Below are positions 1 to 64,000 of a DNA stretch of 64,000 nt, piece by piece (positions within the stretch are counted from its first letter, which is position 1; every line of letters begins with the position of its first letter). The position numbers were made by a program, and so were the translations under genes. The DNA lies in assembly GCA_030156535.1 (NCBI GenBank), contig JASGMJ010000010.1:82885-146884 (forward strand). The letters run 5' to 3'. The notes below the pieces were generated by a model. It had not been told where the DNA came from. It saw only the letters and a list, made by a program, of their open reading frames with translations, and did not search any database. This stretch comes from Candidatus Sumerlaeota bacterium (GTDB lineage: Bacteria > Sumerlaeota > Sumerlaeia > SLMS01 > JAHLLQ01).

Positions 1-578
1 GGGCCGGCGCTGACAATGTGCCAGACGGCGCCGGAGCAGCGCGCCGCGCCTTCTTCGTTTGCGGCGGTGCGGTTCAGGATGTCGCCTGCCATGAACGACT
101 GCGCGTCCACATAGTCATAGCCGTCGTAGCCCGAATTCTCGCCGGAGATCGTTCCGGAATCGGGGTTGTCCGGGGTGGACAGTACCAACGCCCAACCGGT
201 GTTGGCGTTGATGAAGGGATCGCGAAAGGCGCTGCTGATGTAGGCAACCGGTGTGGTGATCCAGATGAAGCGCGAGCTGACGCCGGGTTTGCCGGGATTC
301 CAGACGCTGGGTCCGTTGACGAGTTGCGAGACGCCCGCCACGATGCCATCGCGTGGCGCAAGGGTCGAGTTGGGGGCGCAGAGCGAGGGGTAGCGGTTGT
401 TGTCGATGGCGTAGGCTTCCATGCCCGTTGCCAGCGTCCTGAGGTCGGTCTTGACGCGCGAAACCTTCGAGCGTGTCTGCGCTTCGAGGAAGTTCGGCAC
501 GGCGATGGCCGCCAGAATGGCGATGATCGCCACGACGATCAACAGCTCGATCAGGGTGAAACCTTTCGTTTGCTTCAT
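1..578 (-). CDS. Type II secretion-like pseudopilin, 3' end cut by the window edge
   Basis: The start is the ATG at 578, preceded by GGAGGATC. The protein opens with a short basic leader (MKQTKG), then the prepilin peptidase/N-methylation signature (G|FTLIELLIVVAIIAILAAIA) that forms one hydrophobic helix. A conserved VPNFLEAQTRSKVSR stretch and a helix ending in AYAIDNNRYP follow, as in GspG/PilA-like pseudopilins. The remaining ~130 residues are a variable globular domain rich in Gly, Ser and Asn. About 192 codons lie in the window and the reading frame is still open at base 1. No secretion ATPase, secretin or prepilin peptidase gene lies nearby, so this is an orphan pseudopilin. It is one of three with the same N-terminus in this window; its partner structure and role are unknown. 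Confidence 0.88.
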   Translation of the reverse strand, partial: MKQTKGFTLIELLIVVAIIAILAAIAVPNFLEAQTRSKVSRVKTDLRTLATGMEAYAIDNNRYPSLCAPNSTLAPRDGIVAGVSQLVNGPSVWNPGKPGVSSRFIWITTPVAYISSAFRDPFINANTGWALVLSTPDNPDSGTISGENSGYDGYDYVDAQSFMAGDILNRTAANEEGAARCSGAVWHIVSAG

Positions 579-722
579 GACGCGAGATCCTCCGTCATAG
601 AAAATGGTTGGGGCGGTTATCCGACCACTCCTTTGGCCCGTGCACAAACGGGGGCGACATGGGAGCGTCCCACATCTTCCCGCCGATTCCGGGTGGGTGT
701 TGCACGTCTCAACCTGCAAGAT

Positions 723-749
723 GGGAGCAATCGTGGTGCGATTGCTCCC
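723..749 (-). terminator. Perfect 11-bp hairpin downstream of the sialate esterase gene
   Basis: Arms GGGAGCAATCG and CGATTGCTCCC flank a 5-nt loop. It lies about 85 bp beyond the stop of the minus-strand esterase gene and upstream of the pseudopilin. There is no good T-run on either side, so it may be a Rho-assisted terminator, an mRNA 3' stabiliser or a regulatory hairpin. Nothing else is recognisable in 579-833. Confidence 0.4.
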
Positions 750-833
750 CGATATGCAAGCCGTTTCCTTTGGCAAGTGGCTTGGTCAGGTGAAGAGCTG
801 ACTTTTTGGCAGGTTGGGGGGTGCCCCGGCCCC

Positions 834-2873
834 CTATTTCCGCTTCATGCGGAATGGTGGGGTCGGGAGACCCTCGGCGTTGTACAGATCGCAGGCCGGG
901 TAGTTGCGCCACGCATAGCGCACCAGCTTGGGCGACGGCACATCCTGCGAGGAGACTGCCACCTCGTTGCCCCGGATCATGGCGGTGGCGGGAACAAAGT
1001 GTCCGTCCTCTCCGGCGATCTCGAAGCCCTTCACCCAGACGCCTCCGCTCCGCGAGACCAGTCCACTGCCCACGTGATCGAATGAGACGAGCACGGCATT
1101 GCCCTGCGTGGTTGCCCCCGTTGGCAGCGGACCGGAGTAGATCAGGTCCTCTTCGCCGTAGACCGTCGCCCTTGCAGCGAGAGCCAGCCGGTGTCCCAGT
1201 TCGCGCTTGTTGCGCGGGTGGATGTCCTTCGGGTCCCCAATGTCGGCGGCCACCGCCATCGCCGTGGCGGGCAGCTCCAGAGTCTGCGCCTGGGCCTCCA
1301 TCACTTCCAGCCAGCCGGGCCAATCGACGTCGAATCCCGCGAGCTGCACCAGCAGGAACGGGAAGTCGCCGTGGCCAAAACGCTGGCGCCACTCCCCGAT
1401 CATCACTTCGGAGAGATGGCGGTACTGGTCGGCACGCACGGCGTTCGATTCACCCTGGTACCAGATGGCGCCGCGAAAGCGCATGGGTTCGAGTGGGTGG
1501 ATCATGCCGTTGTAGAGCAGGGCGGGGACATTTTGCTCGCCGACAGTGGGTGCAGCCGGGCGGGCGGGAAGCTCGACGGTGACGTGGTACTTCCACGTGC
1601 CTGCCAGCGGCATGGGCGCGGCGGAGCCGTCGGCGGGGCCGAGGGCCAGTTCGTTCGGCGCGCCGGTGAATCCCGCGGCCAGCGTGCGGTCGAACACGCG
1701 CACGGCCAACACGTTGCGGCCCGCGCGGGCAACACCGGCCGGGAGGACATAGTCGCGCTTGGCGGCCCAGAACCCCGGTGTATCTTCTCCCGTGCGGCCC
1801 ACTTCCACGCCGTTCAGGTAGGTCACGTCGGTGTCGTCGATGGCGCCGAGCGTCAGACGCAGTTCCTGGCCCGCCCAGTCGGCGGGGAGGTCGAACGCAT
1901 GGCGGAACCAGAAGACGCCGTCGATGGCGTCGAGTTCCTTCTGGGTGGCTTCCGGCACCCGGACCGTTTTCCAGGCGGAGTCGTCGAAGTCCGGCGTGGC
2001 CATGCCCTCGGCCAGGCCTGTGTCGCCGGGATCGAGGTAGTATTCCTTGCCGCCGGTTTCGGCGATCCACGCCGCCAGCTTGCGCTCGTAGGCCTCGATG
2101 ACAGCCGGATTGGCGTGGGCTGCGGCGTACTTGGCGTGTTCCTCCACAGTCCACGCGAGCACCGGGTCGTTGGCCATGGCGTCCAGAGGCGTCCAGGCCT
2201 CCATCGACGCGCCCCCCCACGAGCAGTTCACCAATCCGATCGGAACGCCGAGTTCCTGATGGAGCTCCTTGCCGAAGTAGTACGCCGCCGCAGAGAACCA
2301 CGCCACGTTCTCCGGCGTGCAGGGCTTCCACCCCTCGTTTGCGACGAAATCAACGGGTTCAACGGTGCCATTGTGCGGGATGGTGAGCAGGCGGATACGG
2401 GGCCAGTCGGCCCGGGCGATTTCCGCCTCGGCGTCATCGGTCCACTGCAAGTGCCACTCCATGTTGGACTGGCCCGAAGCGAGCCAGACTTCGCCCGCCA
2501 GCACGTCGGTCAGGACGACGGATTCCGATCCATCAATGGCGATTTCGTAGGGGCCACCGGCTGCAAACGGGCCGATGTCAGTCTTCCAGCGTCCGTGTTC
2601 GTCCGCGCGCGCGATCCATATGAACTCACCGCTCTCGATGCGCACAGCCTGACCGGGCCGGTCCATCCCCCAGATCGGCACAGCAACGTCGCGCTGCACC
2701 ACCATGTGACTGCTGAACGGACTTCCCAACCGGAATGCTGCCATTGTTGTGCTCTCCTCCAAAACGGGGTCCTGCCGGTTTCCACACCCCACCGTCCAAG
2801 TGGCCAGAAAGCTCAGCAGCCCCACTGCAAAGAACCACTTTCCTACGGTGTTCCCCAGCGTCTGCCGCTTCAT
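834..2873 (-). CDS. Sialate O-acetylesterase family lipoprotein
   Basis: Predicted to remove O-acetyl groups from sialic acid or other sugars outside the cytoplasm. The start at 2873 is chosen because AAGGAGGGG lies just upstream and it gives a basic start (MKRQ), a hydrophobic segment and a lipobox-like TVGC. SGNH-hydrolase motifs are clear: GQSNMEW with the catalytic Ser near residue 136, a conserved CSWGGASMEAW, WYQGESNA, and a C-terminal DPKDIHPRNK block supplying Asp/His. Between the two halves of the esterase domain lies a beta-galactosidase-type jelly roll (FDDSAWKTVRVP ... WFRHAFDLP), typical of this family. About 679 residues, the normal size. It is monocistronic. The true substrate could be an acetylated plant or microbial polysaccharide rather than sialic acid. 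Confidence 0.9.
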   Translation of the reverse strand: MKRQTLGNTVGKWFFAVGLLSFLATWTVGCGNRQDPVLEESTTMAAFRLGSPFSSHMVVQRDVAVPIWGMDRPGQAVRIESGEFIWIARADEHGRWKTDIGPFAAGGPYEIAIDGSESVVLTDVLAGEVWLASGQSNMEWHLQWTDDAEAEIARADWPRIRLLTIPHNGTVEPVDFVANEGWKPCTPENVAWFSAAAYYFGKELHQELGVPIGLVNCSWGGASMEAWTPLDAMANDPVLAWTVEEHAKYAAAHANPAVIEAYERKLAAWIAETGGKEYYLDPGDTGLAEGMATPDFDDSAWKTVRVPEATQKELDAIDGVFWFRHAFDLPADWAGQELRLTLGAIDDTDVTYLNGVEVGRTGEDTPGFWAAKRDYVLPAGVARAGRNVLAVRVFDRTLAAGFTGAPNELALGPADGSAAPMPLAGTWKYHVTVELPARPAAPTVGEQNVPALLYNGMIHPLEPMRFRGAIWYQGESNAVRADQYRHLSEVMIGEWRQRFGHGDFPFLLVQLAGFDVDWPGWLEVMEAQAQTLELPATAMAVAADIGDPKDIHPRNKRELGHRLALAARATVYGEEDLIYSGPLPTGATTQGNAVLVSFDHVGSGLVSRSGGVWVKGFEIAGEDGHFVPATAMIRGNEVAVSSQDVPSPKLVRYAWRNYPACDLYNAEGLPTPPFRMKRK

Positions 2874-3203
2874 GCGCCCCTCCTTGCATCCCATTTTCAA
2901 CCCAACCATCCTTACCTTTTCCCGTAACGAGGCACGGCGCAAGGGGTGTCAGTGCCCAAGGCCCCCTCGCGGCGCGCGAAAAGGCGGGGCTTGTATGATT
3001 CTCTGGACTAACCAGTGCCGGTGTGCCCGACCGCTGTTCGCAGGCGATCCTGAGGATTCTGTCTATTGAGGAGTCCGCTGGGTCCCTGGCTGCGACAATG
3101 GGGCTGGAGCGGTTCTGATGGCAATGGCGGCCTCAGTCGTCCTTGACTTCGCACACGAATCGGCCTCTACGTGAAAGGTACTTCTCTGGGAAAAGGACGT
3201 TCT
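2874..3203. other. Intergenic region between the esterase and the accessory islet
   Basis: 330 bp between divergent genes. It must hold the promoters of the minus-strand esterase and of the small plus-strand gene. A TTGACT box lies near 3138, but no convincing -10 follows. No ORF with coding character, repeat or RNA gene is seen. Base composition becomes AT-richer towards the right. Confidence 0.4.
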
Positions 3204-3557
3204 ATGAGCTTCCAAGAAAAAGAATATGGCGAGTATACAATCTCGGCGAGACCGGATGACATGGGAAGGCGCTGGCCTCCTGTCGCCACCGTTTGTGTAA
3301 AATCCCCCGATATGGGAGAATCTATTATATCGGTCACTGAAGTCAGTGAGCTAGATGAATCCGATGCTCGAAAACTGCGAGAGGAAGGACGAGACCCCAG
3401 TTGCTTCGTAAAGCTTATCGACCGGGCGGGGGATTTCTCAGCGAATCGGAGCAGGAATGTTCCCCCGGTGATCGTACCTGCCGAGGCTGAGCCCCAGATC
3501 CGAGAGGCAATCCAGGCTTCCGTGGATGCGCGCCTCGCAAGAGATGATAGCTGGTGA
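3204..3557 (+). CDS. Hypothetical small soluble protein
   Basis: Unrecognised protein of 117 residues. The start at 3204 (MSFQEKEYGEY) is preferred over an in-frame ATG at 3171 because GGAAAAGGACG precedes it. There is no signal peptide or membrane segment, and charged residues dominate. The middle reads as beta-strand (ATVCVKSPD, ESIISVTEVSE) and the C-terminal part is helical (AEPQIREAIQASVDARLARD). It lies in AT-richer DNA convergent to the toxin-antitoxin-chaperone module, so it may belong to the same acquired islet. No function is proposed. Confidence 0.6.
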   Translation: MSFQEKEYGEYTISARPDDMGRRWPPVATVCVKSPDMGESIISVTEVSELDESDARKLREEGRDPSCFVKLIDRAGDFSANRSRNVPPVIVPAEAEPQIREAIQASVDARLARDDSW

Positions 3558-3651
3558 TTTGGGCAGGTTCGATTTTTGGCCGACGGCGAGCGTCTGTGTG
3601 CGCGGTCTGCGAGGCGATTCCCTGACCGAAATTGGCATAACGGTCCGGCCC

Positions 3652-4134
3652 CTAAGCCCTCTTTGCTCGCTTCTTCGGGGCCGATGCTGGAGGGGGTGCG
3701 GCGGCCACGCTGTCAGGAGGGAGCAACTCCATGGAATTAGCTAGGACATCCTTCATGTACACGGCAGGCAGAAGTGCCCGTCCACGAATGAAGTTCGCGG
3801 TTAGACTACTGATCTCGGATCGCAGAATCCCATAGAGAATCGATGCCCCATTCAGGGCGGCCACCCCAGCTATCTTTTCTTTGGTAGCATCTCCGGTCAC
3901 ATCGAAAAGGCCCATAATCTCAGCCTGAATACGATAGTCGTCCTTGTCCTTCGGCTCCAACAGGACGGTCATGAAGATAGCTCTATTATTGGGGTTCTCG
4001 GGGTTGTATCGTTGCTCAATGCTGATGGTCGGAACCGGGAGAAGAGCACTTTCTGCCTGCTTGCGGGGGGCGCAGCCGCCCTCTACTACGAATTTTCGGA
4101 GGAAGTAACTCACAAGCTCGACTCTCGGTTCCAT
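3652..4134 (-). CDS. SecB-like chaperone of a toxin-antitoxin-chaperone module
   Basis: A 160-residue protein with the SecB fold pattern: an N-terminal strand region, then NGASILYGILRSEISSLTAN and a long C-terminal helix ending in LPPDSVAAAPPPASAPKKRAKRA. Solitary SecB-like proteins of this kind act in TAC modules, where they bind and stabilise an aggregation-prone antitoxin (as with Rv1957 in M. tuberculosis HigBA). The gene starts 28 bp after the antitoxin stop with an AGAGG site upstream of ATG 4134, so it is the third gene of the operon. The basic Ala/Pro-rich tail is unusual. A housekeeping SecB role is less likely given the neighbours. Confidence 0.8.
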   Translation of the reverse strand: MEPRVELVSYFLRKFVVEGGCAPRKQAESALLPVPTISIEQRYNPENPNNRAIFMTVLLEPKDKDDYRIQAEIMGLFDVTGDATKEKIAGVAALNGASILYGILRSEISSLTANFIRGRALLPAVYMKDVLANSMELLPPDSVAAAPPPASAPKKRAKRA

Positions 4135-4162
4135 CTCAGTGCCTCTTGTTGGTACAGCAGTG

Positions 4163-4822
4163 TTAGGCTGCCAAAGGGACGGCGTTCATAGCTACTCCAG
4201 GGGTCATCGGTTGTTCCGCCCACTTCTTGCTGCGCACGGCAAGCGCAGCCCCAGGAGCGGGCTGTTCCCTCTTCAAGGCTTTGGATGGAGCGCACCATTT
4301 CTGAGCCATTGCCTTCTGGCGCTTCTCGCTGAGAAGTTGTTGTGCCTTTGCAATGACCTCTGTTTGCTTTTTTTTCGACATCACCTTCTCTCCTGCTCGG
4401 CCGGACTTGAGAAGCTGCAGGAGATTTCGTGGATCCTGAATCAGACGCAGCAGAGTGTCATGGGCCTTGTCCTGCAAAGACCCGTTCTCGTATCGGCTGA
4501 TGGTTATCGGCCCGAAGCCCAGAATAGCTGCCAATTCCTTCTGGGTGATTCCGTAGAGCTCGCGAATCGCGCGAATCTCCTCCGAGTGCAGGAGACCATG
4601 CTTCTCCCGATACTTCCGAAAAACCTGAACCAAGGGGTCAGTCTTGATCTTGAAGCTGTCAAACTCGCTCTTGCAATGCGAGCAAACGACAAACTCTTCC
4701 GTCACATGGTACGACTCGCCGCGAAACTTGATCGTCGTTGGTCTGATAACGACGTCAAACTCTCCGGAGTGATCGCAATTTGAGCAATATTCCCTAAGCT
4801 TGCGAACGCAGTTCGGCTTCAT
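4163..4822 (-). CDS. mqsA: MqsA-like antitoxin with zinc finger, HTH and C-terminal extension
   Basis: 219 residues. The N-terminal YgiT/MqsA-type zinc-binding domain shows two CxxC pairs (C13/C16 and C47/C50). A central XRE-type helix-turn-helix follows (about residues 85-115, YGITQKELAAILGFGPITIS), which would bind operator DNA and autorepress. Residues ~145-219 form a Lys/Gln/Ala-rich tail beyond normal MqsA length, ending in KKWAEQPMTPGVAMNAVPLAA minus its last residues of known family. In TAC antitoxins such a tail is the chaperone-addiction (ChAD) segment recognised by the SecB-like partner, which is encoded immediately downstream. The start ATG overlaps the toxin stop (ATGA), so the two are translationally coupled. 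The toxin-first order is typical of mqsRA. Confidence 0.85.
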   Translation of the reverse strand: MKPNCVRKLREYCSNCDHSGEFDVVIRPTTIKFRGESYHVTEEFVVCSHCKSEFDSFKIKTDPLVQVFRKYREKHGLLHSEEIRAIRELYGITQKELAAILGFGPITISRYENGSLQDKAHDTLLRLIQDPRNLLQLLKSGRAGEKVMSKKKQTEVIAKAQQLLSEKRQKAMAQKWCAPSKALKREQPAPGAALAVRSKKWAEQPMTPGVAMNAVPLAA

Positions 4823-5190
4823 TCCTTGGCTCCGGTGTGAAAGGGAAAGGTTAGCTCCCAGTCTGCCTCATGAAAGGAGATGCAGAAGAAAGCGGGATGC
4901 TTCTTAGGTCGCCGGTCGCGAATCTTGATGTAGACCAAAGTGTCCGAAAGCTCTATTCCGAAGATCCAAATGTCTCCGGGCCTCTTCTTATCGTCTGGTT
5001 CCGGACCTGCAGCGTACTCCTCTACCTGCAGTTCGCCAAGCAGAAGGAGGATATCCTCTTTCGTGAGGAGATGCCGCAGCCGGAACTCAAGGTTTTTATC
5101 TCTATCAGCGGCAAAGTGAACACGTTCTTCGGCCAGCGCCCTCCGTAGCGCGACAAGGAAGTCTTCCACCGACGCTCGTGATGCGGCCAA
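4819..5190 (-). CDS. mqsR: MqsR-like toxin (probable mRNA interferase)
   Basis: 123 residues. The core pattern is that of TAC-type MqsR toxins: YAAGPEPDDKKRPGDIWIFG, then LVYIKIRD and a C-terminal FFCISFHEADWELTFPF strand-helix block. MqsR family members fold like RelE and cleave mRNA. The reading frame has no ATG: the first plausible start is TTG at 5190, after GAGAGGG, with a GTG alternative at 5169. A weak start would keep toxin output low. The gene leads the operon and its stop overlaps the antitoxin start by four bases. Family assignment is from the conserved blocks; catalytic activity is inferred. Confidence 0.8.
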   Translation of the reverse strand: MAASRASVEDFLVALRRALAEERVHFAADRDKNLEFRLRHLLTKEDILLLLGELQVEEYAAGPEPDDKKRPGDIWIFGIELSDTLVYIKIRDRRPKKHPAFFCISFHEADWELTFPFHTGAKE

Positions 5191-5198
5191 GTGACTGC

Positions 5199-5278
5199 CC
5201 TCTCATGATCAGAGGCTACCGTGCGCGCGCAGTTCTTGGTACCGCTCCCGTCACCTTGCTGCGCTTATCATATGGTAA
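5199..5278 (-). promoter_or_regulatory. Control region of the TAC operon: palindrome and RBS hairpin
   Basis: The near-perfect 18-bp palindrome gcttatcatatggtaagc lies at 5261-5278, about 70-90 bp upstream of the toxin start. It is a candidate operator for the HTH antitoxin. A shorter inverted repeat (CCTCT ... AGAGG, 5199-5215) overlaps the presumed Shine-Dalgarno sequence of the toxin and could mask it. The -10/-35 boxes are not obvious. Confidence 0.4.
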
Positions 5279-5541
5279 GCCGAGGCCGGCGAGTCAACCC
5301 CAACAGGCAGTTTTCTCGCGACACAATCAAACCCGCTTTATCCCGCCCGCATCCAAGGCGCAAGAGTCACTGTGCGGCAGGGATGGGAGAAAGCTAAGCG
5401 GAAACCGTCCGCGAGACACGCCACCCACCTTTAGCTCGATATGCACATATTGAACGTGGTCACAGGTCGAGGTGTATGGGAGGGCGAATGCGTGCCAGAA
5501 TTTCCGTCGGAACTCGTGGCCAACTCTCTTAGGATGAATGG
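5279..5541. other. Gene-free stretch between the TAC operon and tRNA-Arg
   Basis: Together with the control region above this makes a ~350-bp gap. No credible ORF, integrase gene or direct repeat of the tRNA 3' end was found, so an attachment site is not demonstrated. It should contain the promoter for the leftward TAC operon. Confidence 0.35.
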
Positions 5542-5616
5542 CGCGCCCGGAGGGATTTGAACCCCCGACACCTGGAACCGGAATCCAGTGCTCTATCCGG
5601 GCTGAGCTACGGGCGC
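5542..5616 (-). tRNA. tRNA-Arg (anticodon CCG)
   Basis: Folds as a complete cloverleaf on the minus strand. The acceptor is GCGCCCG/CGGGCGC, the D-arm contains TAGCTCAG, and the anticodon stem CTGGA/TCCAG carries loop TTCCGGT (anticodon CCG, reading CGG). The T-arm has loop TTCAAAT with one G-T pair. The discriminator is G and CCA is not encoded. CGG is a common Arg codon in GC-rich genomes. Its position next to the AT-richer TAC islet is a classic setting for integration. Confidence 0.95.
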
Positions 5617-5712
5617 GCAAAGCACGAGGGGAAGGCCGAGGAGGCCATCCGCCGGAAGGGAGCTAGGGCTAGGCCGCCCCCCCGCTCAGGTCAACGCCAA
5701 TCGCGCCGTCCG

Positions 5713-7146
5713 TCACGAACGGGGCGCCTCGCCATCGAGGCGGATCAGGCTGACGGACTCCGACGCGCCGAGCACGGTGTATGGCATTGCGCGCGAGTCG
5801 AGGCGCTTGAGCAGTTTCGTCTTGATGAGGTAGAGTGACCCGAAGCGCTCGGCCGGGTCCAGCGTCTCAAGGTCCTCGACGTGATCGAGTCCGGGATCGT
5901 GCACCGTTCGGTTCAGGTAGAACGAAATGCCGTGATACGGCCCCGTCATCAGCCAGAAGACTTTGCGTCCCTCGTCGTCCTTGCCGAACGCCGGCGCGAG
6001 CGCCCGCGCGTCATCGCGGAAGACTTTCCCGCTGCCGATGGTGTCCGGCGTTGCCCGCGCGAAGAGCAGAACGCCCAGCCAGGCGCACAGCGTGGCCGCG
6101 ACAAGGCGCCGGCGCGGTGCGGCGCCCGTCACGAAGCGCTCGACGCTTCGGCCCAGCAGCTTGCCCAGGAGCAACGACAGCGGCAGAAACAGCGGCAGCA
6201 TGTACAGCGGCATCCGTGACTTTGCGAAGACGAAGATCGCCAGCGGCACCAGCAGCCAAATGAGGCAGAAGACCAGCCAGAGGGGGAGCGGTCCGGCCGT
6301 TCTCGCACGCCGGGCGGCAAGAAAGGACTTCACGCGCAGGAAGGCGTCCTTCCACAGGAACACCCACGGAAACGGGCCGAGCAGCAGAATCGCTGCGTAC
6401 TCCAGCGGCGAGTTGTTCCGCTCGTGTTCCGTCGTCAGTATGCGGTTTACCACTTCGCCCTTCACGAAGTACTCCAGCAGCGAAGCATCCCGCGCGATCA
6501 TCCATAGAAACCACCAGAGCCCCGCGCCCACCATCAGCGGTACGCCCAGCCAGGTACGCAACGGCGCCGGGCGTTCCCCACGCCGAAGAAATATCGCGGC
6601 CACGGGAATCAGGTGGAGCCATGCCGGCGGACCCTTGGCCATGAAGGCGACCCCGAAGCTCAGCCAGAAGGCCAGCAAACACCATTGGCACCGGCTCTTC
6701 CAGTAGGTCCACAACGCCGCCATGCCCGCAGCCACAAGGAACGTGAGGAACGGGTCCGTCGTCAGGACGAAGGAGGCGATGGAGGAGAACCCGCTCGTCG
6801 CGAAGACAATGCTGGCACCAAGGGCCTCGTACCTGCCGAAGCCCATGCCCGTTGCGATCAGAAAAACGCAGGCGGTCGTTCCCGCGAAGAGAAAAGCCAG
6901 CGGCAGACGGGCTCCCCAGGCGTTGACGCCAAAAACCTTCATCCCGCCCGCAATCGCCCAGTACGCCAGCGGCGGCTTCGTCAGGTGCCGGTGCCCGTGA
7001 AGCTGCGGCACCATCCACTCGCCGGTTTCGATCATCTCGCGCGCCGTCTCGCCATAGCGCGACTCGCTGCTTTCGCGTAACGAACGTCCTCCCCAGAACG
7101 CGAAGGAGAAGAGCAGCAGAACGGCGATCAGAACGGAACGGCGCAT
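5713..7146 (-). CDS. ArnT-like GT39/GT83 membrane glycosyltransferase
   Basis: 477 residues with about ten transmembrane helices. After TM1 the periplasmic loop reads RESSESRYGETAREMIETGE and then MVPQLHGHRHLTKPPLAYW. This is the acidic catalytic motif and lipid-phosphate-sugar contact region of PMT_2/ArnT-type transferases, which move a sugar from polyprenyl phosphate onto lipid A, protein or other acceptors outside the inner membrane. It is the last gene of a three-gene operon, 3 bp after the VTT-domain gene. The first gene makes a polyprenyl-phosphate sugar, so a substrate chain within the operon is likely. The acceptor and the sugar are not deducible from sequence. Confidence 0.88.
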   Translation of the reverse strand: MRRSVLIAVLLLFSFAFWGGRSLRESSESRYGETAREMIETGEWMVPQLHGHRHLTKPPLAYWAIAGGMKVFGVNAWGARLPLAFLFAGTTACVFLIATGMGFGRYEALGASIVFATSGFSSIASFVLTTDPFLTFLVAAGMAALWTYWKSRCQWCLLAFWLSFGVAFMAKGPPAWLHLIPVAAIFLRRGERPAPLRTWLGVPLMVGAGLWWFLWMIARDASLLEYFVKGEVVNRILTTEHERNNSPLEYAAILLLGPFPWVFLWKDAFLRVKSFLAARRARTAGPLPLWLVFCLIWLLVPLAIFVFAKSRMPLYMLPLFLPLSLLLGKLLGRSVERFVTGAAPRRRLVAATLCAWLGVLLFARATPDTIGSGKVFRDDARALAPAFGKDDEGRKVFWLMTGPYHGISFYLNRTVHDPGLDHVEDLETLDPAERFGSLYLIKTKLLKRLDSRAMPYTVLGASESVSLIRLDGEAPRS

Positions 7147-7149
7147 GGA

Positions 7150-7869
7150 TTACTCGGTCACTTTCCGCTGACGGGACAGGCGCGGCCAGAGCCGGAGAAT
7201 CAGCAGTGGCTGTGCGAGAAGGAACACGATCGCTGCAACGAGGAGCTGGCCGTGGTTTTTGCCTGCGGCCCCGCTGCCAAAGAGGACGAACGAAATCGTG
7301 AGCGGAAGAAAGCCGATTGCCGACGCAGCAAGGAACGCTGCAATGGGGGTCCTCATGGCTCCGAAGATCAGGTTCATCAGCGTCCCGTTCATGAACGGAA
7401 TCAGGCGCGCGAACAACACCCACCAGAAGGCGTCGCGCCGCACGCGCCCCTTCCACTTGTTATAGACGCCCTCCAGGCGCCGCTTCACCACGCCGCTCAG
7501 GACCGATCTCCCAATCTCGTAATTCATCAACGAACCGAGCAGCGCCCCGAGGTACGCCAGCACCGAGCCCTCCAGTGCGCCGAACAGCGTACCGGCCACG
7601 ACGGCGAGCCATGTGCGCGGAAACCCCAGCCCCACGAGCACCGCTCCGCCCGCCACGACCAGGAAAAATCTATACGGCGACCCGGAAAAACCTTCCTCGC
7701 TGCGCAGGTGTGCGCGCAGCCAGGGCACGTCGAAAAGGTGCTCGCGAACGACCGGCAGATGCAGCACGAAGGCCGCTCCGGCGAAGAAGGCGGAGAGCAT
7801 TGCAACGCGCAGAAGGTCGTGGGCGAGACGCGGCTTCGCAACCACCCCGGACGGCGGTTCGAGACTCAT
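7150..7869 (-). CDS. VTT/TMEM64 (DedA-superfamily) membrane protein
   Basis: 239 residues. The start at 7869 overlaps the stop of the upstream GT2 as ATGA; an upstream in-frame ATG lies inside the GT2 gene and is rejected. It has a basic cytoplasmic N-terminus, about five or six hydrophobic segments and the family hallmarks: GFPRTWLAVVAGTLFGALEG followed by MNYEIGRSVL, and later FARLIPFMNGTLMNLIFGA. VTT proteins move or scramble lipids, and some DedA members recycle undecaprenyl phosphate. Being wedged between a polyprenyl-phosphate glycosyltransferase and an ArnT-like transferase suggests handling of the lipid carrier or lipid-linked sugar. That link is inference. Confidence 0.85.
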   Translation of the reverse strand: MSLEPPSGVVAKPRLAHDLLRVAMLSAFFAGAAFVLHLPVVREHLFDVPWLRAHLRSEEGFSGSPYRFFLVVAGGAVLVGLGFPRTWLAVVAGTLFGALEGSVLAYLGALLGSLMNYEIGRSVLSGVVKRRLEGVYNKWKGRVRRDAFWWVLFARLIPFMNGTLMNLIFGAMRTPIAAFLAASAIGFLPLTISFVLFGSGAAGKNHGQLLVAAIVFLLAQPLLILRLWPRLSRQRKVTE

Positions 7870-8609
7870 CGGGGTGGACGTGCCTCCTCCACCCGGTAGT
7901 TGAATGCCCTGTGCTTCAGCCATAGCACCCCCGCCAGATCCGCCAGTCCCACCCACAGACGGCTATTGATTCCGCCACCGTACTTGCTCGTGCCCCGTTT
8001 CCTTTCGCGATGAGCCACGGGCAACTGCACCACCCGGTAGCCGTGCATCTGGAAGAGCGCGGGATAGAAGCGGTGCGAATTGCGAAAGAGGCAGACGTGC
8101 AGCATCGGTGCGCGCTGGAAAACCTTCAGCCCGCACCCGGTGTCCACAATGCCATCGCGAAGGATTCCAGAGCGCACCAGATAGGCGATTCTGCTGGAGA
8201 GCTTGCGGATCACGCCATCGCGGCGTCTCTTGCGGATGCCTGCCACCATGTCCGCGCGGCGCCGTTTCAACTCGTCGAGTGCCTTCGGAATGTCCGCCGG
8301 ATCGTTCTGCCCGTCGCCGTCAAGCGTGGCGATCACCGTGCCCCGCGCGGCGCGAAACCCTGCTGCCAGAGCAGCGGACTGGCCGCTGTTCGGAACGAGG
8401 TGCAGGGCGCGGACCCGGGTATCGCGCCGTGCCAGTGCATCGGCCCGTTCCCCCGTGCGGTCGCGCGAACCGTCATCCACCAGGATCAGTTCGAAGGTCG
8501 TGCTTTCCTGCGCTCCCATCACGGCAAGCACCTCGGACGCGGTGGGCCCGATGTTCACCTCTTCATTGTAGAACGGGATAACGATGCTGAGGTCGGGCGT
8601 GTAGTTCAT
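7866..8609 (-). CDS. DPM/ArnC-type family 2 glycosyltransferase
   Basis: 247 residues. The start at 8609 (MNYTPDLSIVIPFYNEEVN) places the GT-A fold at the N-terminus; longer in-frame extensions are non-conserved. It shows the nucleotide-binding DDGSRDRTG block and the DGDGQNDP metal/catalytic block (DxD equivalent). The C-terminal HRERKRGTSKYG segment is typical of dolichyl/polyprenyl-phosphate hexose synthases. No transmembrane pair follows, so it is the short soluble or peripheral form. Predicted product: polyprenyl-phosphate-linked sugar for the ArnT-like transferase two genes downstream. First gene of the operon, with no clear Shine-Dalgarno and a hairpin just upstream. Confidence 0.88.
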   Translation of the reverse strand: MNYTPDLSIVIPFYNEEVNIGPTASEVLAVMGAQESTTFELILVDDGSRDRTGERADALARRDTRVRALHLVPNSGQSAALAAGFRAARGTVIATLDGDGQNDPADIPKALDELKRRRADMVAGIRKRRRDGVIRKLSSRIAYLVRSGILRDGIVDTGCGLKVFQRAPMLHVCLFRNSHRFYPALFQMHGYRVVQLPVAHRERKRGTSKYGGGINSRLWVGLADLAGVLWLKHRAFNYRVEEARPPR

Positions 8610-8623
8610 GGAAGAACGATCTC

Positions 8624-8652
8624 GCGGGTGACGTGCATTCGGTGTCACCCGC
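8624..8652 (-). promoter_or_regulatory. Perfect 9-bp inverted repeat upstream of the GT2-VTT-GT39 operon
   Basis: Arms GCGGGTGAC and GTCACCCGC surround an 11-nt spacer, ending 14 bp before the operon's first ATG. It could be a 5'-UTR hairpin controlling translation or an operator. There is no T-run, so it is not a normal intrinsic terminator. Confidence 0.35.
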
Positions 8653-8792
8653 AGGGGGCAATATCCGTGCCACGCGAGCCTGATGGAATTCTCGACCGGA
8701 CGCTTGCACCGGCGCGGCACTTCGCCGGTTGCCTTCCCCCCCCGCCCTGACTGACAAACGGCTCGTCGGCCATCTGCCCGAAGGCTCTTCCC

Positions 8793-9758
8793 GTGTCTGC
8801 TGCTCCGCCCGTTCTCGACACCACCCGTGCCCAGCGTGCTGTCGCGCTGGCCGCTGTCGTGTCGGTGGCCCTGGCCGCCGTCAAGATCACGACGGGTGTC
8901 GCCGGGTCATCCTACGCGCTGATTGCCGACGGCATTGAGTCGATTGCCGACAGTGCCAGCTCCCTGCTCGTGCTTGCCGCGCTGTGGTACTCCACGCGCC
9001 CGCCGGACAAGAACCACCCCTACGGCCACGGCAAGGCCGAGAGCCTGGCCGCCGTCGTGGTGGCGGGGGCGTTGCTCGCGGCGGCCGCCACAATCGCCTG
9101 GCAGGCACTTCACGAAATCCGCGACCCGCACGGCGCGCCCGAGTGGTTCACGCTCCCCGTGCTCGTGGGCGTCGTCGTGGTGAAGATTTTTCTCTTCCGT
9201 CAACTTGCGCGCATCGGGGGCGAGCACCGTTCCACGGCCATGCAGTCCGACGCCTGGCATCATGCCTCGGACGCGATAACGTCGGTTGCCGCGTTCATCG
9301 GCATTTCCGTGGCCCTGTTTGCGGGCGAAGGATGGGAGACGGCCGACGACTGGGCTGCCCTGGCTGCCTGCTCCATCATCGTCTTCAACGGCCTGCGCCT
9401 GCTGCGTACGGGCGTCAACGAGCTCATGGACGGCGCCGTCAGCACGGCCGAGAAGGACGACCTGCGCACCATCGCCGCCAACGTGGAGGGCGTGCGCGCC
9501 ATCGAGAAAATGCGCGTGCGCAAGAGCGGCACCGCCTGCCTGATGGACATCCACGTGGAAGTCGATGCCGACGCCACCGTCGAGGCCGGACACGACATCG
9601 CACGGGCCGTCAAGTTCGCCCTGCTCGACAGCCCGCATCGCGTGATCGACGTCATCGTTCACATCGAACCGTGGCACCCGGACGAGGAAGAGCGCCCTCT
9701 CAGTGCACCACCCAGGCAGTCGGAGGGAGCGGCTTCGGCGCCGCCGGAACAACCTTGA
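8793..9758 (+). CDS. Cation diffusion facilitator (CDF) metal/proton antiporter
   Basis: 321 residues. Exports divalent metal (Zn, Fe, Mn or Co) across the inner membrane in exchange for protons. Six transmembrane helices precede a cytoplasmic ferredoxin-like domain from about residue 215. TM2 carries ADGIESIADSASS (E49xxxD53 in place of the common HxxxD), a HPYGHGKAE loop follows, and TM5 carries DAWHHASDAITS (HxxxD). The C-terminal domain contains the family-typical MDIHVEVDADATVEAGHDIA. The E in site A places it away from classic ZitB-like Zn exporters, so the metal is uncertain. Divergent from the GT2 operon; its 3' end overlaps the convergent golvesin-domain gene by 59 bp. Confidence 0.92.
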   Translation: MSAAPPVLDTTRAQRAVALAAVVSVALAAVKITTGVAGSSYALIADGIESIADSASSLLVLAALWYSTRPPDKNHPYGHGKAESLAAVVVAGALLAAAATIAWQALHEIRDPHGAPEWFTLPVLVGVVVVKIFLFRQLARIGGEHRSTAMQSDAWHHASDAITSVAAFIGISVALFAGEGWETADDWAALAACSIIVFNGLRLLRTGVNELMDGAVSTAEKDDLRTIAANVEGVRAIEKMRVRKSGTACLMDIHVEVDADATVEAGHDIARAVKFALLDSPHRVIDVIVHIEPWHPDEEERPLSAPPRQSEGAASAPPEQP

Positions 9759-11514
9759 TGCCGAACGGTAGCGAGGAGTTGCCGAGCACTGTGAAGCGCA
9801 CCGCAACGTAGCGCTCGCCGCACGGCGGCAACGTGATGGGTCCGCCCACGGGATCGAGCAGCGAATCGAACAACTGCCCGTCGGCCTGCGACGGCCCCGC
9901 CCACGCCGTGGATACCGCAACGGCGTCCACGTCCGCATCGCTCAGCGGCAACGCGGAGGACGCCACGCGCCACGCCAGCCCGATGTCCGCGCCGCTGCGC
10001 CCGAAGGTAATGTCGAACGCCTTTGCTTCGGACGGATTGCGGTTCACCAGATGGAACTGCACGCGGTAGTCCACCATGTAGTTGCCAATGGTGTCGCCGT
10101 GCGCAAAACCCGGATGGCGGACCATGGGAACCGTCTGGCGCCCCGCCGGGCAGGAGAACGCCTGGATCTGCGAGAGCGCCATCTGGAGCGAGACGCCCGA
10201 AGGCGTGAGCGCTGCTGCGTCGAGCGTCACGGCCTCGCCGCGCCACTGGAAGTTCGGGAAGACGCCGACGGCGCGCCTCAGTTCGAACGCCCCGGGCGTC
10301 GTCGTGATCGGCACACTGTCGGCCGATGTTGCCGCCACGTTCAGGAGCGACGCCGCCGACGCCGCAATGCCCGACGTGTTCCCCGAAGGAATCGCGACGA
10401 CGGACACCACGAGGTTCGTGTTCGCATCGGCGTTCAGCACGTCTGCCCGAAGCATTCCGAAGCAGTTGACGTTCGCGTCGATGGTCGCCCCAAAGCCGCC
10501 GAAGTTGTTCGAGTACCCCACCGGCGCTCCGCCGCCCGCGGGAATCGTCACCGTGTCGTAGCGAGTATCCAGATTTTCCTCCATCCACCGCCGCCCCAGG
10601 TTCGACTCCATCTCGTGGATGTTGCCGATCAGCCCCTGTGTGACGATTACCTGGCGCGGGCGGATCGTCACGGCCTGCGGGCCTTCGTTCTGAACGTACA
10701 CGACGATGCGGCGCGGCGCCGACCCGTCGCCCGGCTGGGTGATGTGGAAGAGGAACAGATCGAAATCGTCGTCGATCGTTGTGAAGCCACTCGTGGTGGT
10801 TTGCGTGCGCAGAGCGAGCGGTACGGTGTTGCCCGCGTCAGGGGGAAGAACCGCACGCGTGGAATAGAGAACGCCGGTTGACGAGAAAAGCTCGGGGAGA
10901 TCGGAATGAATGGCCCACTTGGCGCCGGGGTGCGGCTCGGGTGCGCCGGGCAGATCGAGTCCGAAACAATTCCCCGATCCCCCGAGCGACGGAATCGTGG
11001 TGGGCTCGGCGGCGCACGGCTCGATCGGATCCGTTGGCCTCAGAAAGACCCAGCGAATGGCGTCGGCGGAAACGTAGGTTCCCGACGCCGCCTGATTTGT
11101 CAGCTCCACGGACGCCGCGCCCTGATTCAGGGTGAACGTGCCGAGGCGATTCCACCGTGAGCTGTTCGTCGTCTGATCCTGTGTCACGGTTGAAGAGCCC
11201 AGTGGCGTGATGACCTCGTAAGGCGCGTCGGTCGCGCGGTTCGACGAGGCAACCCACCAGGCGTACACGTCGTACTCGCCGTCGGCGGGGAGTTGCGCCG
11301 TCCAGCGCACGCGCTGCTCGCTGCCACCCACATCGGTGACCAGCGAGTTCGTGCCGTAGTACCCCGAATTGGATGATGCGAACCAAAATCCCGAGACCTT
11401 CTGGAATCCGGCGTCGATGTTATCGACGATGACTTCCTGCGCGGTGGCCGTCGTGGCCAAGGCAACAACCTGCGCGATCATGCCGATGATCGGTGAGAAA
11501 AGCGTTCTGGACAG
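9700..11514 (-). CDS. Secreted protein with N-terminal golvesin-like domain
   Basis: About 604 residues. Residues ~28-160 match the golvesin C-terminal-like/xanthan-lyase carbohydrate-binding-like beta-sandwich (DNIDAGFQKVSGFW, SEQRVRWTAQLPADGEYDVY, GTYVSADAIRWVF). The remaining ~440 residues are beta-rich and unrecognised. No ATG gives a sensible export signal. A CTG at 11514, preceded by GGGGGAGGG, yields LSRTLFSPIIGMIAQVVALA then TTATA|QE, a normal signal peptide; the ATG at 11481 would start inside the hydrophobic core. It ends inside the convergent CDF gene. Probably a cell-surface or secreted polysaccharide-binding protein. It follows the membrane protein gene by 59 bp and may be co-transcribed. 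Confidence 0.72.
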   Translation of the reverse strand: MSRTLFSPIIGMIAQVVALATTATAQEVIVDNIDAGFQKVSGFWFASSNSGYYGTNSLVTDVGGSEQRVRWTAQLPADGEYDVYAWWVASSNRATDAPYEVITPLGSSTVTQDQTTNSSRWNRLGTFTLNQGAASVELTNQAASGTYVSADAIRWVFLRPTDPIEPCAAEPTTIPSLGGSGNCFGLDLPGAPEPHPGAKWAIHSDLPELFSSTGVLYSTRAVLPPDAGNTVPLALRTQTTTSGFTTIDDDFDLFLFHITQPGDGSAPRRIVVYVQNEGPQAVTIRPRQVIVTQGLIGNIHEMESNLGRRWMEENLDTRYDTVTIPAGGGAPVGYSNNFGGFGATIDANVNCFGMLRADVLNADANTNLVVSVVAIPSGNTSGIAASAASLLNVAATSADSVPITTTPGAFELRRAVGVFPNFQWRGEAVTLDAAALTPSGVSLQMALSQIQAFSCPAGRQTVPMVRHPGFAHGDTIGNYMVDYRVQFHLVNRNPSEAKAFDITFGRSGADIGLAWRVASSALPLSDADVDAVAVSTAWAGPSQADGQLFDSLLDPVGGPITLPPCGERYVAVRFTVLGNSSLPFGIKVVPAAPKPLPPTAWVVH

Positions 11515-11573
11515 AACGGTTCGGCCCTCCCCCCTGAAGACTGCGTGGGGTCTGGCCGTGCCGGCCACCGGGG

Positions 11574-13277
11574 TCAATCGGGATGGGGCGCGCCGTTGCA
11601 AGCAGGGGCGTTCACACTCCCCCAAGTGAACCCGCTGCATTCCTTCTCGTGGAGGCGCTGAAGGTTGGAGCTCAACCGCATCCCATGAAAGAGTGCCAAC
11701 ATCAGTCCACTAAGGAACAACGCGCTCTCAACCTGTGGTGGGCACGGACTTCCAAGGATTTCCTCGTTGAACATCAGATCGAGATGCAGGATGAGCAGAG
11801 CGTGGGCACCCAGCCACCAGAGCGCCAAGCGTGGATGATCGGAGCGCAGGGACTCGGCACTGATCGTGAGGCAGATCAGGAAAATCATAAAGGGCGGAAT
11901 GCCCAGGACCGAGACAAGAATCAACAACAAGAGGCTGCTTGCAGGGCGGGAGGAATAATAGTCCGAGATCGCCATCATGCCTGCGACGCTGACAATCATC
12001 CAGAGGGCGGATAGCACAAGGAATGGCACAAGAACACGCTGGAGTGCGTGAAGGAGGTCCCCACAGACCATGGGGAGGCGCCCGTTGTTGTGCGCACGTA
12101 TGTGGCCGAACTGATGATGGGCTGCCCAAGCCGCCCCCAGGAAGGGGGCGAACAGGATTGAGAGAATGAATTGTTCAATAATTTCAGACCAGGTCTCTCC
12201 CTGCCAACCGCTATTCCAGCATACCCAAAGCCGTGGCAGCGACAGGATAGCCAGTGCCACCAGATACCATGCCGCACCTCTGAGCAGAAGGCCGGCGGGC
12301 CTTATGGGATAGCGGCGGGCCAGGGTGCGGCGACGACGTCCGGCTTCCTGCTTGTCAGCGGCATGCAACCGCCAGGCCTCGGCATGGCATTGGTCGGCAA
12401 GCTTCTCGTCGAAACAGGGACGGAGCAAGAGACGCGGGGTGAAACGCAGGGAGTCCAGGCATCCGCGAATGGAAAGTGCACCGAGCATCATCAGGAAGGA
12501 AAACACCAAGACGGGAGTTGCAAACGGCGTGAAGACTTCCACGACACCCGCCACATTGATGGAGGCGAGCAAGATGGGGAGCCAGATTGCTCCGGTGGCA
12601 CCGATGACGATGAGAGATGTTCGTGTCAGAGAGGCGATATTATGTCTGACGCGAAGTGCCGTCCGCACGATTGCCTGCCCGGCAATCCACGGCACCAAGA
12701 GTGTGCCCGACCCCGCCAAGAGAAGGATAGCGGCCAAGGAAGGCATGTCTCGCCATCTGGTTGACCACACTTCGGCCTCCGGCCCGCCGTTTGGTACGAT
12801 GACGAGCAAGAGGATCACGCAGCCCACCGACAGTCCGGTCAGCAGAAGCATCGTCAGGATGATGAGAGTGCGCAGGCCGGGATAGAGAAGCCCGAAGGCG
12901 ATTGCATGTGGATGAGTGCCAGAGAGAGCGAGGTTGGTAGTGAAATCCCCATCTGCAAGTTCCGATGTCCGCGAATGGCAAAAGACCGTGGCCACCAAAG
13001 CGAATACCAAGGGGACTTGGATGATGGGCAACGTCAGCCTGCGAGCCGTTTCCCGCGCTGCATACCCGCCCGAGAAGGGAAGCGTCAGGATGTCTGCGAT
13101 CTCCACGGAAACACTGTGAGTCCAGAGAACGGCGAGCAGTACGAAGCCGGCATCCCACAACAAGGCTCGACGCATTCGGCGACGGCCCCACTCCGAGTCT
13201 CGCAGCAGTGGATTCGAATCCCGTTCCCGCCAGAGATAACGAAGGCGGCGGAATCGCCCCAGAGAGTCCGATGACAT
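11574..13277 (-). CDS. Polytopic membrane protein of unknown function
   Basis: 567 residues with roughly twelve hydrophobic segments and a basic ~35-residue cytoplasmic start. A central cytoplasmic loop (about residues 285-325) contains CFDEKLADQCHAEAWRLHAA then DKQEAGRRRRTLARRYP. No family motif is recognised: it lacks ABC, MFS or glycosyltransferase signatures. GGAGGGG and AAGGGG lie upstream of ATG 13277; ATG 13175 is an alternative start that would drop the hydrophilic N-terminus. The layout of two hydrophobic halves around a charged loop resembles uncharacterised integral membrane components of export or envelope systems. Likely transcribed with the golvesin-domain gene downstream. Confidence 0.7.
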   Translation of the reverse strand: MSSDSLGRFRRLRYLWRERDSNPLLRDSEWGRRRMRRALLWDAGFVLLAVLWTHSVSVEIADILTLPFSGGYAARETARRLTLPIIQVPLVFALVATVFCHSRTSELADGDFTTNLALSGTHPHAIAFGLLYPGLRTLIILTMLLLTGLSVGCVILLLVIVPNGGPEAEVWSTRWRDMPSLAAILLLAGSGTLLVPWIAGQAIVRTALRVRHNIASLTRTSLIVIGATGAIWLPILLASINVAGVVEVFTPFATPVLVFSFLMMLGALSIRGCLDSLRFTPRLLLRPCFDEKLADQCHAEAWRLHAADKQEAGRRRRTLARRYPIRPAGLLLRGAAWYLVALAILSLPRLWVCWNSGWQGETWSEIIEQFILSILFAPFLGAAWAAHHQFGHIRAHNNGRLPMVCGDLLHALQRVLVPFLVLSALWMIVSVAGMMAISDYYSSRPASSLLLLILVSVLGIPPFMIFLICLTISAESLRSDHPRLALWWLGAHALLILHLDLMFNEEILGSPCPPQVESALFLSGLMLALFHGMRLSSNLQRLHEKECSGFTWGSVNAPACNGAPHPD

Positions 13278-13377
13278 GCCCCTTCATCCCCTCCGCATAT
13301 TGGCGGGAGACTGCGGTGGAAACGAGGAGGGACGCCAGCGGGAAATCCTGCTGGCTGGCATGATTCAGGGAAACATG

Positions 13378-13412
13378 CGGGAGGCAGGCCAATCGGCCTC
13401 AGGAACCTCCCG
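13378..13412 (-). terminator. Hairpin downstream of the HtrA gene
   Basis: Outer stem CGGGAGG/CCTCCCG with inner stem AGGCC/GGCCT, 8 bp after the HtrA stop on the minus strand. No clear U-tract follows, so termination is only a suggestion. Confidence 0.35.
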
Positions 13413-13419
13413 GCTGTGC

Positions 13420-14568
<1,149 letters not shown>

Positions 14569-14762
14569 GGCAGGGTGTGCCTCCCAGCACGGTCAGATTG
14601 TCTCAACTTGGCCCGCAGGAGCCGCGAGCCTGCTGGGGGATGTGCAAATCCCGCGCCGAGGGGAGGAAGGAGGGGCGCTTGGTGGCAACCGTTCCCGGGC
14701 GGGCCTTTCGGATGCCGCAGTCGAGGCGGCCCGGGTGCCGTGCCCGGGCAAAGCGGGGCGAA

Positions 14763-14792
14763 AGAAAAACGGGGCGGCCCGTAGCCGCCCCG
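14763..14792 (-). terminator. Intrinsic terminator of the GT2-rsmG operon
   Basis: Stem CGGGGCGGC/GCCGCCCCG with a 5-nt loop is followed on the minus strand by TTTTTCTTT. It lies 35 bp after the rsmG stop. A strong, classic Rho-independent terminator. Confidence 0.85.
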
Positions 14793-14827
14793 GTGGTGGG
14801 GAACGTTTGAGCGGTTGCCGCGGTGGG

Positions 14828-15589
14828 TTAGCTGCGGCTGCCGCGCAGGGGGCGCTTGGCCGGGATGCCTTCGCGGCGGGGATAGCGGTCGGGGGTGAGG
14901 CCCGTCTTGGGAATCCAGAGGGCGTGGCGGCGCTGCTGGCCGCTGCCGGGGACGTAGGGACGGGCGGAGACTTTGCCGGCGCCGAGCTTGTTGAGGGCGA
15001 ACTCGGCGTCCTTGATCTCGTCGGTGGGGTTGGAGCCCTTGAAGGTGAGCATCCAGCCGTCGAGGGCGAGGTAGGGGAGGCAAAGTTCAAGGGAAATGGG
15101 CAGGGGAGCGAGGGCACGCGAAGTGACCATGTCGAAGCGCTCGCGCCAGACGAGTTCGTGGGCGTGGGATTCCGCGCGCCCCTCGATGATCTGGACGTTG
15201 TTGATTTCCAGGTTGTCGATGGCTTCGCGGAGGAATTCCAGACGCTTCTTGTTGGATTCCAGGAGGTAAACTTCGCACTTGGGCCAATAGAGGGCGTAGA
15301 TGATGCCGGGGACGCCCGCACCGGAGCCGACGTCGAGGAGTTCCTCGGGCCCGTCGGGGAGGAAATCGACGTCCTCGGGTGCTGACTCGAGGGGGGCGAG
15401 GGCATCGCCGACGACTTGGATGGCGAGTTCAGTGGAATCGCGGAAGCCGGTTAGGTTGTTGTCACGCCCGCGATTGCGGAGCATTTCGAGGAAGACCTCG
15501 AATTTGTCGAGCAGGTTGTCCTTCTTGCCATTAAGACCAGACAGGTGTGGTTCGATGACTTCTGCCAGGACGCTCTGAAGTTCTGTCAT
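14828..15589 (-). CDS. rsmG: 16S rRNA (guanine-527-N7)-methyltransferase RsmG
   Basis: 253 residues. Methylates N7 of G527 in the 530 loop of 16S rRNA using S-adenosylmethionine; loss gives low-level streptomycin resistance in other bacteria. The SAM-binding Rossmann motif is LLDVGSGAGVPGIIYAL, followed by VYLLESNKKRLEFLRE and VQIIEGRAE, and the SRALAPL block that contacts substrate. The start at 15589 overlaps the upstream GT2 stop (ATGA). The C-terminal ~40 residues form a basic tail (RYPRREGIPAKRPLRGSRS) longer than in E. coli RsmG. In many bacteria rsmG sits with mnmG/parA; here it is coupled to a polyprenol-phosphate glycosyltransferase instead. Confidence 0.92.
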   Translation of the reverse strand: MTELQSVLAEVIEPHLSGLNGKKDNLLDKFEVFLEMLRNRGRDNNLTGFRDSTELAIQVVGDALAPLESAPEDVDFLPDGPEELLDVGSGAGVPGIIYALYWPKCEVYLLESNKKRLEFLREAIDNLEINNVQIIEGRAESHAHELVWRERFDMVTSRALAPLPISLELCLPYLALDGWMLTFKGSNPTDEIKDAEFALNKLGAGKVSARPYVPGSGQQRRHALWIPKTGLTPDRYPRREGIPAKRPLRGSRS

Positions 15590-16302
15590 AAGGCTCGCAC
15601 CGGTGGCTGTGTCGCGAGCAGGCGCCATTGGGCGGCCAGCCCGGCCAGCAGTATTTTGGAATTGAGCGTGGATTGCCCCGCCCGCCGTTCTTCAAACAGA
15701 ATGGGGACTTCGGCTATCCGGGCTCCTGCGGCGTGCGCGGCGACGAGGATTTCCTGTACGATGGCCGGCCCGTTCGACTGGACCTTTTCCCATTGGATCG
15801 CTTCGAGTACCCAACGCCGGTAGACCCGGTATCCGGATGTGCAGTCCCGCACGGGGAGGCCGAGCAGGAGCCGGATGTAGAGGTTTGCCCCCTGGGTAAT
15901 CAACGTCCGAACGGGATTTCGCCCCGTTTCACCCCCACCTGACACCAGACGCGACCCAATGACCACGTCCGCCCGGCGGGTTGCCCGAAGCATCTGGCGC
16001 AAAAAACGCGGGTGGTGGGACCAGTCCGCGTCCATCTCCACAATGAGATCAGCCCCCAACTCAAGTGCCTTGCAAAATCCCGCCACCCCGGCCGACCCCC
16101 GGCCTCGCTCGTTGACGCGGTGAAGCAGATGAACCCTTGGATCGGTTTCTGCTCTTTCCCCAACGAGTTTCCAGGTTCCGTCGGGAGAATTGTCGTCGAT
16201 CACCAGCACCTCAAGGTTTCTGGATACCCCAAGAAGCTCGTCGATCAGCGGGAGAATATTCTCCGATTCGTTGAAGGTCGGTAGAGTCGCGAGGATTTTC
16301 AT
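15586..16302 (-). CDS. Polyprenol-phosphate mannose synthase-like GT2
   Basis: 238 residues. Transfers a hexose (mannose in characterised relatives) from GDP-sugar to polyprenyl phosphate. The motifs are those of DPM1: PTFNESENI near the N-terminus, VIDDNSPDGTW, VEMDADWSHHP (DxD), GSRLVSGGG, DCTSGYRVYRR and the C-terminal VPILFEERRAGQSTLN. No membrane anchor follows, as in short bacterial Ppm1/DPM1 forms. It supplies lipid-linked sugar for GT39-type transferases, several of which are encoded in this window. First gene of the operon with rsmG, separated from the divergent DinB gene by a 240-bp region with no visible coding content. Confidence 0.9.
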   Translation of the reverse strand: MKILATLPTFNESENILPLIDELLGVSRNLEVLVIDDNSPDGTWKLVGERAETDPRVHLLHRVNERGRGSAGVAGFCKALELGADLIVEMDADWSHHPRFLRQMLRATRRADVVIGSRLVSGGGETGRNPVRTLITQGANLYIRLLLGLPVRDCTSGYRVYRRWVLEAIQWEKVQSNGPAIVQEILVAAHAAGARIAEVPILFEERRAGQSTLNSKILLAGLAAQWRLLATQPPVRAL

Positions 16303-16542
16303 GCAGAGCTGATCGTACCCCTAGGGAGAAGGACAACCGGCGCACGCATCCTTCGCAGCGCAACGCGTTAGTAAGTCTTCACAAATCCCCTTCCCCGGCA
16401 AGGCAAAATTTGCTGGCCCCCCTCGGCCCCCCCTCGTGATAAGGGGTTTCAGGGGACATTGGGCCTGAAACAAGTCCCCCGTTTTTCAGGGATTTTGGCC
16501 GCTTTCGCCCCACCCGACCTTCTGCCAGGAGATCCGCTCGCC

Positions 16543-17016
16543 ATGCCTGAGTTGTCGACCGTCAAGGAGCAAACCTTGCTCCTGCGCCGCATGATCGGAA
16601 ACATTGCCGCCGAGCACGCCGAGCGCGCCGACCACATCCCCCCGACATGGAAGAACAACCTGCGCTGGCACGTCGGCCACTTGGTGACGACGCCGCGCCT
16701 GCTGGTTTTCGGCTTGCTCGGCGAGCCGCTCGGAATGTCCGAAGACTACCGCCACTGGTTCGCCAAGGGCTCCAGCCCGGCGGCATGGGAAGACGACGTG
16801 ATCCCGCCGCTCGACCAGTTGATCGAGGAAATGACCGCTGGGACAGAGGCCGTCTTCGAGGCGGTGGCGGGGCGCGAGAATACGCGATTTGCCCAGCCGT
16901 ATACGACGAGCCTGGGCGCCGTGCTCTCGACGCCGGCCGAGGCACTGATGTTCAGCCAGGCACACGACGGCATCCATCTGGGGCTGGTGCTGGCACTGCG
17001 GCGCGCCTTGGCGTAA
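16543..17016 (+). CDS. DinB/YfiT-like four-helix-bundle protein
   Basis: 157 residues. The start at 16543 follows AGGAGAT; a longer frame upstream lacks a site. The pattern is that of DinB-like metal-binding four-helix bundles: an N-terminal long helix, W(K/R)NNLRWHVGHLVTT with the first metal-ligand His, a central acidic loop, and a C-terminal SQAHDGIHLGLVLALRRALA with the H...H pair. Relatives include damage-inducible DinB and bacillithiol transferases (BstA). The substrate here is unknown. It stands alone between two divergent or differently regulated genes. Confidence 0.8.
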   Translation: MPELSTVKEQTLLLRRMIGNIAAEHAERADHIPPTWKNNLRWHVGHLVTTPRLLVFGLLGEPLGMSEDYRHWFAKGSSPAAWEDDVIPPLDQLIEEMTAGTEAVFEAVAGRENTRFAQPYTTSLGAVLSTPAEALMFSQAHDGIHLGLVLALRRALA

Positions 17017-17163
17017 ATGGGCGAACGGCGAGGTTCGTGGTCGGGATTCCGATCAGAACTTTCGATCAGAACGATTCCGGTATCCCTCGTGATGGCTTCT
17101 CCAGACGCTCGACGGCGAGCAAGGAAGCCGTGCACCTGAGAATCTGCCGGGGACAGCCGAGTC

Positions 17164-18915
17164 ATGCCAACGCCTGCCGAATCACGTGTTCCCTCTTCCG
17201 GCAATCCCCCAAGCCACGAACCTCGAAACCCGCGCCGCGTTCTTCTGCGCATCGCCTTGTTCGGTCTGCCGTTCGTCCTGCTGTATGGGTTGAACGCGCG
17301 CACGGTGCTGATCGGTGATTCGCAGGCGCACTTGTATCTGGCGGCGAGCATGGCGTGGTCGGGCGACGCCGACCTGTGTGAGTTCCGCACGCAGCTGGTG
17401 GAGGCCGGGGGCGGGCAGCTTCCCTACTTTGCGATAGAAGAGCGCGGCCCCGTGCGGTCGATCTTCAACTTCTTTCCGGCGGTGCTTCTCGCGCCGTTCT
17501 TCTGGCTGTTCGGCATCATGGGGGGCGAAGCGTTTCGCGGTTCGTTGGATGCGTGGGGCCTGACGGGGAAGTTCGTGGCGACGCTGTTTGTCTTCGCCGC
17601 CGGAGTCCCGCTGTGGGGACTCTTGCGCCACCGCGTGCGGCCCTCCGTGGCGGTGCTGGCGCTTGCGGGTTTCTGGATCGGGACGCCGTTGTGGCCCGCG
17701 TCGGTGGACTACCTGCAACACAACCCCATGGTCTTTTTCAAGCTGGGCGCGCTGTGGGCATTGTTCGGCGGGAGCTCGGCCGAGGCACGGCGGCCGCGCT
17801 TTTTCCTGGGCGGGCTTGCTCTCGCGTTGTCGGTGTTGTGCCGCTACCAGACGTTGCCGTCGGCGGCCGTCCTTGCGCTTCTCGTGTTCGTGCGTCACTT
17901 GCGCACGCCGGGGCTCTGGAGGTTTCTGCTCGGCGGAATGCTTCCCGCGCCGTTCGCCTTTGCCTACCACTTCCTGGTCTTTGGCGCACCGCTCGCGCTG
18001 GGTCCGAATCCGTGGCTGCGTTTCGATCAACCGTTGCTGGGCACTTCCTTCGCGCTGCTGTTCAACCCGAGCAAGGGGCTGGCCGTCCACAGTCCGTGGA
18101 TCGCGTTGGGGATCGGGATGCTGGCGTGGAGAACATTGCGCGGCCTGCGCTGGACACATGCGTTGCGGCTTCCCGGCGTTGCGTTTTTTTCCTCCGTCCC
18201 CACTTTTCTTCTCTACGCGAAACTCAACGGATGGTTTGGCGGGTGGTGCTGGGGGTACCGGTATCTGCTGGATCTGCTCCCCGAGGCCGTGCTGCTGGCG
18301 GCGTTCGGGCTGCAACTGTTGTGGTGGCGCGGCGTGGTGGCACGCGGGGTGATCGCGGCCGCGCTGGCGTGCTCGATCATGGTGCAGACGATCGGGGCGT
18401 TGTGTTACGATACGGAGTGGCACAAGCGCCACGATCTGGGCGTGGGCCCCTCGCAGGCCTGGGTGTGGCAACTGCGTCACAGTCAGATCGCGTATTACGC
18501 CAGGCGGGGGACGATCTATCTTGGCGGGATGCGTGCCGAGTTTCGGCCGTCGCCGTTTGAGGACCGTGGTCTTTACGAGCAGGAATTCTGGGGCGAGATT
18601 CCCGTGCGCTGGACGGAGCGGCGTGCGTCCTTTCTGTATGTCGCGCGGCGCTTTCCTGCGGGCCTGGTGATGTTTCCGCATCCGGAAACGGGGGACTCGG
18701 ACGTGCTGCGCGTGATGGTGCGGCTGAACGACAGGCCGCCATACGAGGTTCACCTTGTCTCGGGCCAGTGGACCTTCATTCCTCTCGAACCTCTTCCCTA
18801 CCAGCACAGCGCTGTTGTCACCATCGAAGCACCGTCTGTCTTCACCGAGCCCGGCGGCCTGCGGCGCGATCTCGGGGTGGCTCTCGACATGCGGGCGTTC
18901 GCGAAGGATCAATAG
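17164..18915 (+). CDS. Multi-pass membrane protein, GT39/GT87-like architecture
   Basis: 583 residues with about eleven transmembrane helices, followed by a ~130-residue extracytoplasmic C-terminal domain (from about residue 440, IYLGGMRAEFRPSP onwards). After TM1 the first loop carries GDSQAHLYLAASMAWSGDAD, the position where polyprenyl-phosphate-dependent GT-C transferases have their acidic catalytic residue. A helical half-repeat (DYLQHNPMVFFKLGALWALF) also fits GT-C enzymes. No specific family motif is certain, so the product could be a glycosyltransferase or polysaccharide polymerase. Start ATG 17164. Neighbours give no further clue. Confidence 0.72.
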   Translation: MPTPAESRVPSSGNPPSHEPRNPRRVLLRIALFGLPFVLLYGLNARTVLIGDSQAHLYLAASMAWSGDADLCEFRTQLVEAGGGQLPYFAIEERGPVRSIFNFFPAVLLAPFFWLFGIMGGEAFRGSLDAWGLTGKFVATLFVFAAGVPLWGLLRHRVRPSVAVLALAGFWIGTPLWPASVDYLQHNPMVFFKLGALWALFGGSSAEARRPRFFLGGLALALSVLCRYQTLPSAAVLALLVFVRHLRTPGLWRFLLGGMLPAPFAFAYHFLVFGAPLALGPNPWLRFDQPLLGTSFALLFNPSKGLAVHSPWIALGIGMLAWRTLRGLRWTHALRLPGVAFFSSVPTFLLYAKLNGWFGGWCWGYRYLLDLLPEAVLLAAFGLQLLWWRGVVARGVIAAALACSIMVQTIGALCYDTEWHKRHDLGVGPSQAWVWQLRHSQIAYYARRGTIYLGGMRAEFRPSPFEDRGLYEQEFWGEIPVRWTERRASFLYVARRFPAGLVMFPHPETGDSDVLRVMVRLNDRPPYEVHLVSGQWTFIPLEPLPYQHSAVVTIEAPSVFTEPGGLRRDLGVALDMRAFAKDQ

Positions 18916-19123
18916 CAAGGACCCCCCGTGTTCTGCTTGCCATGGTTGCATGCTTCCAGCATCCTTCTGCCAGTGGGGCGGCGGGATTCCGCAAGGTGCT
19001 GTATGTAGTTGGCTCGATTCGCGACAGCCTCTCTTGTATTTCCGGAAGCTGTTGCTGTCGGCGTTCTGTTTTTGACCTAATCAGGCTATTCAAAACGCGC
19101 CTTTGCGCCAAGGGTCTCCGCTT

Positions 19124-21445
19124 ATGGAGAAGGCAATCAGGGTTCTGCTTCTCGAAGATTCCGACGCCGACGCGGACTTGATCCTGAGCGAGTTGCGGCG
19201 CGCGGGCTACAGCGTCGAAGCTGAACGTGTCGAGACGGACGAGGACTTGCGTCAGGCGCTCGAACAGTCCTGGGACATCCTGCTGGCCGACTACACCCTT
19301 CCGACGTTCGATGCTCCGAGGGCGCTGGCATTGCTGCGCGAGTTGGAACTGGATCTTCCCGTCATCGTTGTCTCGGGGTCGATTGGCGAGCAGATCGCCA
19401 TCGAGTGTCTGAAGAACGGTGCTGCGGATTATCTGAGCAAGGACCGGCTCGGCCATTTGGGGACGGCCGTGCAGTCCGCGTTGCTCGAACGCACTCTGAA
19501 GCAGGAACGCTGCCGTGCAAACGCCGAGTTGCGCGAGCGCGAGGAAATGTACCGCAGTCTGTTTGAATCCATGGATGAGGGGATTCTCTATCATGCCGCC
19601 GATGGCCGGGTGCTCTCGGCAAATCCCTCGGTCGAGCGCATCCTGGGTATTCCGCTGCGCATTCTGAAGGGGCGCACGTCGATCGACCCGGGGGGCAAGG
19701 CGATCAATGCCGAGGGACTTCCGTTGCCCACCGACTCCCAGCCCCACTTCGCCGCCCTGCGTTCCCGCCAACCCGTCCGCGACATTTTGATGGGTGTGTG
19801 GAATGCACGGGAGAATGCCCGTCGATGGGTTCTGGCCAGCTCCGTCCCTCTTTTCCGCAGCACCGAGCGCGCACCCTATCAGGCCATCACGACACTGGTC
19901 GATGTTACCGAGCGCCGCAAGATCGAGGAGGAGCAGGCCTTCATGGTCACCGCCATCGAGCAGGCCGCGGAATCCTTTATCATCACCGACACGGATGGCA
20001 CCGTAAGGTATGCCAATCCCGCCTTCACGACGACCACGGGATACGAGCTACACGAAATCATCGGCAAGAGCATCGGACTGATTGTCAGCGAGAAGTCGGA
20101 TCCAGAACTAAGCGCCGACCTGCAAACGACAATCCGGCAGGGAAAAACCTGGCAGGGAGTCGTTCTGAATCGCCGCAAGGACGGCACCGACTACCAGGAG
20201 GAAATCACCATCTCTCCCGTCCGAAACGCGGCGGGTGCCGTCATGGGATACGTCTCCGCTCAACGCGATGTGACGCAGGAGATGGAACTCCAGCACCGTC
20301 TCCAGCAATCCCAGAAGATGGACGCGGTCGGGCGTTTTGCCACTGGCATCGCCCACGACTTCAATAACATCCTGCAGGCCATCGCCGGCTTCAATGACAT
20401 GGCCTGCGAGGAACTGGATCCGGAGCACCCCGTGCAGGAACACCTGCACGAAGTCGCCAGCGCCTCGGAGAAAGCGGCGGAACTCATCCGCCAGCTTCTG
20501 GATTTTGGCAGCCGCGCTCCTTCCCACCAACGGCTCATCAATCCGGGCACCATCGTTGGCGATCTCGCCGCCATGCTGCGCCGCGTCATTGGCGAGGACA
20601 TCGAACTCGATCTGCAAATCGATGCGTCGACCTGGACCATCGCCGGCGATCCCGCGCAGATCGAGCAGGCCGTGATGAACCTGTGTGTGAACGCCCGTGA
20701 CGCGATGCCCGATGGGGGCACCCTGACGCTGCGCGTCGAGAACCACCAGGTTGATGCCGAGATGGCCGCCAGAATTCCCAAGGCATCGGAGGGCCCCGCC
20801 GTCTGCATCACCGTCCGGAACAACGGCCCGGGCATGCCGCCGGAAGTCCGCGACCGCATCTTCGAGCCCTTCTTCAGCAGCAAGGAACAGTCAGGCGGAG
20901 CGGGCATGGGCTTGGCCACGGTTTACACCATCGTCGAGAATCACGGCGGCTTCATCCGTCTCGACAGCGAACCCGGGGAGGGAACTGCCTTCCATCTCTT
21001 CCTTCCCGCCAAGGAAACCGACGCGATTCAATCGCCGGGCGATGATGCGAATTCCGTCAAGCTCACCGGTGGCAACGAAACGATTCTGCTCGCCGAGGAC
21101 GACGAGCAGGCGCGCCGTCTCGCCATGCTCATTCTCGAGAATGCCGGCTACACCGTGCTCCCCGCCGGCAGTGGCGAAGAAGCCATCGAGCTCTTCAACG
21201 AGCACCGCGACTCAATCGCTCTCGCCGCCCTCGACGTCATCATGCCCGGCAAGAGCGGCAAAGCCGTCTTCGAGGCGATTCGCCTCTCCGGCTCCACGAT
21301 CCCCGTGCTGTTCATGACGGGATACAGTTTCTACAAGCTCGACTCTGCTGATGCTCCGGGCGAGCAGCTTCATCTGCTCATGAAGCCGTTCCGGCCGCGC
21401 GAATTGCTCACCCGGATCCAGACGCTTTTGGGCGTTCGGACGTGA
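19124..21445 (+). CDS. Soluble hybrid histidine kinase (REC-PAS-PAS-HisKA-HATPase-REC)
   Basis: 773 residues from ATG 19124. Order: N-terminal receiver (about 5-125; [34 protein letters not shown]); first PAS (about 140-270); second PAS (about 275-395; [20 protein letters not shown]); HisKA with phospho-acceptor H411 in [16 protein letters not shown]; HATPase with [12 protein letters not shown] (N box), NNGPGMP (G1) and GMGLATVY (G2); C-terminal receiver (about 655-770) with [11 protein letters not shown] and an MTGYS threonine. No transmembrane segment, so it senses cytoplasmic input or a phosphorelay through its N-terminal receiver. No response regulator with an output domain is adjacent: an orphan hub in which the C-terminal receiver may act as relay or sink. 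Confidence 0.93.
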
Positions 21446-21448
21446 CGC

Positions 21449-22093
21449 TCACCGCAGTTCGAGAAATCCCTGCACGACCTGATTGGACGCCTTCTCGCGC
21501 CCGATAGTCGTCGAGGGTCCGTGCCCCACGTAGATGCGTGTTTCATCCGGTTCGCCCATCAGTTCCTGCAGGCTGGCGACCATGGCGAACGGATCGCCTT
21601 CGGGAAGGTCCACGCGCCCCATCGAGCCCTGGAACAGCAAATCGCCCGTCAGCCCCAGGTGTTCCTTGCTGCACAACAGCGCCACGTGCCCCGGCGAGTG
21701 TCCGGGCAGATGACGCACCCGCCACGACGCGCCGAGCGCCTCGAACGTTTCGCCTCCCTTCCAGATTCCATCGGCTTCCACGTTCTCGAACGGCATCCCC
21801 GCCCATGCCGCAAGGTTGCGCACCGGATCGGACAGCCATTCCTTCTCGCGCTCGTGCACCCACAACGGCGCCTTTGTTGCGCGGCGCACGTGCGCTGCCG
21901 CGCCGATGTGGTCGATATGCGCGTGTGTCAGCCAGATCGCGACGGGCTTGAGGCCGTGTTGCTCCAACGCCGCCAGAATGCGCGGGCCCTCCGCGCCGGG
22001 ATCGACGATCGCGGCTTCCTTCGTTTCCGTGTTCGCCACCAGATGGCAGTTCGATTGCAAATCGCCAACAGTCAGAGTTTCGATGCGTAACAT
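21449..22093 (-). CDS. MBL-fold metallo-hydrolase (glyoxalase II-like)
   Basis: 214 residues. The binuclear metal site is intact: THAHIDHIG (H57, H59, D61, H62), a GHSPGH block, GDLLFQGSMGRVDLP with the bridging Asp, and YVGHGPSTT with the final His. The layout with LTVGDLQSNCHLV at the N-terminus is that of the YcbL/GloB-like small hydroxyacylglutathione hydrolase family that hydrolyses thioesters. At 214 residues it lacks the C-terminal helical domain of true GloB, so the substrate may not be lactoylglutathione. Convergent with the hybrid kinase, three bases apart; presumably monocistronic. Confidence 0.9.
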   Translation of the reverse strand: MLRIETLTVGDLQSNCHLVANTETKEAAIVDPGAEGPRILAALEQHGLKPVAIWLTHAHIDHIGAAAHVRRATKAPLWVHEREKEWLSDPVRNLAAWAGMPFENVEADGIWKGGETFEALGASWRVRHLPGHSPGHVALLCSKEHLGLTGDLLFQGSMGRVDLPEGDPFAMVASLQELMGEPDETRIYVGHGPSTTIGREKASNQVVQGFLELR

Positions 22094-22198
22094 CGGCAGG
22101 GGTCCTTATCGGATTGTCAGTTTTCGGTTTTCAGCTTTTGTGGTTCGGTTGGGGATGGAGTGTCTCTCCGAATTCCTGTCATGAGGGGGTACAATCTT

Positions 22199-22338
22199 AC
22201 CACGGAGGTACGGAGAGAAAAAACTTCGAATGGCAAGCGTCCTTGGCCATGCACGAAAAACAGGACCTTCTCGATGGTATTTCTCTTCGGCGATCCTGCA
22301 ATTCGTGACTTCTTCCTCTTCTCCGTGTCTCCGTGATC
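22199..22338. repeat. MITE-like intergenic element with inverted ends
   Basis: The left end ccacggaggtacggagag and right end ctccgtgtctccgtgat are imperfect inverted repeats enclosing ~105 bp of non-coding, AT-richer DNA. A second copy of the right end (17 of 17 bases) occurs at 31227-31243 in another intergenic region. This suggests a dispersed non-autonomous element or REP-like family. No target-site duplication is certain. Confidence 0.55.
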
Positions 22339-23574
22339 TCAGCGGTAGGGCAGCCCGGCCTTCTGCTTGTACGGTCCGTTGAGCAGCGCGGTGGCCACGG
22401 CGTTGTCGTTTTTGCGCAGCCCCTCGTAGAAGAAGTGTACTTCGCCCTGGACGCCGTTCGCACGGTTGTAGGCGATGCATTCGAGCAGCATCGCGGGGTC
22501 GATGACGTACGAGCCACTCTTGACGAGGAGGCCGGGCGAAAGCAGGGGAAGCTGCTCGTCCGTGAACTGGTTTGCCACGAGGTCGTCAACGATCTTGCGG
22601 TACGCATCGAGTTCGTAGCGGTACGCCTGCGGATGGAGTGTATCGACGAGACCGCGGTCCACCCACGTCTTGGAGTCTTGCAGGTATTCGTAGAGGCTCC
22701 AGTCGTAGTAGCTCGGCGACATCGAGATGACGATGTGTTCGTCGACGGCCTTCACTTCGCGGCGCAGGCGGGCGAGGAAGCCGGTCAGGCGGTCGGCCCG
22801 CCACTGCACCCACTCGGGGTCCTTGTAATCCGTGGGCGGTTCCTTTCCCTTTTCGGCGCGGTATTGCGCGACGGTCCACGCATCGTATCCGGCGAGCGAG
22901 GGCATGGCAGGAAGGCGGTCGTCGCCCTGCACGCCGTCGATCTCATAGGTGTTGGCGACTTCGAGGATCAGGGAGAGCAGGAAGTCCTGCACCTCGGGGT
23001 GCAGACCATTGAGCCATTCAAAACCGTTCTTTGTGGCGATCTTGCCCTCCTGGTCCTTCGCGGCCCAGTGCGGGTACTTCTTCACGATCGGTCCGCCTCC
23101 GGGGCCGAGCGACGTGTGCCAGCACGAGAAGCCGAACTCGAACCACGGCACGACTTCCAGGCCGCGCGCGTGTGCTTCCTCGATGACTTCGCGCAACGGG
23201 TCGCGCCCGGCAAAACGCGGGTCGATGCTCTGGCCGAAGCGCTCCTGCATGATGGCGCTCGGGTAGAGCGTCGCGGCCTTGTTCCACACGACGGGGTAGA
23301 CGACGTTGAAATGATGATCGGCGAGAAACTGCATGGCCTCGGCGATGTTCTCGCGGCTGTCGAGGACGTTGCTGTCCACGTTGGTCAGCCAGACGCCGCG
23401 CACTTCGCGCGGGGCATTCTTGTCAACAGATGCTTGCGCCTGCGTGGACGAGTGGGGAACGGTTGCCGCCGCGTTGCTGGCTGAAATGTTCGACGAGCTT
23501 CCCGCGCAGGCAGCCAGACACAACACAGTAGCGAGCGCGGCAACACGCGCGAGGACAAGGTGGACGGACTTCAT
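22339..23574 (-). CDS. GHL10-type family 10-like glycosyl hydrolase lipoprotein
   Basis: 411 residues from ATG 23574. The export signal MKSVHLVLARVAALATVLCL ends in a lipobox (LAAC-A). The catalytic TIM barrel begins with REVRGVWLTNVDSNVL and includes FNVVYPVVWN, GLEVVPWFEFGF, DGVQGDDRL and ISMSPSYYDW, the signature of the GHL10/DUF187 family. Members act on peptidoglycan-like or other glycans (for example the E. coli YngK/DigH glycosidase family). Its start codon overlaps the start codon of the divergent FAD oxidoreductase; an upstream ATG at 23595 would lengthen the signal by seven residues. The substrate is not known. Confidence 0.88.
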   Translation of the reverse strand: MKSVHLVLARVAALATVLCLAACAGSSSNISASNAAATVPHSSTQAQASVDKNAPREVRGVWLTNVDSNVLDSRENIAEAMQFLADHHFNVVYPVVWNKAATLYPSAIMQERFGQSIDPRFAGRDPLREVIEEAHARGLEVVPWFEFGFSCWHTSLGPGGGPIVKKYPHWAAKDQEGKIATKNGFEWLNGLHPEVQDFLLSLILEVANTYEIDGVQGDDRLPAMPSLAGYDAWTVAQYRAEKGKEPPTDYKDPEWVQWRADRLTGFLARLRREVKAVDEHIVISMSPSYYDWSLYEYLQDSKTWVDRGLVDTLHPQAYRYELDAYRKIVDDLVANQFTDEQLPLLSPGLLVKSGSYVIDPAMLLECIAYNRANGVQGEVHFFYEGLRKNDNAVATALLNGPYKQKAGLPYR

Positions 23575-25210
23575 GACAAATGAATCGCTGAGCATTGATT
23601 TTCTCGTGATTGGGGGTGGAGTTTCGGGAACCTCGGCAGCATGGCAGGCACGCCGGCTTGGAGCCTCCGTTCTCGTCGTCGAGCCCTCTCCCTGGGTTGG
23701 CGGCATGATCACGTCGGCAGGCGTGAGCGCATTCGATGGCAACAAAGGGGCCCTCGCAACGGGATTCTTCCGCCGTCTGCGCGACGCCCTTGAGGCGCAC
23801 TACGGCGGCCCCCAGGCCGTCTCCACCGGCTGGATCAGCCACACCTGTTTCGAGCCACACGTTGCCGCACGCATTCTCGCCGGCTTCCTGAAAGAAGAGG
23901 ATGTCACCGTCTGGCACGGTGCGGAAGCCACGAGCATTCTGCGCGAAGAGGGCCGCGTCGCCGGCGCCATCATCCGCCACGGAGGCCGCGAGCGCGAGGT
24001 GCGCGCGAAGATTACGCTGGAGGCCACCGAGTACGGCGACGTGCTCGCGATGTCGGGTGCCGAATGGCTGCTCGGCCGCGAGTCGCAGTCCGAGTTCGGC
24101 GAGGCCGACGCACCGCCCGTTGCCGACATGGCCGTGCAGGACCTGACGATCTGCGCGACGCTGAAGAAGCACGCCGGCCGCGCGCCCGCCCTGCCCCGCC
24201 CCGCCGACTACGATCCCTCCGAGTTCGACGGCGCCATCGCCGACTACTGCTCCAACCCCGACGAGGACTGGCTCGGCCATCGCCTCCACCAGTGGGACAG
24301 CTTCATCAGCTACGCCTCGCTCCCCAACGACAAGTACCTGCTCAACTGGCCCTTCCGTTCCAACGACAGCCCGGACACGCTTGGCGTTTTCGGCACCGCC
24401 GAGGAACGCGCCACCGCCTTGCAGAAGGGACGCGACCGCACACTGCGCTTCGTCTACTTCATGCAGAACGAACTCGGCCATCCCGAGTGGGGGCTGGCCG
24501 ACGACGAGTACGACACGCCCGACAAGCTCGCCTACATTCCCTACACCCGCGAGGCGCGCCGCGTGCGCGGCCTGCACACCATGGTGGAGAAGGACGTGCT
24601 TCCCGTTGAGGGCGGCGTGCGTCCTCCCTTCCGCGCCGACTCCATCGCCGTCGGCGACTACTTCCTCGACCATCACCACAGCGAGGCGCATCGCCCGCCC
24701 GAGGAACGCCTTGTCGAGGACTACCCCGACAACGCCCCCTTCCAGGTTCCCTACGGCTGCCTTGTGCCACGCGACCTCAAGGGCCTGCTCGTCGCCGAGA
24801 AGAGCATCTCCGTCTCGCACATCGTGAACGGCTGCACACGGCTGCAACCCGTCGTGATGCACATCGGGCAGGCGGCTGGTGCCGCTGCGGGGCTCTGCCT
24901 GCGCAAGGGCATCGAGCCCGCCGACCTCGACGTGCGCGAACTCCAGGAGTTCCTGATTGGCGAGGGGCTGATGCTCTACCCCTACCGAGACATGGACCAC
25001 ACGCATCCGGCGGCAAAGGCCGTGCAGCGTCTGGCGATGCGCGGCGTGATGCCCGAGGGCGAGCGCTTCGAGTTCCGTCCCGACGACCCGGCCACCGAGG
25101 CCGATCTCGCCGCCTGGGCAAAGGATTCGGGCACGGACCCGGCCACGCTGAAGAGCAAGATCGCCGACGGCATCACGCGCGGCGACCTGGCCACCATCCT
25201 CGCCGGATGA
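23573..25210 (+). CDS. FAD-dependent oxidoreductase with SLH-like C-terminus
   Basis: 545 residues. Belongs to the FAD_oxidored (PF12831-type) family. The N-terminal dinucleotide-binding motif is DFLVIGGGVSGTSAAWQARR with the VVEPSPWVGGM block; FAD-contact motifs include TLEATEYGD and the C-terminal CTRLQPVVMHIGQAAGAAA. No signal peptide. The last ~65 residues (HPAAKAVQRLAMRGVMPEGE then FRPDDPATEADLAAW) resemble a degenerate S-layer-homology repeat, fused to a protein with no export signal. AAGGTGG lies ten bases before ATG 23573, inside the divergent lipoprotein gene. Relatives are common in saccharolytic bacteria; the substrate is unknown. Confidence 0.88.
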   Translation: MTNESLSIDFLVIGGGVSGTSAAWQARRLGASVLVVEPSPWVGGMITSAGVSAFDGNKGALATGFFRRLRDALEAHYGGPQAVSTGWISHTCFEPHVAARILAGFLKEEDVTVWHGAEATSILREEGRVAGAIIRHGGREREVRAKITLEATEYGDVLAMSGAEWLLGRESQSEFGEADAPPVADMAVQDLTICATLKKHAGRAPALPRPADYDPSEFDGAIADYCSNPDEDWLGHRLHQWDSFISYASLPNDKYLLNWPFRSNDSPDTLGVFGTAEERATALQKGRDRTLRFVYFMQNELGHPEWGLADDEYDTPDKLAYIPYTREARRVRGLHTMVEKDVLPVEGGVRPPFRADSIAVGDYFLDHHHSEAHRPPEERLVEDYPDNAPFQVPYGCLVPRDLKGLLVAEKSISVSHIVNGCTRLQPVVMHIGQAAGAAAGLCLRKGIEPADLDVRELQEFLIGEGLMLYPYRDMDHTHPAAKAVQRLAMRGVMPEGERFEFRPDDPATEADLAAWAKDSGTDPATLKSKIADGITRGDLATILAG

Positions 25211-25276
25211 CGAGAGAACCGCGCGGGGGGCCGCCCGAAAGGAGCCCCCTTGTGCGGGCCGGCACAGTCTTCAAAG

Positions 25277-25311
25277 AAAAACACCCCCGGCCACGAAGCC
25301 GGGGGTGTTTT
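25277..25311. terminator. Bidirectional intrinsic terminator between FAD oxidoreductase and rpsI
   Basis: Perfect 11-bp stem ACACCCCCGGC/GCCGGGGGTGT with a 6-nt loop. A T-rich tract follows on the plus strand (TTTTGTTGGTT) and an A-rich tract precedes it (AAAGAAAA), giving T-runs in both directions. It serves the convergent FAD oxidoreductase and rplM-rpsI transcripts. Confidence 0.88.
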
Positions 25312-25341
25312 GTTGGTTGTCGGGAACTGATCGGCGGGCGA

Positions 25342-25743
25342 TCAGCGCTTCGAGAACTGCGAAGCCTTGCGGGCCTTGTGGAGACCGGGCTTCTTGCGCT
25401 CGACAGCGCGGGGGTCGCGGGTCAGGAAGCCCGCACGCTTGAGTGCGAAGCGGTGCGCGGGGTTCGAGCGCACGAGGGCGCGCGAGATGCCGTGGCGGAT
25501 GGCGCCGGCCTGGCCTGCCGGGCCGCCGCCCTGCACATTGACGATCACGTCGTACTTGGTGATCGTCTGGGTTTCGCGCATCGGAGCGCGCATGACGTGA
25601 TCAAGCTCGGGCCGGTCGCCGAAGTAGGCCTTCCAGTCCTTGCCGTTGACCACCATGCGTCCCTTGCCGGGGCGCAGATAAATGCGGGCTACCGCCGTCT
25701 TGCGGCGTCCCGTTCCGAGATGTTGTTCGAGTTTTTCTGCCAT
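25342..25743 (-). CDS. rpsI: 30S ribosomal protein S9 (uS9)
   Basis: 133 residues, full length. Small-subunit protein whose C-terminal tail reaches the P-site tRNA. Diagnostic blocks: [39 protein letters not shown] then RALV, and the conserved tail [20 protein letters not shown] ending in FSKR (the KR terminus contacts tRNA). It follows rplM by 36 bp, the usual rplM-rpsI operon order, and is followed by a strong terminator. No anomaly. Confidence 0.98.
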
Positions 25744-25779
25744 GTCGATCGGACTCCGGGTCGTGGTCAGAGGGTGGCG

Positions 25780-26244
25780 TTACTTGGAGCTCAGAGTCTG
25801 GCGGGTCTTGATGGCCAGTACTTCGGGCTGCTGCGCCTGGTGCGGGTGTTCCGTGCCGGCGTAGATGCGAATGTTCTTGTTCAGGCTGCGGCCCAGGGTG
25901 TTCTTGGGCAGCATCCCATGGATCGCCTTGCGCAGCACGTCCGCGGGGTCCTTGATGAACAGTTTTTCCGCGGTGATGGACTTCAGGCCCGTCCGCCATC
26001 CGCTATGATGGTAGTAGGACTTCTGCTGCATCTTGTTGCCGGTGAAGATGGCCTTGTCGGCATTGATGATGACGACATGGATCTTCAGGTTTAGATGCGG
26101 CGTGTAGGAAGGGGATAGCTTGCCACGAACGAGGGAGGCCACACGGGCCGCCACGCGGCCGACGATCTGGCCCTCGGCGTCGACAAGATACCACTTCTCC
26201 GGCGTTTGGTCGATCTTGGGAAGAGTGGTCGTTTGAGCCCTCAT
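25780..26244 (-). CDS. rplM: 50S ribosomal protein L13 (uL13)
   Basis: 154 residues from ATG 26244; an upstream in-frame extension is not conserved. Early-assembling large-subunit protein. Characteristic blocks: KWYLVDAEGQIVGRVAARVA, SLVRGKLSPSYTPHL, DKAIFTGNKMQQKSYYHHSG, AIHGMLPKNTLGR and IYAGTEHPHQAQQPEVL. First gene of the rplM-rpsI operon. In other bacteria the L13 protein binds its own mRNA leader to repress both genes; the long leader region upstream here would allow this, but no specific structure was identified. Confidence 0.97.
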   Translation of the reverse strand: MRAQTTTLPKIDQTPEKWYLVDAEGQIVGRVAARVASLVRGKLSPSYTPHLNLKIHVVIINADKAIFTGNKMQQKSYYHHSGWRTGLKSITAEKLFIKDPADVLRKAIHGMLPKNTLGRSLNKNIRIYAGTEHPHQAQQPEVLAIKTRQTLSSK

Positions 26245-26710
26245 GGGTTTTCTCTTATCCTTGCAGAAGTCGCGGCCTTGCCCGGTCGGGGCATGGCGTG
26301 GGAGGACCAATCGAATCCGGTACGACCGCGCGCACCTCGCGCCGCTCCGGGGCAGGAGCGGGCGAAAGGGCGGAAAACGTCCTCAATACCCCCCCTATGC
26401 GTCAAGAGAACTTTCCGACTCTCTTTCACGACGTTTTGCAAGGTCCCCGTGGGCACGTCTCGCGGATTCGCTGAACAGGAGACCCCGGATGCGCGGACGG
26501 CCGAAGACGGCGGACTGCTGCGGCTGTATACGAACGGCGAGAGCCTTGAGGAGTGCGTTGATGTGCTTCCCGGCGGCGGGAACGGCTCAGTCCAACGGGA
26601 GGCGTTCTCCCGCCGGGCGTAAGAGTTTTGCGCATTGCCACACGGTTGCATCCTATGTACCTCCCCCTCGGGGCATCGGTGACGGGATTCCGGTGCCTTG
26701 GAGGAGTGTG
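26245..26710. other. Intergenic region upstream of rplM and the propeller/Trx gene
   Basis: 466 bp between divergent genes. No convincing coding frame: frames that run through it have no ribosome binding site or homology-like pattern. On the minus strand a TTGACG box lies near 26400 but the spacing to a -10 is poor. It must contain the rplM-rpsI promoter and leader and the promoter of the divergent secreted protein gene. Confidence 0.4.
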
Positions 26711-28066
26711 ATGTTTGTTTTGTCTGGAGGAGCCCGCGCCCTGCGCGCGGTGCTGGTGCTTTCGCTATTCCTGCCCGCCCTTGTCTCCGCTCAATGGAAG
26801 CCCGCCGGGGCGCTGAAGCTGCCTCGGCACAACTATAGTTTTCTCGCGGCGACGCCATCGGGCGATCTTCTCGCCGTCACGTTCAACAGCCAACCGGCGG
26901 ATGGTCTGCCGCGCGCGATGCCCGCCCTGCTGATCCGCAACCCCACGAGTCCGGCGCCGGAAGTGATCGAGCTGTGCCGCACTCCGTTCATGCCCCAGCG
27001 TGGCTACGGCGGCGTGGCATGCCACGGGAGCGGGCAGTTCTTCGTCTCGGGCGACACGGGCGAGGCGGCCACGTGCTTTATCCGCAAGTTCAACCCCGAC
27101 GGCACGCCCGACCGGACGTTCGCGGCCAACGGCGAAGTGCGTCCCAACCGGCGGACGCTGGGGATGGACGTGCTGGGCAACACGCTGTTTGTCGCGACGA
27201 ACTGGGGACGGGTCCTGCTGTTCGACACACAGACGGGGCGCGCGCTGGGCGAAACCCCGGCGGTGCCCGGTCCGGTCTACGTGCGCGACGTTTCGATCGA
27301 TCCCAAGTCCATGCGCCTGTTCGGCGTGGCGGAGGGGTCGGCAGTGACGTGGGGCGGGGGGGCGCCGTGGAAGCCGCTGGGCTATGTGTTCCGGCCGCTG
27401 ACGCCGAAGTCCGGCGAACTGCGCGCGGGCGAGGGCATCTCCATCGACCCGATCCACCGCACGGTGCTGCTGACGCCGATTCCGGGCAACGTGCTGCACG
27501 AGATTGCAGGCAACGGGAGCATCGCCCGGCACCTCGTTGCTTCCGCCAAGCCGAGCGCGCACCTCGCCGACTCCGTGCTTTCCTTCGATGGCGAGACGCT
27601 GTTTGTTTCCGACATCACGGGGCGGCTGATTCACGCGATGCGGCGCAGCCTGGCGAACGAAGTGGCCGACAACGCCGTGGCGAGCGCCAGTTCGACGCCG
27701 CTTCCCGCCACCAGCGGCTCCGTGGAGCCCGTGACATGGCATAAGTCCTACACCAAGATCGTTCAGCAGGCACGTGAGCAGAACAATCCAATGGTCGTTT
27801 ACTTTCGCCGATCGGGCTTTGACGTGTGCGACGCATTCGAGAAGAACATCCTGCTGACCGATGCGTTCAACGAGAAGGCCGCGGGCTTCACCTGCGTCTT
27901 CGAGGACGTTTCGACGGACAACCGGTTGCTCGCGTACCGCTTCGGCGTCTATCGCGTGCCGCACATCGTGGTGCTCGACGGACAGGGCAATGTCACCGGC
28001 GAGTTCACATTCAACATCCCGCCGGACGATTTGTTCGCCGCGATGAAACGCGCCACGGGGAAGTAA
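26711..28066 (+). CDS. Secreted propeller-like protein with C-terminal thioredoxin-fold domain
   Basis: 451 residues from ATG 26711, which follows GGAGGAG. The signal peptide is LRAVLVLSLFLPALVSA|Q. Residues ~30-320 show repeated beta-propeller-type strands (GRVLLFDTQTGRALGE, VLSFDGETLFVSDITGRLIH). After a Ser/Ala/Pro linker, residues ~340-451 look like a thioredoxin-fold domain: KIVQQAREQNNPMVVYFRRS, then CDAFEKNILLTDAFNE and YRVPHIVVLDGQGNV. The usual CxxC is reduced to a single Cys (FDVCDAF), as in some DUF255/SoxW-like proteins, so disulfide reductase activity is doubtful. A cell-surface or periplasmic role is inferred. Monocistronic. Confidence 0.72.
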   Translation: MFVLSGGARALRAVLVLSLFLPALVSAQWKPAGALKLPRHNYSFLAATPSGDLLAVTFNSQPADGLPRAMPALLIRNPTSPAPEVIELCRTPFMPQRGYGGVACHGSGQFFVSGDTGEAATCFIRKFNPDGTPDRTFAANGEVRPNRRTLGMDVLGNTLFVATNWGRVLLFDTQTGRALGETPAVPGPVYVRDVSIDPKSMRLFGVAEGSAVTWGGGAPWKPLGYVFRPLTPKSGELRAGEGISIDPIHRTVLLTPIPGNVLHEIAGNGSIARHLVASAKPSAHLADSVLSFDGETLFVSDITGRLIHAMRRSLANEVADNAVASASSTPLPATSGSVEPVTWHKSYTKIVQQAREQNNPMVVYFRRSGFDVCDAFEKNILLTDAFNEKAAGFTCVFEDVSTDNRLLAYRFGVYRVPHIVVLDGQGNVTGEFTFNIPPDDLFAAMKRATGK

Positions 28067-28114
28067 GAGCGGGGCGCGGATGGCTGCTGCGCTCCCCGCG
28101 GGTGATCGTTCACC

Positions 28115-28130
28115 CGTCCCTGACGGGACT
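28115..28130. repeat. Dispersed palindromic motif cgtccctgacgggact
   Basis: The same imperfect palindrome (GTCCC-tgac-GGGAC type) recurs at 31108-31123 (one base changed) and in a shortened form at 45173-45186, always between genes. It may be a REP-like element or a binding site. Confidence 0.45.
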
Positions 28131-28172
28131 CCTTTTGATTTCCCGGGCCACGCAGAAGAGAAGACCATTCGA

Positions 28173-28214
28173 AACCGGGAACTGGCGACCGGGAACTGAC
28201 GACCGGGAACTGAC
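28173..28214. repeat. Three tandem 14-bp repeats (gaccgggaactgac)
   Basis: Two identical copies (28187-28200 and 28201-28214) follow one diverged copy (28173-28186), upstream of the sugar-acid operon. A variable-number locus or an array of regulator sites are both possible. Confidence 0.6.
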
Positions 28215-28319
28215 GATTGCCTCCGGGCAGCGTTTCCTTCTTGTGCAGTCCGCGCGGTGTCGTCTTCGATGACGCTGCGGCAAGAGGCCGCCCGATTCTT
28301 TCGTTGGAGTCCTTTGCAC

Positions 28320-29189
28320 ATGGCGGCGACCCCTCCCCACGATGACGCAGCGGTTTCTCCCGCTGGCGCGTCTCTTTTCCGGCTCGATGGGCGGACGGCG
28401 CTGGTGACGGGTGGCTCGGGAGTTCTCGGCGGCGCGATGGCGCGCGGGCTGGCCCAGGCAGGCGCGCGTGTGGCCCTGGCCGCGCGAACGGCGAAGAATG
28501 TCGAAGCCGCCGCCGCCGATTTGCGCAGCCACGGCGCGCAAGCCATCGGCGTGGCCATGGATGCGTGCGAGACCGGGGCGATCAGGGCGGCGGTGGAGAA
28601 AGTGGAGCGCGAGCTTGGCCCCGTCGATATTCTCGTGAATGCGGCGGGGGGAAATCAGGCGGGAGCAACGACGCTGGCGCCCGAGCGCACCTTCGCGCAA
28701 CTCGACCCCGATGCCCTGCGCAAGGTCGTCGACCTGAATTTGTTTGGCGGCGCGATGCTCCCCGCGCTCGTCGTGGGGCAGTGCATGATCGAGCACAACG
28801 TGGCCGGGTCGATCATCAACATCACGTCGGTTTCCGCTGCCACGCCGCTGACGCGCGTCGCGGGTTACTCCGCCGCGAAGGCCGCCGTGGGGAGTTTCAC
28901 GCAGTGGCTCGCCGTGCATCTGGCGCTCGAACTGAACGCGCCAATCCGCGTGAACGCCATCATGCCCGGGTTCTTCCTGACCGAGCAGAATCGCTTTCTG
29001 CTGACGAACGAGGACGGCTCGTTGACGGAGCGCGGGCGCACGATTATTGAGCACACACCGATGAAGCGTTTCGGTTCGCCCGGGGAACTCGCCGGCGCGT
29101 GCGTGTTCCTCGCCTCGCCCGCGAGCAAGTTCGTCACGGGCACGACGCTGACCGTCGATGGCGGCTTCACCGCCTTCTCAGGAGTCTGA
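28320..29189 (+). CDS. uxuB: SDR oxidoreductase, UxuB/YjmF-type D-mannonate (fructuronate) oxidoreductase
   Basis: 289 residues from ATG 28320; upstream in-frame starts at 28257 (GTG) and 28269 are possible but less conserved. Classical SDR: GGSGVLGGAMARGLA (NAD-binding TGxxxGxG-like), NAAGGN, and the catalytic Ser in INITSVS with Y/K in YSAAKAAV. The C-terminal half closely follows B. subtilis UxuB/YjmF: RVNAIMPGFFLTEQNRFLL, IIEHTPMKRFGSP, FVTGTTLTVDGGF and AFSGV. That enzyme interconverts D-fructuronate and D-mannonate with NADH. It is the first gene of an operon with gluconokinase (3 bp gap) and a LarA-family epimerase, which supports a sugar-acid role. Confidence 0.85.
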   Translation: MAATPPHDDAAVSPAGASLFRLDGRTALVTGGSGVLGGAMARGLAQAGARVALAARTAKNVEAAAADLRSHGAQAIGVAMDACETGAIRAAVEKVERELGPVDILVNAAGGNQAGATTLAPERTFAQLDPDALRKVVDLNLFGGAMLPALVVGQCMIEHNVAGSIINITSVSAATPLTRVAGYSAAKAAVGSFTQWLAVHLALELNAPIRVNAIMPGFFLTEQNRFLLTNEDGSLTERGRTIIEHTPMKRFGSPGELAGACVFLASPASKFVTGTTLTVDGGFTAFSGV

Positions 29190-29192
29190 GCG

Positions 29193-29729
29193 ATGATCGT
29201 CCTTGTCATGGGTGTTTCGGGATGCGGCAAGACAACCGCCGGGCGTGCGATCGCGGAGGAACTCGGTTTGCCATTTTACGATGCCGACGACTTTCATCCC
29301 GCCGCCAACCGCGAGAAAATGGGGCGCAACGAACCGCTCGGCGACGAGGACCGCTGGCCGTGGCTGCGCCTGCTGGCCGAACGCATGAGGGAATGGGACG
29401 CGCGCGGCGGCGCTGTGCTGGCCTGCTCCGCGCTCAAGCAGTCCTACCGCGATGTCCTGGCCACCGGCGCCGACCGCGTCGCCGTCGTCCACCTCATCGC
29501 GCCGAAGAGCGTCGTTGCCGCGCGACTCGAATCGCGCAAGGGAACGCACGTCATCGTGCGCGACTACGACCGCTTTCTCGAAGGGCAGTTCCGCGATCTT
29601 GAGGAACCCGCCGATGCGATCCGCGTGCCGTGCGATGCTCCGCTCGCAACGATTCGCGCCACGGTGCGCCGTGCCCTGGCGGAGGGCAAAACAACCGGCG
29701 ACGCGCCCAACGAAAGGAACAACGCATGA
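29193..29729 (+). CDS. gntK: Gluconokinase (GntK/IdnK type)
   Basis: 178 residues. Phosphorylates D-gluconate to 6-phosphogluconate with ATP (EC 2.7.1.12). The P-loop GVSGCGKTT (residues 7-15) leads the protein. Family blocks follow: FYDADDFHPAANREKMGRNE then PLGDEDRWPWL, LACSALKQSYRDVL, and the LID region RKGTHVIVRDYDRFLEGQF. Length is normal for the family. It starts three bases after the SDR stop and ends in an ATGA overlap with the LarA-like gene, so all three are co-translated. The operon supplies its substrate if the epimerase makes gluconate. Confidence 0.92.
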   Translation: MIVLVMGVSGCGKTTAGRAIAEELGLPFYDADDFHPAANREKMGRNEPLGDEDRWPWLRLLAERMREWDARGGAVLACSALKQSYRDVLATGADRVAVVHLIAPKSVVAARLESRKGTHVIVRDYDRFLEGQFRDLEEPADAIRVPCDAPLATIRATVRRALAEGKTTGDAPNERNNA

Positions 29730-31033
29730 GCACTTCCTCCGTCCCTCCGGCGCGCGAGTACATCGCGCAGGGTTCTCCCACGATCGTGATCGACGACGCG
29801 GCAACGACCCGGCTGCTCGACGGCATGTTGGATCAGCTCGGCGAGCTGTCGCGCGTACTGCTCATCCCGCCGGACTTCACGCGCTTCCATTCCGGCGCGG
29901 GGCCGATCACCGTTGCGCTCTGGAACATGCTGCACGCGCGCGGCGCGCGCGAGGTCAAGGTGCTCCCCGCTCTCGGAACCCACGTGCCGATGACGCGCGT
30001 GCAGCTCGAACGCATGTACCCCGGTATCCCTGCCGAGGCATTCGTTGCGCATCAGTGGCGCACGGATCTGGAGATGCTTGGCGAGGTGCCCGGCGCGTTC
30101 GTGCGCGAGGTCTCCGGCGGGCGCGTGGATTATTCGATTCGTTGCGAGATCAACGCGCTGGCCGCGCGTGGCGGGTGGGACCGCATCTTCTCCATCGGCC
30201 AGCTTGTTCCCCACGAAGTTATCGGCATTGCCAACCAGAACAAGAACATCTTTGTCGGCACGGGCGGCAAGGACGTGATCGACAAGTCGCACTTTCTCGG
30301 CGCCGTCTGCAACATGGAGACGATCATGGGGCGCGCGGACACGCCGGTGCGCGCGGTGCTCGACTACATGAGCGACAACTTCGCCGCGCATCTGCCGATC
30401 ACGTATGTGATGACGGTGCGCGGCAACGACAACGGCCGGCTCGTCACGCGGGGCCTGTTCGCGGGCGACGGCAAGGAGAGCTTCCGCAAGGGCGCCGCGT
30501 TGTCCCAGCAGGTGAACCTCGATCTGCTCGACGCGCCGCTCCAGCGCGTCGTCGTCTTTCTCGACCCCGAGGAGTTTCACTCCACGTGGATCGGCGACAA
30601 GGCGCTGTACCGCACGCGCATGGCGTTGGCCGACGGCGGCGAGCTCATCATCATGGCCCCGGGCGTAAACACGTTTGGCGAGGACAAGGGCATCGACGCG
30701 CTGATCCGCAAGTACGGCTACCGGGGGACGGAGCACACGCTCGCCGCGGTTGCGGCGAACCCGGAGGAACTCGGGCGCAACCTCTCCGCCGCCGCGCACC
30801 TCATTCATGGCTCCAGCGAAGGGCGTTTCCGTGTCGTGTGGTGTCCGGGCGGGCTGACGCGCGCAGAGGTGGAATCCGTCGGCTACGAGTACGGCGCCGT
30901 GGAGGCGATGCTGAATCGCTACGACCCGGCGGTGCTGACGGATGGCTGGAACGAGCAGGCGGGCGTGTTCTTCATCCGCAACCCGGCGCTGGGCCTCTGG
31001 GCCCTGCGGACGAGCTTCGCGCAGAGCGCCTGA
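29726..31033 (+). CDS. LarA-family nickel-pincer hydroxyacid epimerase, probably D-gluconate/D-mannonate 2-epimerase
   Basis: 435 residues. LarA enzymes racemise 2-hydroxyacids using a Ni-pincer nucleotide tethered to a Lys. All key positions appear at LarA spacing: D50 and R53 (PPDFTR), H86 (LGTHVP), H163 (VPHE), K173 (NQNKN) and H189 (DKSH). L. plantarum LarA has D72, R75, H108, H174, K184 and H200, with the same gaps of 33, 10 and 16. Some family members are known to epimerise D-gluconate at C2. Gluconokinase overlaps it upstream (ATGA) and a mannonate oxidoreductase leads the operon; mannonate and gluconate are C2 epimers. Cofactor genes larB, larC and larE are not in the window. Confidence 0.87.
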   Translation: MSTSSVPPAREYIAQGSPTIVIDDAATTRLLDGMLDQLGELSRVLLIPPDFTRFHSGAGPITVALWNMLHARGAREVKVLPALGTHVPMTRVQLERMYPGIPAEAFVAHQWRTDLEMLGEVPGAFVREVSGGRVDYSIRCEINALAARGGWDRIFSIGQLVPHEVIGIANQNKNIFVGTGGKDVIDKSHFLGAVCNMETIMGRADTPVRAVLDYMSDNFAAHLPITYVMTVRGNDNGRLVTRGLFAGDGKESFRKGAALSQQVNLDLLDAPLQRVVVFLDPEEFHSTWIGDKALYRTRMALADGGELIIMAPGVNTFGEDKGIDALIRKYGYRGTEHTLAAVAANPEELGRNLSAAAHLIHGSSEGRFRVVWCPGGLTRAEVESVGYEYGAVEAMLNRYDPAVLTDGWNEQAGVFFIRNPALGLWALRTSFAQSA

Positions 31034-31226
31034 ACGGCAGGCCGCTCTCAAAAGTCTTGTCCAGGACGCGACTTGGAGTGAGTGCTCTTTGTTATGAATC
31101 GATCAGTCGTTCCTGACGGGACTCTTCTGGGAAAGCAGAAGGCTATTGGCACCTGTGGCTCTGGGAATGCCCTGTTCTGCTTGCATGGCTGAAGGACACT
31201 TACCCATTGAGCAAGAGCCCACTTTT

Positions 31227-31243
31227 CTCCGTGTCTCCGTGAT
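31227..31243. repeat. Solo copy of the ctccgtgtctccgtgat repeat end
   Basis: Identical over 17 bases to the right end of the MITE-like element at 22199-22338. No matching left end is visible nearby. It lies 22 bp before the next GT2 gene and may contribute to that gene's leader. Confidence 0.5.
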
Positions 31244-31264
31244 GAAATCGACTTCCCATCAGCC

Positions 31265-32269
31265 ATGACTTTAGAGAATCCCTCTATGTGCCCCATGACC
31301 GACCTGCCTCTCGTCCCGATTTGCCGCGTGCGCGATCTGCCGCCGCCCCCCCAGGGCCGGCGCGGATGGCCGTGGACACGCACGAGCCGCCCCATTCCCC
31401 CGCGCGCCCCCAACGGCGAGCCGTGGCCCGTGATCGGCATCGTGACGCCGTCCTACAATCAGGGTGCGTACATCGAGGAAACGCTCCGCTCCGTCTTGCT
31501 CCAGCGCTACCCGCGCCTGGAGTACGTCGTCGTCGATGGCGGCTCGACGGATCGCAGTCCCGCCGTGATCAAGCGCTATGGCCGCTTTCTCTCGCACTGG
31601 GTCAGCGAGAAGGACCGCGGCCAGAGCCACGCGATCAACAAGGGGATGGCGCGGCTTGCGCGGGCGGAGTGGGTGACGTGGCTGAACTCCGACGACATTC
31701 TGCTCCCCGGCGCGCTGCAAGCCGTCGGCGAGTGGGTGCTCGGCCAGCGCCGCACCGACAGCGTGGCCGTTGTGGGACACGGCATTCACTTCAAGCAGGG
31801 AGAGCGCCGCCTGATCCCGGCCGAGCGCCGGCCCGATCTCGACCGCCACAACCTGCGCAACTGGCGCCGCTCGTCCTTTCTCCAGCCTGCGTGCTTTTTC
31901 TCGCGCGCGGCGTTCGAGAAGGCTGGCGCACTCGACGAGTCGCTGCACTACGCCATGGATTTCGACCTGTGGGTGAAGCTGGGCGAGCTGGGGGACTTTG
32001 AGCTGATCGACGCCGTGCTGGCGCGCGATCTCCATCATCCCGATGCCAAGACGCAGCGCGCGATGGGAACGTATCTGGCCGAGGCGTGCGAGATTCTCTT
32101 TCGACGCGGCTACCCGCAGGACGCCCGTCAAACCATCGCGGACTTGTTTGACGAGTACCGCTATCTGAGCGCCATGACGAACCGCGTGACGCGCAATGCC
32201 TTCTACCGCCGTTTCCTCCAGCCCGCGATGCGCCGCCTGCTCGGCGCGCCGGAGCACCTGCGCCAATGA
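31265..32269 (+). CDS. Family 2 glycosyltransferase (WcaA/GT-A type)
   Basis: 334 residues. Cytoplasmic GT-A fold enzyme transferring a sugar from a nucleotide donor during surface polysaccharide synthesis. After a ~55-residue Pro/Arg-rich extension come PVIGIVTPSYNQGAYIEETL, VVVDGGSTDRS, DRGQSHAINKGM and WLNSDDILLPGAL (the NSDD metal motif), then the acceptor region HYAMDFDLWVKLGELGDF. ATG 31265 is uncertain: 31286 and 31295 are in-frame alternatives and none has a clear ribosome site. Its stop overlaps the start of the next GT2 (ATGA). The two together probably add successive sugars to one glycan. Confidence 0.87.
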   Translation: MTLENPSMCPMTDLPLVPICRVRDLPPPPQGRRGWPWTRTSRPIPPRAPNGEPWPVIGIVTPSYNQGAYIEETLRSVLLQRYPRLEYVVVDGGSTDRSPAVIKRYGRFLSHWVSEKDRGQSHAINKGMARLARAEWVTWLNSDDILLPGALQAVGEWVLGQRRTDSVAVVGHGIHFKQGERRLIPAERRPDLDRHNLRNWRRSSFLQPACFFSRAAFEKAGALDESLHYAMDFDLWVKLGELGDFELIDAVLARDLHHPDAKTQRAMGTYLAEACEILFRRGYPQDARQTIADLFDEYRYLSAMTNRVTRNAFYRRFLQPAMRRLLGAPEHLRQ

Positions 32270-33282
32270 CCGGCTCCGTTCCTCCCTCCGGCGCCCCGCT
32301 CGTTTCCATCGTCACGCCGTGCTGGAACGCGGAGCGCTATCTCGCCGCCACCTACCGTTCGCTGCGGGCCCAGACGATGACCAACTGGGAGTGGCTGGTG
32401 GCCGACGATGGCTCGACGGATGGCGGCGTGGCGTTGCTGCGGCGGATTGCCGCGCGCGACGCCCGCGTGCGCCTTGTTCCGGGTGGGCACACGGGTCTTC
32501 CCGCCGTGGGGCGCAACCGCGCCTTGGCGCGCACGAGTGGCAGGTTCGTGGCGTTTCTGGACGCCGACGACGTTTGGCACCCGGAGAAGCTCGAACGGCA
32601 GCTCGCGTTTCTGCGCACTCATCGTGGCGTGGCGATGACGTACAGTTTCGTGCAGGAGTTCTGGAGCCCGGAGTGGGGCCGCCGCGAGGCGCCGCCGGTC
32701 TTCTGGCCCCGCGTGCGTCTGCCCGACGATCCGTTTGCCTTCCTGCTGCGGCGCGGAAACGTCGTCTGCACGTCGAGCCTGCTGGTGCGGCGCGCCGTGG
32801 TGGTGCAGCTTGGGGGCTTCGACGAGGACCCGGAGCTGTGCGCCGTGGAGGACCACGATTTTCTGCTCAGGGCGGTGCGCTGGTTTCGGCTGGGGCGCAC
32901 GCCGGGGGTGCTGGTGCGCTATCGCCTGCATCCGGCAAACGTCACGCGCACGATCGACTTCGGGCGGACCGAGGCGTTGCGGCGCAAGCTGGAGGAGCGC
33001 GGCGACCTGCGCGGGCGGGCGGGCGCGGGATTCCTCTCGGCGTACTACCTCAAGCGTGCGGAGCGCGGGCTGGCCGGAATGCCGGGCGTCGCCGTGCGGC
33101 GTGATTTCCTGCGCGCGCTGGCGTGCGATCCGCTGGACCCGCGCCGCTGGGCGGCAGGAGTGATGGCGGCGGTGCTGCCCTCCAGACTTCTGGGCGCGGC
33201 CTACCGGGGCACGAAACGCCTTCAGCGCCACTTGGAAGGGCGGGCCGCCTCGCCACATCATCTGGGTGGCCAGATGGAGTGA
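32266..33282 (+). CDS. Family 2 glycosyltransferase
   Basis: 338 residues, translationally coupled to the preceding GT2. GT-A motifs: LVSIVTPCWNAERYLAATYR, VADDGSTDGG, PAVGRNRAL and VAFLDADDVWHPEKLERQ (DADD is the metal-binding DxD), with the later FDEDPELCAVEDHDFLLRAV block, where ED+HDFLLR matches the catalytic-base region. The C-terminal ~80 residues are Arg-rich and may hold it at the membrane surface. Donor and acceptor are unknown. No polysaccharide export genes adjoin, so this is a small isolated GT pair. Confidence 0.87.
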   Translation: MTGSVPPSGAPLVSIVTPCWNAERYLAATYRSLRAQTMTNWEWLVADDGSTDGGVALLRRIAARDARVRLVPGGHTGLPAVGRNRALARTSGRFVAFLDADDVWHPEKLERQLAFLRTHRGVAMTYSFVQEFWSPEWGRREAPPVFWPRVRLPDDPFAFLLRRGNVVCTSSLLVRRAVVVQLGGFDEDPELCAVEDHDFLLRAVRWFRLGRTPGVLVRYRLHPANVTRTIDFGRTEALRRKLEERGDLRGRAGAGFLSAYYLKRAERGLAGMPGVAVRRDFLRALACDPLDPRRWAAGVMAAVLPSRLLGAAYRGTKRLQRHLEGRAASPHHLGGQME

Positions 33283-33404
33283 GGACGGCGTGATTCGTGG
33301 TTTGTGATTCGTGGTTGGGTTGGGACGGATGATACAGTGCCCTTGCGGCCGGGGGGGCGGGTCGTGAGTCTCAGTTGTTTCAGCTCTTCCGGAGGCCTTC
33401 CCTC

Positions 33405-33611
33405 GTGTTCCTGATCGTTCTGTTCACCATCACACTGATCGTGTTTGGTTTTATGGGTTGGCTGGCGCTGACCGTTGCAAAGTCGGCGGATGAGGAGGTG
33501 GAGGGCTCGCGGCTGACCAAGAATCAGTGGCGGGCGATGGCGTGGCTGGTGGCCGTGCTCGTCTGCCTGGTTGCGGCGTTGATCGAATACAAGATCATTC
33601 TGGGGAATTAA
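33405..33611 (+). CDS. Small two-helix membrane protein
   Basis: 68 residues, unrecognised. The GTG at 33405 is preferred because GGAGG lies nine bases upstream; a TTG at 33375 is an alternative. TM1 (FLIVLFTITLIVFGFMGWLA) and TM2 (MAWLVAVLVCLVAALIEY) are joined by an acidic loop (SADEEVEGSRLTKNQWRA), giving a hairpin topology. It runs tail-to-tail with rpsT across a terminator. No function is assigned. Confidence 0.65.
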   Translation: MFLIVLFTITLIVFGFMGWLALTVAKSADEEVEGSRLTKNQWRAMAWLVAVLVCLVAALIEYKIILGN

Positions 33612-33617
33612 ATAAAA

Positions 33618-33649
33618 CGGGCGCTCCCACATGAGAGCGGGAGCGCCCG
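33618..33649 (-). terminator. Intrinsic terminator of rpsT
   Basis: Stem CGGGCGCTCCC/GGGAGCGCCCG (11 bp) with a 10-nt loop. On the minus strand it is followed by TTTTATTTAATT. It may also stop the convergent small membrane-protein transcript, though the plus-side T content is poor. Confidence 0.85.
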
Positions 33650-33673
33650 GCGATAACGTTGTCGGAAGCTGCC

Positions 33674-33967
33674 TTAGGAGGCGGAGGCGCTTTCGGCGGC
33701 CTTGGCGCGGGCCTTGGCCACGGCCTTGGTCAGGCGCGAGATGTGGCGGGAGGCGGCCTCTTTCTTGACGAGGTTCGTCTTGGCGGCTTTGCCGAGCTTG
33801 CTCTGGGCGTAGGACAGAAGTGCCTCGACGCCTTCGAGCTTGCCGTTTTCCGCGGCATCGCGAACGGCTTTCATGGCGGTGCGCATTTCGGAGCGCTTCG
33901 AGCGGTTGCGGATGCGGCGGCGCTCGTTCTGGCGCACGCGCTTGATGGCGGATTTCTTATTAGGCAC
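33674..33967 (-). CDS. rpsT: 30S ribosomal protein S20 (bS20)
   Basis: 97 residues. Binds the 16S rRNA 5' domain and 3' minor domain. The start is GTG at 33967 with GGGAG ten bases upstream, giving the conserved beginning VPNKKSAIKRVRQNERRRIR read as fMet-Pro-Asn. A GTG/TTG-type start is common for rpsT. The three-helix bundle pattern is complete: RSEMRTAMKAVRDAAENGK, YAQSKLGKAAKTNLVKKEAA and SRHISRLTKAVAKAR, with a longer Ala/Ser tail than E. coli. Monocistronic with its own terminator. Confidence 0.95.
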   Translation of the reverse strand: MPNKKSAIKRVRQNERRRIRNRSKRSEMRTAMKAVRDAAENGKLEGVEALLSYAQSKLGKAAKTNLVKKEAASRHISRLTKAVAKARAKAAESASAS

Positions 33968-34103
33968 GTTCCGTAACTCCCGTGATTCGAGTCTTTGAAG
34001 ATCAGCCTTGGGGCACACTGGGTGCGTTGACCGGCAAGACCGGCCGCAAGGGACCGCAAGCACTGAGGCAGGACCCCCTGCCCGGTCAAGCCCAAACGGT
34101 CAC

Positions 34104-35021
34104 TTATTGCAGTTCAATCGGTTGGGTCGCGGCCATGCCGGCCGCCGTGACACCTTCGCGCAACCGGGCAGCCGGAATCGTGGTCCGGAAATAGTTGCTC
34201 AGGTTGTTGATGGCTTCTTCTGCCGCGTAGCGCAGGCAGTACGTCGAGTTGAACACGCGTGTGTTGATGAAGCCGTTGGGGTAGCCCGCATGCGCCTCGC
34301 GAATGGCAAACTCGGCGAGCGTGGTGTCCTCCTCCTGAATGCGGCCTTCGATCTGGATCGCCGTGGTGCCCGCTCCATAGCCGATGACGTAGCGCAGCCA
34401 GCCTACTCCGGGGTTCACGTCGGTGATGGCGGTCTGCACCTCCAGCACGCGGTAGCCCAGGACGGCAGGCTCGTCCGGGACGTACGCGTAGCGCACGCGC
34501 ACGGGGTGGGGGTAGCGGCGCAGCAGGTAGCGGTAGAAGCGTTCGCGGATGGTGAAGAGCAGGGCCTCTTTTTCTTCTTCCGATTCCGGCTCCCATGAGG
34601 CGCGCCATTCGGCGGGGGGAACGATGAAGAGCACGGGCTGGACGTCTTCCTCGGTGATGCCGATGTCGGCGAGCATGGGCACGGGCTCGCCGTTCTTCTC
34701 AAGCGCCGCGATGTCCTCGCGCGTGAGGAAGTACTGGTCGATCGAGCGGTCCTGATTCTCGCGAATCCGCATGCCGAAGTTCTCGTCCTGGTAGCGATTG
34801 AACTCGGTGTAGTCGGGGAGATAGCCGGTGGGTTTGAGTTTTCCCGCGCAGCCAAACAGAAGGAACAGCAGGGGGAGAAGGGCGAGGAGGAGGTAGCGCG
34901 AGAGAGTGGCGCGCCGGCGCGGCGTGGCGCCCGCGGGGGAGGTGTCGCCGGGGAGCGGCAGGGAGCATCCGGCAAGCTCGGCTGCAAAGGCGATGGCTTC
35001 AGGGTTGGCCGTCAATTTCAT
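34104..35021 (-). CDS. DUF4410/DUF3313-like lipoprotein with extended N-terminus
   Basis: 305 residues. GAGGAGGTC precedes ATG 35021, so the long N-terminus appears real: about 40 residues come before the hydrophobic core LSRYLLLALLPLLFLL, which ends in a lipobox FGC. The mature part has the PTGYLPDYTEF opening and the VNPGVGWLRYVIGYGAGTTA then IQIEGRI block seen in DUF3313/DUF4410 outer-membrane lipoproteins, followed by LAEFAIREAHAGYPNGF. Function is unknown; relatives are proposed envelope-assembly components. A pre-signal extension of this length is unusual for a lipoprotein and may be cytoplasmic or mis-started. Confidence 0.7.
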   Translation of the reverse strand: MKLTANPEAIAFAAELAGCSLPLPGDTSPAGATPRRRATLSRYLLLALLPLLFLLFGCAGKLKPTGYLPDYTEFNRYQDENFGMRIRENQDRSIDQYFLTREDIAALEKNGEPVPMLADIGITEEDVQPVLFIVPPAEWRASWEPESEEEKEALLFTIRERFYRYLLRRYPHPVRVRYAYVPDEPAVLGYRVLEVQTAITDVNPGVGWLRYVIGYGAGTTAIQIEGRIQEEDTTLAEFAIREAHAGYPNGFINTRVFNSTYCLRYAAEEAINNLSNYFRTTIPAARLREGVTAAGMAATQPIELQ

Positions 35022-35101
35022 GGGTGACCTCCTCGCGGTTTCGGTGCCGGGTGCGTGGGTGGGGTCTGGCGTTGTCGTTGAAAGTCATGTTCCTGAAACA
35101 T

Positions 35102-35144
35102 GGAAAGCCGGGGAAGGTGCTTGCTGCACCCGCCCCGGCTTTCC
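35102..35144 (-). terminator. Hairpin terminator after the OmpA-family gene
   Basis: 12-bp stem GGAAAGCCGGGG/CCCCGGCTTTCC with a 19-nt loop, 30 bp after the minus-strand OmpA stop. The downstream sequence on the minus strand (ATGTTTCAGG) has only a weak T-run. Confidence 0.6.
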
Positions 35145-35174
35145 TTCCCGAGAGGAAGCGTCAGGTGGGTACCG

Positions 35175-36329
35175 TCAAATTCCTGCGTACTGGTTGCGCT
35201 GAATGGGCATCTTCTCGGGGAGAATGACGATGACCGAGCGGCGGTTGGCGGCGCGGCCTTCGGGGGTCGCGTTGGTGGTGGCGGGGCGGAATTCGCCGTA
35301 GGTGGCGGCGGAAAGCCTCATGGGGTCGAAGCCGTAGTTGCTGATGAGGGCGTGGAGAACGGAGGTGGCGCGTGCCGAGCCAAGCTCCCAGTTCGACTTC
35401 CAGCCCGAGTGCTTGATCGGCTGGTTGTCGGTGTGCCCTTCGATGGCGAGCTCGCGGCCCGGGAAGTTCGTCTGGATGATCTCGGCGACCTTGCCGATCA
35501 GTTCCTGCCCGCTGGCGGTCAGGTCCGCCGAGCCCGGGTTGAAGAGAAGCTGGTCGACGATCGTCAACTGCAGGCCGCGCGAGGTCTCCTCGAGCTGCAC
35601 GTTGAGTTCTGAGAGCTGGTTCTTCAGGTTGTCGTTGGCCATTTCCTTCTCGGCCAGCGTTGTCTGCACGATGTTGAGCTGCTTCTTCGCGCTGGCGAGA
35701 TCGGTTTCCAGAGCGGAGAGGCGCTGGGCGAGTTCGTCGCGTTCGGCCTTGGTCGTCTCCAGGTCCTTCTTGAGCGAGCCCATCTGGCCTTCCATTTCGC
35801 CGAGGGCGGTGCGGGCTGCCTGGAGTTCACTGTCGCGCTGGCTCATTTCGGCGTGGCGCTGGGTGAGCTGGGCCTGTGCGCGGGCTGCTTCGGCTTTGGC
35901 GGTCTCGAGTCCGCTGCGTGCGGAGGCCAGATCGGCATTCGCGCGGTCGAGTTCGGCGCGCAGGGTGGCGAGCTGGTTCTGGGCGTCCTGAAGCTGCTGG
36001 GCGACTTCGGCGCCGACGCTGTTCTGGCGCAGTTCAGCCAGCTCGCGTTCGGCGGATTCGAGATCGGCGCGCAGGTTTTCGATTTCGCGTTGCACGTCCG
36101 CGTCGGTCGTCTCGGCGAAAGCCTCTCCGGCAAGACCACCGGTGGCTGCGCCGGCACCCGTGCCGACGGCGATACCCGTGCCGACCGAGCCGATGTTATG
36201 GCCGACAATACCGCCAGCCAGAGCACCCAGAGCACCGCCGGCGGCCGTTCCCTTCTGGACCGTACTGCATCCTGTCAATCCCGCCAGCAGCACTACGCCT
36301 GCCAGCAATGTAAGCTTTCTGTTCAACAT
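35175..36329 (-). CDS. OmpA-family lipoprotein with glycine zipper and coiled coil
   Basis: 384 residues. The signal ends in a lipobox (LAGLTGC). A glycine-zipper segment follows (GGALGALAGGIVGHNIGSVG, about residues 30-65), then ~170 residues of heptad-rich coiled coil (about 77-250). The C-terminal OmpA/Pal peptidoglycan-binding domain has FNPGSADLTASGQELI, then IEGHTDNQPI (TDxxP), NWELGSARATSVLHAL and RPATTNATPEGRAANRRSV, with the NxxxxxxNRR diaminopimelate-contact motif intact. It would tether the outer membrane to peptidoglycan across the periplasm. The domain order resembles YiaD/MotB-like stators without transmembrane helices. Has its own promoter region and terminator. Confidence 0.93.
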   Translation of the reverse strand: MLNRKLTLLAGVVLLAGLTGCSTVQKGTAAGGALGALAGGIVGHNIGSVGTGIAVGTGAGAATGGLAGEAFAETTDADVQREIENLRADLESAERELAELRQNSVGAEVAQQLQDAQNQLATLRAELDRANADLASARSGLETAKAEAARAQAQLTQRHAEMSQRDSELQAARTALGEMEGQMGSLKKDLETTKAERDELAQRLSALETDLASAKKQLNIVQTTLAEKEMANDNLKNQLSELNVQLEETSRGLQLTIVDQLLFNPGSADLTASGQELIGKVAEIIQTNFPGRELAIEGHTDNQPIKHSGWKSNWELGSARATSVLHALISNYGFDPMRLSAATYGEFRPATTNATPEGRAANRRSVIVILPEKMPIQRNQYAGI

Positions 36330-36528
36330 GACAACGCCTCCTTCTGTCGCGTTCGCTCTCGGATTCCGGCCGCATCAAGTGTCGATGGTAAGCCAATCCC
36401 CGCCGGCCGTTGCGGGGTGCTGTCGCGCCGTTCCCTCGAAAGGGTCTTCTCCGCACTGGTCTCCCCGATGCTCTTACAACGGCAAGAAAAAACGTACAGT
36501 GACGAAGGCTGTTTTTTGTGGAGAGAGG

Positions 36529-38727
36529 TTACTCGGCGGGTTCGAGCCACGCATAATTCAGCAGGACCGAGAGGTCGCGCGGATCGAGCGCTCCGGGGAT
36601 GAAGTCGCGCGGCTTCCAGACAGGGTGGTCGATCAGCAGGATCGGCGGGTCGTGTCGGCGGCTGAGAGTGAATTCCTCGACGATGTGAAAGCCGCCTTTC
36701 GGCTGTACGATGGTGCGGGATTCAGGTTCGCCGCGGAATTGCAGGCGGATGCTGGCGGGGTTGACGGGATTGCCGGACTCGTAGCCGACGAAGTGCAGGC
36801 GATAGCGGCCGGGATCGACGGCTTCGTCGAAGCGCAGCGAGATGCGCGGGGCGCCGCCCCAGCGCATGATCGACTTGTCGCCGCCGAGTTCAAGAACGCT
36901 CCAGCCGCGCAGCATGGATTGGTGCTCGGGGACGGCCAGCGCCACGTGGTATTCCGGGATCTCGTCGCGGGCCAGCATCGCGATCTTCTGCGATCTCATG
37001 CGTTCGAGGAGATCGCGATGAGGCTCGCGCAGCAGAAAGTAATAGAGAATCGGGTAGTCTGTGGGAAGGGCAAAGCCCCCCTGGTCGTCGGAGAATTTCT
37101 TGGAGAGGAACAGGGAGAAGAGCACGATGTCGCGGTCGCGGTAGGCGGGGAGGACGGGGCTGACGTCGAAGACGTGTGCCTCCTCGGCGTCCTCGGGAAG
37201 GAGGGCGAGGTCCTCAATGGGGCGCAGATTGTAGTCGTGCTCTTCACCGGTGAAGGCGCGTTCAACGTAGGGGATGAACTCTGTGGGCATGACGTAGACC
37301 GTGGCACCCTTCTCGGGCATCCAATAGGGAAACATGTCACGCGCCCACGTGATATTGCCATTGGCCATGACGGTGTAGAAGACGATCTGCCCAAGAAGAC
37401 TGCAGAACAGCCACGGCGCCATCACGGCCCACAGGCGGCGCGGACGCCACGCCAGACGCTCCACCGCCCAGGCTCCCAGCGCCACCATACCGAACGCCCA
37501 CGGCCCCAGCGCCACCATGGGATATCGCTTGCCGTGGAACGTGCGCGCCACGCCCCAGCGGTCGAACCACCAGATGAGAAACGTGTACGCCACCATCGCG
37601 CCAACGCCGCAAATCCCGACGGACAGCAGGCGATTCTCGGCGGCCGCGCGCGGACGCAGCCACGCCTGCACCAGAAGACGCCCGGGCACCAGCAAGGTCA
37701 GCAGCGAGGCCCCAAGCAGCAGATTCCAGGGGTACCAGATGCGGACGCCGGGAGGGCCCCACGGCAGGCCGAAGTCAATATTGCCGAGCGGAATCCAGTA
37801 GGCGAAGGTTGTGAGGAAGTTCAGGCCTGTGGCGGGCGTCTGCCACGGACGCGGGATGAAGTGCAGATGGGCGATGTTGTGCTGGAGGCTGCCAAGCCAG
37901 GGCGAGATGAGAAGCGCAATGGCCAGGTGCGCCCAGAAGCCCTGGCGGGCGAAGGAACTCCGCCAGTTGCGCCGGCGCGCCGCCAACAGCAGCCACGTCG
38001 TGCCCAGCACCGTCATCATCGGTCCCGTGAGAAGCTGAAACCACAGACTGATACCGCCAAAAAACGCGTAGGCGAACCAGAGGCGGCGCGTCCGCAGCGA
38101 GCCACCCGGGCGCGCTGAGTCCTCATCAAACTGAAGCAGCATCAAGAGCAGCCAGCAGGCAAACATCGTGGGAATCACGATGGAATACTGACGGGCCTCC
38201 GTGCCCATCTGGACGGCGTTGGCGCTGAAGCAGAGAGCGATGGTGGCGACGAGTCCGGCGCCCGGGCCAATCAGGCGGCGGGCTCCGACAAAAGCCCCTG
38301 TTCCCATCAGAACCCACGCGATGATGCCCGGCATCCTCGTCAGCACCAGCCCCGGCTCGATGCCGATCAGGCGGAAGGGCTTCAGCCAAACCTTCAGAAA
38401 GTAGTAATACCCGGGTGGATGGGCATCGAACGTCGTGAGCTCGAGAGCCTTCGCGAACGAATGATTGATCAGGGTGACCGTGTATATCTCGTCCACCCAG
38501 AACGATTCGACCAGTGAGGCCCGCCACAGAAGGTAGGGAACCGTGAGGAGGAAGAAGAGGACGAGTCCCGCCTCGGGACGGCGGTAAAAGGGCGCTGTCG
38601 ATTCGGATTCGGAAAGAAGCACCTGGCTGTCGTCTCGGAGAGGGGTGATGCGGATTGTTGGAAATAATGGCGAGAGACGATGCAGGGCGACAAGCGGGAA
38701 TGGCACGAAGAAGCGGGTGACTTGCAT
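36529..38727 (-). CDS. GT39-like polyprenol-phosphate glycosyltransferase
   Basis: 732 residues with about ten or eleven transmembrane helices from residue ~52. After TM1 the loop reads SFWVDEIYTVTLINHSFAKA with the acidic DE catalytic pair, then FDAHPPGYYYFLKVWLK (the HPP-Y motif) and TEARQYSI, all typical of PMT_2/GT39-type enzymes that use dolichyl/polyprenyl-phosphate sugars. The C-terminal ~250 residues form a hydrophilic extracytoplasmic region ending in a beta-sandwich (FRGEPESRTIV, GGFHIVEEFTLSRR). The first ~45 residues may be a mis-extended start. Flanked by a terminator and a separate promoter, so it is a stand-alone transcription unit. Confidence 0.85.
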   Translation of the reverse strand: MQVTRFFVPFPLVALHRLSPLFPTIRITPLRDDSQVLLSESESTAPFYRRPEAGLVLFFLLTVPYLLWRASLVESFWVDEIYTVTLINHSFAKALELTTFDAHPPGYYYFLKVWLKPFRLIGIEPGLVLTRMPGIIAWVLMGTGAFVGARRLIGPGAGLVATIALCFSANAVQMGTEARQYSIVIPTMFACWLLLMLLQFDEDSARPGGSLRTRRLWFAYAFFGGISLWFQLLTGPMMTVLGTTWLLLAARRRNWRSSFARQGFWAHLAIALLISPWLGSLQHNIAHLHFIPRPWQTPATGLNFLTTFAYWIPLGNIDFGLPWGPPGVRIWYPWNLLLGASLLTLLVPGRLLVQAWLRPRAAAENRLLSVGICGVGAMVAYTFLIWWFDRWGVARTFHGKRYPMVALGPWAFGMVALGAWAVERLAWRPRRLWAVMAPWLFCSLLGQIVFYTVMANGNITWARDMFPYWMPEKGATVYVMPTEFIPYVERAFTGEEHDYNLRPIEDLALLPEDAEEAHVFDVSPVLPAYRDRDIVLFSLFLSKKFSDDQGGFALPTDYPILYYFLLREPHRDLLERMRSQKIAMLARDEIPEYHVALAVPEHQSMLRGWSVLELGGDKSIMRWGGAPRISLRFDEAVDPGRYRLHFVGYESGNPVNPASIRLQFRGEPESRTIVQPKGGFHIVEEFTLSRRHDPPILLIDHPVWKPRDFIPGALDPRDLSVLLNYAWLEPAE

Positions 38728-38790
38728 TCAATGACTCAACGGCAAAGAGCCGGTCACCTCCCCGTTTGCGGGCACCAGCCGGCCCAACTC

Positions 38791-38825
38791 AAGAAAACAA
38801 CCCGTCCGGTTGCCCGGACGGGTTG
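38791..38825 (-). terminator. Intrinsic terminator of the pseudopilin gene
   Basis: 12-bp stem CAACCCGTCCGG/CCGGACGGGTTG with a 4-nt loop, followed on the minus strand by TTTTCTTGAG. It lies 30 bp after the pseudopilin stop. Confidence 0.85.
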
Positions 38826-38855
38826 GGTGCCTCGTGTCGAACGCAAGCCGCTGGA

Positions 38856-39461
38856 TCAGGAAGCGAAGCGCGTGACGTCGCCGCTGCTGATCGTTCCATT
38901 GGTCGGATCGTAGGGGGTCATCGGCGACGGGAAGGTCGGATCGAGGATGTCGAAGTCCTGATCGGGACCGAGGCTGAAGATCACCCAGAAGTTGCGGCGC
39001 AACAGCGAAGAACCGTCGGAGAGTTCGGGGTACGGAGAGAAGAAGACTGCCGAGCGGGCATCAAGGGAAGGGGACTCCGCGAGGCCGTAGCTGCCACCGT
39101 GGATATAGTCCGGGCCCCAGATCACCAGGACGCGGTTGCCCGCTTCCAAGTCGACATTGTTGAAGATGTCCGTGGGGATCGACGAGATGTAGGCGATGGG
39201 TGTCGTCAGCTTGCCCGCCAGGTATTCGCGGGTTTCACCAGTGTTGCGGTAGGTGCGGAACAACTTGTTGTTGTCAACGCGATAGGCCTCGACAGCCGTT
39301 GCCATGCTGCGGGCGTCTGCCTTGATGCGGCTGACCTTCGAGCGCGTCTGCGCTTCCAGGAAGTTGGGAACGGCGATTGCCGCCAGAATGGCGATGATTG
39401 CCACCACGATCAGGAGTTCGATGAGCGTGAAACCCTGCGCTCCATCAAGTTGCTTTTTCAT
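38856..39461 (-). CDS. Orphan type II pseudopilin (GspG/PilA-like)
   Basis: 201 residues from ATG 39461 (GGAGA upstream). Leader MKKQLDGAQG, then FTLIELLIVVAIIAILAAIA and VPNFLEAQTRSKVSR, matching the truncated pseudopilin at 1-578. The long N-terminal helix is followed by ATAVEAYRVDNN and a variable globular domain. It ends in YDPTNGTISSGDVTRFAS, a C-terminal motif also present in the pseudopilin at 45259-45855 and resembling the calcium-binding end of GspG. Unlike true major pseudopilins it has no secretion genes nearby. It would be processed by a prepilin peptidase encoded elsewhere. Confidence 0.92.
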   Translation of the reverse strand: MKKQLDGAQGFTLIELLIVVAIIAILAAIAVPNFLEAQTRSKVSRIKADARSMATAVEAYRVDNNKLFRTYRNTGETREYLAGKLTTPIAYISSIPTDIFNNVDLEAGNRVLVIWGPDYIHGGSYGLAESPSLDARSAVFFSPYPELSDGSSLLRRNFWVIFSLGPDQDFDILDPTFPSPMTPYDPTNGTISSGDVTRFAS

Positions 39462-39779
39462 TGTCTTCTCTCCATCGAGTGGGCGCCGGACCGACGCCTT
39501 GTTTGGCACCAAAATTCCCAAGGCCAAGACCCTTGGCAGCCGCCAATATTCGCTGGCTCTTGCCCGAAAGAACGGACCTATCTCAACCTTGTGAACGAGT
39601 CCCCTATCGGAGGTGACAGGCTCTGTCAAGAGGCAGGTTTGTCTTTTTAGTAAGTAAGTTTACTTAACGTTAGGGCCTTCTTCTTACTCCCCTGTACCTC
39701 CCCGGGCTTGCCCTCTGCTTCGCCTGCCCCCATCGTTTTTCCACTCTTGCCGGAGGCCTTTGCCCTGACTTCCCTTCTC
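39462..39779. other. Intergenic region with an AT-rich palindrome
   Basis: 318 bp between divergent genes. The only striking element is TAAGTAAGTTTACTTA at 39651-39666, two 7-bp arms with a 2-bp spacer, unusually AT-rich for this genome. It could be an operator for either flanking gene. Frames through the region lack coding character. Confidence 0.4.
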
Positions 39780-40088
39780 ATGCGCCTCTTTCCCGCCCGC
39801 CGGCACCGGCAACTCCTCGCTGCCAGGCAGGCTTTGCATCCCCGCGCCATCGAGATCCACTCGGTGACGCCCGTGCCTGCGGAAAACCCCCGTTTTCATC
39901 GGGTTGCCTTTACGTTCAAGGATCCGCCCGGCCCGTATTCGCTCCAGTTCTACGAGGCCGCGAGCGGCCAGGACGCGTTGCTGGCGCGCCTTGGGCCGGG
40001 TACCGCCGCCGCGTACTATGAGAGCCGCGATGAAGCGCGCATGCGTCTGATTGAAACCACCGCTGGCGAGCCCCTCTGGCCCCGTTGA
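39780..40088 (+). CDS. Hypothetical protein
   Basis: About 102 residues from ATG 39780; longer in-frame starts exist upstream. No known family. The N-terminal third is basic (FPARRHRQLLAARQALHPR) and the rest is a compact mixed alpha/beta stretch (RFHRVAFTFKDPPGPYSLQF, then YEAASGQDALLARLGPG). No signal or membrane segment. It precedes the membrane glycosyltransferase-like gene by 40 bp in the same direction, so co-transcription is likely. Coding status rests on codon pattern and position only. Confidence 0.5.
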   Translation: MRLFPARRHRQLLAARQALHPRAIEIHSVTPVPAENPRFHRVAFTFKDPPGPYSLQFYEAASGQDALLARLGPGTAAAYYESRDEARMRLIETTAGEPLWPR

Positions 40089-40128
40089 TTTCCGCTGCGC
40101 CTTGACCACTCCCCGGACCCCGTCTGCC

Positions 40129-41817
40129 GTGACCGCCACTTCCGCCCCTCTGGAATCCGATTTCCCCGATGGCGCGGGCGCGCCGCGCATCCGCGTTGCC
40201 GAATGGGTCTGCCTGGGCGCGGTGCTCGTGCTCCATGCCGTCTTTCTTGAGCGCGTGAAGTTGCTGACCGTCGATGATGCGCTCATCACGATTCGGCAGG
40301 CGCGCAATCTGGTCGAGGGATACGGCTTCGTCTACAATCCCGGCGGGCCGCGCGTGGAGAGCTACACGAACCACCTGCTCTTTCTCTGGCAGGCGCTGAC
40401 GTTGTGGCTCGGTGGCAATGCGCTGACGAGCACCAAGCTGCTGGGCGCGGCCGGGAGCAGCGCCTTGATTGTCGGTGCGTGGCTGCTGGCGCGCGATCTG
40501 GTGCGGTGGAGCGGCGCGGGGCTCGAACGCCTGCCTGCTCCCGTCCTGTTTTTCGGGCCGCTGCTGCTGGCCATTTCGCCGCTCGTGACGTTCGGAGCGA
40601 TGGCGGGGCTGGAGACCGCGTTGTTCGGTGGGCTGGTGACGCTGGGAGTCTGGCAGGTGCTGCGGGTTTTCCACGGCGAGGCGCTCCCGTGGGGAGCCGG
40701 GGCGCTCTTCGGCCTGGCGCTGTGGACGCGCCCCGAGGGTCTCATCTGGCTCGTGGGCTACGGCGTTGTGCTCGGTCTCGTCGCGTGGAGACAGGGGCGC
40801 GCGTGGAAGCCGCTCGCCGTGGCATTGGCGACGGGGCTGGGCTTCTGGCTGGCGCTTGCCGTTTTCCGTCTCGCCGTCTTCGGGCGCCTGCATCCGAACA
40901 CCTACTACATCAAGATGGCGGGCGACCCGGTCGGACGTTTCTTTTCCGGACTGAATTATGTGCGCGACTGGGCGGTACTGAACTTTGGATTCGGCTGGAT
41001 TGCGTTGGGAGTGGCGGCGGCTTTTCTCCAGCTCCCCGCGCGCCGTGCTCCGGCACTGGTGGTGCTGCTGGGACTGCTGGGGCATCTGGTGCTCGTGGCC
41101 GTGGAGGGCGGCGACTGGATGCCGCACCTGCGGTTGATTGCTCCGGCGATGGGGATCGCGCTGGGGCTGGCGGCTACGGGTGTGGCGCTGGCGTGGTTGC
41201 GCGTGGCGCCCCGGCTGGGCCGGGCCTTCCGTCCCGTGGCTGCGGTGGGGACGCTGGTGCTGGCGTTTGGGGCATACCAGATCGTGTTGGCCGAGGAATA
41301 TCGTGCGTTCGGCGAGGCCCAGACCCGCATCTTCGGCTGGAACGACGCGCACATCCCGCTCGGCAAGTGGCTGGGCGAGTGGCAGCTCCGGCGCTTGGCC
41401 GCCGACCGCGAGGGCCTGACTGTCGCCATCGAGGACATCGGCTGGGTTGGCTGGTACAGCGAGGCGCAGATCGTTGATCTTGCAGGCCTTGCAGACCCCG
41501 ACTGGGCGCGCGAAGTCTACGACAGTGGCCGCGAGGCTGTCTACCCGGCCGGGCCTCTGATCCACGACGTGCGCCCGGAAGTGGTGGTGCTTGTCTCGCT
41601 CACGGGCCCGCGCGAATCCCCCCGCCGCATCCTCTGGCCCAGCAACAAGGCCATCTACACCCATCCCGACTTTCTGAAAAACTACCGGGAGAAGGTCATC
41701 TTTACGCACAAGGACTTTCCGGGCGACGGGTACTTCCTGCACGTTTTTCTGCGCAATGATGTCTTCGACGAGCCCCCCGCCGTGACGCCACCGAAGGCGC
41801 GCGCCGTGGGCCGTTGA
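40129..41817 (+). CDS. AftB-like membrane glycosyltransferase
   Basis: About 562 residues with ten or so transmembrane helices. The GTG at 40129 is chosen as start (TTG 40102 and TTG 40051 are alternatives). The first extracytoplasmic loop reads TVDDALITIRQARNLVEGYG, then FVYNPGGPRVESYTNHLLFL. This DDA...FxxxNPG...ExYTN pattern is that of AftB-type arabinofuranosyltransferases and related GT-C enzymes that use decaprenyl-phosphate sugars. A hydrophilic C-terminal domain (from about residue 430) follows the last helix. It probably adds a terminal sugar to an envelope polysaccharide. The exact sugar is unknown. Confidence 0.78.
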   Translation: MTATSAPLESDFPDGAGAPRIRVAEWVCLGAVLVLHAVFLERVKLLTVDDALITIRQARNLVEGYGFVYNPGGPRVESYTNHLLFLWQALTLWLGGNALTSTKLLGAAGSSALIVGAWLLARDLVRWSGAGLERLPAPVLFFGPLLLAISPLVTFGAMAGLETALFGGLVTLGVWQVLRVFHGEALPWGAGALFGLALWTRPEGLIWLVGYGVVLGLVAWRQGRAWKPLAVALATGLGFWLALAVFRLAVFGRLHPNTYYIKMAGDPVGRFFSGLNYVRDWAVLNFGFGWIALGVAAAFLQLPARRAPALVVLLGLLGHLVLVAVEGGDWMPHLRLIAPAMGIALGLAATGVALAWLRVAPRLGRAFRPVAAVGTLVLAFGAYQIVLAEEYRAFGEAQTRIFGWNDAHIPLGKWLGEWQLRRLAADREGLTVAIEDIGWVGWYSEAQIVDLAGLADPDWAREVYDSGREAVYPAGPLIHDVRPEVVVLVSLTGPRESPRRILWPSNKAIYTHPDFLKNYREKVIFTHKDFPGDGYFLHVFLRNDVFDEPPAVTPPKARAVGR

Positions 41818-42148
41818 GGGAATCGTTCCGGGCAGGCGCGACGCAGAATGTTCGCCGTGGAGTCAGGCCGAAGCTGGGGATAAGTGGGTCTACTCTGGTG
41901 GGTTGTGAGTTGAAGGGGGTCGTTTATGACGAATCCCTCTCTGCGGCCGGGGGTTTCCCTTGACGGGGGCGCGCTAATTCCCTTGTTTTTCACGCCCGAC
42001 AGCGCCGACCGACTTCCTTTTCATTTGATTTTGTATTGTTTAGGGAGCGCGGAGTCAGCGCGGACCGTTGGCTATGGGCCACGGAAGCTAACCGGACGTC
42101 CTCCAGTCGGGTCCCGCAAGGGCGAAGGCGGCCGGAAACGGAGTGTGT
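41818..42148. other. Leader and promoter region of infB
   Basis: 331 bp. An AT-rich stretch at 42015-42045 (TTTTCATTTGATTTTGTATT) is the best promoter candidate. Downstream is a GC-rich leader of ~100 bp with potential to fold. A frame at 41926-42159 lacks coding character. nusA and rimP, which usually precede infB, are absent, so infB has its own promoter here. Confidence 0.45.
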
Positions 42149-45010
42149 ATGCGGATTAGTGAGATTGCGCAGATTCTGGGCCTGAATTCCAAAGAAGCGA
42201 TTCAGGAGGTGGAAGAACTGCGCGACATGCTAACCTCCCAGGGATTCAAACTCGCCAAACGCGTGACGGCGTCGAGTGGGTTGGATGACGATGCGGTGCG
42301 CATCGTTCTGGCCGAGGTGGACAAGCGTCGCCGCGAGGCCAAGAACCTGAAGGCTCAGGAAGAGACGGCCCGCCAACAGGCTGAACAAGAGGCTCGGCGG
42401 AAGGCAGAAGCCGAGAAGCGCGCGCTGGAAGATGCCGAACGCCTGCGCCAAGCGGAAGAAGCACGCCGCAAGGCCGACGAGGCACTGGAACGCCGTCGGC
42501 GTGATCTGGCGCGGATCAATGCGGCGGCAACGCCCCCTCCCGGGGTGGCGCCTCCCCCTCCGCCACCGGTGCCGGTGCGCAGCCAGCCTGTGGCCCCGCC
42601 TCCGGTTGCCGCAGCGCCTCCGCCCCCTCCTGCGGCGCCTGCCGCACCACAGCAGTCCGCACCCGTCCAGCAGATTCCCGCTCCGCCGACGCGTGTCGAT
42701 CAGCGGCAGGGTGCTCCCGCTGCTCCGGCAGCCCAACAACAGCAGCAGCAGCCCTCCGCTCCGCCAGCACGCCCCCAGCAGCGCAGCCAGGGTCCCGGTG
42801 GCCCCGCCTCGCGCGACCGCCGCGACTCACAGCCGCGCAGTCAGGGGCCCGCACGCACGGGCGACAGCGCACCGCCCCGCCGCGACAACCGTGGCGATGG
42901 CAAGCCCACGCGTCCGGCAGCCGGTGGCGTGGACGTCAAAGGATTCCTTGGCTCGGGTATGGAACCGGCCATTACGGATGATTACACGCCGCGCCGTGCC
43001 CGCCCCGAGGACCGTGGAAAGAAGAAGACGGCTCCCGGCGGCGATGGCGATCGGCCCAAGCGCATTAAGCCCGCGACACCGCGTGCGGGCATCCGCCCCA
43101 CGCAGCTGTTCGAGGGTGCGCCGCGACGCGGACGCCCGGCCACACGCCCCCAGACTGCTCGCAAGAGCAAGGGGGGGCGCTCGGGTGGCCGCCAGCAACG
43201 CGAGCAGAAGCCCAAGCGCATCGTTTTGCTGGGCGACTTCACCGTCGGCCAGTTCGCCGAAAAGCTCGGCGTCGATGCCTCTGAAATCATCCGCAAGCTC
43301 TTCATGATGGGCGAAATGCTCACCATCAACCAGATCATGAATCCCGACCTGGCCGAGTTGATCGCCAGTGAGTACGAAGTCGGAATCAGCATCGAGCGCG
43401 AAAGCGACGATGCCGACGTGATGGAGTACCTCAACGAGGAGGGGGATGACAAGAACCTGCAACCCCGGCCCCCCGTCGTCACGATCATGGGCCACGTCGA
43501 CCACGGCAAGACGACGCTGCTCGACACGATTCGCAAAGCCAACGTCGTGGAGACCGAGCACGGCGGCATCACGCAGCACATCGGCGCGTACTTCGTTACC
43601 ACCGAGAAAGGCGACATCTGCTTTCTCGACACGCCGGGCCACGCCGCCTTCACGGCAATGCGTGCCCGCGGCGCCAATGTCACCGACCTCGTCGTCCTCG
43701 TCGTGGCAGCCAACGACGGCGTGAAGCCGCAAACCGTCGAGGCCATCAGCCACGCCAAGGCCGCAGGTGTCCCCATCGTCGTCGCCATCAACAAGATCGA
43801 CGTGGAAGGCGCCAACATCGACCGCGTGAAGAACGAACTGATGAGCTACGAGCTGATCAGCGAAGATCTCGGCGGCGAGACCATCATGGTGGAAATCTCC
43901 GCCAAGCAGGGCACGAACGTCAAAGCCCTGCTGGAGATGATCGCCCTGCAGGCCGAAGTGCTTGAACTGGCAGCCAACCCGGACCGCCGCGCCATCGGCA
44001 CCGTCGTGGAATCGAACATCGATCCCACCCGTGGTGCTGTGGCCACTGTGCTCGTCACCCAGGGCACGCTGAAACTGAGCGACGTCTTCGTCTGCGGCGA
44101 TGTGTGGGGCCGCGTGCGCGCCATGCGCAACGACCGCGGCGAGGCCATCGAGTCCGCCGGGCCTTCCACTCCGGTGGAAATCCTCGGACTCTCCGGCAGC
44201 CCCGGAGCCGGCGAGCAGTTCGTGACAATCGACGACGAAGCCGAAGCCCGCGAAATCGCCGACCGCCGTCAGGCGCGCCGGAAGATGCGCGCCGCCAAGG
44301 CATCGCCGCACGTCACGCTCGACAACCTCTCCGAGCACCTCAAGGAGGGCGAGTCGAAGGAACTCAACCTTATCGTCAAAGCCGACGTTCAGGGTTCCGT
44401 CGAGGCCATCGTTGCGTCGCTCAACAAGATCAAATCCGACAAGGTGCATCTCCGGTTCCTCCACACCGGTGTCGGCGCCGTTTCCGAGAGCGACGTTCAT
44501 CTCGCCAACGCCTCCGAGGCCATCATCGTCGGCTTCAATGTCCGTCACGACCCCAGCACGCGCGATCTCGCCTCCGATCTTGGCGTCGAAATCCGCACGT
44601 ACAACATCATCTACGAACTCCTCGAAGAGATCGAATCGGCCATGCTCGGCATGCTTGCACCGGTCTACGAGGAAGTTTCGATGGCCCGCGTGGAAGTCCG
44701 CCAGGTCTTCCGCATTACGAAGGTCGGCAACATCGCCGGTTGCTTCGTCGCCGAGGGTCAGGTCGGCCGCACGCACCACGCACGCCTTGTGCGCGGTGGC
44801 ACAGTGGTCTGGAACGGGAAGATCTCCTCGCTTCGCCGCCACAAGGACGAAGTCAAGGAAGTCGTCTCCGGTCTGGAGTGCGGCATTGGCCTGGAAAACT
44901 ACAACGACATCAAGGACGGAGACATCATCGAGACCTACGTCCTGAAAGAACGTGTGGCCAGTCTCGTTTCAACGGCCTCCGATTCGGGTTCCTCCGGCTC
45001 GGGGAACTGA
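42149..45010 (+). CDS. infB: Translation initiation factor IF-2
   Basis: 953 residues. GTPase that brings fMet-tRNA to the 30S subunit and promotes subunit joining. The N-terminal IF2N-type helical module ([20 protein letters not shown]) is followed by a charged coiled coil (about residues 50-125). A ~200-residue linker very rich in Pro, Ala and Gln, with a run of six Gln, leads to a second IF2N module ([20 protein letters not shown]). The G domain has G1 GHVDHGKT (448-455), G3 DTPGH and G4 NKID; domains II to IV complete the protein ([36 protein letters not shown]). It is isolated from the usual nusA-infB-rbfA operon and ends at a strong terminator. Confidence 0.97.
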
Positions 45011-45045
45011 CCGGCACGCGTCTCCAACAACCATCGCCTCATCAT

Positions 45046-45079
45046 CGGGAGCGGCCTTCGCGGGCCGCTCCCGTTTTTT
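45046..45079 (+). terminator. Intrinsic terminator of infB
   Basis: 11-bp stem CGGGAGCGGCC/GGCCGCTCCCG, 6-nt loop, followed by TTTTTT. It lies 36 bp after the infB stop. The short palindrome at 45173-45186 follows in the same intergenic region. Confidence 0.92.
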
Positions 45080-45258
45080 GTGTGTGTGTGATGTGCGCAA
45101 TTGCGTGATCGTCGAAGGCCTTGTCCGAAACAGGACTCAAAACAGGGTGCTCTTGGGTGGCAGTCGTTCAGTCGTTCCTGCGGGACGGCATTTTCTGACT
45201 GACGGCAGACGTGCTCAAACGCGCTGCTCTTCTCTTCGTGCGATTCGTGGTCCTCTTC

Positions 45259-45855
45259 TCAGTGTTGCCCGATCATCGAGCGGTAGACGTCGCCGTCGGA
45301 GACGGTGCCGTTCGTCGGATCGTAGAATTGGGCCATGCCGTAGTAGCTGCCGCCTTCGTCGAACTGGGTGTCGGGGCCGGCGCTGCCGATCTTCCAGAGG
45401 CTGCCGCGGAAGTTGTTGGCGTAGCCGGGCGATTGGCCGAGGTGAACAGCGTGCCAGTACGCCGTGCCGTAGTCGTAGGCATGGTTCTTCGATTCCGGGT
45501 AGTCGATGAAGTGCGTGTGTCCGGCGACGCCGGTGTCGGGGAAGTTGTCGTCCTGAAACGGATCGCTCAGGACTTTCGTCATGTACGCGACCGGCGTGGT
45601 GAGTTGGCGCTGGGCATTGACCCATCCCCAGTGGGGTTGCCCGGGATGCCCGTCGAAGGGAACGCGGTTGTTGTCGACGACATAGGATTCGATGGCAGTG
45701 GTGATGGTGCGCAGGTCGGCCTTCACGCGCGAGACTTTGGATCGCGTTTGTGCTTCCAGAAAGTTGGGCACCGCGATGGCGGCAAGAATCGCGATGATGG
45801 CAACGACGATCAGGAGTTCGAGGAGCGTGAAAGCGTTCGTGCGGTGGTGTGTCAT
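45259..45855 (-). CDS. Orphan type II pseudopilin
   Basis: 198 residues. Leader MTHHRTNA, then FTLLELLIVVAIIAILAAIA and VPNFLEAQTRSKVSR. Helix 1 ends in ESYVVDNNRVPFDG, followed by a Trp/Gly/His-rich globular domain (QPHWGWVNAQRQLTTPVAYM) and the C-terminal YDPTNGTVSDGDVYRSMIGQ end. The -1 residue is Ala in place of the usual Gly before the prepilin cleavage site (NA|FTLLE), which still allows processing but is atypical. It follows the Fe-ADH gene by two bases and could be co-transcribed from the monooxygenase promoter. A link to those enzymes is not obvious. Confidence 0.9.
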   Translation of the reverse strand: MTHHRTNAFTLLELLIVVAIIAILAAIAVPNFLEAQTRSKVSRVKADLRTITTAIESYVVDNNRVPFDGHPGQPHWGWVNAQRQLTTPVAYMTKVLSDPFQDDNFPDTGVAGHTHFIDYPESKNHAYDYGTAYWHAVHLGQSPGYANNFRGSLWKIGSAGPDTQFDEGGSYYGMAQFYDPTNGTVSDGDVYRSMIGQH

Positions 45856-45857
45856 GG

Positions 45858-47015
45858 TCAGAGTGCCTCCCTAAGAAGATGAAGAAGTTCGCCGTCTTCC
45901 AGCACGAGGGGGTTGCCCTTCATGCTGCTGGCACGGCGGGCCTTGTCGACGATTTCTGGCAGATGATCGCTGGTAATGCCATGGGTTGCGAGACCGGGAA
46001 TACCGGCACGCTCGGCGATTCGTGCCGCCCATGCGACTCCATCTGCGGGCTGCGCGTTTGGGTCGTTGGTGATAATTCGTGCGATTTCTCCATAGCGCGC
46101 GAGTGACTCCGTCCCCGGGCGGCGTGCGTTCAGGGCCGCGATGTTCGCGCGCATGACAAAGGGGAGCAGACGCGCGCAGAGGGCGCCGTGCGGCGCGCCG
46201 GGATACATGCCGCCGATGGGCCCGGCAAATCCGTGCACGGCCCCGAGTCCGGCGTTGGCGAGCGCCAGGCCGCCGAGCAGCGCGGCGAAGGCCATGGCGT
46301 GGCGCGCTTCGGCGTCGTGCCCATCGTCGAGAACGCGCGGCAGCGCCCGTGCTCCGCGCGCGAGACCTTCGCGGCAGAATGCGTCCGTCATCGGATTCGC
46401 GCGGCAGGAGACGAAGGCTTCGAGCAACTGGGTGATCGCGTCGAGCCCCGACGCGGCGGTGACATCCATGGGGCAGGAGTGGGTGAGCAGCGGATCGACG
46501 AGGGCGATGCGCGGCAGCATCAGGGCGCTGCGCATGCTGACCTTCACGCGATGCTCCGGCGACCCGAGCACGGCGTTGCGTGTCGCTTCGGCCCCGGTGC
46601 CCGCCGTCGTGGGCACGGCAATGAAGGGAACCGGTGCGTGGGCGAGCGGACGGCCCTTGCCGATGACTTCGAGATAATCGAGTGGGTCGCCGGGATTGGC
46701 GAGCAGCGCGGCGATGGCCTTGCCCGCGTCGATGGCCGCTCCGCCGCCGATGGCAATGACGCAATCGGAGCGTGCCGCGCGTGCCGCCTCGGTGCCTGCG
46801 CGCGCCGTGTCCACGGTCGGCTCGCCCGCCACCGTGAACGTCGCCGTGAAGACGTCCGCGTTCTGCAGGCTGTCGAAGAGGGCGCCAAACCGCCCCGGCC
46901 GGGTGCCGGTGACGACGAAGGCGCGGCGGCCGAACTCGCGTGCCAGCGCGCCGAGGCGCGAGGCTTCTCCGTCCCCAAAAACAATGCGCGTGGGAGCGGC
47001 GAACTCGAACGTCAT
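45858..47015 (-). CDS. Iron-containing alcohol dehydrogenase (group III)
   Basis: 385 residues from ATG 47015, which overlaps the upstream monooxygenase stop (ATGA). NAD(P)-binding motif [20 protein letters not shown], then [16 protein letters not shown], the group III signature. The first metal pair is in [16 protein letters not shown]: the Asp is present but the usual His of DAxTH is Gln. The second pair is intact in [20 protein letters not shown] (H and H). The Gln substitution recurs in a subclass of Fe-ADHs, so the protein may use Zn or be active with altered metal affinity. The likely substrate is a short-chain aldehyde or alcohol; the coupled monooxygenase-fold protein may generate or remove it. 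Confidence 0.87.
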
Positions 47016-47329
47016 CCCGAGCTCTCCCAACCGCTCTCGTCCGGAAACACGTTGGCGAACTTGATGCTGTGGCGGGGCTCGGCCATCATGTCGGCAACGG
47101 TGTCCCGCCACGTGGCGTAGTGCGCCGTCTGCTTGTGGGCGGCCGCATCGGACTCCTTGCGGTAGACCTCGACGAGGAGGAAGCGGGTGGGGTCGTCACG
47201 TTGCTGGAGGACGTCGAAGCGGGCGACACCGGATTCGAGGAGCGAGCGCCCGGCGTTGTCGAGCGACGCGGACCTGAAGGCATCCACGCACTCGGGTTTC
47301 ACGTGGACGAACACGTGAACGATAAACAT
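47012..47329 (-). CDS. Antibiotic biosynthesis monooxygenase (ABM)-fold protein, LsrG/YgiN-like
   Basis: 105 residues from ATG 47329 (GGAGC upstream). A dimeric ferredoxin-like alpha/beta barrel fits the pattern: [60 protein letters not shown] and [11 protein letters not shown]. Relatives act as quinol monooxygenases, haem oxygenases or the AI-2-phosphate isomerase LsrG. The H-x-T-x-H-Y-x-x-W segment is closest to LsrG-like members. Overlaps the Fe-ADH start by four bases, a conserved-looking pairing that suggests sequential steps on a small carbonyl compound. The substrate cannot be named. Confidence 0.82.
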
Positions 47330-47689
47330 GAGCTGCTCCGGTGGTGGGAGTGGTGCGGCCCGGCACGATGCGCGAATCCGCGCGAGGAGGCATCCGACCC
47401 GCCACGAGAAGTCTGGATCGGCGGCAACGACGGCGGCAAGTCTTGATCGCCTGCAAAGACGCAAACGGGCGCATTCCAGGTTTGTATCCAGTGGGGGAGA
47501 GGCGTGGCATTGCAACGAACGCTCTTCCTGTGCGGATTCGCTCGTCCCCGGTCCCGTCCTCCAAGGTCTGGCCGGCACCTCCTGCCTTGACCCCTCCCAT
47601 CTGTGGTTTCCTACAAGAGCGTTAGTCTAGGCGCCTTTCCGCGCCACGCAGGCGGGACCGCACGTTCCCCCGCACGAAAGGCACACACC

Positions 47690-48901
47690 ATGATCAATTA
47701 CATTTGGGTGGCGTTCATTGTCACGGCCATCCTGTACGCCGGATTTCTGGAGGTGACGGGGAAACCTCCTGTCGAACAACCGGACCCCATCGTCCTGGCC
47801 GATTACGAAACTGGCGGCACCGTGCCCGAAAGTACCACGATCGTAAAGGAAACCGGCGAGGGCGAAAGCACTGCGTCGCTCCAAGTGCCGTACGACTTGA
47901 GCGCCGGAGACTGGTCGGAAGTCCCGCTCGGGCTTTCGATCGGGCCGGAGTACGATGCGCCCAGCGTGTGGAAGGACGAGCCGATGGCGCTGGAGCCGGA
48001 GAAGCTGACGCTCGCCGTGCGCGGCGACGGCAGCGGCAATCTCCTGACATTCGCCGTACGCGACAAGGACGGCGAGCTCTTCTTTCCCGCCGAGATGACG
48101 CGTCTCGATTCGGAGGATACGTGGAAGGAGGTAACGCTGACGCTGGCGGAGCTCACGCCCGCCTCGGCCACGCCCGGCGCGTCGCTCGATCTGCCCGCAA
48201 CCGTCGAGATGCGCGTCGTGCGTTCGGATGCCTCCTCCTCCGTCTCGGGTGCGGTGCTGCTCGATTCCGTGGAGGTGGGGCTGCCCGCCGTTCGCCACGA
48301 CGGCGGCAAGTACGAAGCCGACTCGTGGATGGGCGTTGCCACGGAATCCGTCGCCGAGTGGGCGAAGGTCTCCATCGAACTTGCCATCAGCCTCATCGGC
48401 CTCATGATGTTGTGGCTGGGCCTGATGAAGATCGCCGAGGAAGCCGGACTCGTCCGCCTGCTCGCGCGTGCCGTCAAGCCCGTGATGGTGTTCCTCTTTC
48501 CCGACATTCCGGCCGACAGTCCGGCGATGGGCGCGATTCTGATGAACATCGCCGCGAACATGCTCGGCCTCGGAAACGCCGCCACGCCGCTCGGCATCAA
48601 GGCCATGAAGGAAATGCAGAAGGACAATCCGAGCAGCACCTACGCCTCCAACTCGCAGTGCATGTTGCTGGCCGTCAACACGTCGAGCGTCATCGTCCTC
48701 CCCGCCGGCATCATCGCCTACCGCGCCGCGCAGGGCTCGATCGAACTCATGAAGTTCTGGCCCGTGATGCTGGCCACGACGGCGATCTCCACGACGGTCG
48801 CTGTCGTCGCCTGCAAGCTCCTCGAAAGACTCCCTATCTTTGCCGTCCCCGCCGGCGCACTCGACAACGCCGCAACCGCCCCCCAGGAGAACGACGCATG
48901 A
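47690..48901 (+). CDS. spmA: SpmA-like nucleoside-recognition (Gate) membrane protein with inserted ectodomain
   Basis: 403 residues, about twice a normal SpmA. TM1 (INYIWVAFIVTAILYAGFLE) is followed by ~190 residues of beta-rich domain (about 30-215; LTLAVRGDGSGNLLTFAVRD, TWKEVTLTLAEL) resembling a CIA30/CBM11-type beta-sandwich. Then comes the conserved SpmA core: ATESVAEWAKVSIELAISLI, GLMMLWLGLMKIAEEAGLV, FPDIPADSPAMGAILMNIAA, NMLGLGNAATPLGIKAMKEM and NTSSVIVLPAGIIAYRAA. In sporulators SpmA/SpmB promote core dehydration; in non-sporulators the pair is proposed to transport nucleosides or small solutes. It overlaps spmB as ATGA. The ectodomain would sit outside the membrane. Confidence 0.83.
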   Translation: MINYIWVAFIVTAILYAGFLEVTGKPPVEQPDPIVLADYETGGTVPESTTIVKETGEGESTASLQVPYDLSAGDWSEVPLGLSIGPEYDAPSVWKDEPMALEPEKLTLAVRGDGSGNLLTFAVRDKDGELFFPAEMTRLDSEDTWKEVTLTLAELTPASATPGASLDLPATVEMRVVRSDASSSVSGAVLLDSVEVGLPAVRHDGGKYEADSWMGVATESVAEWAKVSIELAISLIGLMMLWLGLMKIAEEAGLVRLLARAVKPVMVFLFPDIPADSPAMGAILMNIAANMLGLGNAATPLGIKAMKEMQKDNPSSTYASNSQCMLLAVNTSSVIVLPAGIIAYRAAQGSIELMKFWPVMLATTAISTTVAVVACKLLERLPIFAVPAGALDNAATAPQENDA

Positions 48902-49449
48902 GCATCATGGAAGTCATCAACACGATCTCCAACTGGGCCGTGCCAATGCTGGTGCTGGTCATTCCGATCTACGGCCTGGCGAAGGGCGTGAAAATCTACG
49001 AGGTTTTCGTCGATGGCGCGAAGGAGGGCTTTCAGATCGGCGTTACGATCATGCCGTACCTCGTCGCGATCCTCGTTTCCATCGGCCTGTTTCGCGACGT
49101 GCAGCTGATGAACGTGCTCGGCGACATGATCGCGCCGGTGACGAACCTGATCGCGATGCCGCCGGAGTTGCTGCCGTTGGCCATCGTGCGCCCGCTCTCG
49201 GGCAGCGGTGCGGCTGGCGTGATGAACAGCATCATGGCCGAGCACGGCGCCGACAGCTACCTCGGCCTGCTCGCTTCCGTCATGGCCGGCAGCACCGACA
49301 CCACGTTCTACGTGCTGGCCGTTTACTTTGGCGCGGTGAACATCAAGAAGGCGCGCCACGCCGTGGCCGCCGGGTTGGCGGGCGACATCGCCGGCGTCAT
49401 CGCCGCGTCCGTGCTCTGCCGCATGGCGTTCGGCAATCTGCTGAAGTAG
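48898..49449 (+). CDS. spmB: SpmB-like nucleoside-recognition (Gate) membrane protein
   Basis: 183 residues. Partner of the preceding SpmA-like protein, starting in its stop codon. The conserved pattern is complete: SNWAVPMLVLVIPIYGLAKG, VKIYEVFVDGAKEGFQIGVT, IMPYLVAILVSIGLFRDV, LPLAIVRPLSGSGAAGVMNS and GSTDTTFYVLAVYFGAVNIK. The TxTT-F motif in the re-entrant Gate region is intact. About five hydrophobic segments. The two probably form a heteromeric membrane complex. No sporulation genes are near, and diderm environmental bacteria commonly carry this pair without spores. Confidence 0.9.
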   Translation: MSIMEVINTISNWAVPMLVLVIPIYGLAKGVKIYEVFVDGAKEGFQIGVTIMPYLVAILVSIGLFRDVQLMNVLGDMIAPVTNLIAMPPELLPLAIVRPLSGSGAAGVMNSIMAEHGADSYLGLLASVMAGSTDTTFYVLAVYFGAVNIKKARHAVAAGLAGDIAGVIAASVLCRMAFGNLLK

Positions 49450-49472
49450 TTGGGAGGGGCGCCTCCCACCGC

Positions 49473-49946
49473 TCAGACGGTCCGCGCGAGAGCCACTTCG
49501 GTGCATGCCGTGAAGATGGGGCAGTGCACGCAGTCGCGCCAGACCTTGTGGGGCAGGTCGCCCTTGTCGATGGGCTCGAAGCCGAGCCGCGCGAACCATT
49601 CGGGCTTGTCGGTCAGAACGAACACGCGCTCGATGCCGAGCACGCGCGCTTCCTCCACGAGGCGTTCGATCAGGTGCTTGCCGATTCCCTGGGCGAGATG
49701 GCCGTCCTCGACGACCACCGAGCGGATCTCCGCGAGGTCTGCCCAGTCGATGTGCAGCGCCGCCGCGCCCGCCACCGAATCGCCATCGAGCGCCACGACG
49801 AACTCGCGCAGGTTTTCGTAGATTTGCCCCAGGCTCTTGGGGAGGACGGGAGTGCGCGAGGCCCAGTAGCTGACGAGGCGGTGAATCTGGGGCGCATGAA
49901 CGACGCGGGCGTTTTCGATCGTGATCGTGGGGGCGAGCTGGGGCAT
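49473..49946 (-). CDS. Short ArgA-type N-acetylglutamate synthase-like GNAT
   Basis: 157 residues. GNAT acetyltransferase whose whole length matches the acetyltransferase domain of ArgA: RLVSYWASRTPVLPKSLGQI then YENLREFVV, ALHIDWADLAEIRSVVVEDG, the acetyl-CoA loop GHLAQGIGKHLIERLVEE, VFVLTDKPEWFARLGF and a Cys-rich C-terminal end (WRDCVHCPIFTACTEVALAR). This stand-alone form makes N-acetylglutamate, the first step of arginine synthesis, in several phyla. The C-x2-C...C triad may bind metal. Monocistronic, convergent to spmAB, 23 bp apart. Confidence 0.85.
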   Translation of the reverse strand: MPQLAPTITIENARVVHAPQIHRLVSYWASRTPVLPKSLGQIYENLREFVVALDGDSVAGAAALHIDWADLAEIRSVVVEDGHLAQGIGKHLIERLVEEARVLGIERVFVLTDKPEWFARLGFEPIDKGDLPHKVWRDCVHCPIFTACTEVALARTV

Positions 49947-50029
49947 TTCACCTCCCGTGTGGGGGTGTGGAGTCGCGGGACGCGGGATTTCCCCTGCGTT
50001 GAAAAACGTGAGTCAGGCACTCGGCGGCC

Positions 50030-51367
50030 TTACGTCAAGTCCGAACCGGCCTCTCCCATCTCCACGCGATTACGTCCGTTGTCCTTTGCCCGGTACATTG
50101 CCACGTCGGCCCGCTCGATGACGGTGTCGATGTTCTTGTCGCTGGGCAGCAGGGCGGCGACGCCAATGCTGACGGTGAGGAGGTGGGGTTTGCCTCCTTC
50201 CGGGTGGAACGCCGTGGTGGAAAGTGCCTTGCGGAGGCGTTCGGCCACTTCGATGCCGCGCAGGGGGGGCGTTTGGGGGAGCAGAACGGCGAACTCCTCG
50301 CCGCCCAGCCGCCCGAACAAATCGCCCTCGCGCAGGCTCGCGACGCAGGTGTTGCTGACGAACTTCAGTGCTTCGTCCCCGGTGGAGTGTCCGTACGTGT
50401 CGTTGATTTTCTTGAAGTGATCGAGGTCCAGGATCAGCAGGGCGGCGTCGCCGCCATAGCGCTTCACGCGGGCCAGTTCCTTCTCGGCGAGTTCGATGAA
50501 GTGCCGGCGGTTCATCACGCCCGTCAGCGCGTCCGTCGTTGCCAGGCGTCCCAGCTCGCGCTCCAGATTCTTGCGCTCCGTGATGTCGAGCATGGCTCCC
50601 ACGATTCCGGCCTTGCCTCCTTCCGGATCCTTGAACACGGCCTTTTGGAAGATCACCTCGCGCCGCGCTCCGTCTGCGTACTGTACGGGCGCCTCGTATT
50701 GTTGAACGGTTCCCTTTTCGTACAGTTCGTCGTCCATTCGCTTGTACAAAACGGCGGGTTCACCCTTCCAGATGTCGAACAGCGTCTTGCCGATGATCTC
50801 GTGCTCGGGCAGGCCGACCACCTTGGTGTACTCGTTGTTGCACGCGAGATAATAGCCCTCGTAGTCCTTCACGAACACGGGGATCGGCACGGCATCGAGC
50901 AACGCCTTCTGGAACATGTACTGTGTGGCCATTTCGTGGGCGAGCGCCTGGAGTTCGCGGGCCTTCTCGTGCAGCTTGGCGTCGAGATCGACGAAGCGCC
51001 GGCCGACGTTAAGGCGGCTGCGCAGCAGCGTCGGACTTACGGGCTTCGCAATACAGTCGTCCGCTCCGCCGTCGAGGGCCCGGATCATGTCCTCCTGCTT
51101 GTTCTTGATCGTCAGGATGATGCGGTAGATGCGCGGCTGGTTGGGACGGCGGTCGAGTTCCCGGCAGACCTCCAGGCCATCGGCGCCGGGCAGGATCCAG
51201 TCGAGCAGCACCATACGGGGCCCGTCGGGCTCGGCGAGCACACGCAACGCCTCCTCGCCGTCGGCGGCCTCAATGGGCTCATAATCCCAGTCCCTCAGCC
51301 TGCGGCACAGGATCTGGCGGGTGGGCTCGTCGTCTTCGGCGACAAGAACCTTGAAGGGAGTGCTCAT
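50030..51367 (-). CDS. Response-regulator diguanylate cyclase (REC-PAS-GGDEF)
   Basis: 445 residues. Receiver domain (1-125) with phospho-acceptor D56 (LLDWILPGADG), linker helix, PAS (about 150-275; PIPVFVKDYEGYYLACNNEY) and GGDEF domain (about 280-440). The active-site loop is GGEEF at 355-359 and the product-inhibition I-site RxxD (REGD) is at 346-349 with canonical spacing. It should be an active, feedback-inhibited c-di-GMP synthase triggered by phosphorylation (PleD/WspR-like logic). No kinase adjoins; two orphan histidine kinases lie elsewhere in the window. Divergent from the PAS-domain gene that carries a degenerate cyclase-like domain. Confidence 0.95.
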   Translation of the reverse strand: MSTPFKVLVAEDDEPTRQILCRRLRDWDYEPIEAADGEEALRVLAEPDGPRMVLLDWILPGADGLEVCRELDRRPNQPRIYRIILTIKNKQEDMIRALDGGADDCIAKPVSPTLLRSRLNVGRRFVDLDAKLHEKARELQALAHEMATQYMFQKALLDAVPIPVFVKDYEGYYLACNNEYTKVVGLPEHEIIGKTLFDIWKGEPAVLYKRMDDELYEKGTVQQYEAPVQYADGARREVIFQKAVFKDPEGGKAGIVGAMLDITERKNLERELGRLATTDALTGVMNRRHFIELAEKELARVKRYGGDAALLILDLDHFKKINDTYGHSTGDEALKFVSNTCVASLREGDLFGRLGGEEFAVLLPQTPPLRGIEVAERLRKALSTTAFHPEGGKPHLLTVSIGVAALLPSDKNIDTVIERADVAMYRAKDNGRNRVEMGEAGSDLT

Positions 51368-51563
51368 CGGGCGGCCTTCCGTTCCATGCGTCTAGGTGGA
51401 CAGTGTCACTCCGGCACGAAATCCAGCATGACCGTCTTCATGGCGCAACGTCCATAAGAAACTCCCCATATATACTATTCGCGCGAAACCACGACCCTGC
51501 GTTTTTCCTCGCCTTCGCCAGCGCCCGCTCTTAGCATTGTGCCTGAAAAGGGATGACCCGCCG

Positions 51564-52553
51564 ATGGCCACGAACCCCGACAAGCACCCCGACAAACACC
51601 CCGAGGCGCCGGAGCAGGCCCGGACCGAAAAGTTCATCTCCGCCCTGCGCGGCGAGCAGGGCGGCGCCGTCCGCGTCCGCCGCGCCGATCTCCTCCTCAG
51701 CGACCCCGACCGCCAGATCGGACGTATCCTCGCCAACAGCCGCAGCGTCATGATCGTCCACGCCCAGGGCCGGGTCATCTACGCCAATCCGCCCGTCGCA
51801 CGATTCTTCGGCGTTCGCGACCCCGCCGAACTTGCCGGGCGCACCCTCGAAGAACTCGTCGCGCCCGAAGACCACCCCACCGTCCACGAAATCGTCGAAC
51901 GCGTCGGCCAGCGCCGCGCCGCCACCACCGCCCAGAGAATCCGCTTCGTCAAGCCGGAGGGCGGCGAACTCCTCGTCGAAGCGCGCTCGCTCCCCATTGC
52001 CCACGAAGGCCGCATGGCCGTCATCACCATGGGCCACGAAATCCCACGCGACGAGGAAGCCGCATCCCTCCCCGCCGGACCCCAGACCAACGAGGTTCTG
52101 GCCGAGGACGACTTCCGCGAAATCCTGGCTTTCGAGCAACGCCGCGCCGGGCGCACGGGACTTCCCCTCAGTCTCCTGCTGCTGCAACCCGACACCGACG
52201 CCGCTTCGCACTCCCGCGCGGCCTCCGTCCCCATCGGCCCCATCGCGGAGGCCTGCCAACGCACGCTGCGCGCTTCCGACCACGTTGGCCTCGCCGACGC
52301 CGGCACCGCCGGGTTGATCCTGCCGATCACCGATCTGGAAGGCGCCGGGCATCTCGCGCGCCGCCTCCGCCGCATCTTTGCTGAAATGAAATCCCCCTCC
52401 GGCACACCAGCCCCCCTGCCTCCATGCAGTGGCGGCGCCGTCCTCTACAGCCCCACACGCGACGCCGACGCCGAAGCCTTCATCTTCCGCGCCCGCGCCG
52501 CCCTCGCCGAAGCCCGCCACCTCGGCGGCAACCAGAGCGTCGAGAAAGAGTAG
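51564..52553 (+). CDS. PAS-domain protein with degenerate GGDEF-like module
   Basis: 329 residues from ATG 51564 (AAGGGATG upstream). A His/Pro/Lys-rich start leads to a PAS domain (about 50-165; SVMIVHAQGRVIYANPPVAR, FFGVRDPAELAGRTLEELV). The C-terminal ~150 residues follow the GGDEF secondary-structure order (FEQRRAGRTGLPLSLLLLQP, TLRASDHVGLADAGTAGLIL, LPITDLEGAGHLARRLRRIF) but the signature GG(D/E)EF is replaced by LADAGTAGLI. It is therefore catalytically dead and may bind nucleotide or act as a partner of the divergent active cyclase. Cytoplasmic. The GGDEF relation is inferred from pattern only. Confidence 0.65.
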   Translation: MATNPDKHPDKHPEAPEQARTEKFISALRGEQGGAVRVRRADLLLSDPDRQIGRILANSRSVMIVHAQGRVIYANPPVARFFGVRDPAELAGRTLEELVAPEDHPTVHEIVERVGQRRAATTAQRIRFVKPEGGELLVEARSLPIAHEGRMAVITMGHEIPRDEEAASLPAGPQTNEVLAEDDFREILAFEQRRAGRTGLPLSLLLLQPDTDAASHSRAASVPIGPIAEACQRTLRASDHVGLADAGTAGLILPITDLEGAGHLARRLRRIFAEMKSPSGTPAPLPPCSGGAVLYSPTRDADAEAFIFRARAALAEARHLGGNQSVEKE

Positions 52554-52569
52554 GGGAGGCGGCCCGCCC

Positions 52570-54012
52570 TCACTCCCGCACCACTCGCACCGAGTAAACA
52601 TCCGCGTCCTTGAGTTCGATGCGCAGCGCCGCGTCTTTCAGACCGGCGGGAAGCACCGCGCCGCCGGTCCACGCCACGTCGATCGCCAGCGCATCGCCCC
52701 ACAGCGGCGCAAAGTCGTCCCTCGTGAATCCCGCGACGGCGTCGCCCGCGGCGTTGCGCACTTCGAGCCGGATGCTCCCCGCCGCCGACGTCGAGGCGTT
52801 CAGCACCACACGCCCGCCGGACAGGTCGAGCGGGCCGATCTCGGCCACGCCCCCGGCTGCGCCGCCGTGCAGCGACACGAAGCCCTCGGGGCGCAGCGTT
52901 CCCCGCCGCAGCAACGGCGCTGCGCTGCCGTAGTTCTCCGTCCAGTAGACCGACCATTCCCCCGGTCCCGTCTCCAGAATTCCCCGCGCGGGCGTCATGT
53001 TGCCGTGGGCGTTCCCCCAGTTCGCGGGATCGAGCCCCGGCCGCAGCCACGCTTCGTGCGCAACGAAGTCCCAGTTCACCCCGTCGGCGCTCGCAATCAG
53101 CACGGCGTCCGACGTGGCATCCGTTGCGCGGCCCAGCACCTTTTTGCGCTCGGGCACAAACCGCATCGGCATGCCCACGTACACGGGCGGTGTGTCGTCG
53201 GGCCGCAGCGTGGGCACCGGCGTGATTGCGTTGGTGTAGAAGTGCGTGCGGGGTGGCTCGGGAAAGCGAATCGGCTCGGGCACCGTCCACGTGCGGAAGT
53301 TCTCGGATTCACAGCGCTGGATGAAGCGAAAGCCCTCGCGCCCCGTGCGGCTGTAGCAGACGAAGCGCCCCGTGGCGGGATCGCGGAAGGCGACGTTCTG
53401 GGAGTCGAACCCGGCGCCCTGGGTGATCGCGGGCTCGGGTGCCGTGCGCGTCCAACGCAATCCGTCGGGCGAAACGAACGCCGCGAGCATCCGTTGCGGG
53501 TCGCCCTTTTCGTTGTGATAGTATTGCAGGCCAAGGCCCTTCCATCGTTCTTCGGGTACGACGCCCGGCGCCGTGTCCTGGAAGACGAAGAAGTTGTGCG
53601 ACTCGGCATAGGCCTTTCGCTCTGTCGGCATCCGAATGATGTTGTTTGCCGTGCTCCCCTCGAAAGCGTGCATTCCCAGATTGGGGCGCTCCCACGCGAT
53701 GCCGTCGCTGCTGAAAGCCACGCAGGTCTGCTCGCGGGTCGTTTCACCGCCGCCGCGATAGTAGAGGCGATAGCCCTCGGGCGCGGGCATCACCGCCGCG
53801 TAGGCGCTCTCGCCCCCCTCCCACGGCGCGTCGAAGACAAAGACCTCCTCGCGCGGTACGGGAGAGTGCAGACGGCGCTCGATCCCTTCCATGGAACGCA
53901 CCAGCGCATCGTCGAGAAACAGCACGCGCCGTGACTCGCCGGAAACCAGACCCGCCAGCAGCAGACTCCCTCCCACTGCCGCGATTCCGCGCGGAACTTT
54001 CGGGCATCTCAT
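52570..54012 (-). CDS. Secreted five-bladed-propeller glycoside hydrolase-like protein
   Basis: 480 residues from ATG 54012 (AGAGGG upstream). The signal peptide is PRGIAAVGGSLLLAGLVSG|E. The body shows the GH32/43/62/130-like propeller rhythm: YRLYYRGGGETTREQTCVAF then SSDGIAWERPNLGM, FVSPDGLRWTR, DSQNVAFRDPATGRFVCYSR and LIASADGVNWDF. An N-terminal FLDDALV and the repeated SxDGxxW elements are typical of secreted exo-acting hydrolases in saccharolytic bacteria. The C-terminal ~90 residues form a small beta-sandwich. No definite family or catalytic triad can be assigned. Monocistronic, convergent to the PAS-domain gene. Confidence 0.75.
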   Translation of the reverse strand: MRCPKVPRGIAAVGGSLLLAGLVSGESRRVLFLDDALVRSMEGIERRLHSPVPREEVFVFDAPWEGGESAYAAVMPAPEGYRLYYRGGGETTREQTCVAFSSDGIAWERPNLGMHAFEGSTANNIIRMPTERKAYAESHNFFVFQDTAPGVVPEERWKGLGLQYYHNEKGDPQRMLAAFVSPDGLRWTRTAPEPAITQGAGFDSQNVAFRDPATGRFVCYSRTGREGFRFIQRCESENFRTWTVPEPIRFPEPPRTHFYTNAITPVPTLRPDDTPPVYVGMPMRFVPERKKVLGRATDATSDAVLIASADGVNWDFVAHEAWLRPGLDPANWGNAHGNMTPARGILETGPGEWSVYWTENYGSAAPLLRRGTLRPEGFVSLHGGAAGGVAEIGPLDLSGGRVVLNASTSAAGSIRLEVRNAAGDAVAGFTRDDFAPLWGDALAIDVAWTGGAVLPAGLKDAALRIELKDADVYSVRVVRE

Positions 54013-54353
54013 CGGCAAACCCTCTCGCATCGCGTGATCGGACACGTCCTGTGCATTCTGCCTTGCGGTTCCAGTTGAGGCAAGCGGTCGTTGGTGCCCG
54101 GCGCGTTCCCGCGCCATCTGGGATCTCACCCCCGCCCCGTGAGGAGGGCCCGGGAGACAAACCCCGAACCATCACCCCGAGTCGGAATTCGGGGGAGGGT
54201 AGCCAGCCCGGCCCGCGACGAACGGGTTTTGGAGCTGACACCCACGCATTGGCGTTCCATCCTTCAAAAGGATCCAGCGGATTCGGCACCGGTCAGACGA
54301 GACCACAGGTGTGCAAGGAGGCGCAAGAATTCTCCCGAAAAGTAGCCACCAAC
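54013..54353. other. Intergenic region left of the small membrane-protein pair
   Basis: 341 bp. Frames run through it but none has a ribosome site or a plausible protein. The left half is GC-rich with several short inverted segments (CGAGTCGGAATTCGGGGG region); composition drops towards 54350, marking the edge of an AT-richer islet. Confidence 0.35.
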
Positions 54354-54632
54354 GTGAGTCGGTCTTTCTGGTTTGCAATCAGCGGCATTGTTGCCTTTGT
54401 TCTCTTTATCTGCTGTCGATCCACGCTTCGTGAAGATCCCACATATTGGGATGTCATGGGATCGATAAGGGTGGCAAAGGGTGAAGAGCGAAGAGTCACG
54501 GTCGACAGCCTCGCAAGGTTTTCGGCTGAACTGGAGAAGAAGATCGGAACTGAACCAGCCATCCACTTCATCGGCGAGACGATGTTTGTTAAAGTCCCAA
54601 GAGATCAGGAGTTTTTTTGTTATGGCAAATGA
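54354..54632 (+). CDS. Small single-pass membrane protein, unrecognised
   Basis: 92 residues from GTG 54354. One N-terminal transmembrane helix (FWFAISGIVAFVLFICC) is followed by a soluble part of ~70 residues (YWDVMGSIRVAKGEERRVTV, ARFSAELEKKIGTEPAIHFI) with an alternating strand-helix pattern. Codon use is visibly AT-richer than neighbours. A weak ribosome site (GGAGGCG farther upstream) leaves the start uncertain. It is followed in the same direction by a second small membrane protein. No family is recognised. Confidence 0.5.
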   Translation: MSRSFWFAISGIVAFVLFICCRSTLREDPTYWDVMGSIRVAKGEERRVTVDSLARFSAELEKKIGTEPAIHFIGETMFVKVPRDQEFFCYGK

Positions 54633-54731
54633 TGGTGTATGAGGCGCTGGTCGACATCTCGCGCCATCGACTTGAAAGTCCTGGACGCGTGGTGTAATCA
54701 AGTCCGGGAAAGGTAACATAGGAGATTCCTG

Positions 54732-55169
54732 ATGTCCCCATCCACATCAGCTTGTGACAGCCCCAAAGATGACAAGGCTGAAAAGCGACTTACTTACTTG
54801 GTCGGTGTTGCCCTTCTTCTATTGGGAGTGTGTGTCGGATGGGCAGGCAGATCCATTCATGCCGCAATTGATCGTGTGACTGTCGAGGATATACGCAGGA
54901 GATCACTGCACGATCTGATGACTGTAGACGATATTTCCGCACTGGACGAGGAAGCCAGGGAAGAGATGCTCCTGGCCGCAGTGAGCCACCTTGGCAGAAA
55001 CATGCGTGTCGAAAAAGCCAAAAGCCCGGACTACTCGTTTGTGGTTCGAGGAGATTTCTGGCCTACGGCGCGCCCAATCGAGATGGCAGTGAGTGAGGAC
55101 GGCAAGACGATTGAAGCGATACTTATGCGAATTGATCGGAAAGTTCCACGGTGGGACAGAAGTGAGTAA
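54732..55169 (+). CDS. Small single-pass membrane protein, unrecognised
   Basis: 145 residues; AGGAGATT precedes ATG 54732. A hydrophilic 20-residue start, one transmembrane helix (LTYLVGVALLLLGVCVGWAG), then an acidic helical segment (VEDIRRRSLHDLMTVDDISA, LDEEAREEMLLAAVSHLG) and a C-terminal beta-rich part (YSFVVRGDFWPTARPIEMAV, SEDGKTIEAILMRIDRKVP). The topology matches the preceding small protein, and both lie in AT-richer DNA, so they may be a functional pair or an acquired cassette. No function is proposed. Confidence 0.65.
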   Translation: MSPSTSACDSPKDDKAEKRLTYLVGVALLLLGVCVGWAGRSIHAAIDRVTVEDIRRRSLHDLMTVDDISALDEEAREEMLLAAVSHLGRNMRVEKAKSPDYSFVVRGDFWPTARPIEMAVSEDGKTIEAILMRIDRKVPRWDRSE

Positions 55170-55292
55170 CTGCTGGCGGGCGATCTGAAAAGAACCAGTG
55201 TTCCGCCCGTGTTTCTTGCTCCTCTGTTCCCACTTCTCGCTTCCCTGGCGGCCACGGTTGTCCGTTGGGAGGAGCAGGCTTGAGGAGAAGTC

Positions 55293-55655
55293 CTACCTTG
55301 CAGTGGAAGCTCCCGCTGCCTGCTCTTCGTTCTCTTCGTGTTGTTGCGCGGCGGGCGTGCATTGTTGCGAACAACAGGTGGAAACTGAACGAATGACCGA
55401 GGCGAGGCCCAGGCGCACGGCCGTGCGCAGCAGCGTGCGGCTCGGCCGGAAGCGCTGCACCAGCCAGACCCCCGAGGCCGCCGCGGCAACGGTGATGGCC
55501 ACGGCGGCAACGGGGTGCGCACGCACGGCAGAGGAAACCGTTTCGGCGCGCACCGCGCCCTTCGTTCGCGCCAGTTGTTCGCGGAAGGCCGTCAGGCTTG
55601 CGGCGTTCTGAACGCGTAATCGGGCAAGCTCCTCGCGTCTGGGTGGACCCATCAT
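55293..55655 (-). CDS. YqjK-like small membrane protein, third gene of a yqjDEK-like trio
   Basis: 120 residues from ATG 55655, which overlaps the upstream stop (ATGA). N-terminal amphipathic helix (RREELARLRVQNAASLTAFR then EQLARTKGAVRAE), a short hydrophobic segment (AVAITVAAAASGVWLV) and a basic stretch (QRFRPSRTLLRTAVRL). The Cys/Gln/Glu-rich tail (STCCSQQCTPAAQQHEENEE) is unlike E. coli YqjK. Gene order DUF883 / holin-superfamily / this protein mirrors E. coli yqjD-yqjE-yqjK, which are inner-membrane proteins induced in stationary phase; YqjD can bind ribosomes. Homology to YqjK itself is weak. Confidence 0.65.
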   Translation of the reverse strand: MMGPPRREELARLRVQNAASLTAFREQLARTKGAVRAETVSSAVRAHPVAAVAITVAAAASGVWLVQRFRPSRTLLRTAVRLGLASVIRSVSTCCSQQCTPAAQQHEENEEQAAGASTAR

Positions 55656-56092
55656 AGCCGCAACCTCCCGCGCCATCCGAGCAGCGCTGCTCCCACGAGT
55701 CCGTGCATCAGCAACAACACGAGTGGCCCCGCGACAGGCTGATTCGTCAGGTCGATCGCAAGTTGCCACAGCGCCATGCAGAAGAAGACCCACGCGGCGA
55801 CGAAGGCAACGAGTGCCAGCAGGGCGGTGATTTGGCGTGCGACCGCCAGGCGCACGTGCTCGCGCGCCAGAAATGCGGTCAGCTCGCCCTGGGTTCTGAG
55901 CAGGCGCACGAAGTCCTTTGCCAGCGGCGTGGCCTGGGTCAGCAGGACGCGGCATTCGGCGAGGAGGCGATCGAGCGCTTCGGAGTTGTGGCGGGCCTCT
56001 TCCTCCCCCGCGCGCTCCTCCCCGCAGGGAGGAGGAGCACCATCGGGAGCCGCGCCCTGTTCCCCGCCCGGGGCTTGCGGCTCCGCAGTCAT
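55652..56092 (-). CDS. Phage-holin-superfamily-like (YqjE/PF07332) membrane protein
   Basis: 146 residues. A hydrophilic Pro/Glu/Ala-rich N-terminus (about 1-60) is followed by a helix LTAFLAREHVRLAVARQITA and two transmembrane helices (LLALVAFVAAWVFFCMALW and AGPLVLLLMHGLVGAALLG). This is the pattern of PF07332/YqjE proteins, which are often annotated as phage holins but are chromosomal membrane proteins of unknown role. Start and stop both overlap neighbours as ATGA, so the three genes are tightly co-translated. Not part of a prophage: no phage genes are near. Confidence 0.78.
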   Translation of the reverse strand: MTAEPQAPGGEQGAAPDGAPPPCGEERAGEEEARHNSEALDRLLAECRVLLTQATPLAKDFVRLLRTQGELTAFLAREHVRLAVARQITALLALVAFVAAWVFFCMALWQLAIDLTNQPVAGPLVLLLMHGLVGAALLGWRGRLRL

Positions 56093-56367
56093 CGGCGGCT
56101 GACCAGCATTCCGAGAAGGAAACCGGCCACGGCCGCACCCGCCATGCAGCGCACGGGGTTCTCGCGGATGTACGCGCCCGCCTGCTCTTCCACTTCGGCG
56201 AGCGACGTGTTGTTCGCTTCGTGGATGAGGTTCTTGGCCTTTTCCTTGTACTGTTTCACTTGCTCGGAGGCGTTATCGACGAGATCACCGGCGGCATCGA
56301 CGATCTTGTGTCCCTTTGCGGTGACGTCGTTTGCTTCTTTTCCGACGGTTTCGGCGGAAGTAGTCAT
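56089..56367 (-). CDS. DUF883 (ElaB/YqjD/YgaM-like) membrane-anchored protein
   Basis: 92 residues. A long amphipathic helical region (GKEANDVTAKGHKIVDAAGD, LVDNASEQVKQYKEKAKNL, AEVEEQAGAYIRENPVRCMA) precedes a C-terminal transmembrane helix (AGAAVAGFLLGMLVSRR). The ENPxxxMxGAAVAGFLLG end is the DUF883 signature of E. coli ElaB, YqjD and YgaM. These are inner-membrane proteins tied to stationary phase, ribosome tethering and stress survival. First gene of the yqjDEK-like trio, with GGAGTTC upstream of ATG 56367. Confidence 0.88.
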   Translation of the reverse strand: MTTSAETVGKEANDVTAKGHKIVDAAGDLVDNASEQVKQYKEKAKNLIHEANNTSLAEVEEQAGAYIRENPVRCMAGAAVAGFLLGMLVSRR

Positions 56368-56654
56368 CGGCGAACTCCTTTGGAACAGAATGTCAAAGGA
56401 TGACGGCTTGGAGCGGGGAGGAATGCTGTACAGGGTGCGTTCAGGATTCTGGCTTTCTCCCCTTGGCCATCCTTCATCTTTACTGTGCCCAGAAAGGCCC
56501 CACGATGCAACGCCAAATCAGAAGTAATTGGATCGCGCCGTGCCCCCGTCCCTGATTTTGACGCTGTTGTTTCCGTCGCCAGGCGTCTTGCACTTGCCAG
56601 GCCGAGGCAGGCATGAGCATTCTTTGCGGGTTTGCCACCAAGTGAGGTCGTGAC
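56368..56654. other. Intergenic region between the DUF883 trio and a histidine kinase
   Basis: 287 bp between divergent genes. No ORF, repeat or RNA gene is visible. It should hold the promoters of both the leftward trio and the rightward kinase. Confidence 0.35.
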
Positions 56655-59309
56655 TTGAAGCAACCAGTGTTTTCGCGTGGCTGGGTCGGCGTCCTGGCCG
56701 TGATGGCGGCGGGCTTTGTAGCCTGGGGCGCCGTGCTCGTCTTCCGTCTGTCGGAGGAGCACCGCGACACGCTGGCGAAAGGGCCGGTGCTGCAACAGCT
56801 CGCCGTGGCCCGCGAAGAAGTCGACCGCACCGTGCTCCAGTCGCCTCTTCTGACGGATCGCGAGTTGTCCGCGCGGTTGCGTTCGGGCGAATGGAGCCGG
56901 CGCATTCTGGACCTGTATCCCGTCCGTTCCTCGCTCCCTTCCCTGGATTCGCACAGTGCCCAGTTTGGATGGGAGCACCTGCAAGCCAGAGTGGACGAAA
57001 TCGAACGCATCAACGCGCGCCTGGCGGCGGCCATTGGGCCACAGGAGCGCGAGCGGGAACGGCGTGCGCTCGACGCCGAATTGGCGCAGCTCGCCGACCA
57101 GCTCCGCCTCATGCAGCAATCGCTCGATGCCGAGTTGTGGGATCTGATGCGGCGTTCGATGGAGACCAATCGCAAGCTGGCCGTCGTCGTGGGCTTGTCG
57201 TCGTTCGCGGCCGCCGCCCTCATGATCGTCTTCCTGATGTACCGGCGCGACTACCGCCGCCTGACCGAAGCCGAACGCGCCTTGCAACGCAGCGAGGAGC
57301 GCCTTCTCGGGATTCTCGGCGGGATGCAGGATGTCGTGTGGTCTGTGACACCGGACGCGCGCATCATTACGTATGTCAGCCCGGCGGCGCGCTCGCTCTT
57401 CGGGCTGGAGCCCACTGCCATTTTGAAGAATCCCTCATTGTACCAGGAGCACGTTCATCCCGAGGACCGCGCGGCGGTGCGCGACTTCCCCGACAAGTTG
57501 CGCGATTCGCCCAAGGGAACGCTGGAGATGGAGTATCGTTACCGCCATCCCGATGGCCGCCGCCTCTGGATTCAGGACCGCGGCTGGACGGTGCTCGGCG
57601 AAGACGGTTCGATCCGCAGTCTCGTCGCCATTTCCAAGGACGTCACTTCGCGCAAGAACGCCGAGGATGCGCTCCAGGCAAGCGAGGCGCAATACCGCCG
57701 CATCGTGGAAAGTACGGCCGACGGCATCGCCGTCGTTGATACAACCGACCGCATCGTCTTCGCCAATCCCGGGCTGGAGGAAATCTTCGGCACCGGCAAG
57801 GGCGAGCTCGCCGAACGCTCGCTGCACGAGTTCATCGAGGAGCAGCATGCACTCCTCATCCATCCTCGCGAAGACCCGGGGCGGTTCGACGCCACGAATC
57901 AGTTCGAAGTCGAAGTCCTGCGCGCCGACGGAAAGAAGAGGCAGGTGCGCGTGACGGTCTCGCCGGTTTACGACGACACGGGGGCGTTCACCGGAACGCT
58001 GGGCATCTATCGTGACTCGACGGAATTGATCGAGGCGCAGATCACGCTGATCCGCGAGCTCGCTTTCCTCTCCGAAATCGAAGTGCTCGGCCGTTCGATT
58101 GTCGGCCAGTCCGACATTCGGCAGATTGTCTTCGATGCGTGCGGCGCGGCGGTTGCCTATGGCGGGGTGGAGAATGCCGTCATCGTCTTCCGCAACCCCA
58201 ACACGGGAATGCTTTCCGAAAACTCCAGCACGTTCCCGTCTGGCGCGCAGCCCTCCGCCCTGATCAGCGTTCTCCAGCGCGAGGAAGGCATTGCCGGCGA
58301 AGTTCAGTCCCAGCGGGGTGAAATGGCTTTTGGCGACCTGGAAGCCTCCGACGCGCACGGCGCCCTGCGTCCACTCGTCCATCTCGGGTTCCGGGCGTTG
58401 ATTGCGCTTCCCATTCGCGCGGGCGGCAAGACCTTCGGTATTCTCTATGGGCTCGACCGCAAAACACGCAAGTACGACAGCGAGGAAGTCTCGCGTCTGC
58501 GCCACCTGACGATTCTTCTCGGTTCTGCTCTCAGCAACGTTTCTCTCTACGTGCGCACCGAAGCCGCCAACAAGGAGCTGAAGGCTGCTGTCGATCGTCT
58601 CCAGGAAGCCGAACGCGCCCGCGATCAATTCTACCGGTTCCTGATTCACGATCTCAACAAACCGCTGGCTGCCATCATCGGCACGGCAGGGCGTTTGCAG
58701 CTGCATGCCGAACTGCCGGAGAAACTGGGTTCGCGCATTGAGCGTATCGAGAACGCCGCGCTGCGCCTGCGCGACATCGTGGATCACCTTCTGCAGCACG
58801 AACAGGTTCGCCGCGAGGACTTCGAGCTCAAGCGCGAGCGCCTCAGCGTCTGGGACAACGTGCTCGACGCCATCCGAATGCTCGACGAAAAGCGCCGCAG
58901 CATTGCGATCACGGTCAACGGCCTTCCGCTTGGCGAGGCCTCCGAGCTCCCCGAATTCGTCGTCGACGCCGACTCAACGGCCTTTCGCCGAATCCTCAAC
59001 AACCTGATCGACAACGCCCTCGAACACGCTGCCACGTCGATCAAGGTGGATGTGGCCACGCGGGACGACGGCCTGAGCATCTCCGTCTGGAACGACGGCT
59101 CGACGATCCTCGACGAGGAACGCGACTCCATCTTCCGCGAGTTCTTTCGTGGCTCGGGCAACCGCCGCAGCGGCTATGGTCTTGGCCTCGCCTCCGTCAA
59201 GCGCCTCATGCAGCTGCACGGCGGCACCATTGAACTCCAGAACACCGAGCCCGACGGCGTGACATTCTCCCTGTTCTTTCCCCTTAGCGGAACGCGTAAC
59301 GGCGACTGA
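56655..59309 (+). CDS. Membrane sensor histidine kinase (PAS-PAS-GAF-HisKA-HATPase)
   Basis: 884 residues. The start is TTG 56655 (GAGG eight bases upstream), as the first ATG lies inside TM1. TM1 (about 10-30) and TM2 (about 177-198) flank a ~145-residue helical periplasmic sensor. Cytoplasmic PAS1 (about 210-340) with YRYRHPDGRRLWIQDRGWTV, PAS2 (about 345-470) with ADGIAVVDTTDRIVFANPGL, a GAF-like domain (about 485-640), HisKA with H665 (FLIHDLNKPLAAII) and HATPase with NNLIDNALEHA (N box) and GYGLGLASVKRL (G2). The C-terminal half resembles phytochrome-type kinases. No cognate regulator adjoins. The second orphan kinase of the window. Confidence 0.92.
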   Translation: MKQPVFSRGWVGVLAVMAAGFVAWGAVLVFRLSEEHRDTLAKGPVLQQLAVAREEVDRTVLQSPLLTDRELSARLRSGEWSRRILDLYPVRSSLPSLDSHSAQFGWEHLQARVDEIERINARLAAAIGPQERERERRALDAELAQLADQLRLMQQSLDAELWDLMRRSMETNRKLAVVVGLSSFAAAALMIVFLMYRRDYRRLTEAERALQRSEERLLGILGGMQDVVWSVTPDARIITYVSPAARSLFGLEPTAILKNPSLYQEHVHPEDRAAVRDFPDKLRDSPKGTLEMEYRYRHPDGRRLWIQDRGWTVLGEDGSIRSLVAISKDVTSRKNAEDALQASEAQYRRIVESTADGIAVVDTTDRIVFANPGLEEIFGTGKGELAERSLHEFIEEQHALLIHPREDPGRFDATNQFEVEVLRADGKKRQVRVTVSPVYDDTGAFTGTLGIYRDSTELIEAQITLIRELAFLSEIEVLGRSIVGQSDIRQIVFDACGAAVAYGGVENAVIVFRNPNTGMLSENSSTFPSGAQPSALISVLQREEGIAGEVQSQRGEMAFGDLEASDAHGALRPLVHLGFRALIALPIRAGGKTFGILYGLDRKTRKYDSEEVSRLRHLTILLGSALSNVSLYVRTEAANKELKAAVDRLQEAERARDQFYRFLIHDLNKPLAAIIGTAGRLQLHAELPEKLGSRIERIENAALRLRDIVDHLLQHEQVRREDFELKRERLSVWDNVLDAIRMLDEKRRSIAITVNGLPLGEASELPEFVVDADSTAFRRILNNLIDNALEHAATSIKVDVATRDDGLSISVWNDGSTILDEERDSIFREFFRGSGNRRSGYGLGLASVKRLMQLHGGTIELQNTEPDGVTFSLFFPLSGTRNGD

Positions 59310-59316
59310 CGCGGTG

Positions 59317-60831
59317 TCACGCCGAGGCGCGGTGGGCGGCGAAGCTGTCGCGCAGGGCCAACGACAACGCGTCGTGCCGTTTCTGCGCCTCCGCATAGCA
59401 CTGCGCATTCTCCGCGTTGGGCACGCAGCGGGTCGCTTCATCGACGACGATCCATTGCTCCGCCAGTTGCCCAAGCCCTGCGTCGCCGGAGGCCTGACGC
59501 TCAACCGCCCAGCGCGCCTGCAACGCCGCGCCCAGCGCCGCGCCTTCTGCTTCGGTGCAGCACACGACCGGCGTGTTGAAAACATCCGCCACGATCTGGC
59601 GCCACAACGCGCTCTTCGATCCGCCACCCGTCAGGCGAATCTCCGCCGGCGCGATGCCAAGCTGCTTCATGCGGTTGAAGCCGTAGTTCAGTCCGAGCGT
59701 CGCTCCCTCCATCGCCGCGCGGGCAAAGTGCCCCGGCGTGTTCGTGCGCGCATTGTGCCCGAACCAGACTCCCGTTCCGTCGGGGACGTTGGGCACACGT
59801 TCGCCCTCGAAGTAGGGGAGAAGCAGCAGGCCGTCGCTGCCTGCCGGAACGGCCGCCGCGAGTTCGTTCAGCTCCGCCGTCTTCAGTCCAAAGAGTTTCT
59901 TCGCGAGTTCCGTCGCCACCGTCACGTTCATCGTGCAAAGCAGCGGCAGCCACTTCCCCGTGCTGTCGCAGAACGCCGCGATTTCGCCCTGTGGATCCGT
60001 CACCGGTTTGTCCGCGCAGGCGTAGACCGTTCCCGAAGTGCCGAGGCTGACGGTGACCATGCCGTCGCTGACGCTGCCCGTCCCGATGGCACCCATCATG
60101 TTGTCGCCGCCTCCGGCAGCAACAAGCACACCGCGCGAGAGGCCAAGCGCACGCGCTGCTTCCTCGCGCACCTTCCCCGCCGCCTCCCAGGAGGGGCGCA
60201 ACGGCGGCAGCTTTGCCGCGAGATCGGCGTCGATTGCTTCGATTGCCGTGCCGCACCACGTGCGATTGCGCACGTCGAGCAACCCCGTCCCCGAAGCGTC
60301 GCCCCACTCCATCGTCGCTTCACCCGTCAGCCACCAGTTCAGGTAGTCATGAGGGAGCAGCACGGTGGTCAGACGCGCGAAGTTCTCCGGCTCGTGTTGT
60401 TTCAGCCACAGAATCTTGGAGGCGGTGAAGCCGGCGGGAAGTGCGTTGCCCGTGTGGCGCTGAAACGCTTCGCGTCCGCCGCATGCCTGCATGATCGCAT
60501 CGGCTTCCGGCGCGGTGGATGTGTCGCACCACAACTTGGCGGGGCGGATGACGTTGCCCTCTGCGTCGAGAGGAACAAAGCCGTGTTGCTGGCCCGAAAC
60601 GCCGAGTGCGGCAATCGCACCGGCGTCAACGCCGGCGTCCTTCACGGCCTGCGCGAACGCCGTCTTCAGCGCCTCGATCCATTCCGAAGGGTGCTGTTCT
60701 TTGTGGCCGACGCCAAGGCCTTCGTTCATCGTGTGCGGTGCCTGCCCGCGGCCCACAACGCGCCCGGACTCCTCCGCGATCAGAACCTTCGTTGATTGTG
60801 TGCCGCTGTCGATTCCTGCAAAGTAGCGCAT
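59317..60831 (-). CDS. xylB: Xylulokinase (FGGY family)
   Basis: 504 residues from ATG 60831 (GGAGGG upstream). Phosphorylates D-xylulose to xylulose 5-phosphate with ATP, feeding the pentose phosphate pathway. FGGY features: FAGIDSGTQSTKVLIAEESG (phosphate-binding DxGTxxTK), SGQQHGFVPLD (the xylulose-contact GQQHG), KLWCDTSTAPEADAI, LPHDYLNWWLTG, the ADP-binding SLGTSGTVYACAD, YFEGERVPNVPDGTG and LTGGGSKSALWRQIVADVFN. Length is normal. The xylose isomerase and transporter genes are not adjacent. It may belong with the upstream lipoprotein gene, whose stop lies 57 bp before its start. Confidence 0.94.
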   Translation of the reverse strand: MRYFAGIDSGTQSTKVLIAEESGRVVGRGQAPHTMNEGLGVGHKEQHPSEWIEALKTAFAQAVKDAGVDAGAIAALGVSGQQHGFVPLDAEGNVIRPAKLWCDTSTAPEADAIMQACGGREAFQRHTGNALPAGFTASKILWLKQHEPENFARLTTVLLPHDYLNWWLTGEATMEWGDASGTGLLDVRNRTWCGTAIEAIDADLAAKLPPLRPSWEAAGKVREEAARALGLSRGVLVAAGGGDNMMGAIGTGSVSDGMVTVSLGTSGTVYACADKPVTDPQGEIAAFCDSTGKWLPLLCTMNVTVATELAKKLFGLKTAELNELAAAVPAGSDGLLLLPYFEGERVPNVPDGTGVWFGHNARTNTPGHFARAAMEGATLGLNYGFNRMKQLGIAPAEIRLTGGGSKSALWRQIVADVFNTPVVCCTEAEGAALGAALQARWAVERQASGDAGLGQLAEQWIVVDEATRCVPNAENAQCYAEAQKRHDALSLALRDSFAAHRASA

Positions 60832-60887
60832 CTCTTGGCCCTCCCGCTTGGCACGCCCAGCTTCTGGCGAAGGCGGCTGGTGCAACT

Positions 60888-61658
60888 TCACTCCGCCGCG
60901 ACGCGAATCAGTGTGCCCTCGGGCGGCAGTGCACCGATCACCGACGGGTCCTCGATGGTCGCGATCATTTGCTCGCGCACGCGGCGCATTGCCTCGGAGA
61001 ATGCTGTTGAGGCGGACTCGCGCAGACCGGTGCGGATCAGGGCGTCGGACTCGCGCGGCGAAACGTTTGCCCCCCGTCCGCGAATGCGCCCCTGGGTCAG
61101 CACCTGATCGAGAAAGCGGTCGCGGAATTCCACGTCCATCAGCACCAGCGAACGTGCCTCCTCGAAGCGGTAGCGCGGCTCGCGAATATACAGAATGTAC
61201 CCGCGTTCCTCACGAATGAACTCCGGCAGAAACTCCAGCTCGAACTTTTCCTTCTCCAATTCCTTCTCGCTCTTTTTCTCCGCCTCCGCCTTCTCCTCGT
61301 CGTTCAGGAAGAACTCGTTGGCGATGCCGGGTTCCTCGCTCGTGGCCTTCTCGAACGTCGTCTCGTCGATGATCGCCACCTCGCTGAACATTTCGCTGAA
61401 GCGCGCCTGCGCCTCGTGGCGAAGCGCCTGGCCGTAGTAAACGTCAAACTTGCGCGGCACCGGCCAGCCTCCGATCTGCACGCGGTACTTCAGCGTGTCC
61501 AGGTCGTCGGGCACAACGATCACCAACGTGTCGGAGTAGCGCGTTTTCGACGGATACGCTCCATGTCCCGTGAAGTCCACAGTCCGCGCACATCCCGAAA
61601 ACACCACGGCGGCGACAACGGCCACCGCTCCCATCATCAATCCGCGCAACATGCTCAT
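60888..61658 (-). CDS. Hypothetical lipoprotein
   Basis: 256 residues. Signal MSMLRGLMMGAVAVVAAVVF ends in lipobox FSGC-A. Mature part: a beta-strand-rich N-terminal half (DTLVIVVPDDLDTLKYRVQI, KFDVYYGQALRHEAQARFSE), then a highly charged helix (DEEKAEAEKKSEKELEKEKF, about residues 120-140) and a C-terminal part with FRDRFLDQVLTQGRIRGRGA. The pattern of an N-terminal strand followed by SEMFSEVAII is shared with outer-membrane-assembly-type lipoproteins of unknown function (LptE/DUF-like), but no family is certain. It ends an operon with the next lipoprotein, two bases apart. Confidence 0.65.
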   Translation of the reverse strand: MSMLRGLMMGAVAVVAAVVFSGCARTVDFTGHGAYPSKTRYSDTLVIVVPDDLDTLKYRVQIGGWPVPRKFDVYYGQALRHEAQARFSEMFSEVAIIDETTFEKATSEEPGIANEFFLNDEEKAEAEKKSEKELEKEKFELEFLPEFIREERGYILYIREPRYRFEEARSLVLMDVEFRDRFLDQVLTQGRIRGRGANVSPRESDALIRTGLRESASTAFSEAMRRVREQMIATIEDPSVIGALPPEGTLIRVAAE

Positions 61659-61659
61659 C

Positions 61660-62322
61660 TCAGTTCCGATCCTTTAGAAGGTCCAGTGCCTTGAAATCAT
61701 TCTGCGCCCCACGGCGCACCGTCAACGCCGTGATCAGTTCCGCCGCGTCGAAAAGCCCCTCGCGCGACTCCAGCACAACCCCTTCCTTTCCCAGCAGAAC
61801 GCTGTAGGGCCGCGCCACGGCCAAATCCGTCCCCCCCGGCACCAGCCCCAGAACCCGGGCGCCCCACGCCGACGGGTCCGACAAAATGGCAATGTGCAGG
61901 TCTTCTTCCCCGGCAACCTGCGCATTTACCTCCCCGGGATCGGGCGACAACAGCAGCAGTTCGCATTTGTGCTGGGCGGCACGGGCGCGATGGCGCCGCA
62001 CCCACTCGTAGACCGGCCGGGTGGCTGGCGATCCGTCGCCCGGAACAACAATCAGCAACGCGTCGCCCGCCGTCGTCAGTTCGGCCGTCGAGACCTCCCG
62101 CCCGCCCTGGTCCAGCCAGCGCAAATCCGGCACCCGCTCGCCCGCCTTGATGGGAGTGCGGCGCGGCTTCTGGCGCAGATTGTAGTCACTCGCTCCATAG
62201 GCGATCACCGGACGCTCCATGGCATCGGGATCGCTTACCAGCGGCCCCTTGCACCCGGTAGCTCCCAGGCCCGCCAATCCGAGCGCGGCCACCAGTGCCC
62301 ATGCCCCGTATGTCGTTCGCAT
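61660..62322 (-). CDS. Lipoprotein with Cys-less peroxiredoxin-like fold
   Basis: 220 residues. Signal with lipobox (LGATGC). From about residue 60 the order follows AhpC/TSA-type peroxiredoxins: GERVPDLRWLDQGGREVSTA, then ALLIVVPGDGSPATRPVYEW, LLLLSPDPGEVN and HIAILSDPSAWGARVLGLVP. The catalytic Cys position (PGxxTxxC in peroxiredoxins) is occupied by PGDGSPATR, so peroxidase activity should be absent. It may be a structural or binding adaptation. First gene of the two-lipoprotein operon; its start ATG 62322 lies near a 400-bp upstream region. The family call is by fold pattern only. Confidence 0.6.
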   Translation of the reverse strand: MRTTYGAWALVAALGLAGLGATGCKGPLVSDPDAMERPVIAYGASDYNLRQKPRRTPIKAGERVPDLRWLDQGGREVSTAELTTAGDALLIVVPGDGSPATRPVYEWVRRHRARAAQHKCELLLLSPDPGEVNAQVAGEEDLHIAILSDPSAWGARVLGLVPGGTDLAVARPYSVLLGKEGVVLESREGLFDAAELITALTVRRGAQNDFKALDLLKDRN

Positions 62323-62728
62323 CGAAGACTCCCGGGCGTTCCCTTCGTGGGAGACGCTGCTCCGGCCCGGTCGATCGGCCGACGGGTCCGTGAGGCGTTT
62401 TGCTACTCCGTTGAATCCGTGAGGGCAAAGAGCAATTCGGCGTGTGCAGGCCGCAGAGCCGGTGCTTCGGAAGAGGAGTGATACGTGGTGGGTGGACGGA
62501 AAGGGCCGAGCTTGGACAAGATGTCAGGCCACGGTGGATCTCCCGAATTGTCCCCGGGCCCCGGCGGCTGTTTTTGTGGCTTGCGGTTTCGGAACCGCTT
62601 CCGTATCCACAAACCATGCGCGGGACCACGGCGGAGGCCGCCGTGCAGGCCAATGCCTGAATGCCGGAAAGGCGGGAAACCTGCCCCGCCCGGTTGCGTG
62701 TGGCAGGCAACGACAAGGAGATTTCACG
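62323..62728. other. Intergenic region between divergent lipoprotein genes
   Basis: 406 bp. No credible ORF. A tight hairpin GCGGTT-TCGG-AACCGC lies at 62583-62598, preceded by a TTTTT run. The region carries the promoters for the leftward lipoprotein pair and the rightward lipoprotein. Nothing else is recognised. Confidence 0.4.
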
Positions 62729-63838
62729 ATGAGCGTCACCAAGTTCTGGGCACTCGCCCTGCTGTGCGCGGCCCCTCTGCTGGTCGCGGGATGCACCGCG
62801 AAAAAGCGTCCCGCCGTCTTGGCGGACAAGGACATTCCGAAGAACGGAGCCCCCCTGACCGCAGACGTCTGGCAGGCCGCCGAAACCTCCAACGTGCAAG
62901 TCGTCCGTGCTTCCAACAAGTTCGAGTGGCCCATCCCGCTCGGCAGCGTCTACGCCAACAGTCTCGCGATCCACACCAGCCGCAGCTCGGAAACCGGCGC
63001 CTCCGGGGAATCGCTCGCGGGCCGCGCCCAGGCCACGTCGATGGACTGGAACGACCTGCTCACCCCGGCGAAGAACTACTTCATCTCCCTGCCTCTGCGC
63101 GGCAAGTACGCCGAATACGAATACCGCAAGGGCACCGGCGAGCCCGCCGGCTCCCAGGGCATCGCCTTCCACCCCTTCTGGGCCTGGAACTGGAAGGACG
63201 GCGAACTCGCCAGTGGCCGCAGCTTCGACGCCAAGGGCATCCCGCTCTTCTACTCCCGCATGGAAATCGCCCAAAAGGACCAGAAGATGGACTCGGTCCT
63301 GACCACGGACAACTACCTGTGGACCATCGGCCCGCGCGTTAGCTGGTTCGACGTGGACGGCGATTCGGACGAGCTTCTCGGCGGCGAGCAGGCACTGCCC
63401 GGTATCGACCCCAATCTCGACGCCGTGCTCTCCAATGACCAGTTCGATGAAATCGCGGGCTATTACGCCAACCCCCTGTACCTCGGCGGCATTCTGGGCT
63501 CCATTCTGTGGACCGACTACCGCTTTCATGCCCGAAACGACGTTTGGGAGGACAACCACGTCGCCCACGGTCCGCTCTGGGGCTGGCTGTTTTACGTGCA
63601 TTCGCGCCAGAAGGACGTCAGCCGTTCGGGCGTCGTGACGGGCGAGGAACTCAGCCGCCTGTATGTGGCGGGTTGGCTGTGGAAGACCTCGATCACCAAG
63701 GACGCACAGGGCCAGGTCGTCGATGAAATCGAAGGCCCGCTGCTTGGTGGCTTCGGATGGGGCAGGAAGGCAGGCGTCAAGACCCTGCGGCTGTTCTGGA
63801 TGCCGATCGAAATCGGCAGCAAGGACGCCAGCCAGTAA
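62729..63838 (+). CDS. Hypothetical secreted lipoprotein
   Basis: 369 residues from ATG 62729 (AAGGAG upstream). Signal peptide with lipobox LVAGC-T (residues ~18-22). The mature protein is rich in Trp, Tyr, Gly and Asp, and reads as a beta-structure domain: KFEWPIPLGSVYANSLAIHT, FISLPLRGKYAEYEYRKGTG, IAFHPFWAWNWKDGELASGR, DNYLWTIGPRVSWFDVDGDS. The repeated aromatic strands, the LLGGFGWGRK end and the -RLFWMPIEIG pattern fit an outer-membrane-associated beta-barrel-like or carbohydrate-associated protein, but no family is recognised. Ends at a hairpin terminator and then a group II intron. Confidence 0.7.
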   Translation: MSVTKFWALALLCAAPLLVAGCTAKKRPAVLADKDIPKNGAPLTADVWQAAETSNVQVVRASNKFEWPIPLGSVYANSLAIHTSRSSETGASGESLAGRAQATSMDWNDLLTPAKNYFISLPLRGKYAEYEYRKGTGEPAGSQGIAFHPFWAWNWKDGELASGRSFDAKGIPLFYSRMEIAQKDQKMDSVLTTDNYLWTIGPRVSWFDVDGDSDELLGGEQALPGIDPNLDAVLSNDQFDEIAGYYANPLYLGGILGSILWTDYRFHARNDVWEDNHVAHGPLWGWLFYVHSRQKDVSRSGVVTGEELSRLYVAGWLWKTSITKDAQGQVVDEIEGPLLGGFGWGRKAGVKTLRLFWMPIEIGSKDASQ

Positions 63839-63870
63839 CCCGCCTCCAGCACCTGCCCGCATCAGCCTGC

Positions 63871-63903
63871 AAGCCCCGGCCGCACTCCAGCGCGCCGGGG
63901 CTT
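63871..63903 (+). terminator. Terminator hairpin of the lipoprotein gene and intron target
   Basis: 10-bp stem AAGCCCCGGC/GCCGGGGCTT with a 13-nt loop, then CTT. The downstream T-tract is cut short by the intron that begins four bases later, consistent with insertion into the terminator. Confidence 0.75.
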
Positions 63904-63906
63904 CTT

Positions 63907-64000
63907 GTGCGCCAGGCATGGCGCGATTTCTTGGAGGTGAAAGTCCTCTACTGGCCGTAACGACCGGAACAGTGAGCCGGAGGCAAGGGCGTCGCGGTGA
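63907..64000 (+). mobile_element. 5' end of a group II (class C-like) intron, truncated by the window edge
   Basis: The boundary GTGCG (63907-63911) matches the group II intron 5' consensus. Domain I landmarks follow in order: gccaggcatggcgcgatttc, ttggaggtgaaagtcctcta, a ccggaacagtgagccggagg segment and caagggcgtcgcggtga. These are typical of bacterial ORF-containing class C introns, which home just after terminator stem-loops, as here. The reverse transcriptase and the 3' end would lie beyond the window. Confidence 0.85.

Follow-up and report, generated by a model that had tools for sequence, protein, structure and literature searches.

The window, which is the whole stretch of 64,000 nucleotides of a Candidatus Sumerlaeota bacterium analysed here, contains a predicted operon of three genes encoding an SDR, a gluconokinase and a protein of the LarA family (Table 1). 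The first-pass annotation had described three coupled genes at this place, and the open reading frames of all three were found there with the tight junctions listed below. The tandem repeats in the upstream spacer are possibly an operator. The operon also lies between two copies of a short element, which are 85% identical over 27 nt and have a 13-nt core in common.

Table 1. Genes and flanking features of the operon (positions in the window).
Feature	Position	Strand	Remarks
Element with terminator-like hairpin	28105-28131	+	upstream of operon
Three tandem 14-nt repeats (ACCGGGAACTGRCG)	28174-28216	+	spacer upstream of operon
UxuB/YjmF-type SDR gene	28320-29189	+	ATG start; longer GTG start at 28257 possible
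GntK/IdnK-type gluconokinase gene	29193-29729	+	3 nt gap after SDR gene
LarA-family group-18 gene	29726-31033	+	ATGA overlap: start codon over gluconokinase stop
Second copy of flanking element	31098-31124	+	downstream of operon

The family labels given earlier to the three proteins were borne out, as each protein passes its curated model. In profile searches, the SDR reached 329.7 bits with NF006132 'D-mannonate oxidoreductase' (cut-off 281), the kinase 145.5 bits with the gluconokinase model TIGR01313 (cut-off 113.75), and the LarA-family protein 578 bits with NF052594 'nickel-dependent putative hexonate epimerase' (NPN_18; equivalog cut-off 500), beside 29.6 bits with Pfam Lar_N (cut-off 23.3). 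Since these scores lie far above the curated cut-offs, chance matches are ruled out. The sequence of the kinase also shows a P-loop.

The SDR is predicted from its sequence to be a fructuronate reductase. Of seven matches in the own genome (E up to 1e-20), only the SDR of the operon exceeds the cut-off. Its residues Ser170, Tyr183 and Lys187 are invariant in all 17 aligned SDRs. The window protein reads Ala-Ala-Arg-Thr at the end of beta-strand 2, where an Asp stands in 13 of the 17 aligned SDRs; the Arg type was otherwise found in three of them (L042, L006 and L011). In SDRs, an Arg instead of Asp at this place generally points to NADPH. Because of the Ala-Arg in place of Asp, the cofactor is probably NADPH and not NADH, as assumed for the assay proposed in the first-pass annotation.

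The LarA-family protein hit the group-18 model and none of group 19 or 20, for which the library may hold no model. The structures nearest to its AlphaFold model were 4nar (GntE2), with about 24% identical residues, and LarA structures. All NPN-binding residues (R53, K173 and H189, corresponding to R75, K184 and H200 of LarA) and catalytic residues (D50, H86, H163 and K292, corresponding to D72, H108, H174 and K298; LarA numbering according to PMC7583248) are present, and the spacings reported before (33 for R53-H86, 10 for H163-K173 and 16 for K173-H189) are correct. These seven residues are invariant in 30 aligned group-18 proteins (window and 29 of the 65 loci described below) and are kept in 192 of 192 close homologues, including the window's own. 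In gluconate epimerases, four positions that govern selectivity are usually occupied by E, V, A and H (PMC11770544). This motif fits the window protein with Glu164, Val165 and Ala357-His358, the latter pair being identified as the adjacent A-H at that place and without an alignment to LarA. The Trp in alpha-11, another feature of gluconate epimerases (PMC7583248), corresponds to Trp288. A point against a gluconate epimerase is the residue preceding Lys292, which is Asp in the window, Asn in all 62 readable loci and Gly in GntE2. The protein is predicted to be a nickel-pincer D-mannonate/D-gluconate 2-epimerase. Lactate racemase and malate racemase were considered as well and rejected: the lactate model had no match at E 1e-3, and the malate models stayed far below their cut-offs (NF052593, 47.6 of 500 bits; NF052595, 31.2 of 462 bits).

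The genome (94.45% complete, 64 contigs) encodes further parts required for such a function. The first-pass annotation had recommended a search for larB, larC and larE, and all were found above the model cut-offs (LarB 286.8, LarE 302.2, LarC1 183.9 and LarC2 130.5 bits); larC is split, with LarC1 and LarC2 on different contigs. Two Lar_N proteins were found in the genome, and only that of the window has the canonical residues. The second (L081:7889-9166; 209.5 of 460 bits with the LarA model) was considered as a user of NPN; the positions of D50, R53, H86, H163, K173, H189 and K292 are all changed in a rough alignment with 21% identity. Uronate isomerase UxaC (588.3 bits, cut-off 387) and 6-phosphogluconate dehydrogenase Gnd (686.1 bits, cut-off 413) are encoded on other contigs than the operon. 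No PF16257 match, and thus no UxaE, was found in the own genome, which argues for entry from glucuronate rather than galacturonate; only the glucuronate form is claimed here.

The same genome was inspected for competing routes. It encodes Eda (228.2 bits, cut-off 156.05) and, adjoining it, a kinase that is most like KDG kinases and scores below their cut-offs. The sole UxuA-family protein (L073) is divergent; it passes the broad Pfam model (131.4 bits, cut-off 23.7) but neither of two NCBIfam mannonate dehydratase models (125.5 against 191 and 95.8 against 199.55 bits). One enolase-superfamily protein exceeds the Pfam cut-off; it fails the ManD model (46.4 against 550 bits) and is nearest to DgcA and L-Ala-D/L-Glu epimerases. 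No NCBIfam model of mannonate dehydratase or Edd was passed in this 94.45% complete genome. An Entner-Doudoroff exit for 6-phosphogluconate was rejected, as the sole match of the IlvD/Edd family is IlvD; with no phosphogluconate dehydratase found, 6-phosphogluconate most likely exits by Gnd. The expected absence of uxuA and kdgK therefore holds for a recognised mannonate dehydratase, but a KdgK-like gene and a divergent UxuA homologue exist. The proposed bypass of mannonate dehydratase and KDG likewise agrees with the lack of a well-recognised dehydratase, whereas the lower KDG branch (KdgK-like protein and Eda) is present. The divergent UxuA homologue leaves a doubt as to whether mannonate lacks a dehydratase.

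It is likely that the operon encodes a shunt from fructuronate via D-mannonate and D-gluconate to 6-phosphogluconate, in that order, as had been proposed from the window alone; the families, the selectivity motif, the neighbourhoods, the fusions and the genome content all fit. Glucuronate would be isomerised to fructuronate by UxaC and then reduced to D-mannonate by the UxuB-type SDR. The group-18 protein would epimerise D-mannonate at C2 to D-gluconate, gluconokinase would form 6-phosphogluconate, and Gnd would convert this to ribulose 5-phosphate. In the epimerase, the C2 hydride would be transferred to the nickel-pincer cofactor, giving a 2-keto intermediate, and would be handed back on the opposite face; His86 and His163 would serve as acid/base. 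We infer each reaction of the shunt, its order and its direction from what was observed, namely the three genes with their residues and predicted fold, the content of the genome, the conserved neighbourhoods and the fusions. The upper half corresponds to the Ashwell isomerase pathway (UxaC, UxuB, UxuA, KdgK, Eda), of which Eda and a KdgK-like gene also occur in the own genome; unlike in that pathway, mannonate would be epimerised and not dehydrated.

PMC6978723 dates the proposal of a mannonate-gluconate shunt to 2012 and names Lactobacillus, Acidobacterium and Terriglobus as carrying gntE homologues. The shunt has been published before for Thermotoga maritima, where the epimerase is of a different LarA group (PMC3750489, PMC6978723, PMC7583248). 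The T. maritima operon aldH-pelB-gnd-uxaRED-gntEK (PMC3750489) includes uxaD, the gene of a fructuronate reductase (PMC7953866). As in the window, fructuronate reductase, a LarA-family epimerase and gluconokinase are encoded together there, in one UxaR-regulated operon (uxaE-uxaD-gntE-gntK), and GntE2 (LarAH20, structure 4nar) epimerises D-mannonate in vitro (PMC7583248). The Sumerlaeota genome likewise combines reductase, epimerase and gluconokinase in one predicted operon with a Gnd elsewhere in the genome. The two systems differ in that Gnd belongs to the same operon in T. maritima, whereas UxaC and Gnd are unlinked in the Sumerlaeota genome; that T. maritima has its own uxaE and also keeps kdgAK-uxuBA; and that the window epimerase is a match of the group-18 model and about 24% identical to 4nar.

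A comparison of 354 LarA homologues distinguished 25 groups (PMC7583248). In vitro epimerisation of D-mannonate is known for members of groups 19 and 20, and for group 18 a hexonate substrate was hypothesised in 2020 from loop and helix signatures (PMC7583248). The oomycete gluconate epimerase LarAH15 of Phytophthora nicotianae was added later (PMC11770544). As is proposed for the window protein, GntE1 (LarAH19, Corynebacterium glutamicum) and LarAH15 are of the NPN type and act on D-mannonate, and the E, V, A, H motif usual for this class fits the window; the KM of GntE1 for mannonate is high, and its native substrate may be a different one. A search of one open-access library turned up no assayed protein that is assigned by name to group 18. 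The authors of PMC7583248 caution that context does not help in every case.

The epimerase was used to scan named genomes, which gave 65 loci of relatives; their neighbourhoods were searched by tblastn (E up to 1e-8, at least 70 bits) with seeds chosen among the proteins of these loci and of the window. UxaE was detected near the epimerase in 26 of the 65 loci, UxaC in 24, a KduD-like SDR in 26, an UxuB-type SDR in 16, an MFS transporter and Gnd in 17 each, PfkB in 7, KdgA in 4 and GntK in 3. At least one marker (UxaC, UxaE, UxuB, Gnd or GntK) was present in 42 loci, and 150 of 154 neighbour matches lie on the strand of the epimerase. With the loci grouped by the titles of their records, markers were frequent in Acidobacteriota (22/26), Bacteroidota (8/8, including Ignavibacteriales and Melioribacter), Planctomycetota (5/7), Bacillota (5/6) and Verrucomicrobiota (1/1), and rare or absent in Spirochaetota (1/13), Pseudomonadota (0/2), Sumerlaeota (0/1) and Lentisphaerae (0/1, counted separately from Verrucomicrobiota). 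These counts include 6 loci with a cut or broken epimerase (L050, L054, L059, L060, L065 and L066) and are not independent, 26 of the 65 loci being acidobacterial and two (L027 and L034) coming from one MAG. UxaE was matched weakly in Acidobacteriota (28-34% identity), and Pfam confirmed one of these matches (149.5 bits). In a control with 195,860 bases of the own genome, the seeds matched the single copies already known and, weakly, two places with an SDR; this control is weak, as more than half of its bases were drawn from around genes of this study.

In L035 the gene order UxaE-UxuB-epimerase-GntK is that of Thermotoga, and we take UxaD of T. maritima to be an SDR, too. In both Pseudomonadota loci a protein of the mannitol dehydrogenase family follows directly downstream; it scores highest with the model of fructuronate reductase, at 537.3 and 525.7 bits against a cut-off of 603, and with these reductases added 44 of the 65 loci are marked. 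The epimerase of L036 comes after UxaC, a protein of the mannitol dehydrogenase family and an FGGY kinase, and the best model of the kinase is FGGY gluconokinase (282.8 bits, below the cut-off of 648.55). As one epimerase stands beside unrelated proteins for the same jobs, the pathway itself is best seen as what is conserved. A point against the shunt is that no marker was found in 21 of the 65 loci, including 12 of 13 from Spirochaetota; several of the 21 have short flanks, and L003 (Ca. Sumerlaeota) and L048 are unmarked despite 7 kb on each side. Some of the unmarked loci contain an MFS transporter and a KduD-like SDR (L009 and L026), PfkB (L023), PFK (L040 and L062) or an aldarate cluster (L057).

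Kinase domains also occur on 14 of the best 120 homologues of the epimerase. Two proteins (P0016 and P0050) carry gluconokinase at the N-terminus and one from Candidatus Sumerlaeota (P0074) carries it at the C-terminus, and all three pass both the gluconokinase and the group-18 model; these opposite domain orders indicate separate fusion events. In a set of 192 proteins pooled from two homologue searches, which is biased because a fusion served as the query of the second one, 83 have at least 480 residues. Among these 83, an N-terminal extension with P-loop and similarity to the window GntK was found in 41 and a C-terminal P-loop with such similarity in 1; a further 14 show GntK similarity without a P-loop at that place, 1 only the P-loop, 21 an N-terminal extension with neither, and 5 no extension of more than 60 residues. 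The kinase part of P0085 lies below the TIGR01313 cut-off (85.8 against 113.75 bits), and P0031, P0108 and P0145 have no kinase model match at E 1e-10; judged by sequence, these four look like a series of decaying kinase domains. A literature search of the open-access library found no paper on gluconokinase-epimerase fusions.

The gene pair and the fusions fit either order of kinase and epimerase. Mannonate could be phosphorylated first, and the LarA-like protein would then epimerise 6-phosphomannonate to 6-phosphogluconate. In extracts of Lactobacillus suebicus this order was shown; its galacturonate route also drains mannonate to 6-phosphogluconate instead of KDG, and differs in that the kinase acts first and the epimerase gene was not identified (PMC6978723). 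The assayed gluconate epimerases of the LarA family, however, use free D-mannonate (PMC7583248, PMC11770544), and the kinase of the window passes the gluconokinase model. We therefore regard phosphorylation before epimerisation as unlikely.

The epimerase could also act one step earlier, on fructuronate to give 5-keto-gluconate (these are C2 epimers as well), or on L-idonate/L-gulonate, the SDR being an IdnO-type gluconate 5-dehydrogenase. Models of this enzyme are among the runner-ups of the SDR, its second best PDB match (5u9p, 132 bits) is named gluconate 5-dehydrogenase, and GntK-type kinases serve idonate pathways, too. The SDR nevertheless passes the D-mannonate oxidoreductase model and stays below the cut-offs of all three listed models for gluconate 5-dehydrogenase (200.9 of 279, 162.2 of 369 and 154.7 of 408 bits), and elsewhere the neighbours are UxaC, UxaE and E. 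coli-type fructuronate reductase, which makes this explanation quite improbable.

Group 18 as a whole is not restricted to one substrate, since a group-18 protein of Orenia metallireducens (L057, 571.7 bits) is encoded in a glucarate/galactarate cluster. Its gene directly precedes that of galactarate dehydratase (803 bits, cut-off 730.85), and upstream lie genes for glucarate dehydratase (782.4 bits, just short of the 828.7 required), for glycerate kinase and for tartronate-semialdehyde reductase. The protein deviates at 19 positions where conservation among the other loci reaches 95% or more, among them Glu164 to Ala, Ala357 to Gly, His361 to Arg, Leu353 to Arg and Glu283 to Lys; Glu164 directly follows catalytic His163, in a loop that was named substrate-recognising (PMC7583248). 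Among the best 120 Orenia homologues, Glu164 is kept in 106 and His361 in 111; Ala164/Gly357/Arg361 occur in all 8 closest ones (one of them 99% identical), and 6 others have Ala or Gly at position 164 together with His361, so that these positions are not always coupled. The Orenia clade, whose gene context is represented by the one locus L057, may thus take aldarates, and the window protein would be of the hexonate type. That the window protein itself acts on an aldarate such as glucarate, as the Orenia cluster might suggest, is very improbable, since it has Glu164/Ala357/His361 where Orenia and its 8 closest homologues have Ala164/Gly357/Arg361 and its coupled gene encodes gluconokinase.

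The new observations are the neighbourhood markers in 44 of 65 loci, the fusions in both orders and the gene content of the own genome. Through the operon, the fusions and the residue contrast to Orenia, the label 'putative hexonate epimerase' of the NCBI group-18 model can be turned into concrete claims. In a wider reading, to which we give an even chance, group 18 would consist of nickel enzymes dedicated to the epimerisation of mannonate and gluconate, in a widespread route from hexuronates to the pentose phosphates that is able to replace mannonate dehydratase. At least two unrelated fructuronate reductases would have been recruited to it, gluconokinase would have been fused independently in both orders, likely yielding a channelling enzyme, and an Orenia-type offshoot (Ala164/Gly357/Arg361) would have turned to aldarates, in which case hexonate could be told from aldarate by the selectivity residues. 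If the shunt operates as proposed, UxuB would spend one NAD(P)H and Gnd would give back one NADPH; given an NADP-type Gnd, there would be no net redox change on the path from glucuronate to ribulose 5-phosphate. Proteins that are mostly named 'nickel-dependent lactate racemase' would then serve the breakdown of glucuronate via the pentose phosphate pathway.

Natural fusions of gluconokinase and epimerase were found among the protein homologues of the window epimerase (P0016, P0050, P0074 and further homologues), and both domain orders occur, the kinase being N-terminal in P0016 and P0050 and C-terminal in P0074. The proteins P0085, P0031, P0108 and P0145 form a series, in which the kinase domain now scores under the model cut-off or matches no kinase model at E 1e-10. 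Polyangiaceae or Myxococcota are the source names for part of this series.

At the relatives' epimerase loci L004, L021, L018 and L048, no GntK was seen and the epimerase is adjoined by PfkB or PFK kinases or by a protein without Pfam match, which is HAD-like by eye. These neighbours are candidates for non-homologous gluconate kinases.

Among the 13 Spirochaetota loci (L040, L041, L043-L045, L047-L049, L051-L053, L055, L062; Treponema for most), several of which have short flanks, no hexuronate-gene neighbours of the group-18 epimerase (the LarA-family group of the window protein) were seen in 12. A phosphofructokinase-family gene lies close to it in some.

Coordinates of the features in relatives, own genome and window
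Feature	Location	Strand	Contig
PfkB/PFK kinases and protein without Pfam match, adjoining epimerase	L004:5825-6907; L021:4724-6004; L018:5337-6248; L048:5637-6968		
Divergent UxuA-family protein, own genome	L073:1393-2610	-	C3
Second Lar_N protein, own genome	L081:7889-9166	+	C28
LarC1 of split LarC	L082:6673-7614	+	separate from LarC2
LarC2 of split LarC	L083:7532-8026	-	separate from LarC1
Three 14-nt tandem repeats, 5' of operon	window 28174-28216		
Flanking elements with 13-nt core	window 28105-28131; 31098-31124		

The UxuA-family protein scores under the NCBIfam mannonate dehydratase cut-offs and is possibly a different sugar-acid enzyme; an apparent aldo/keto reductase-like gene adjoins it. 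In a rough alignment, none of the cofactor and catalytic positions of LarA are kept in the second Lar_N protein, which may do without the nickel-pincer cofactor. LarC2 is adjoined by a gene that looks uvrC-like. The core CCTGACGGGACTC (≤1 mismatch) flanks the operon on both sides and occurs nowhere else in the window.

In Orenia metallireducens, a glucarate/galactarate catabolic cluster (L057:2197-9724) encloses a group-18 LarA protein with changed substrate-loop residues, which is a candidate nickel aldarate epimerase.
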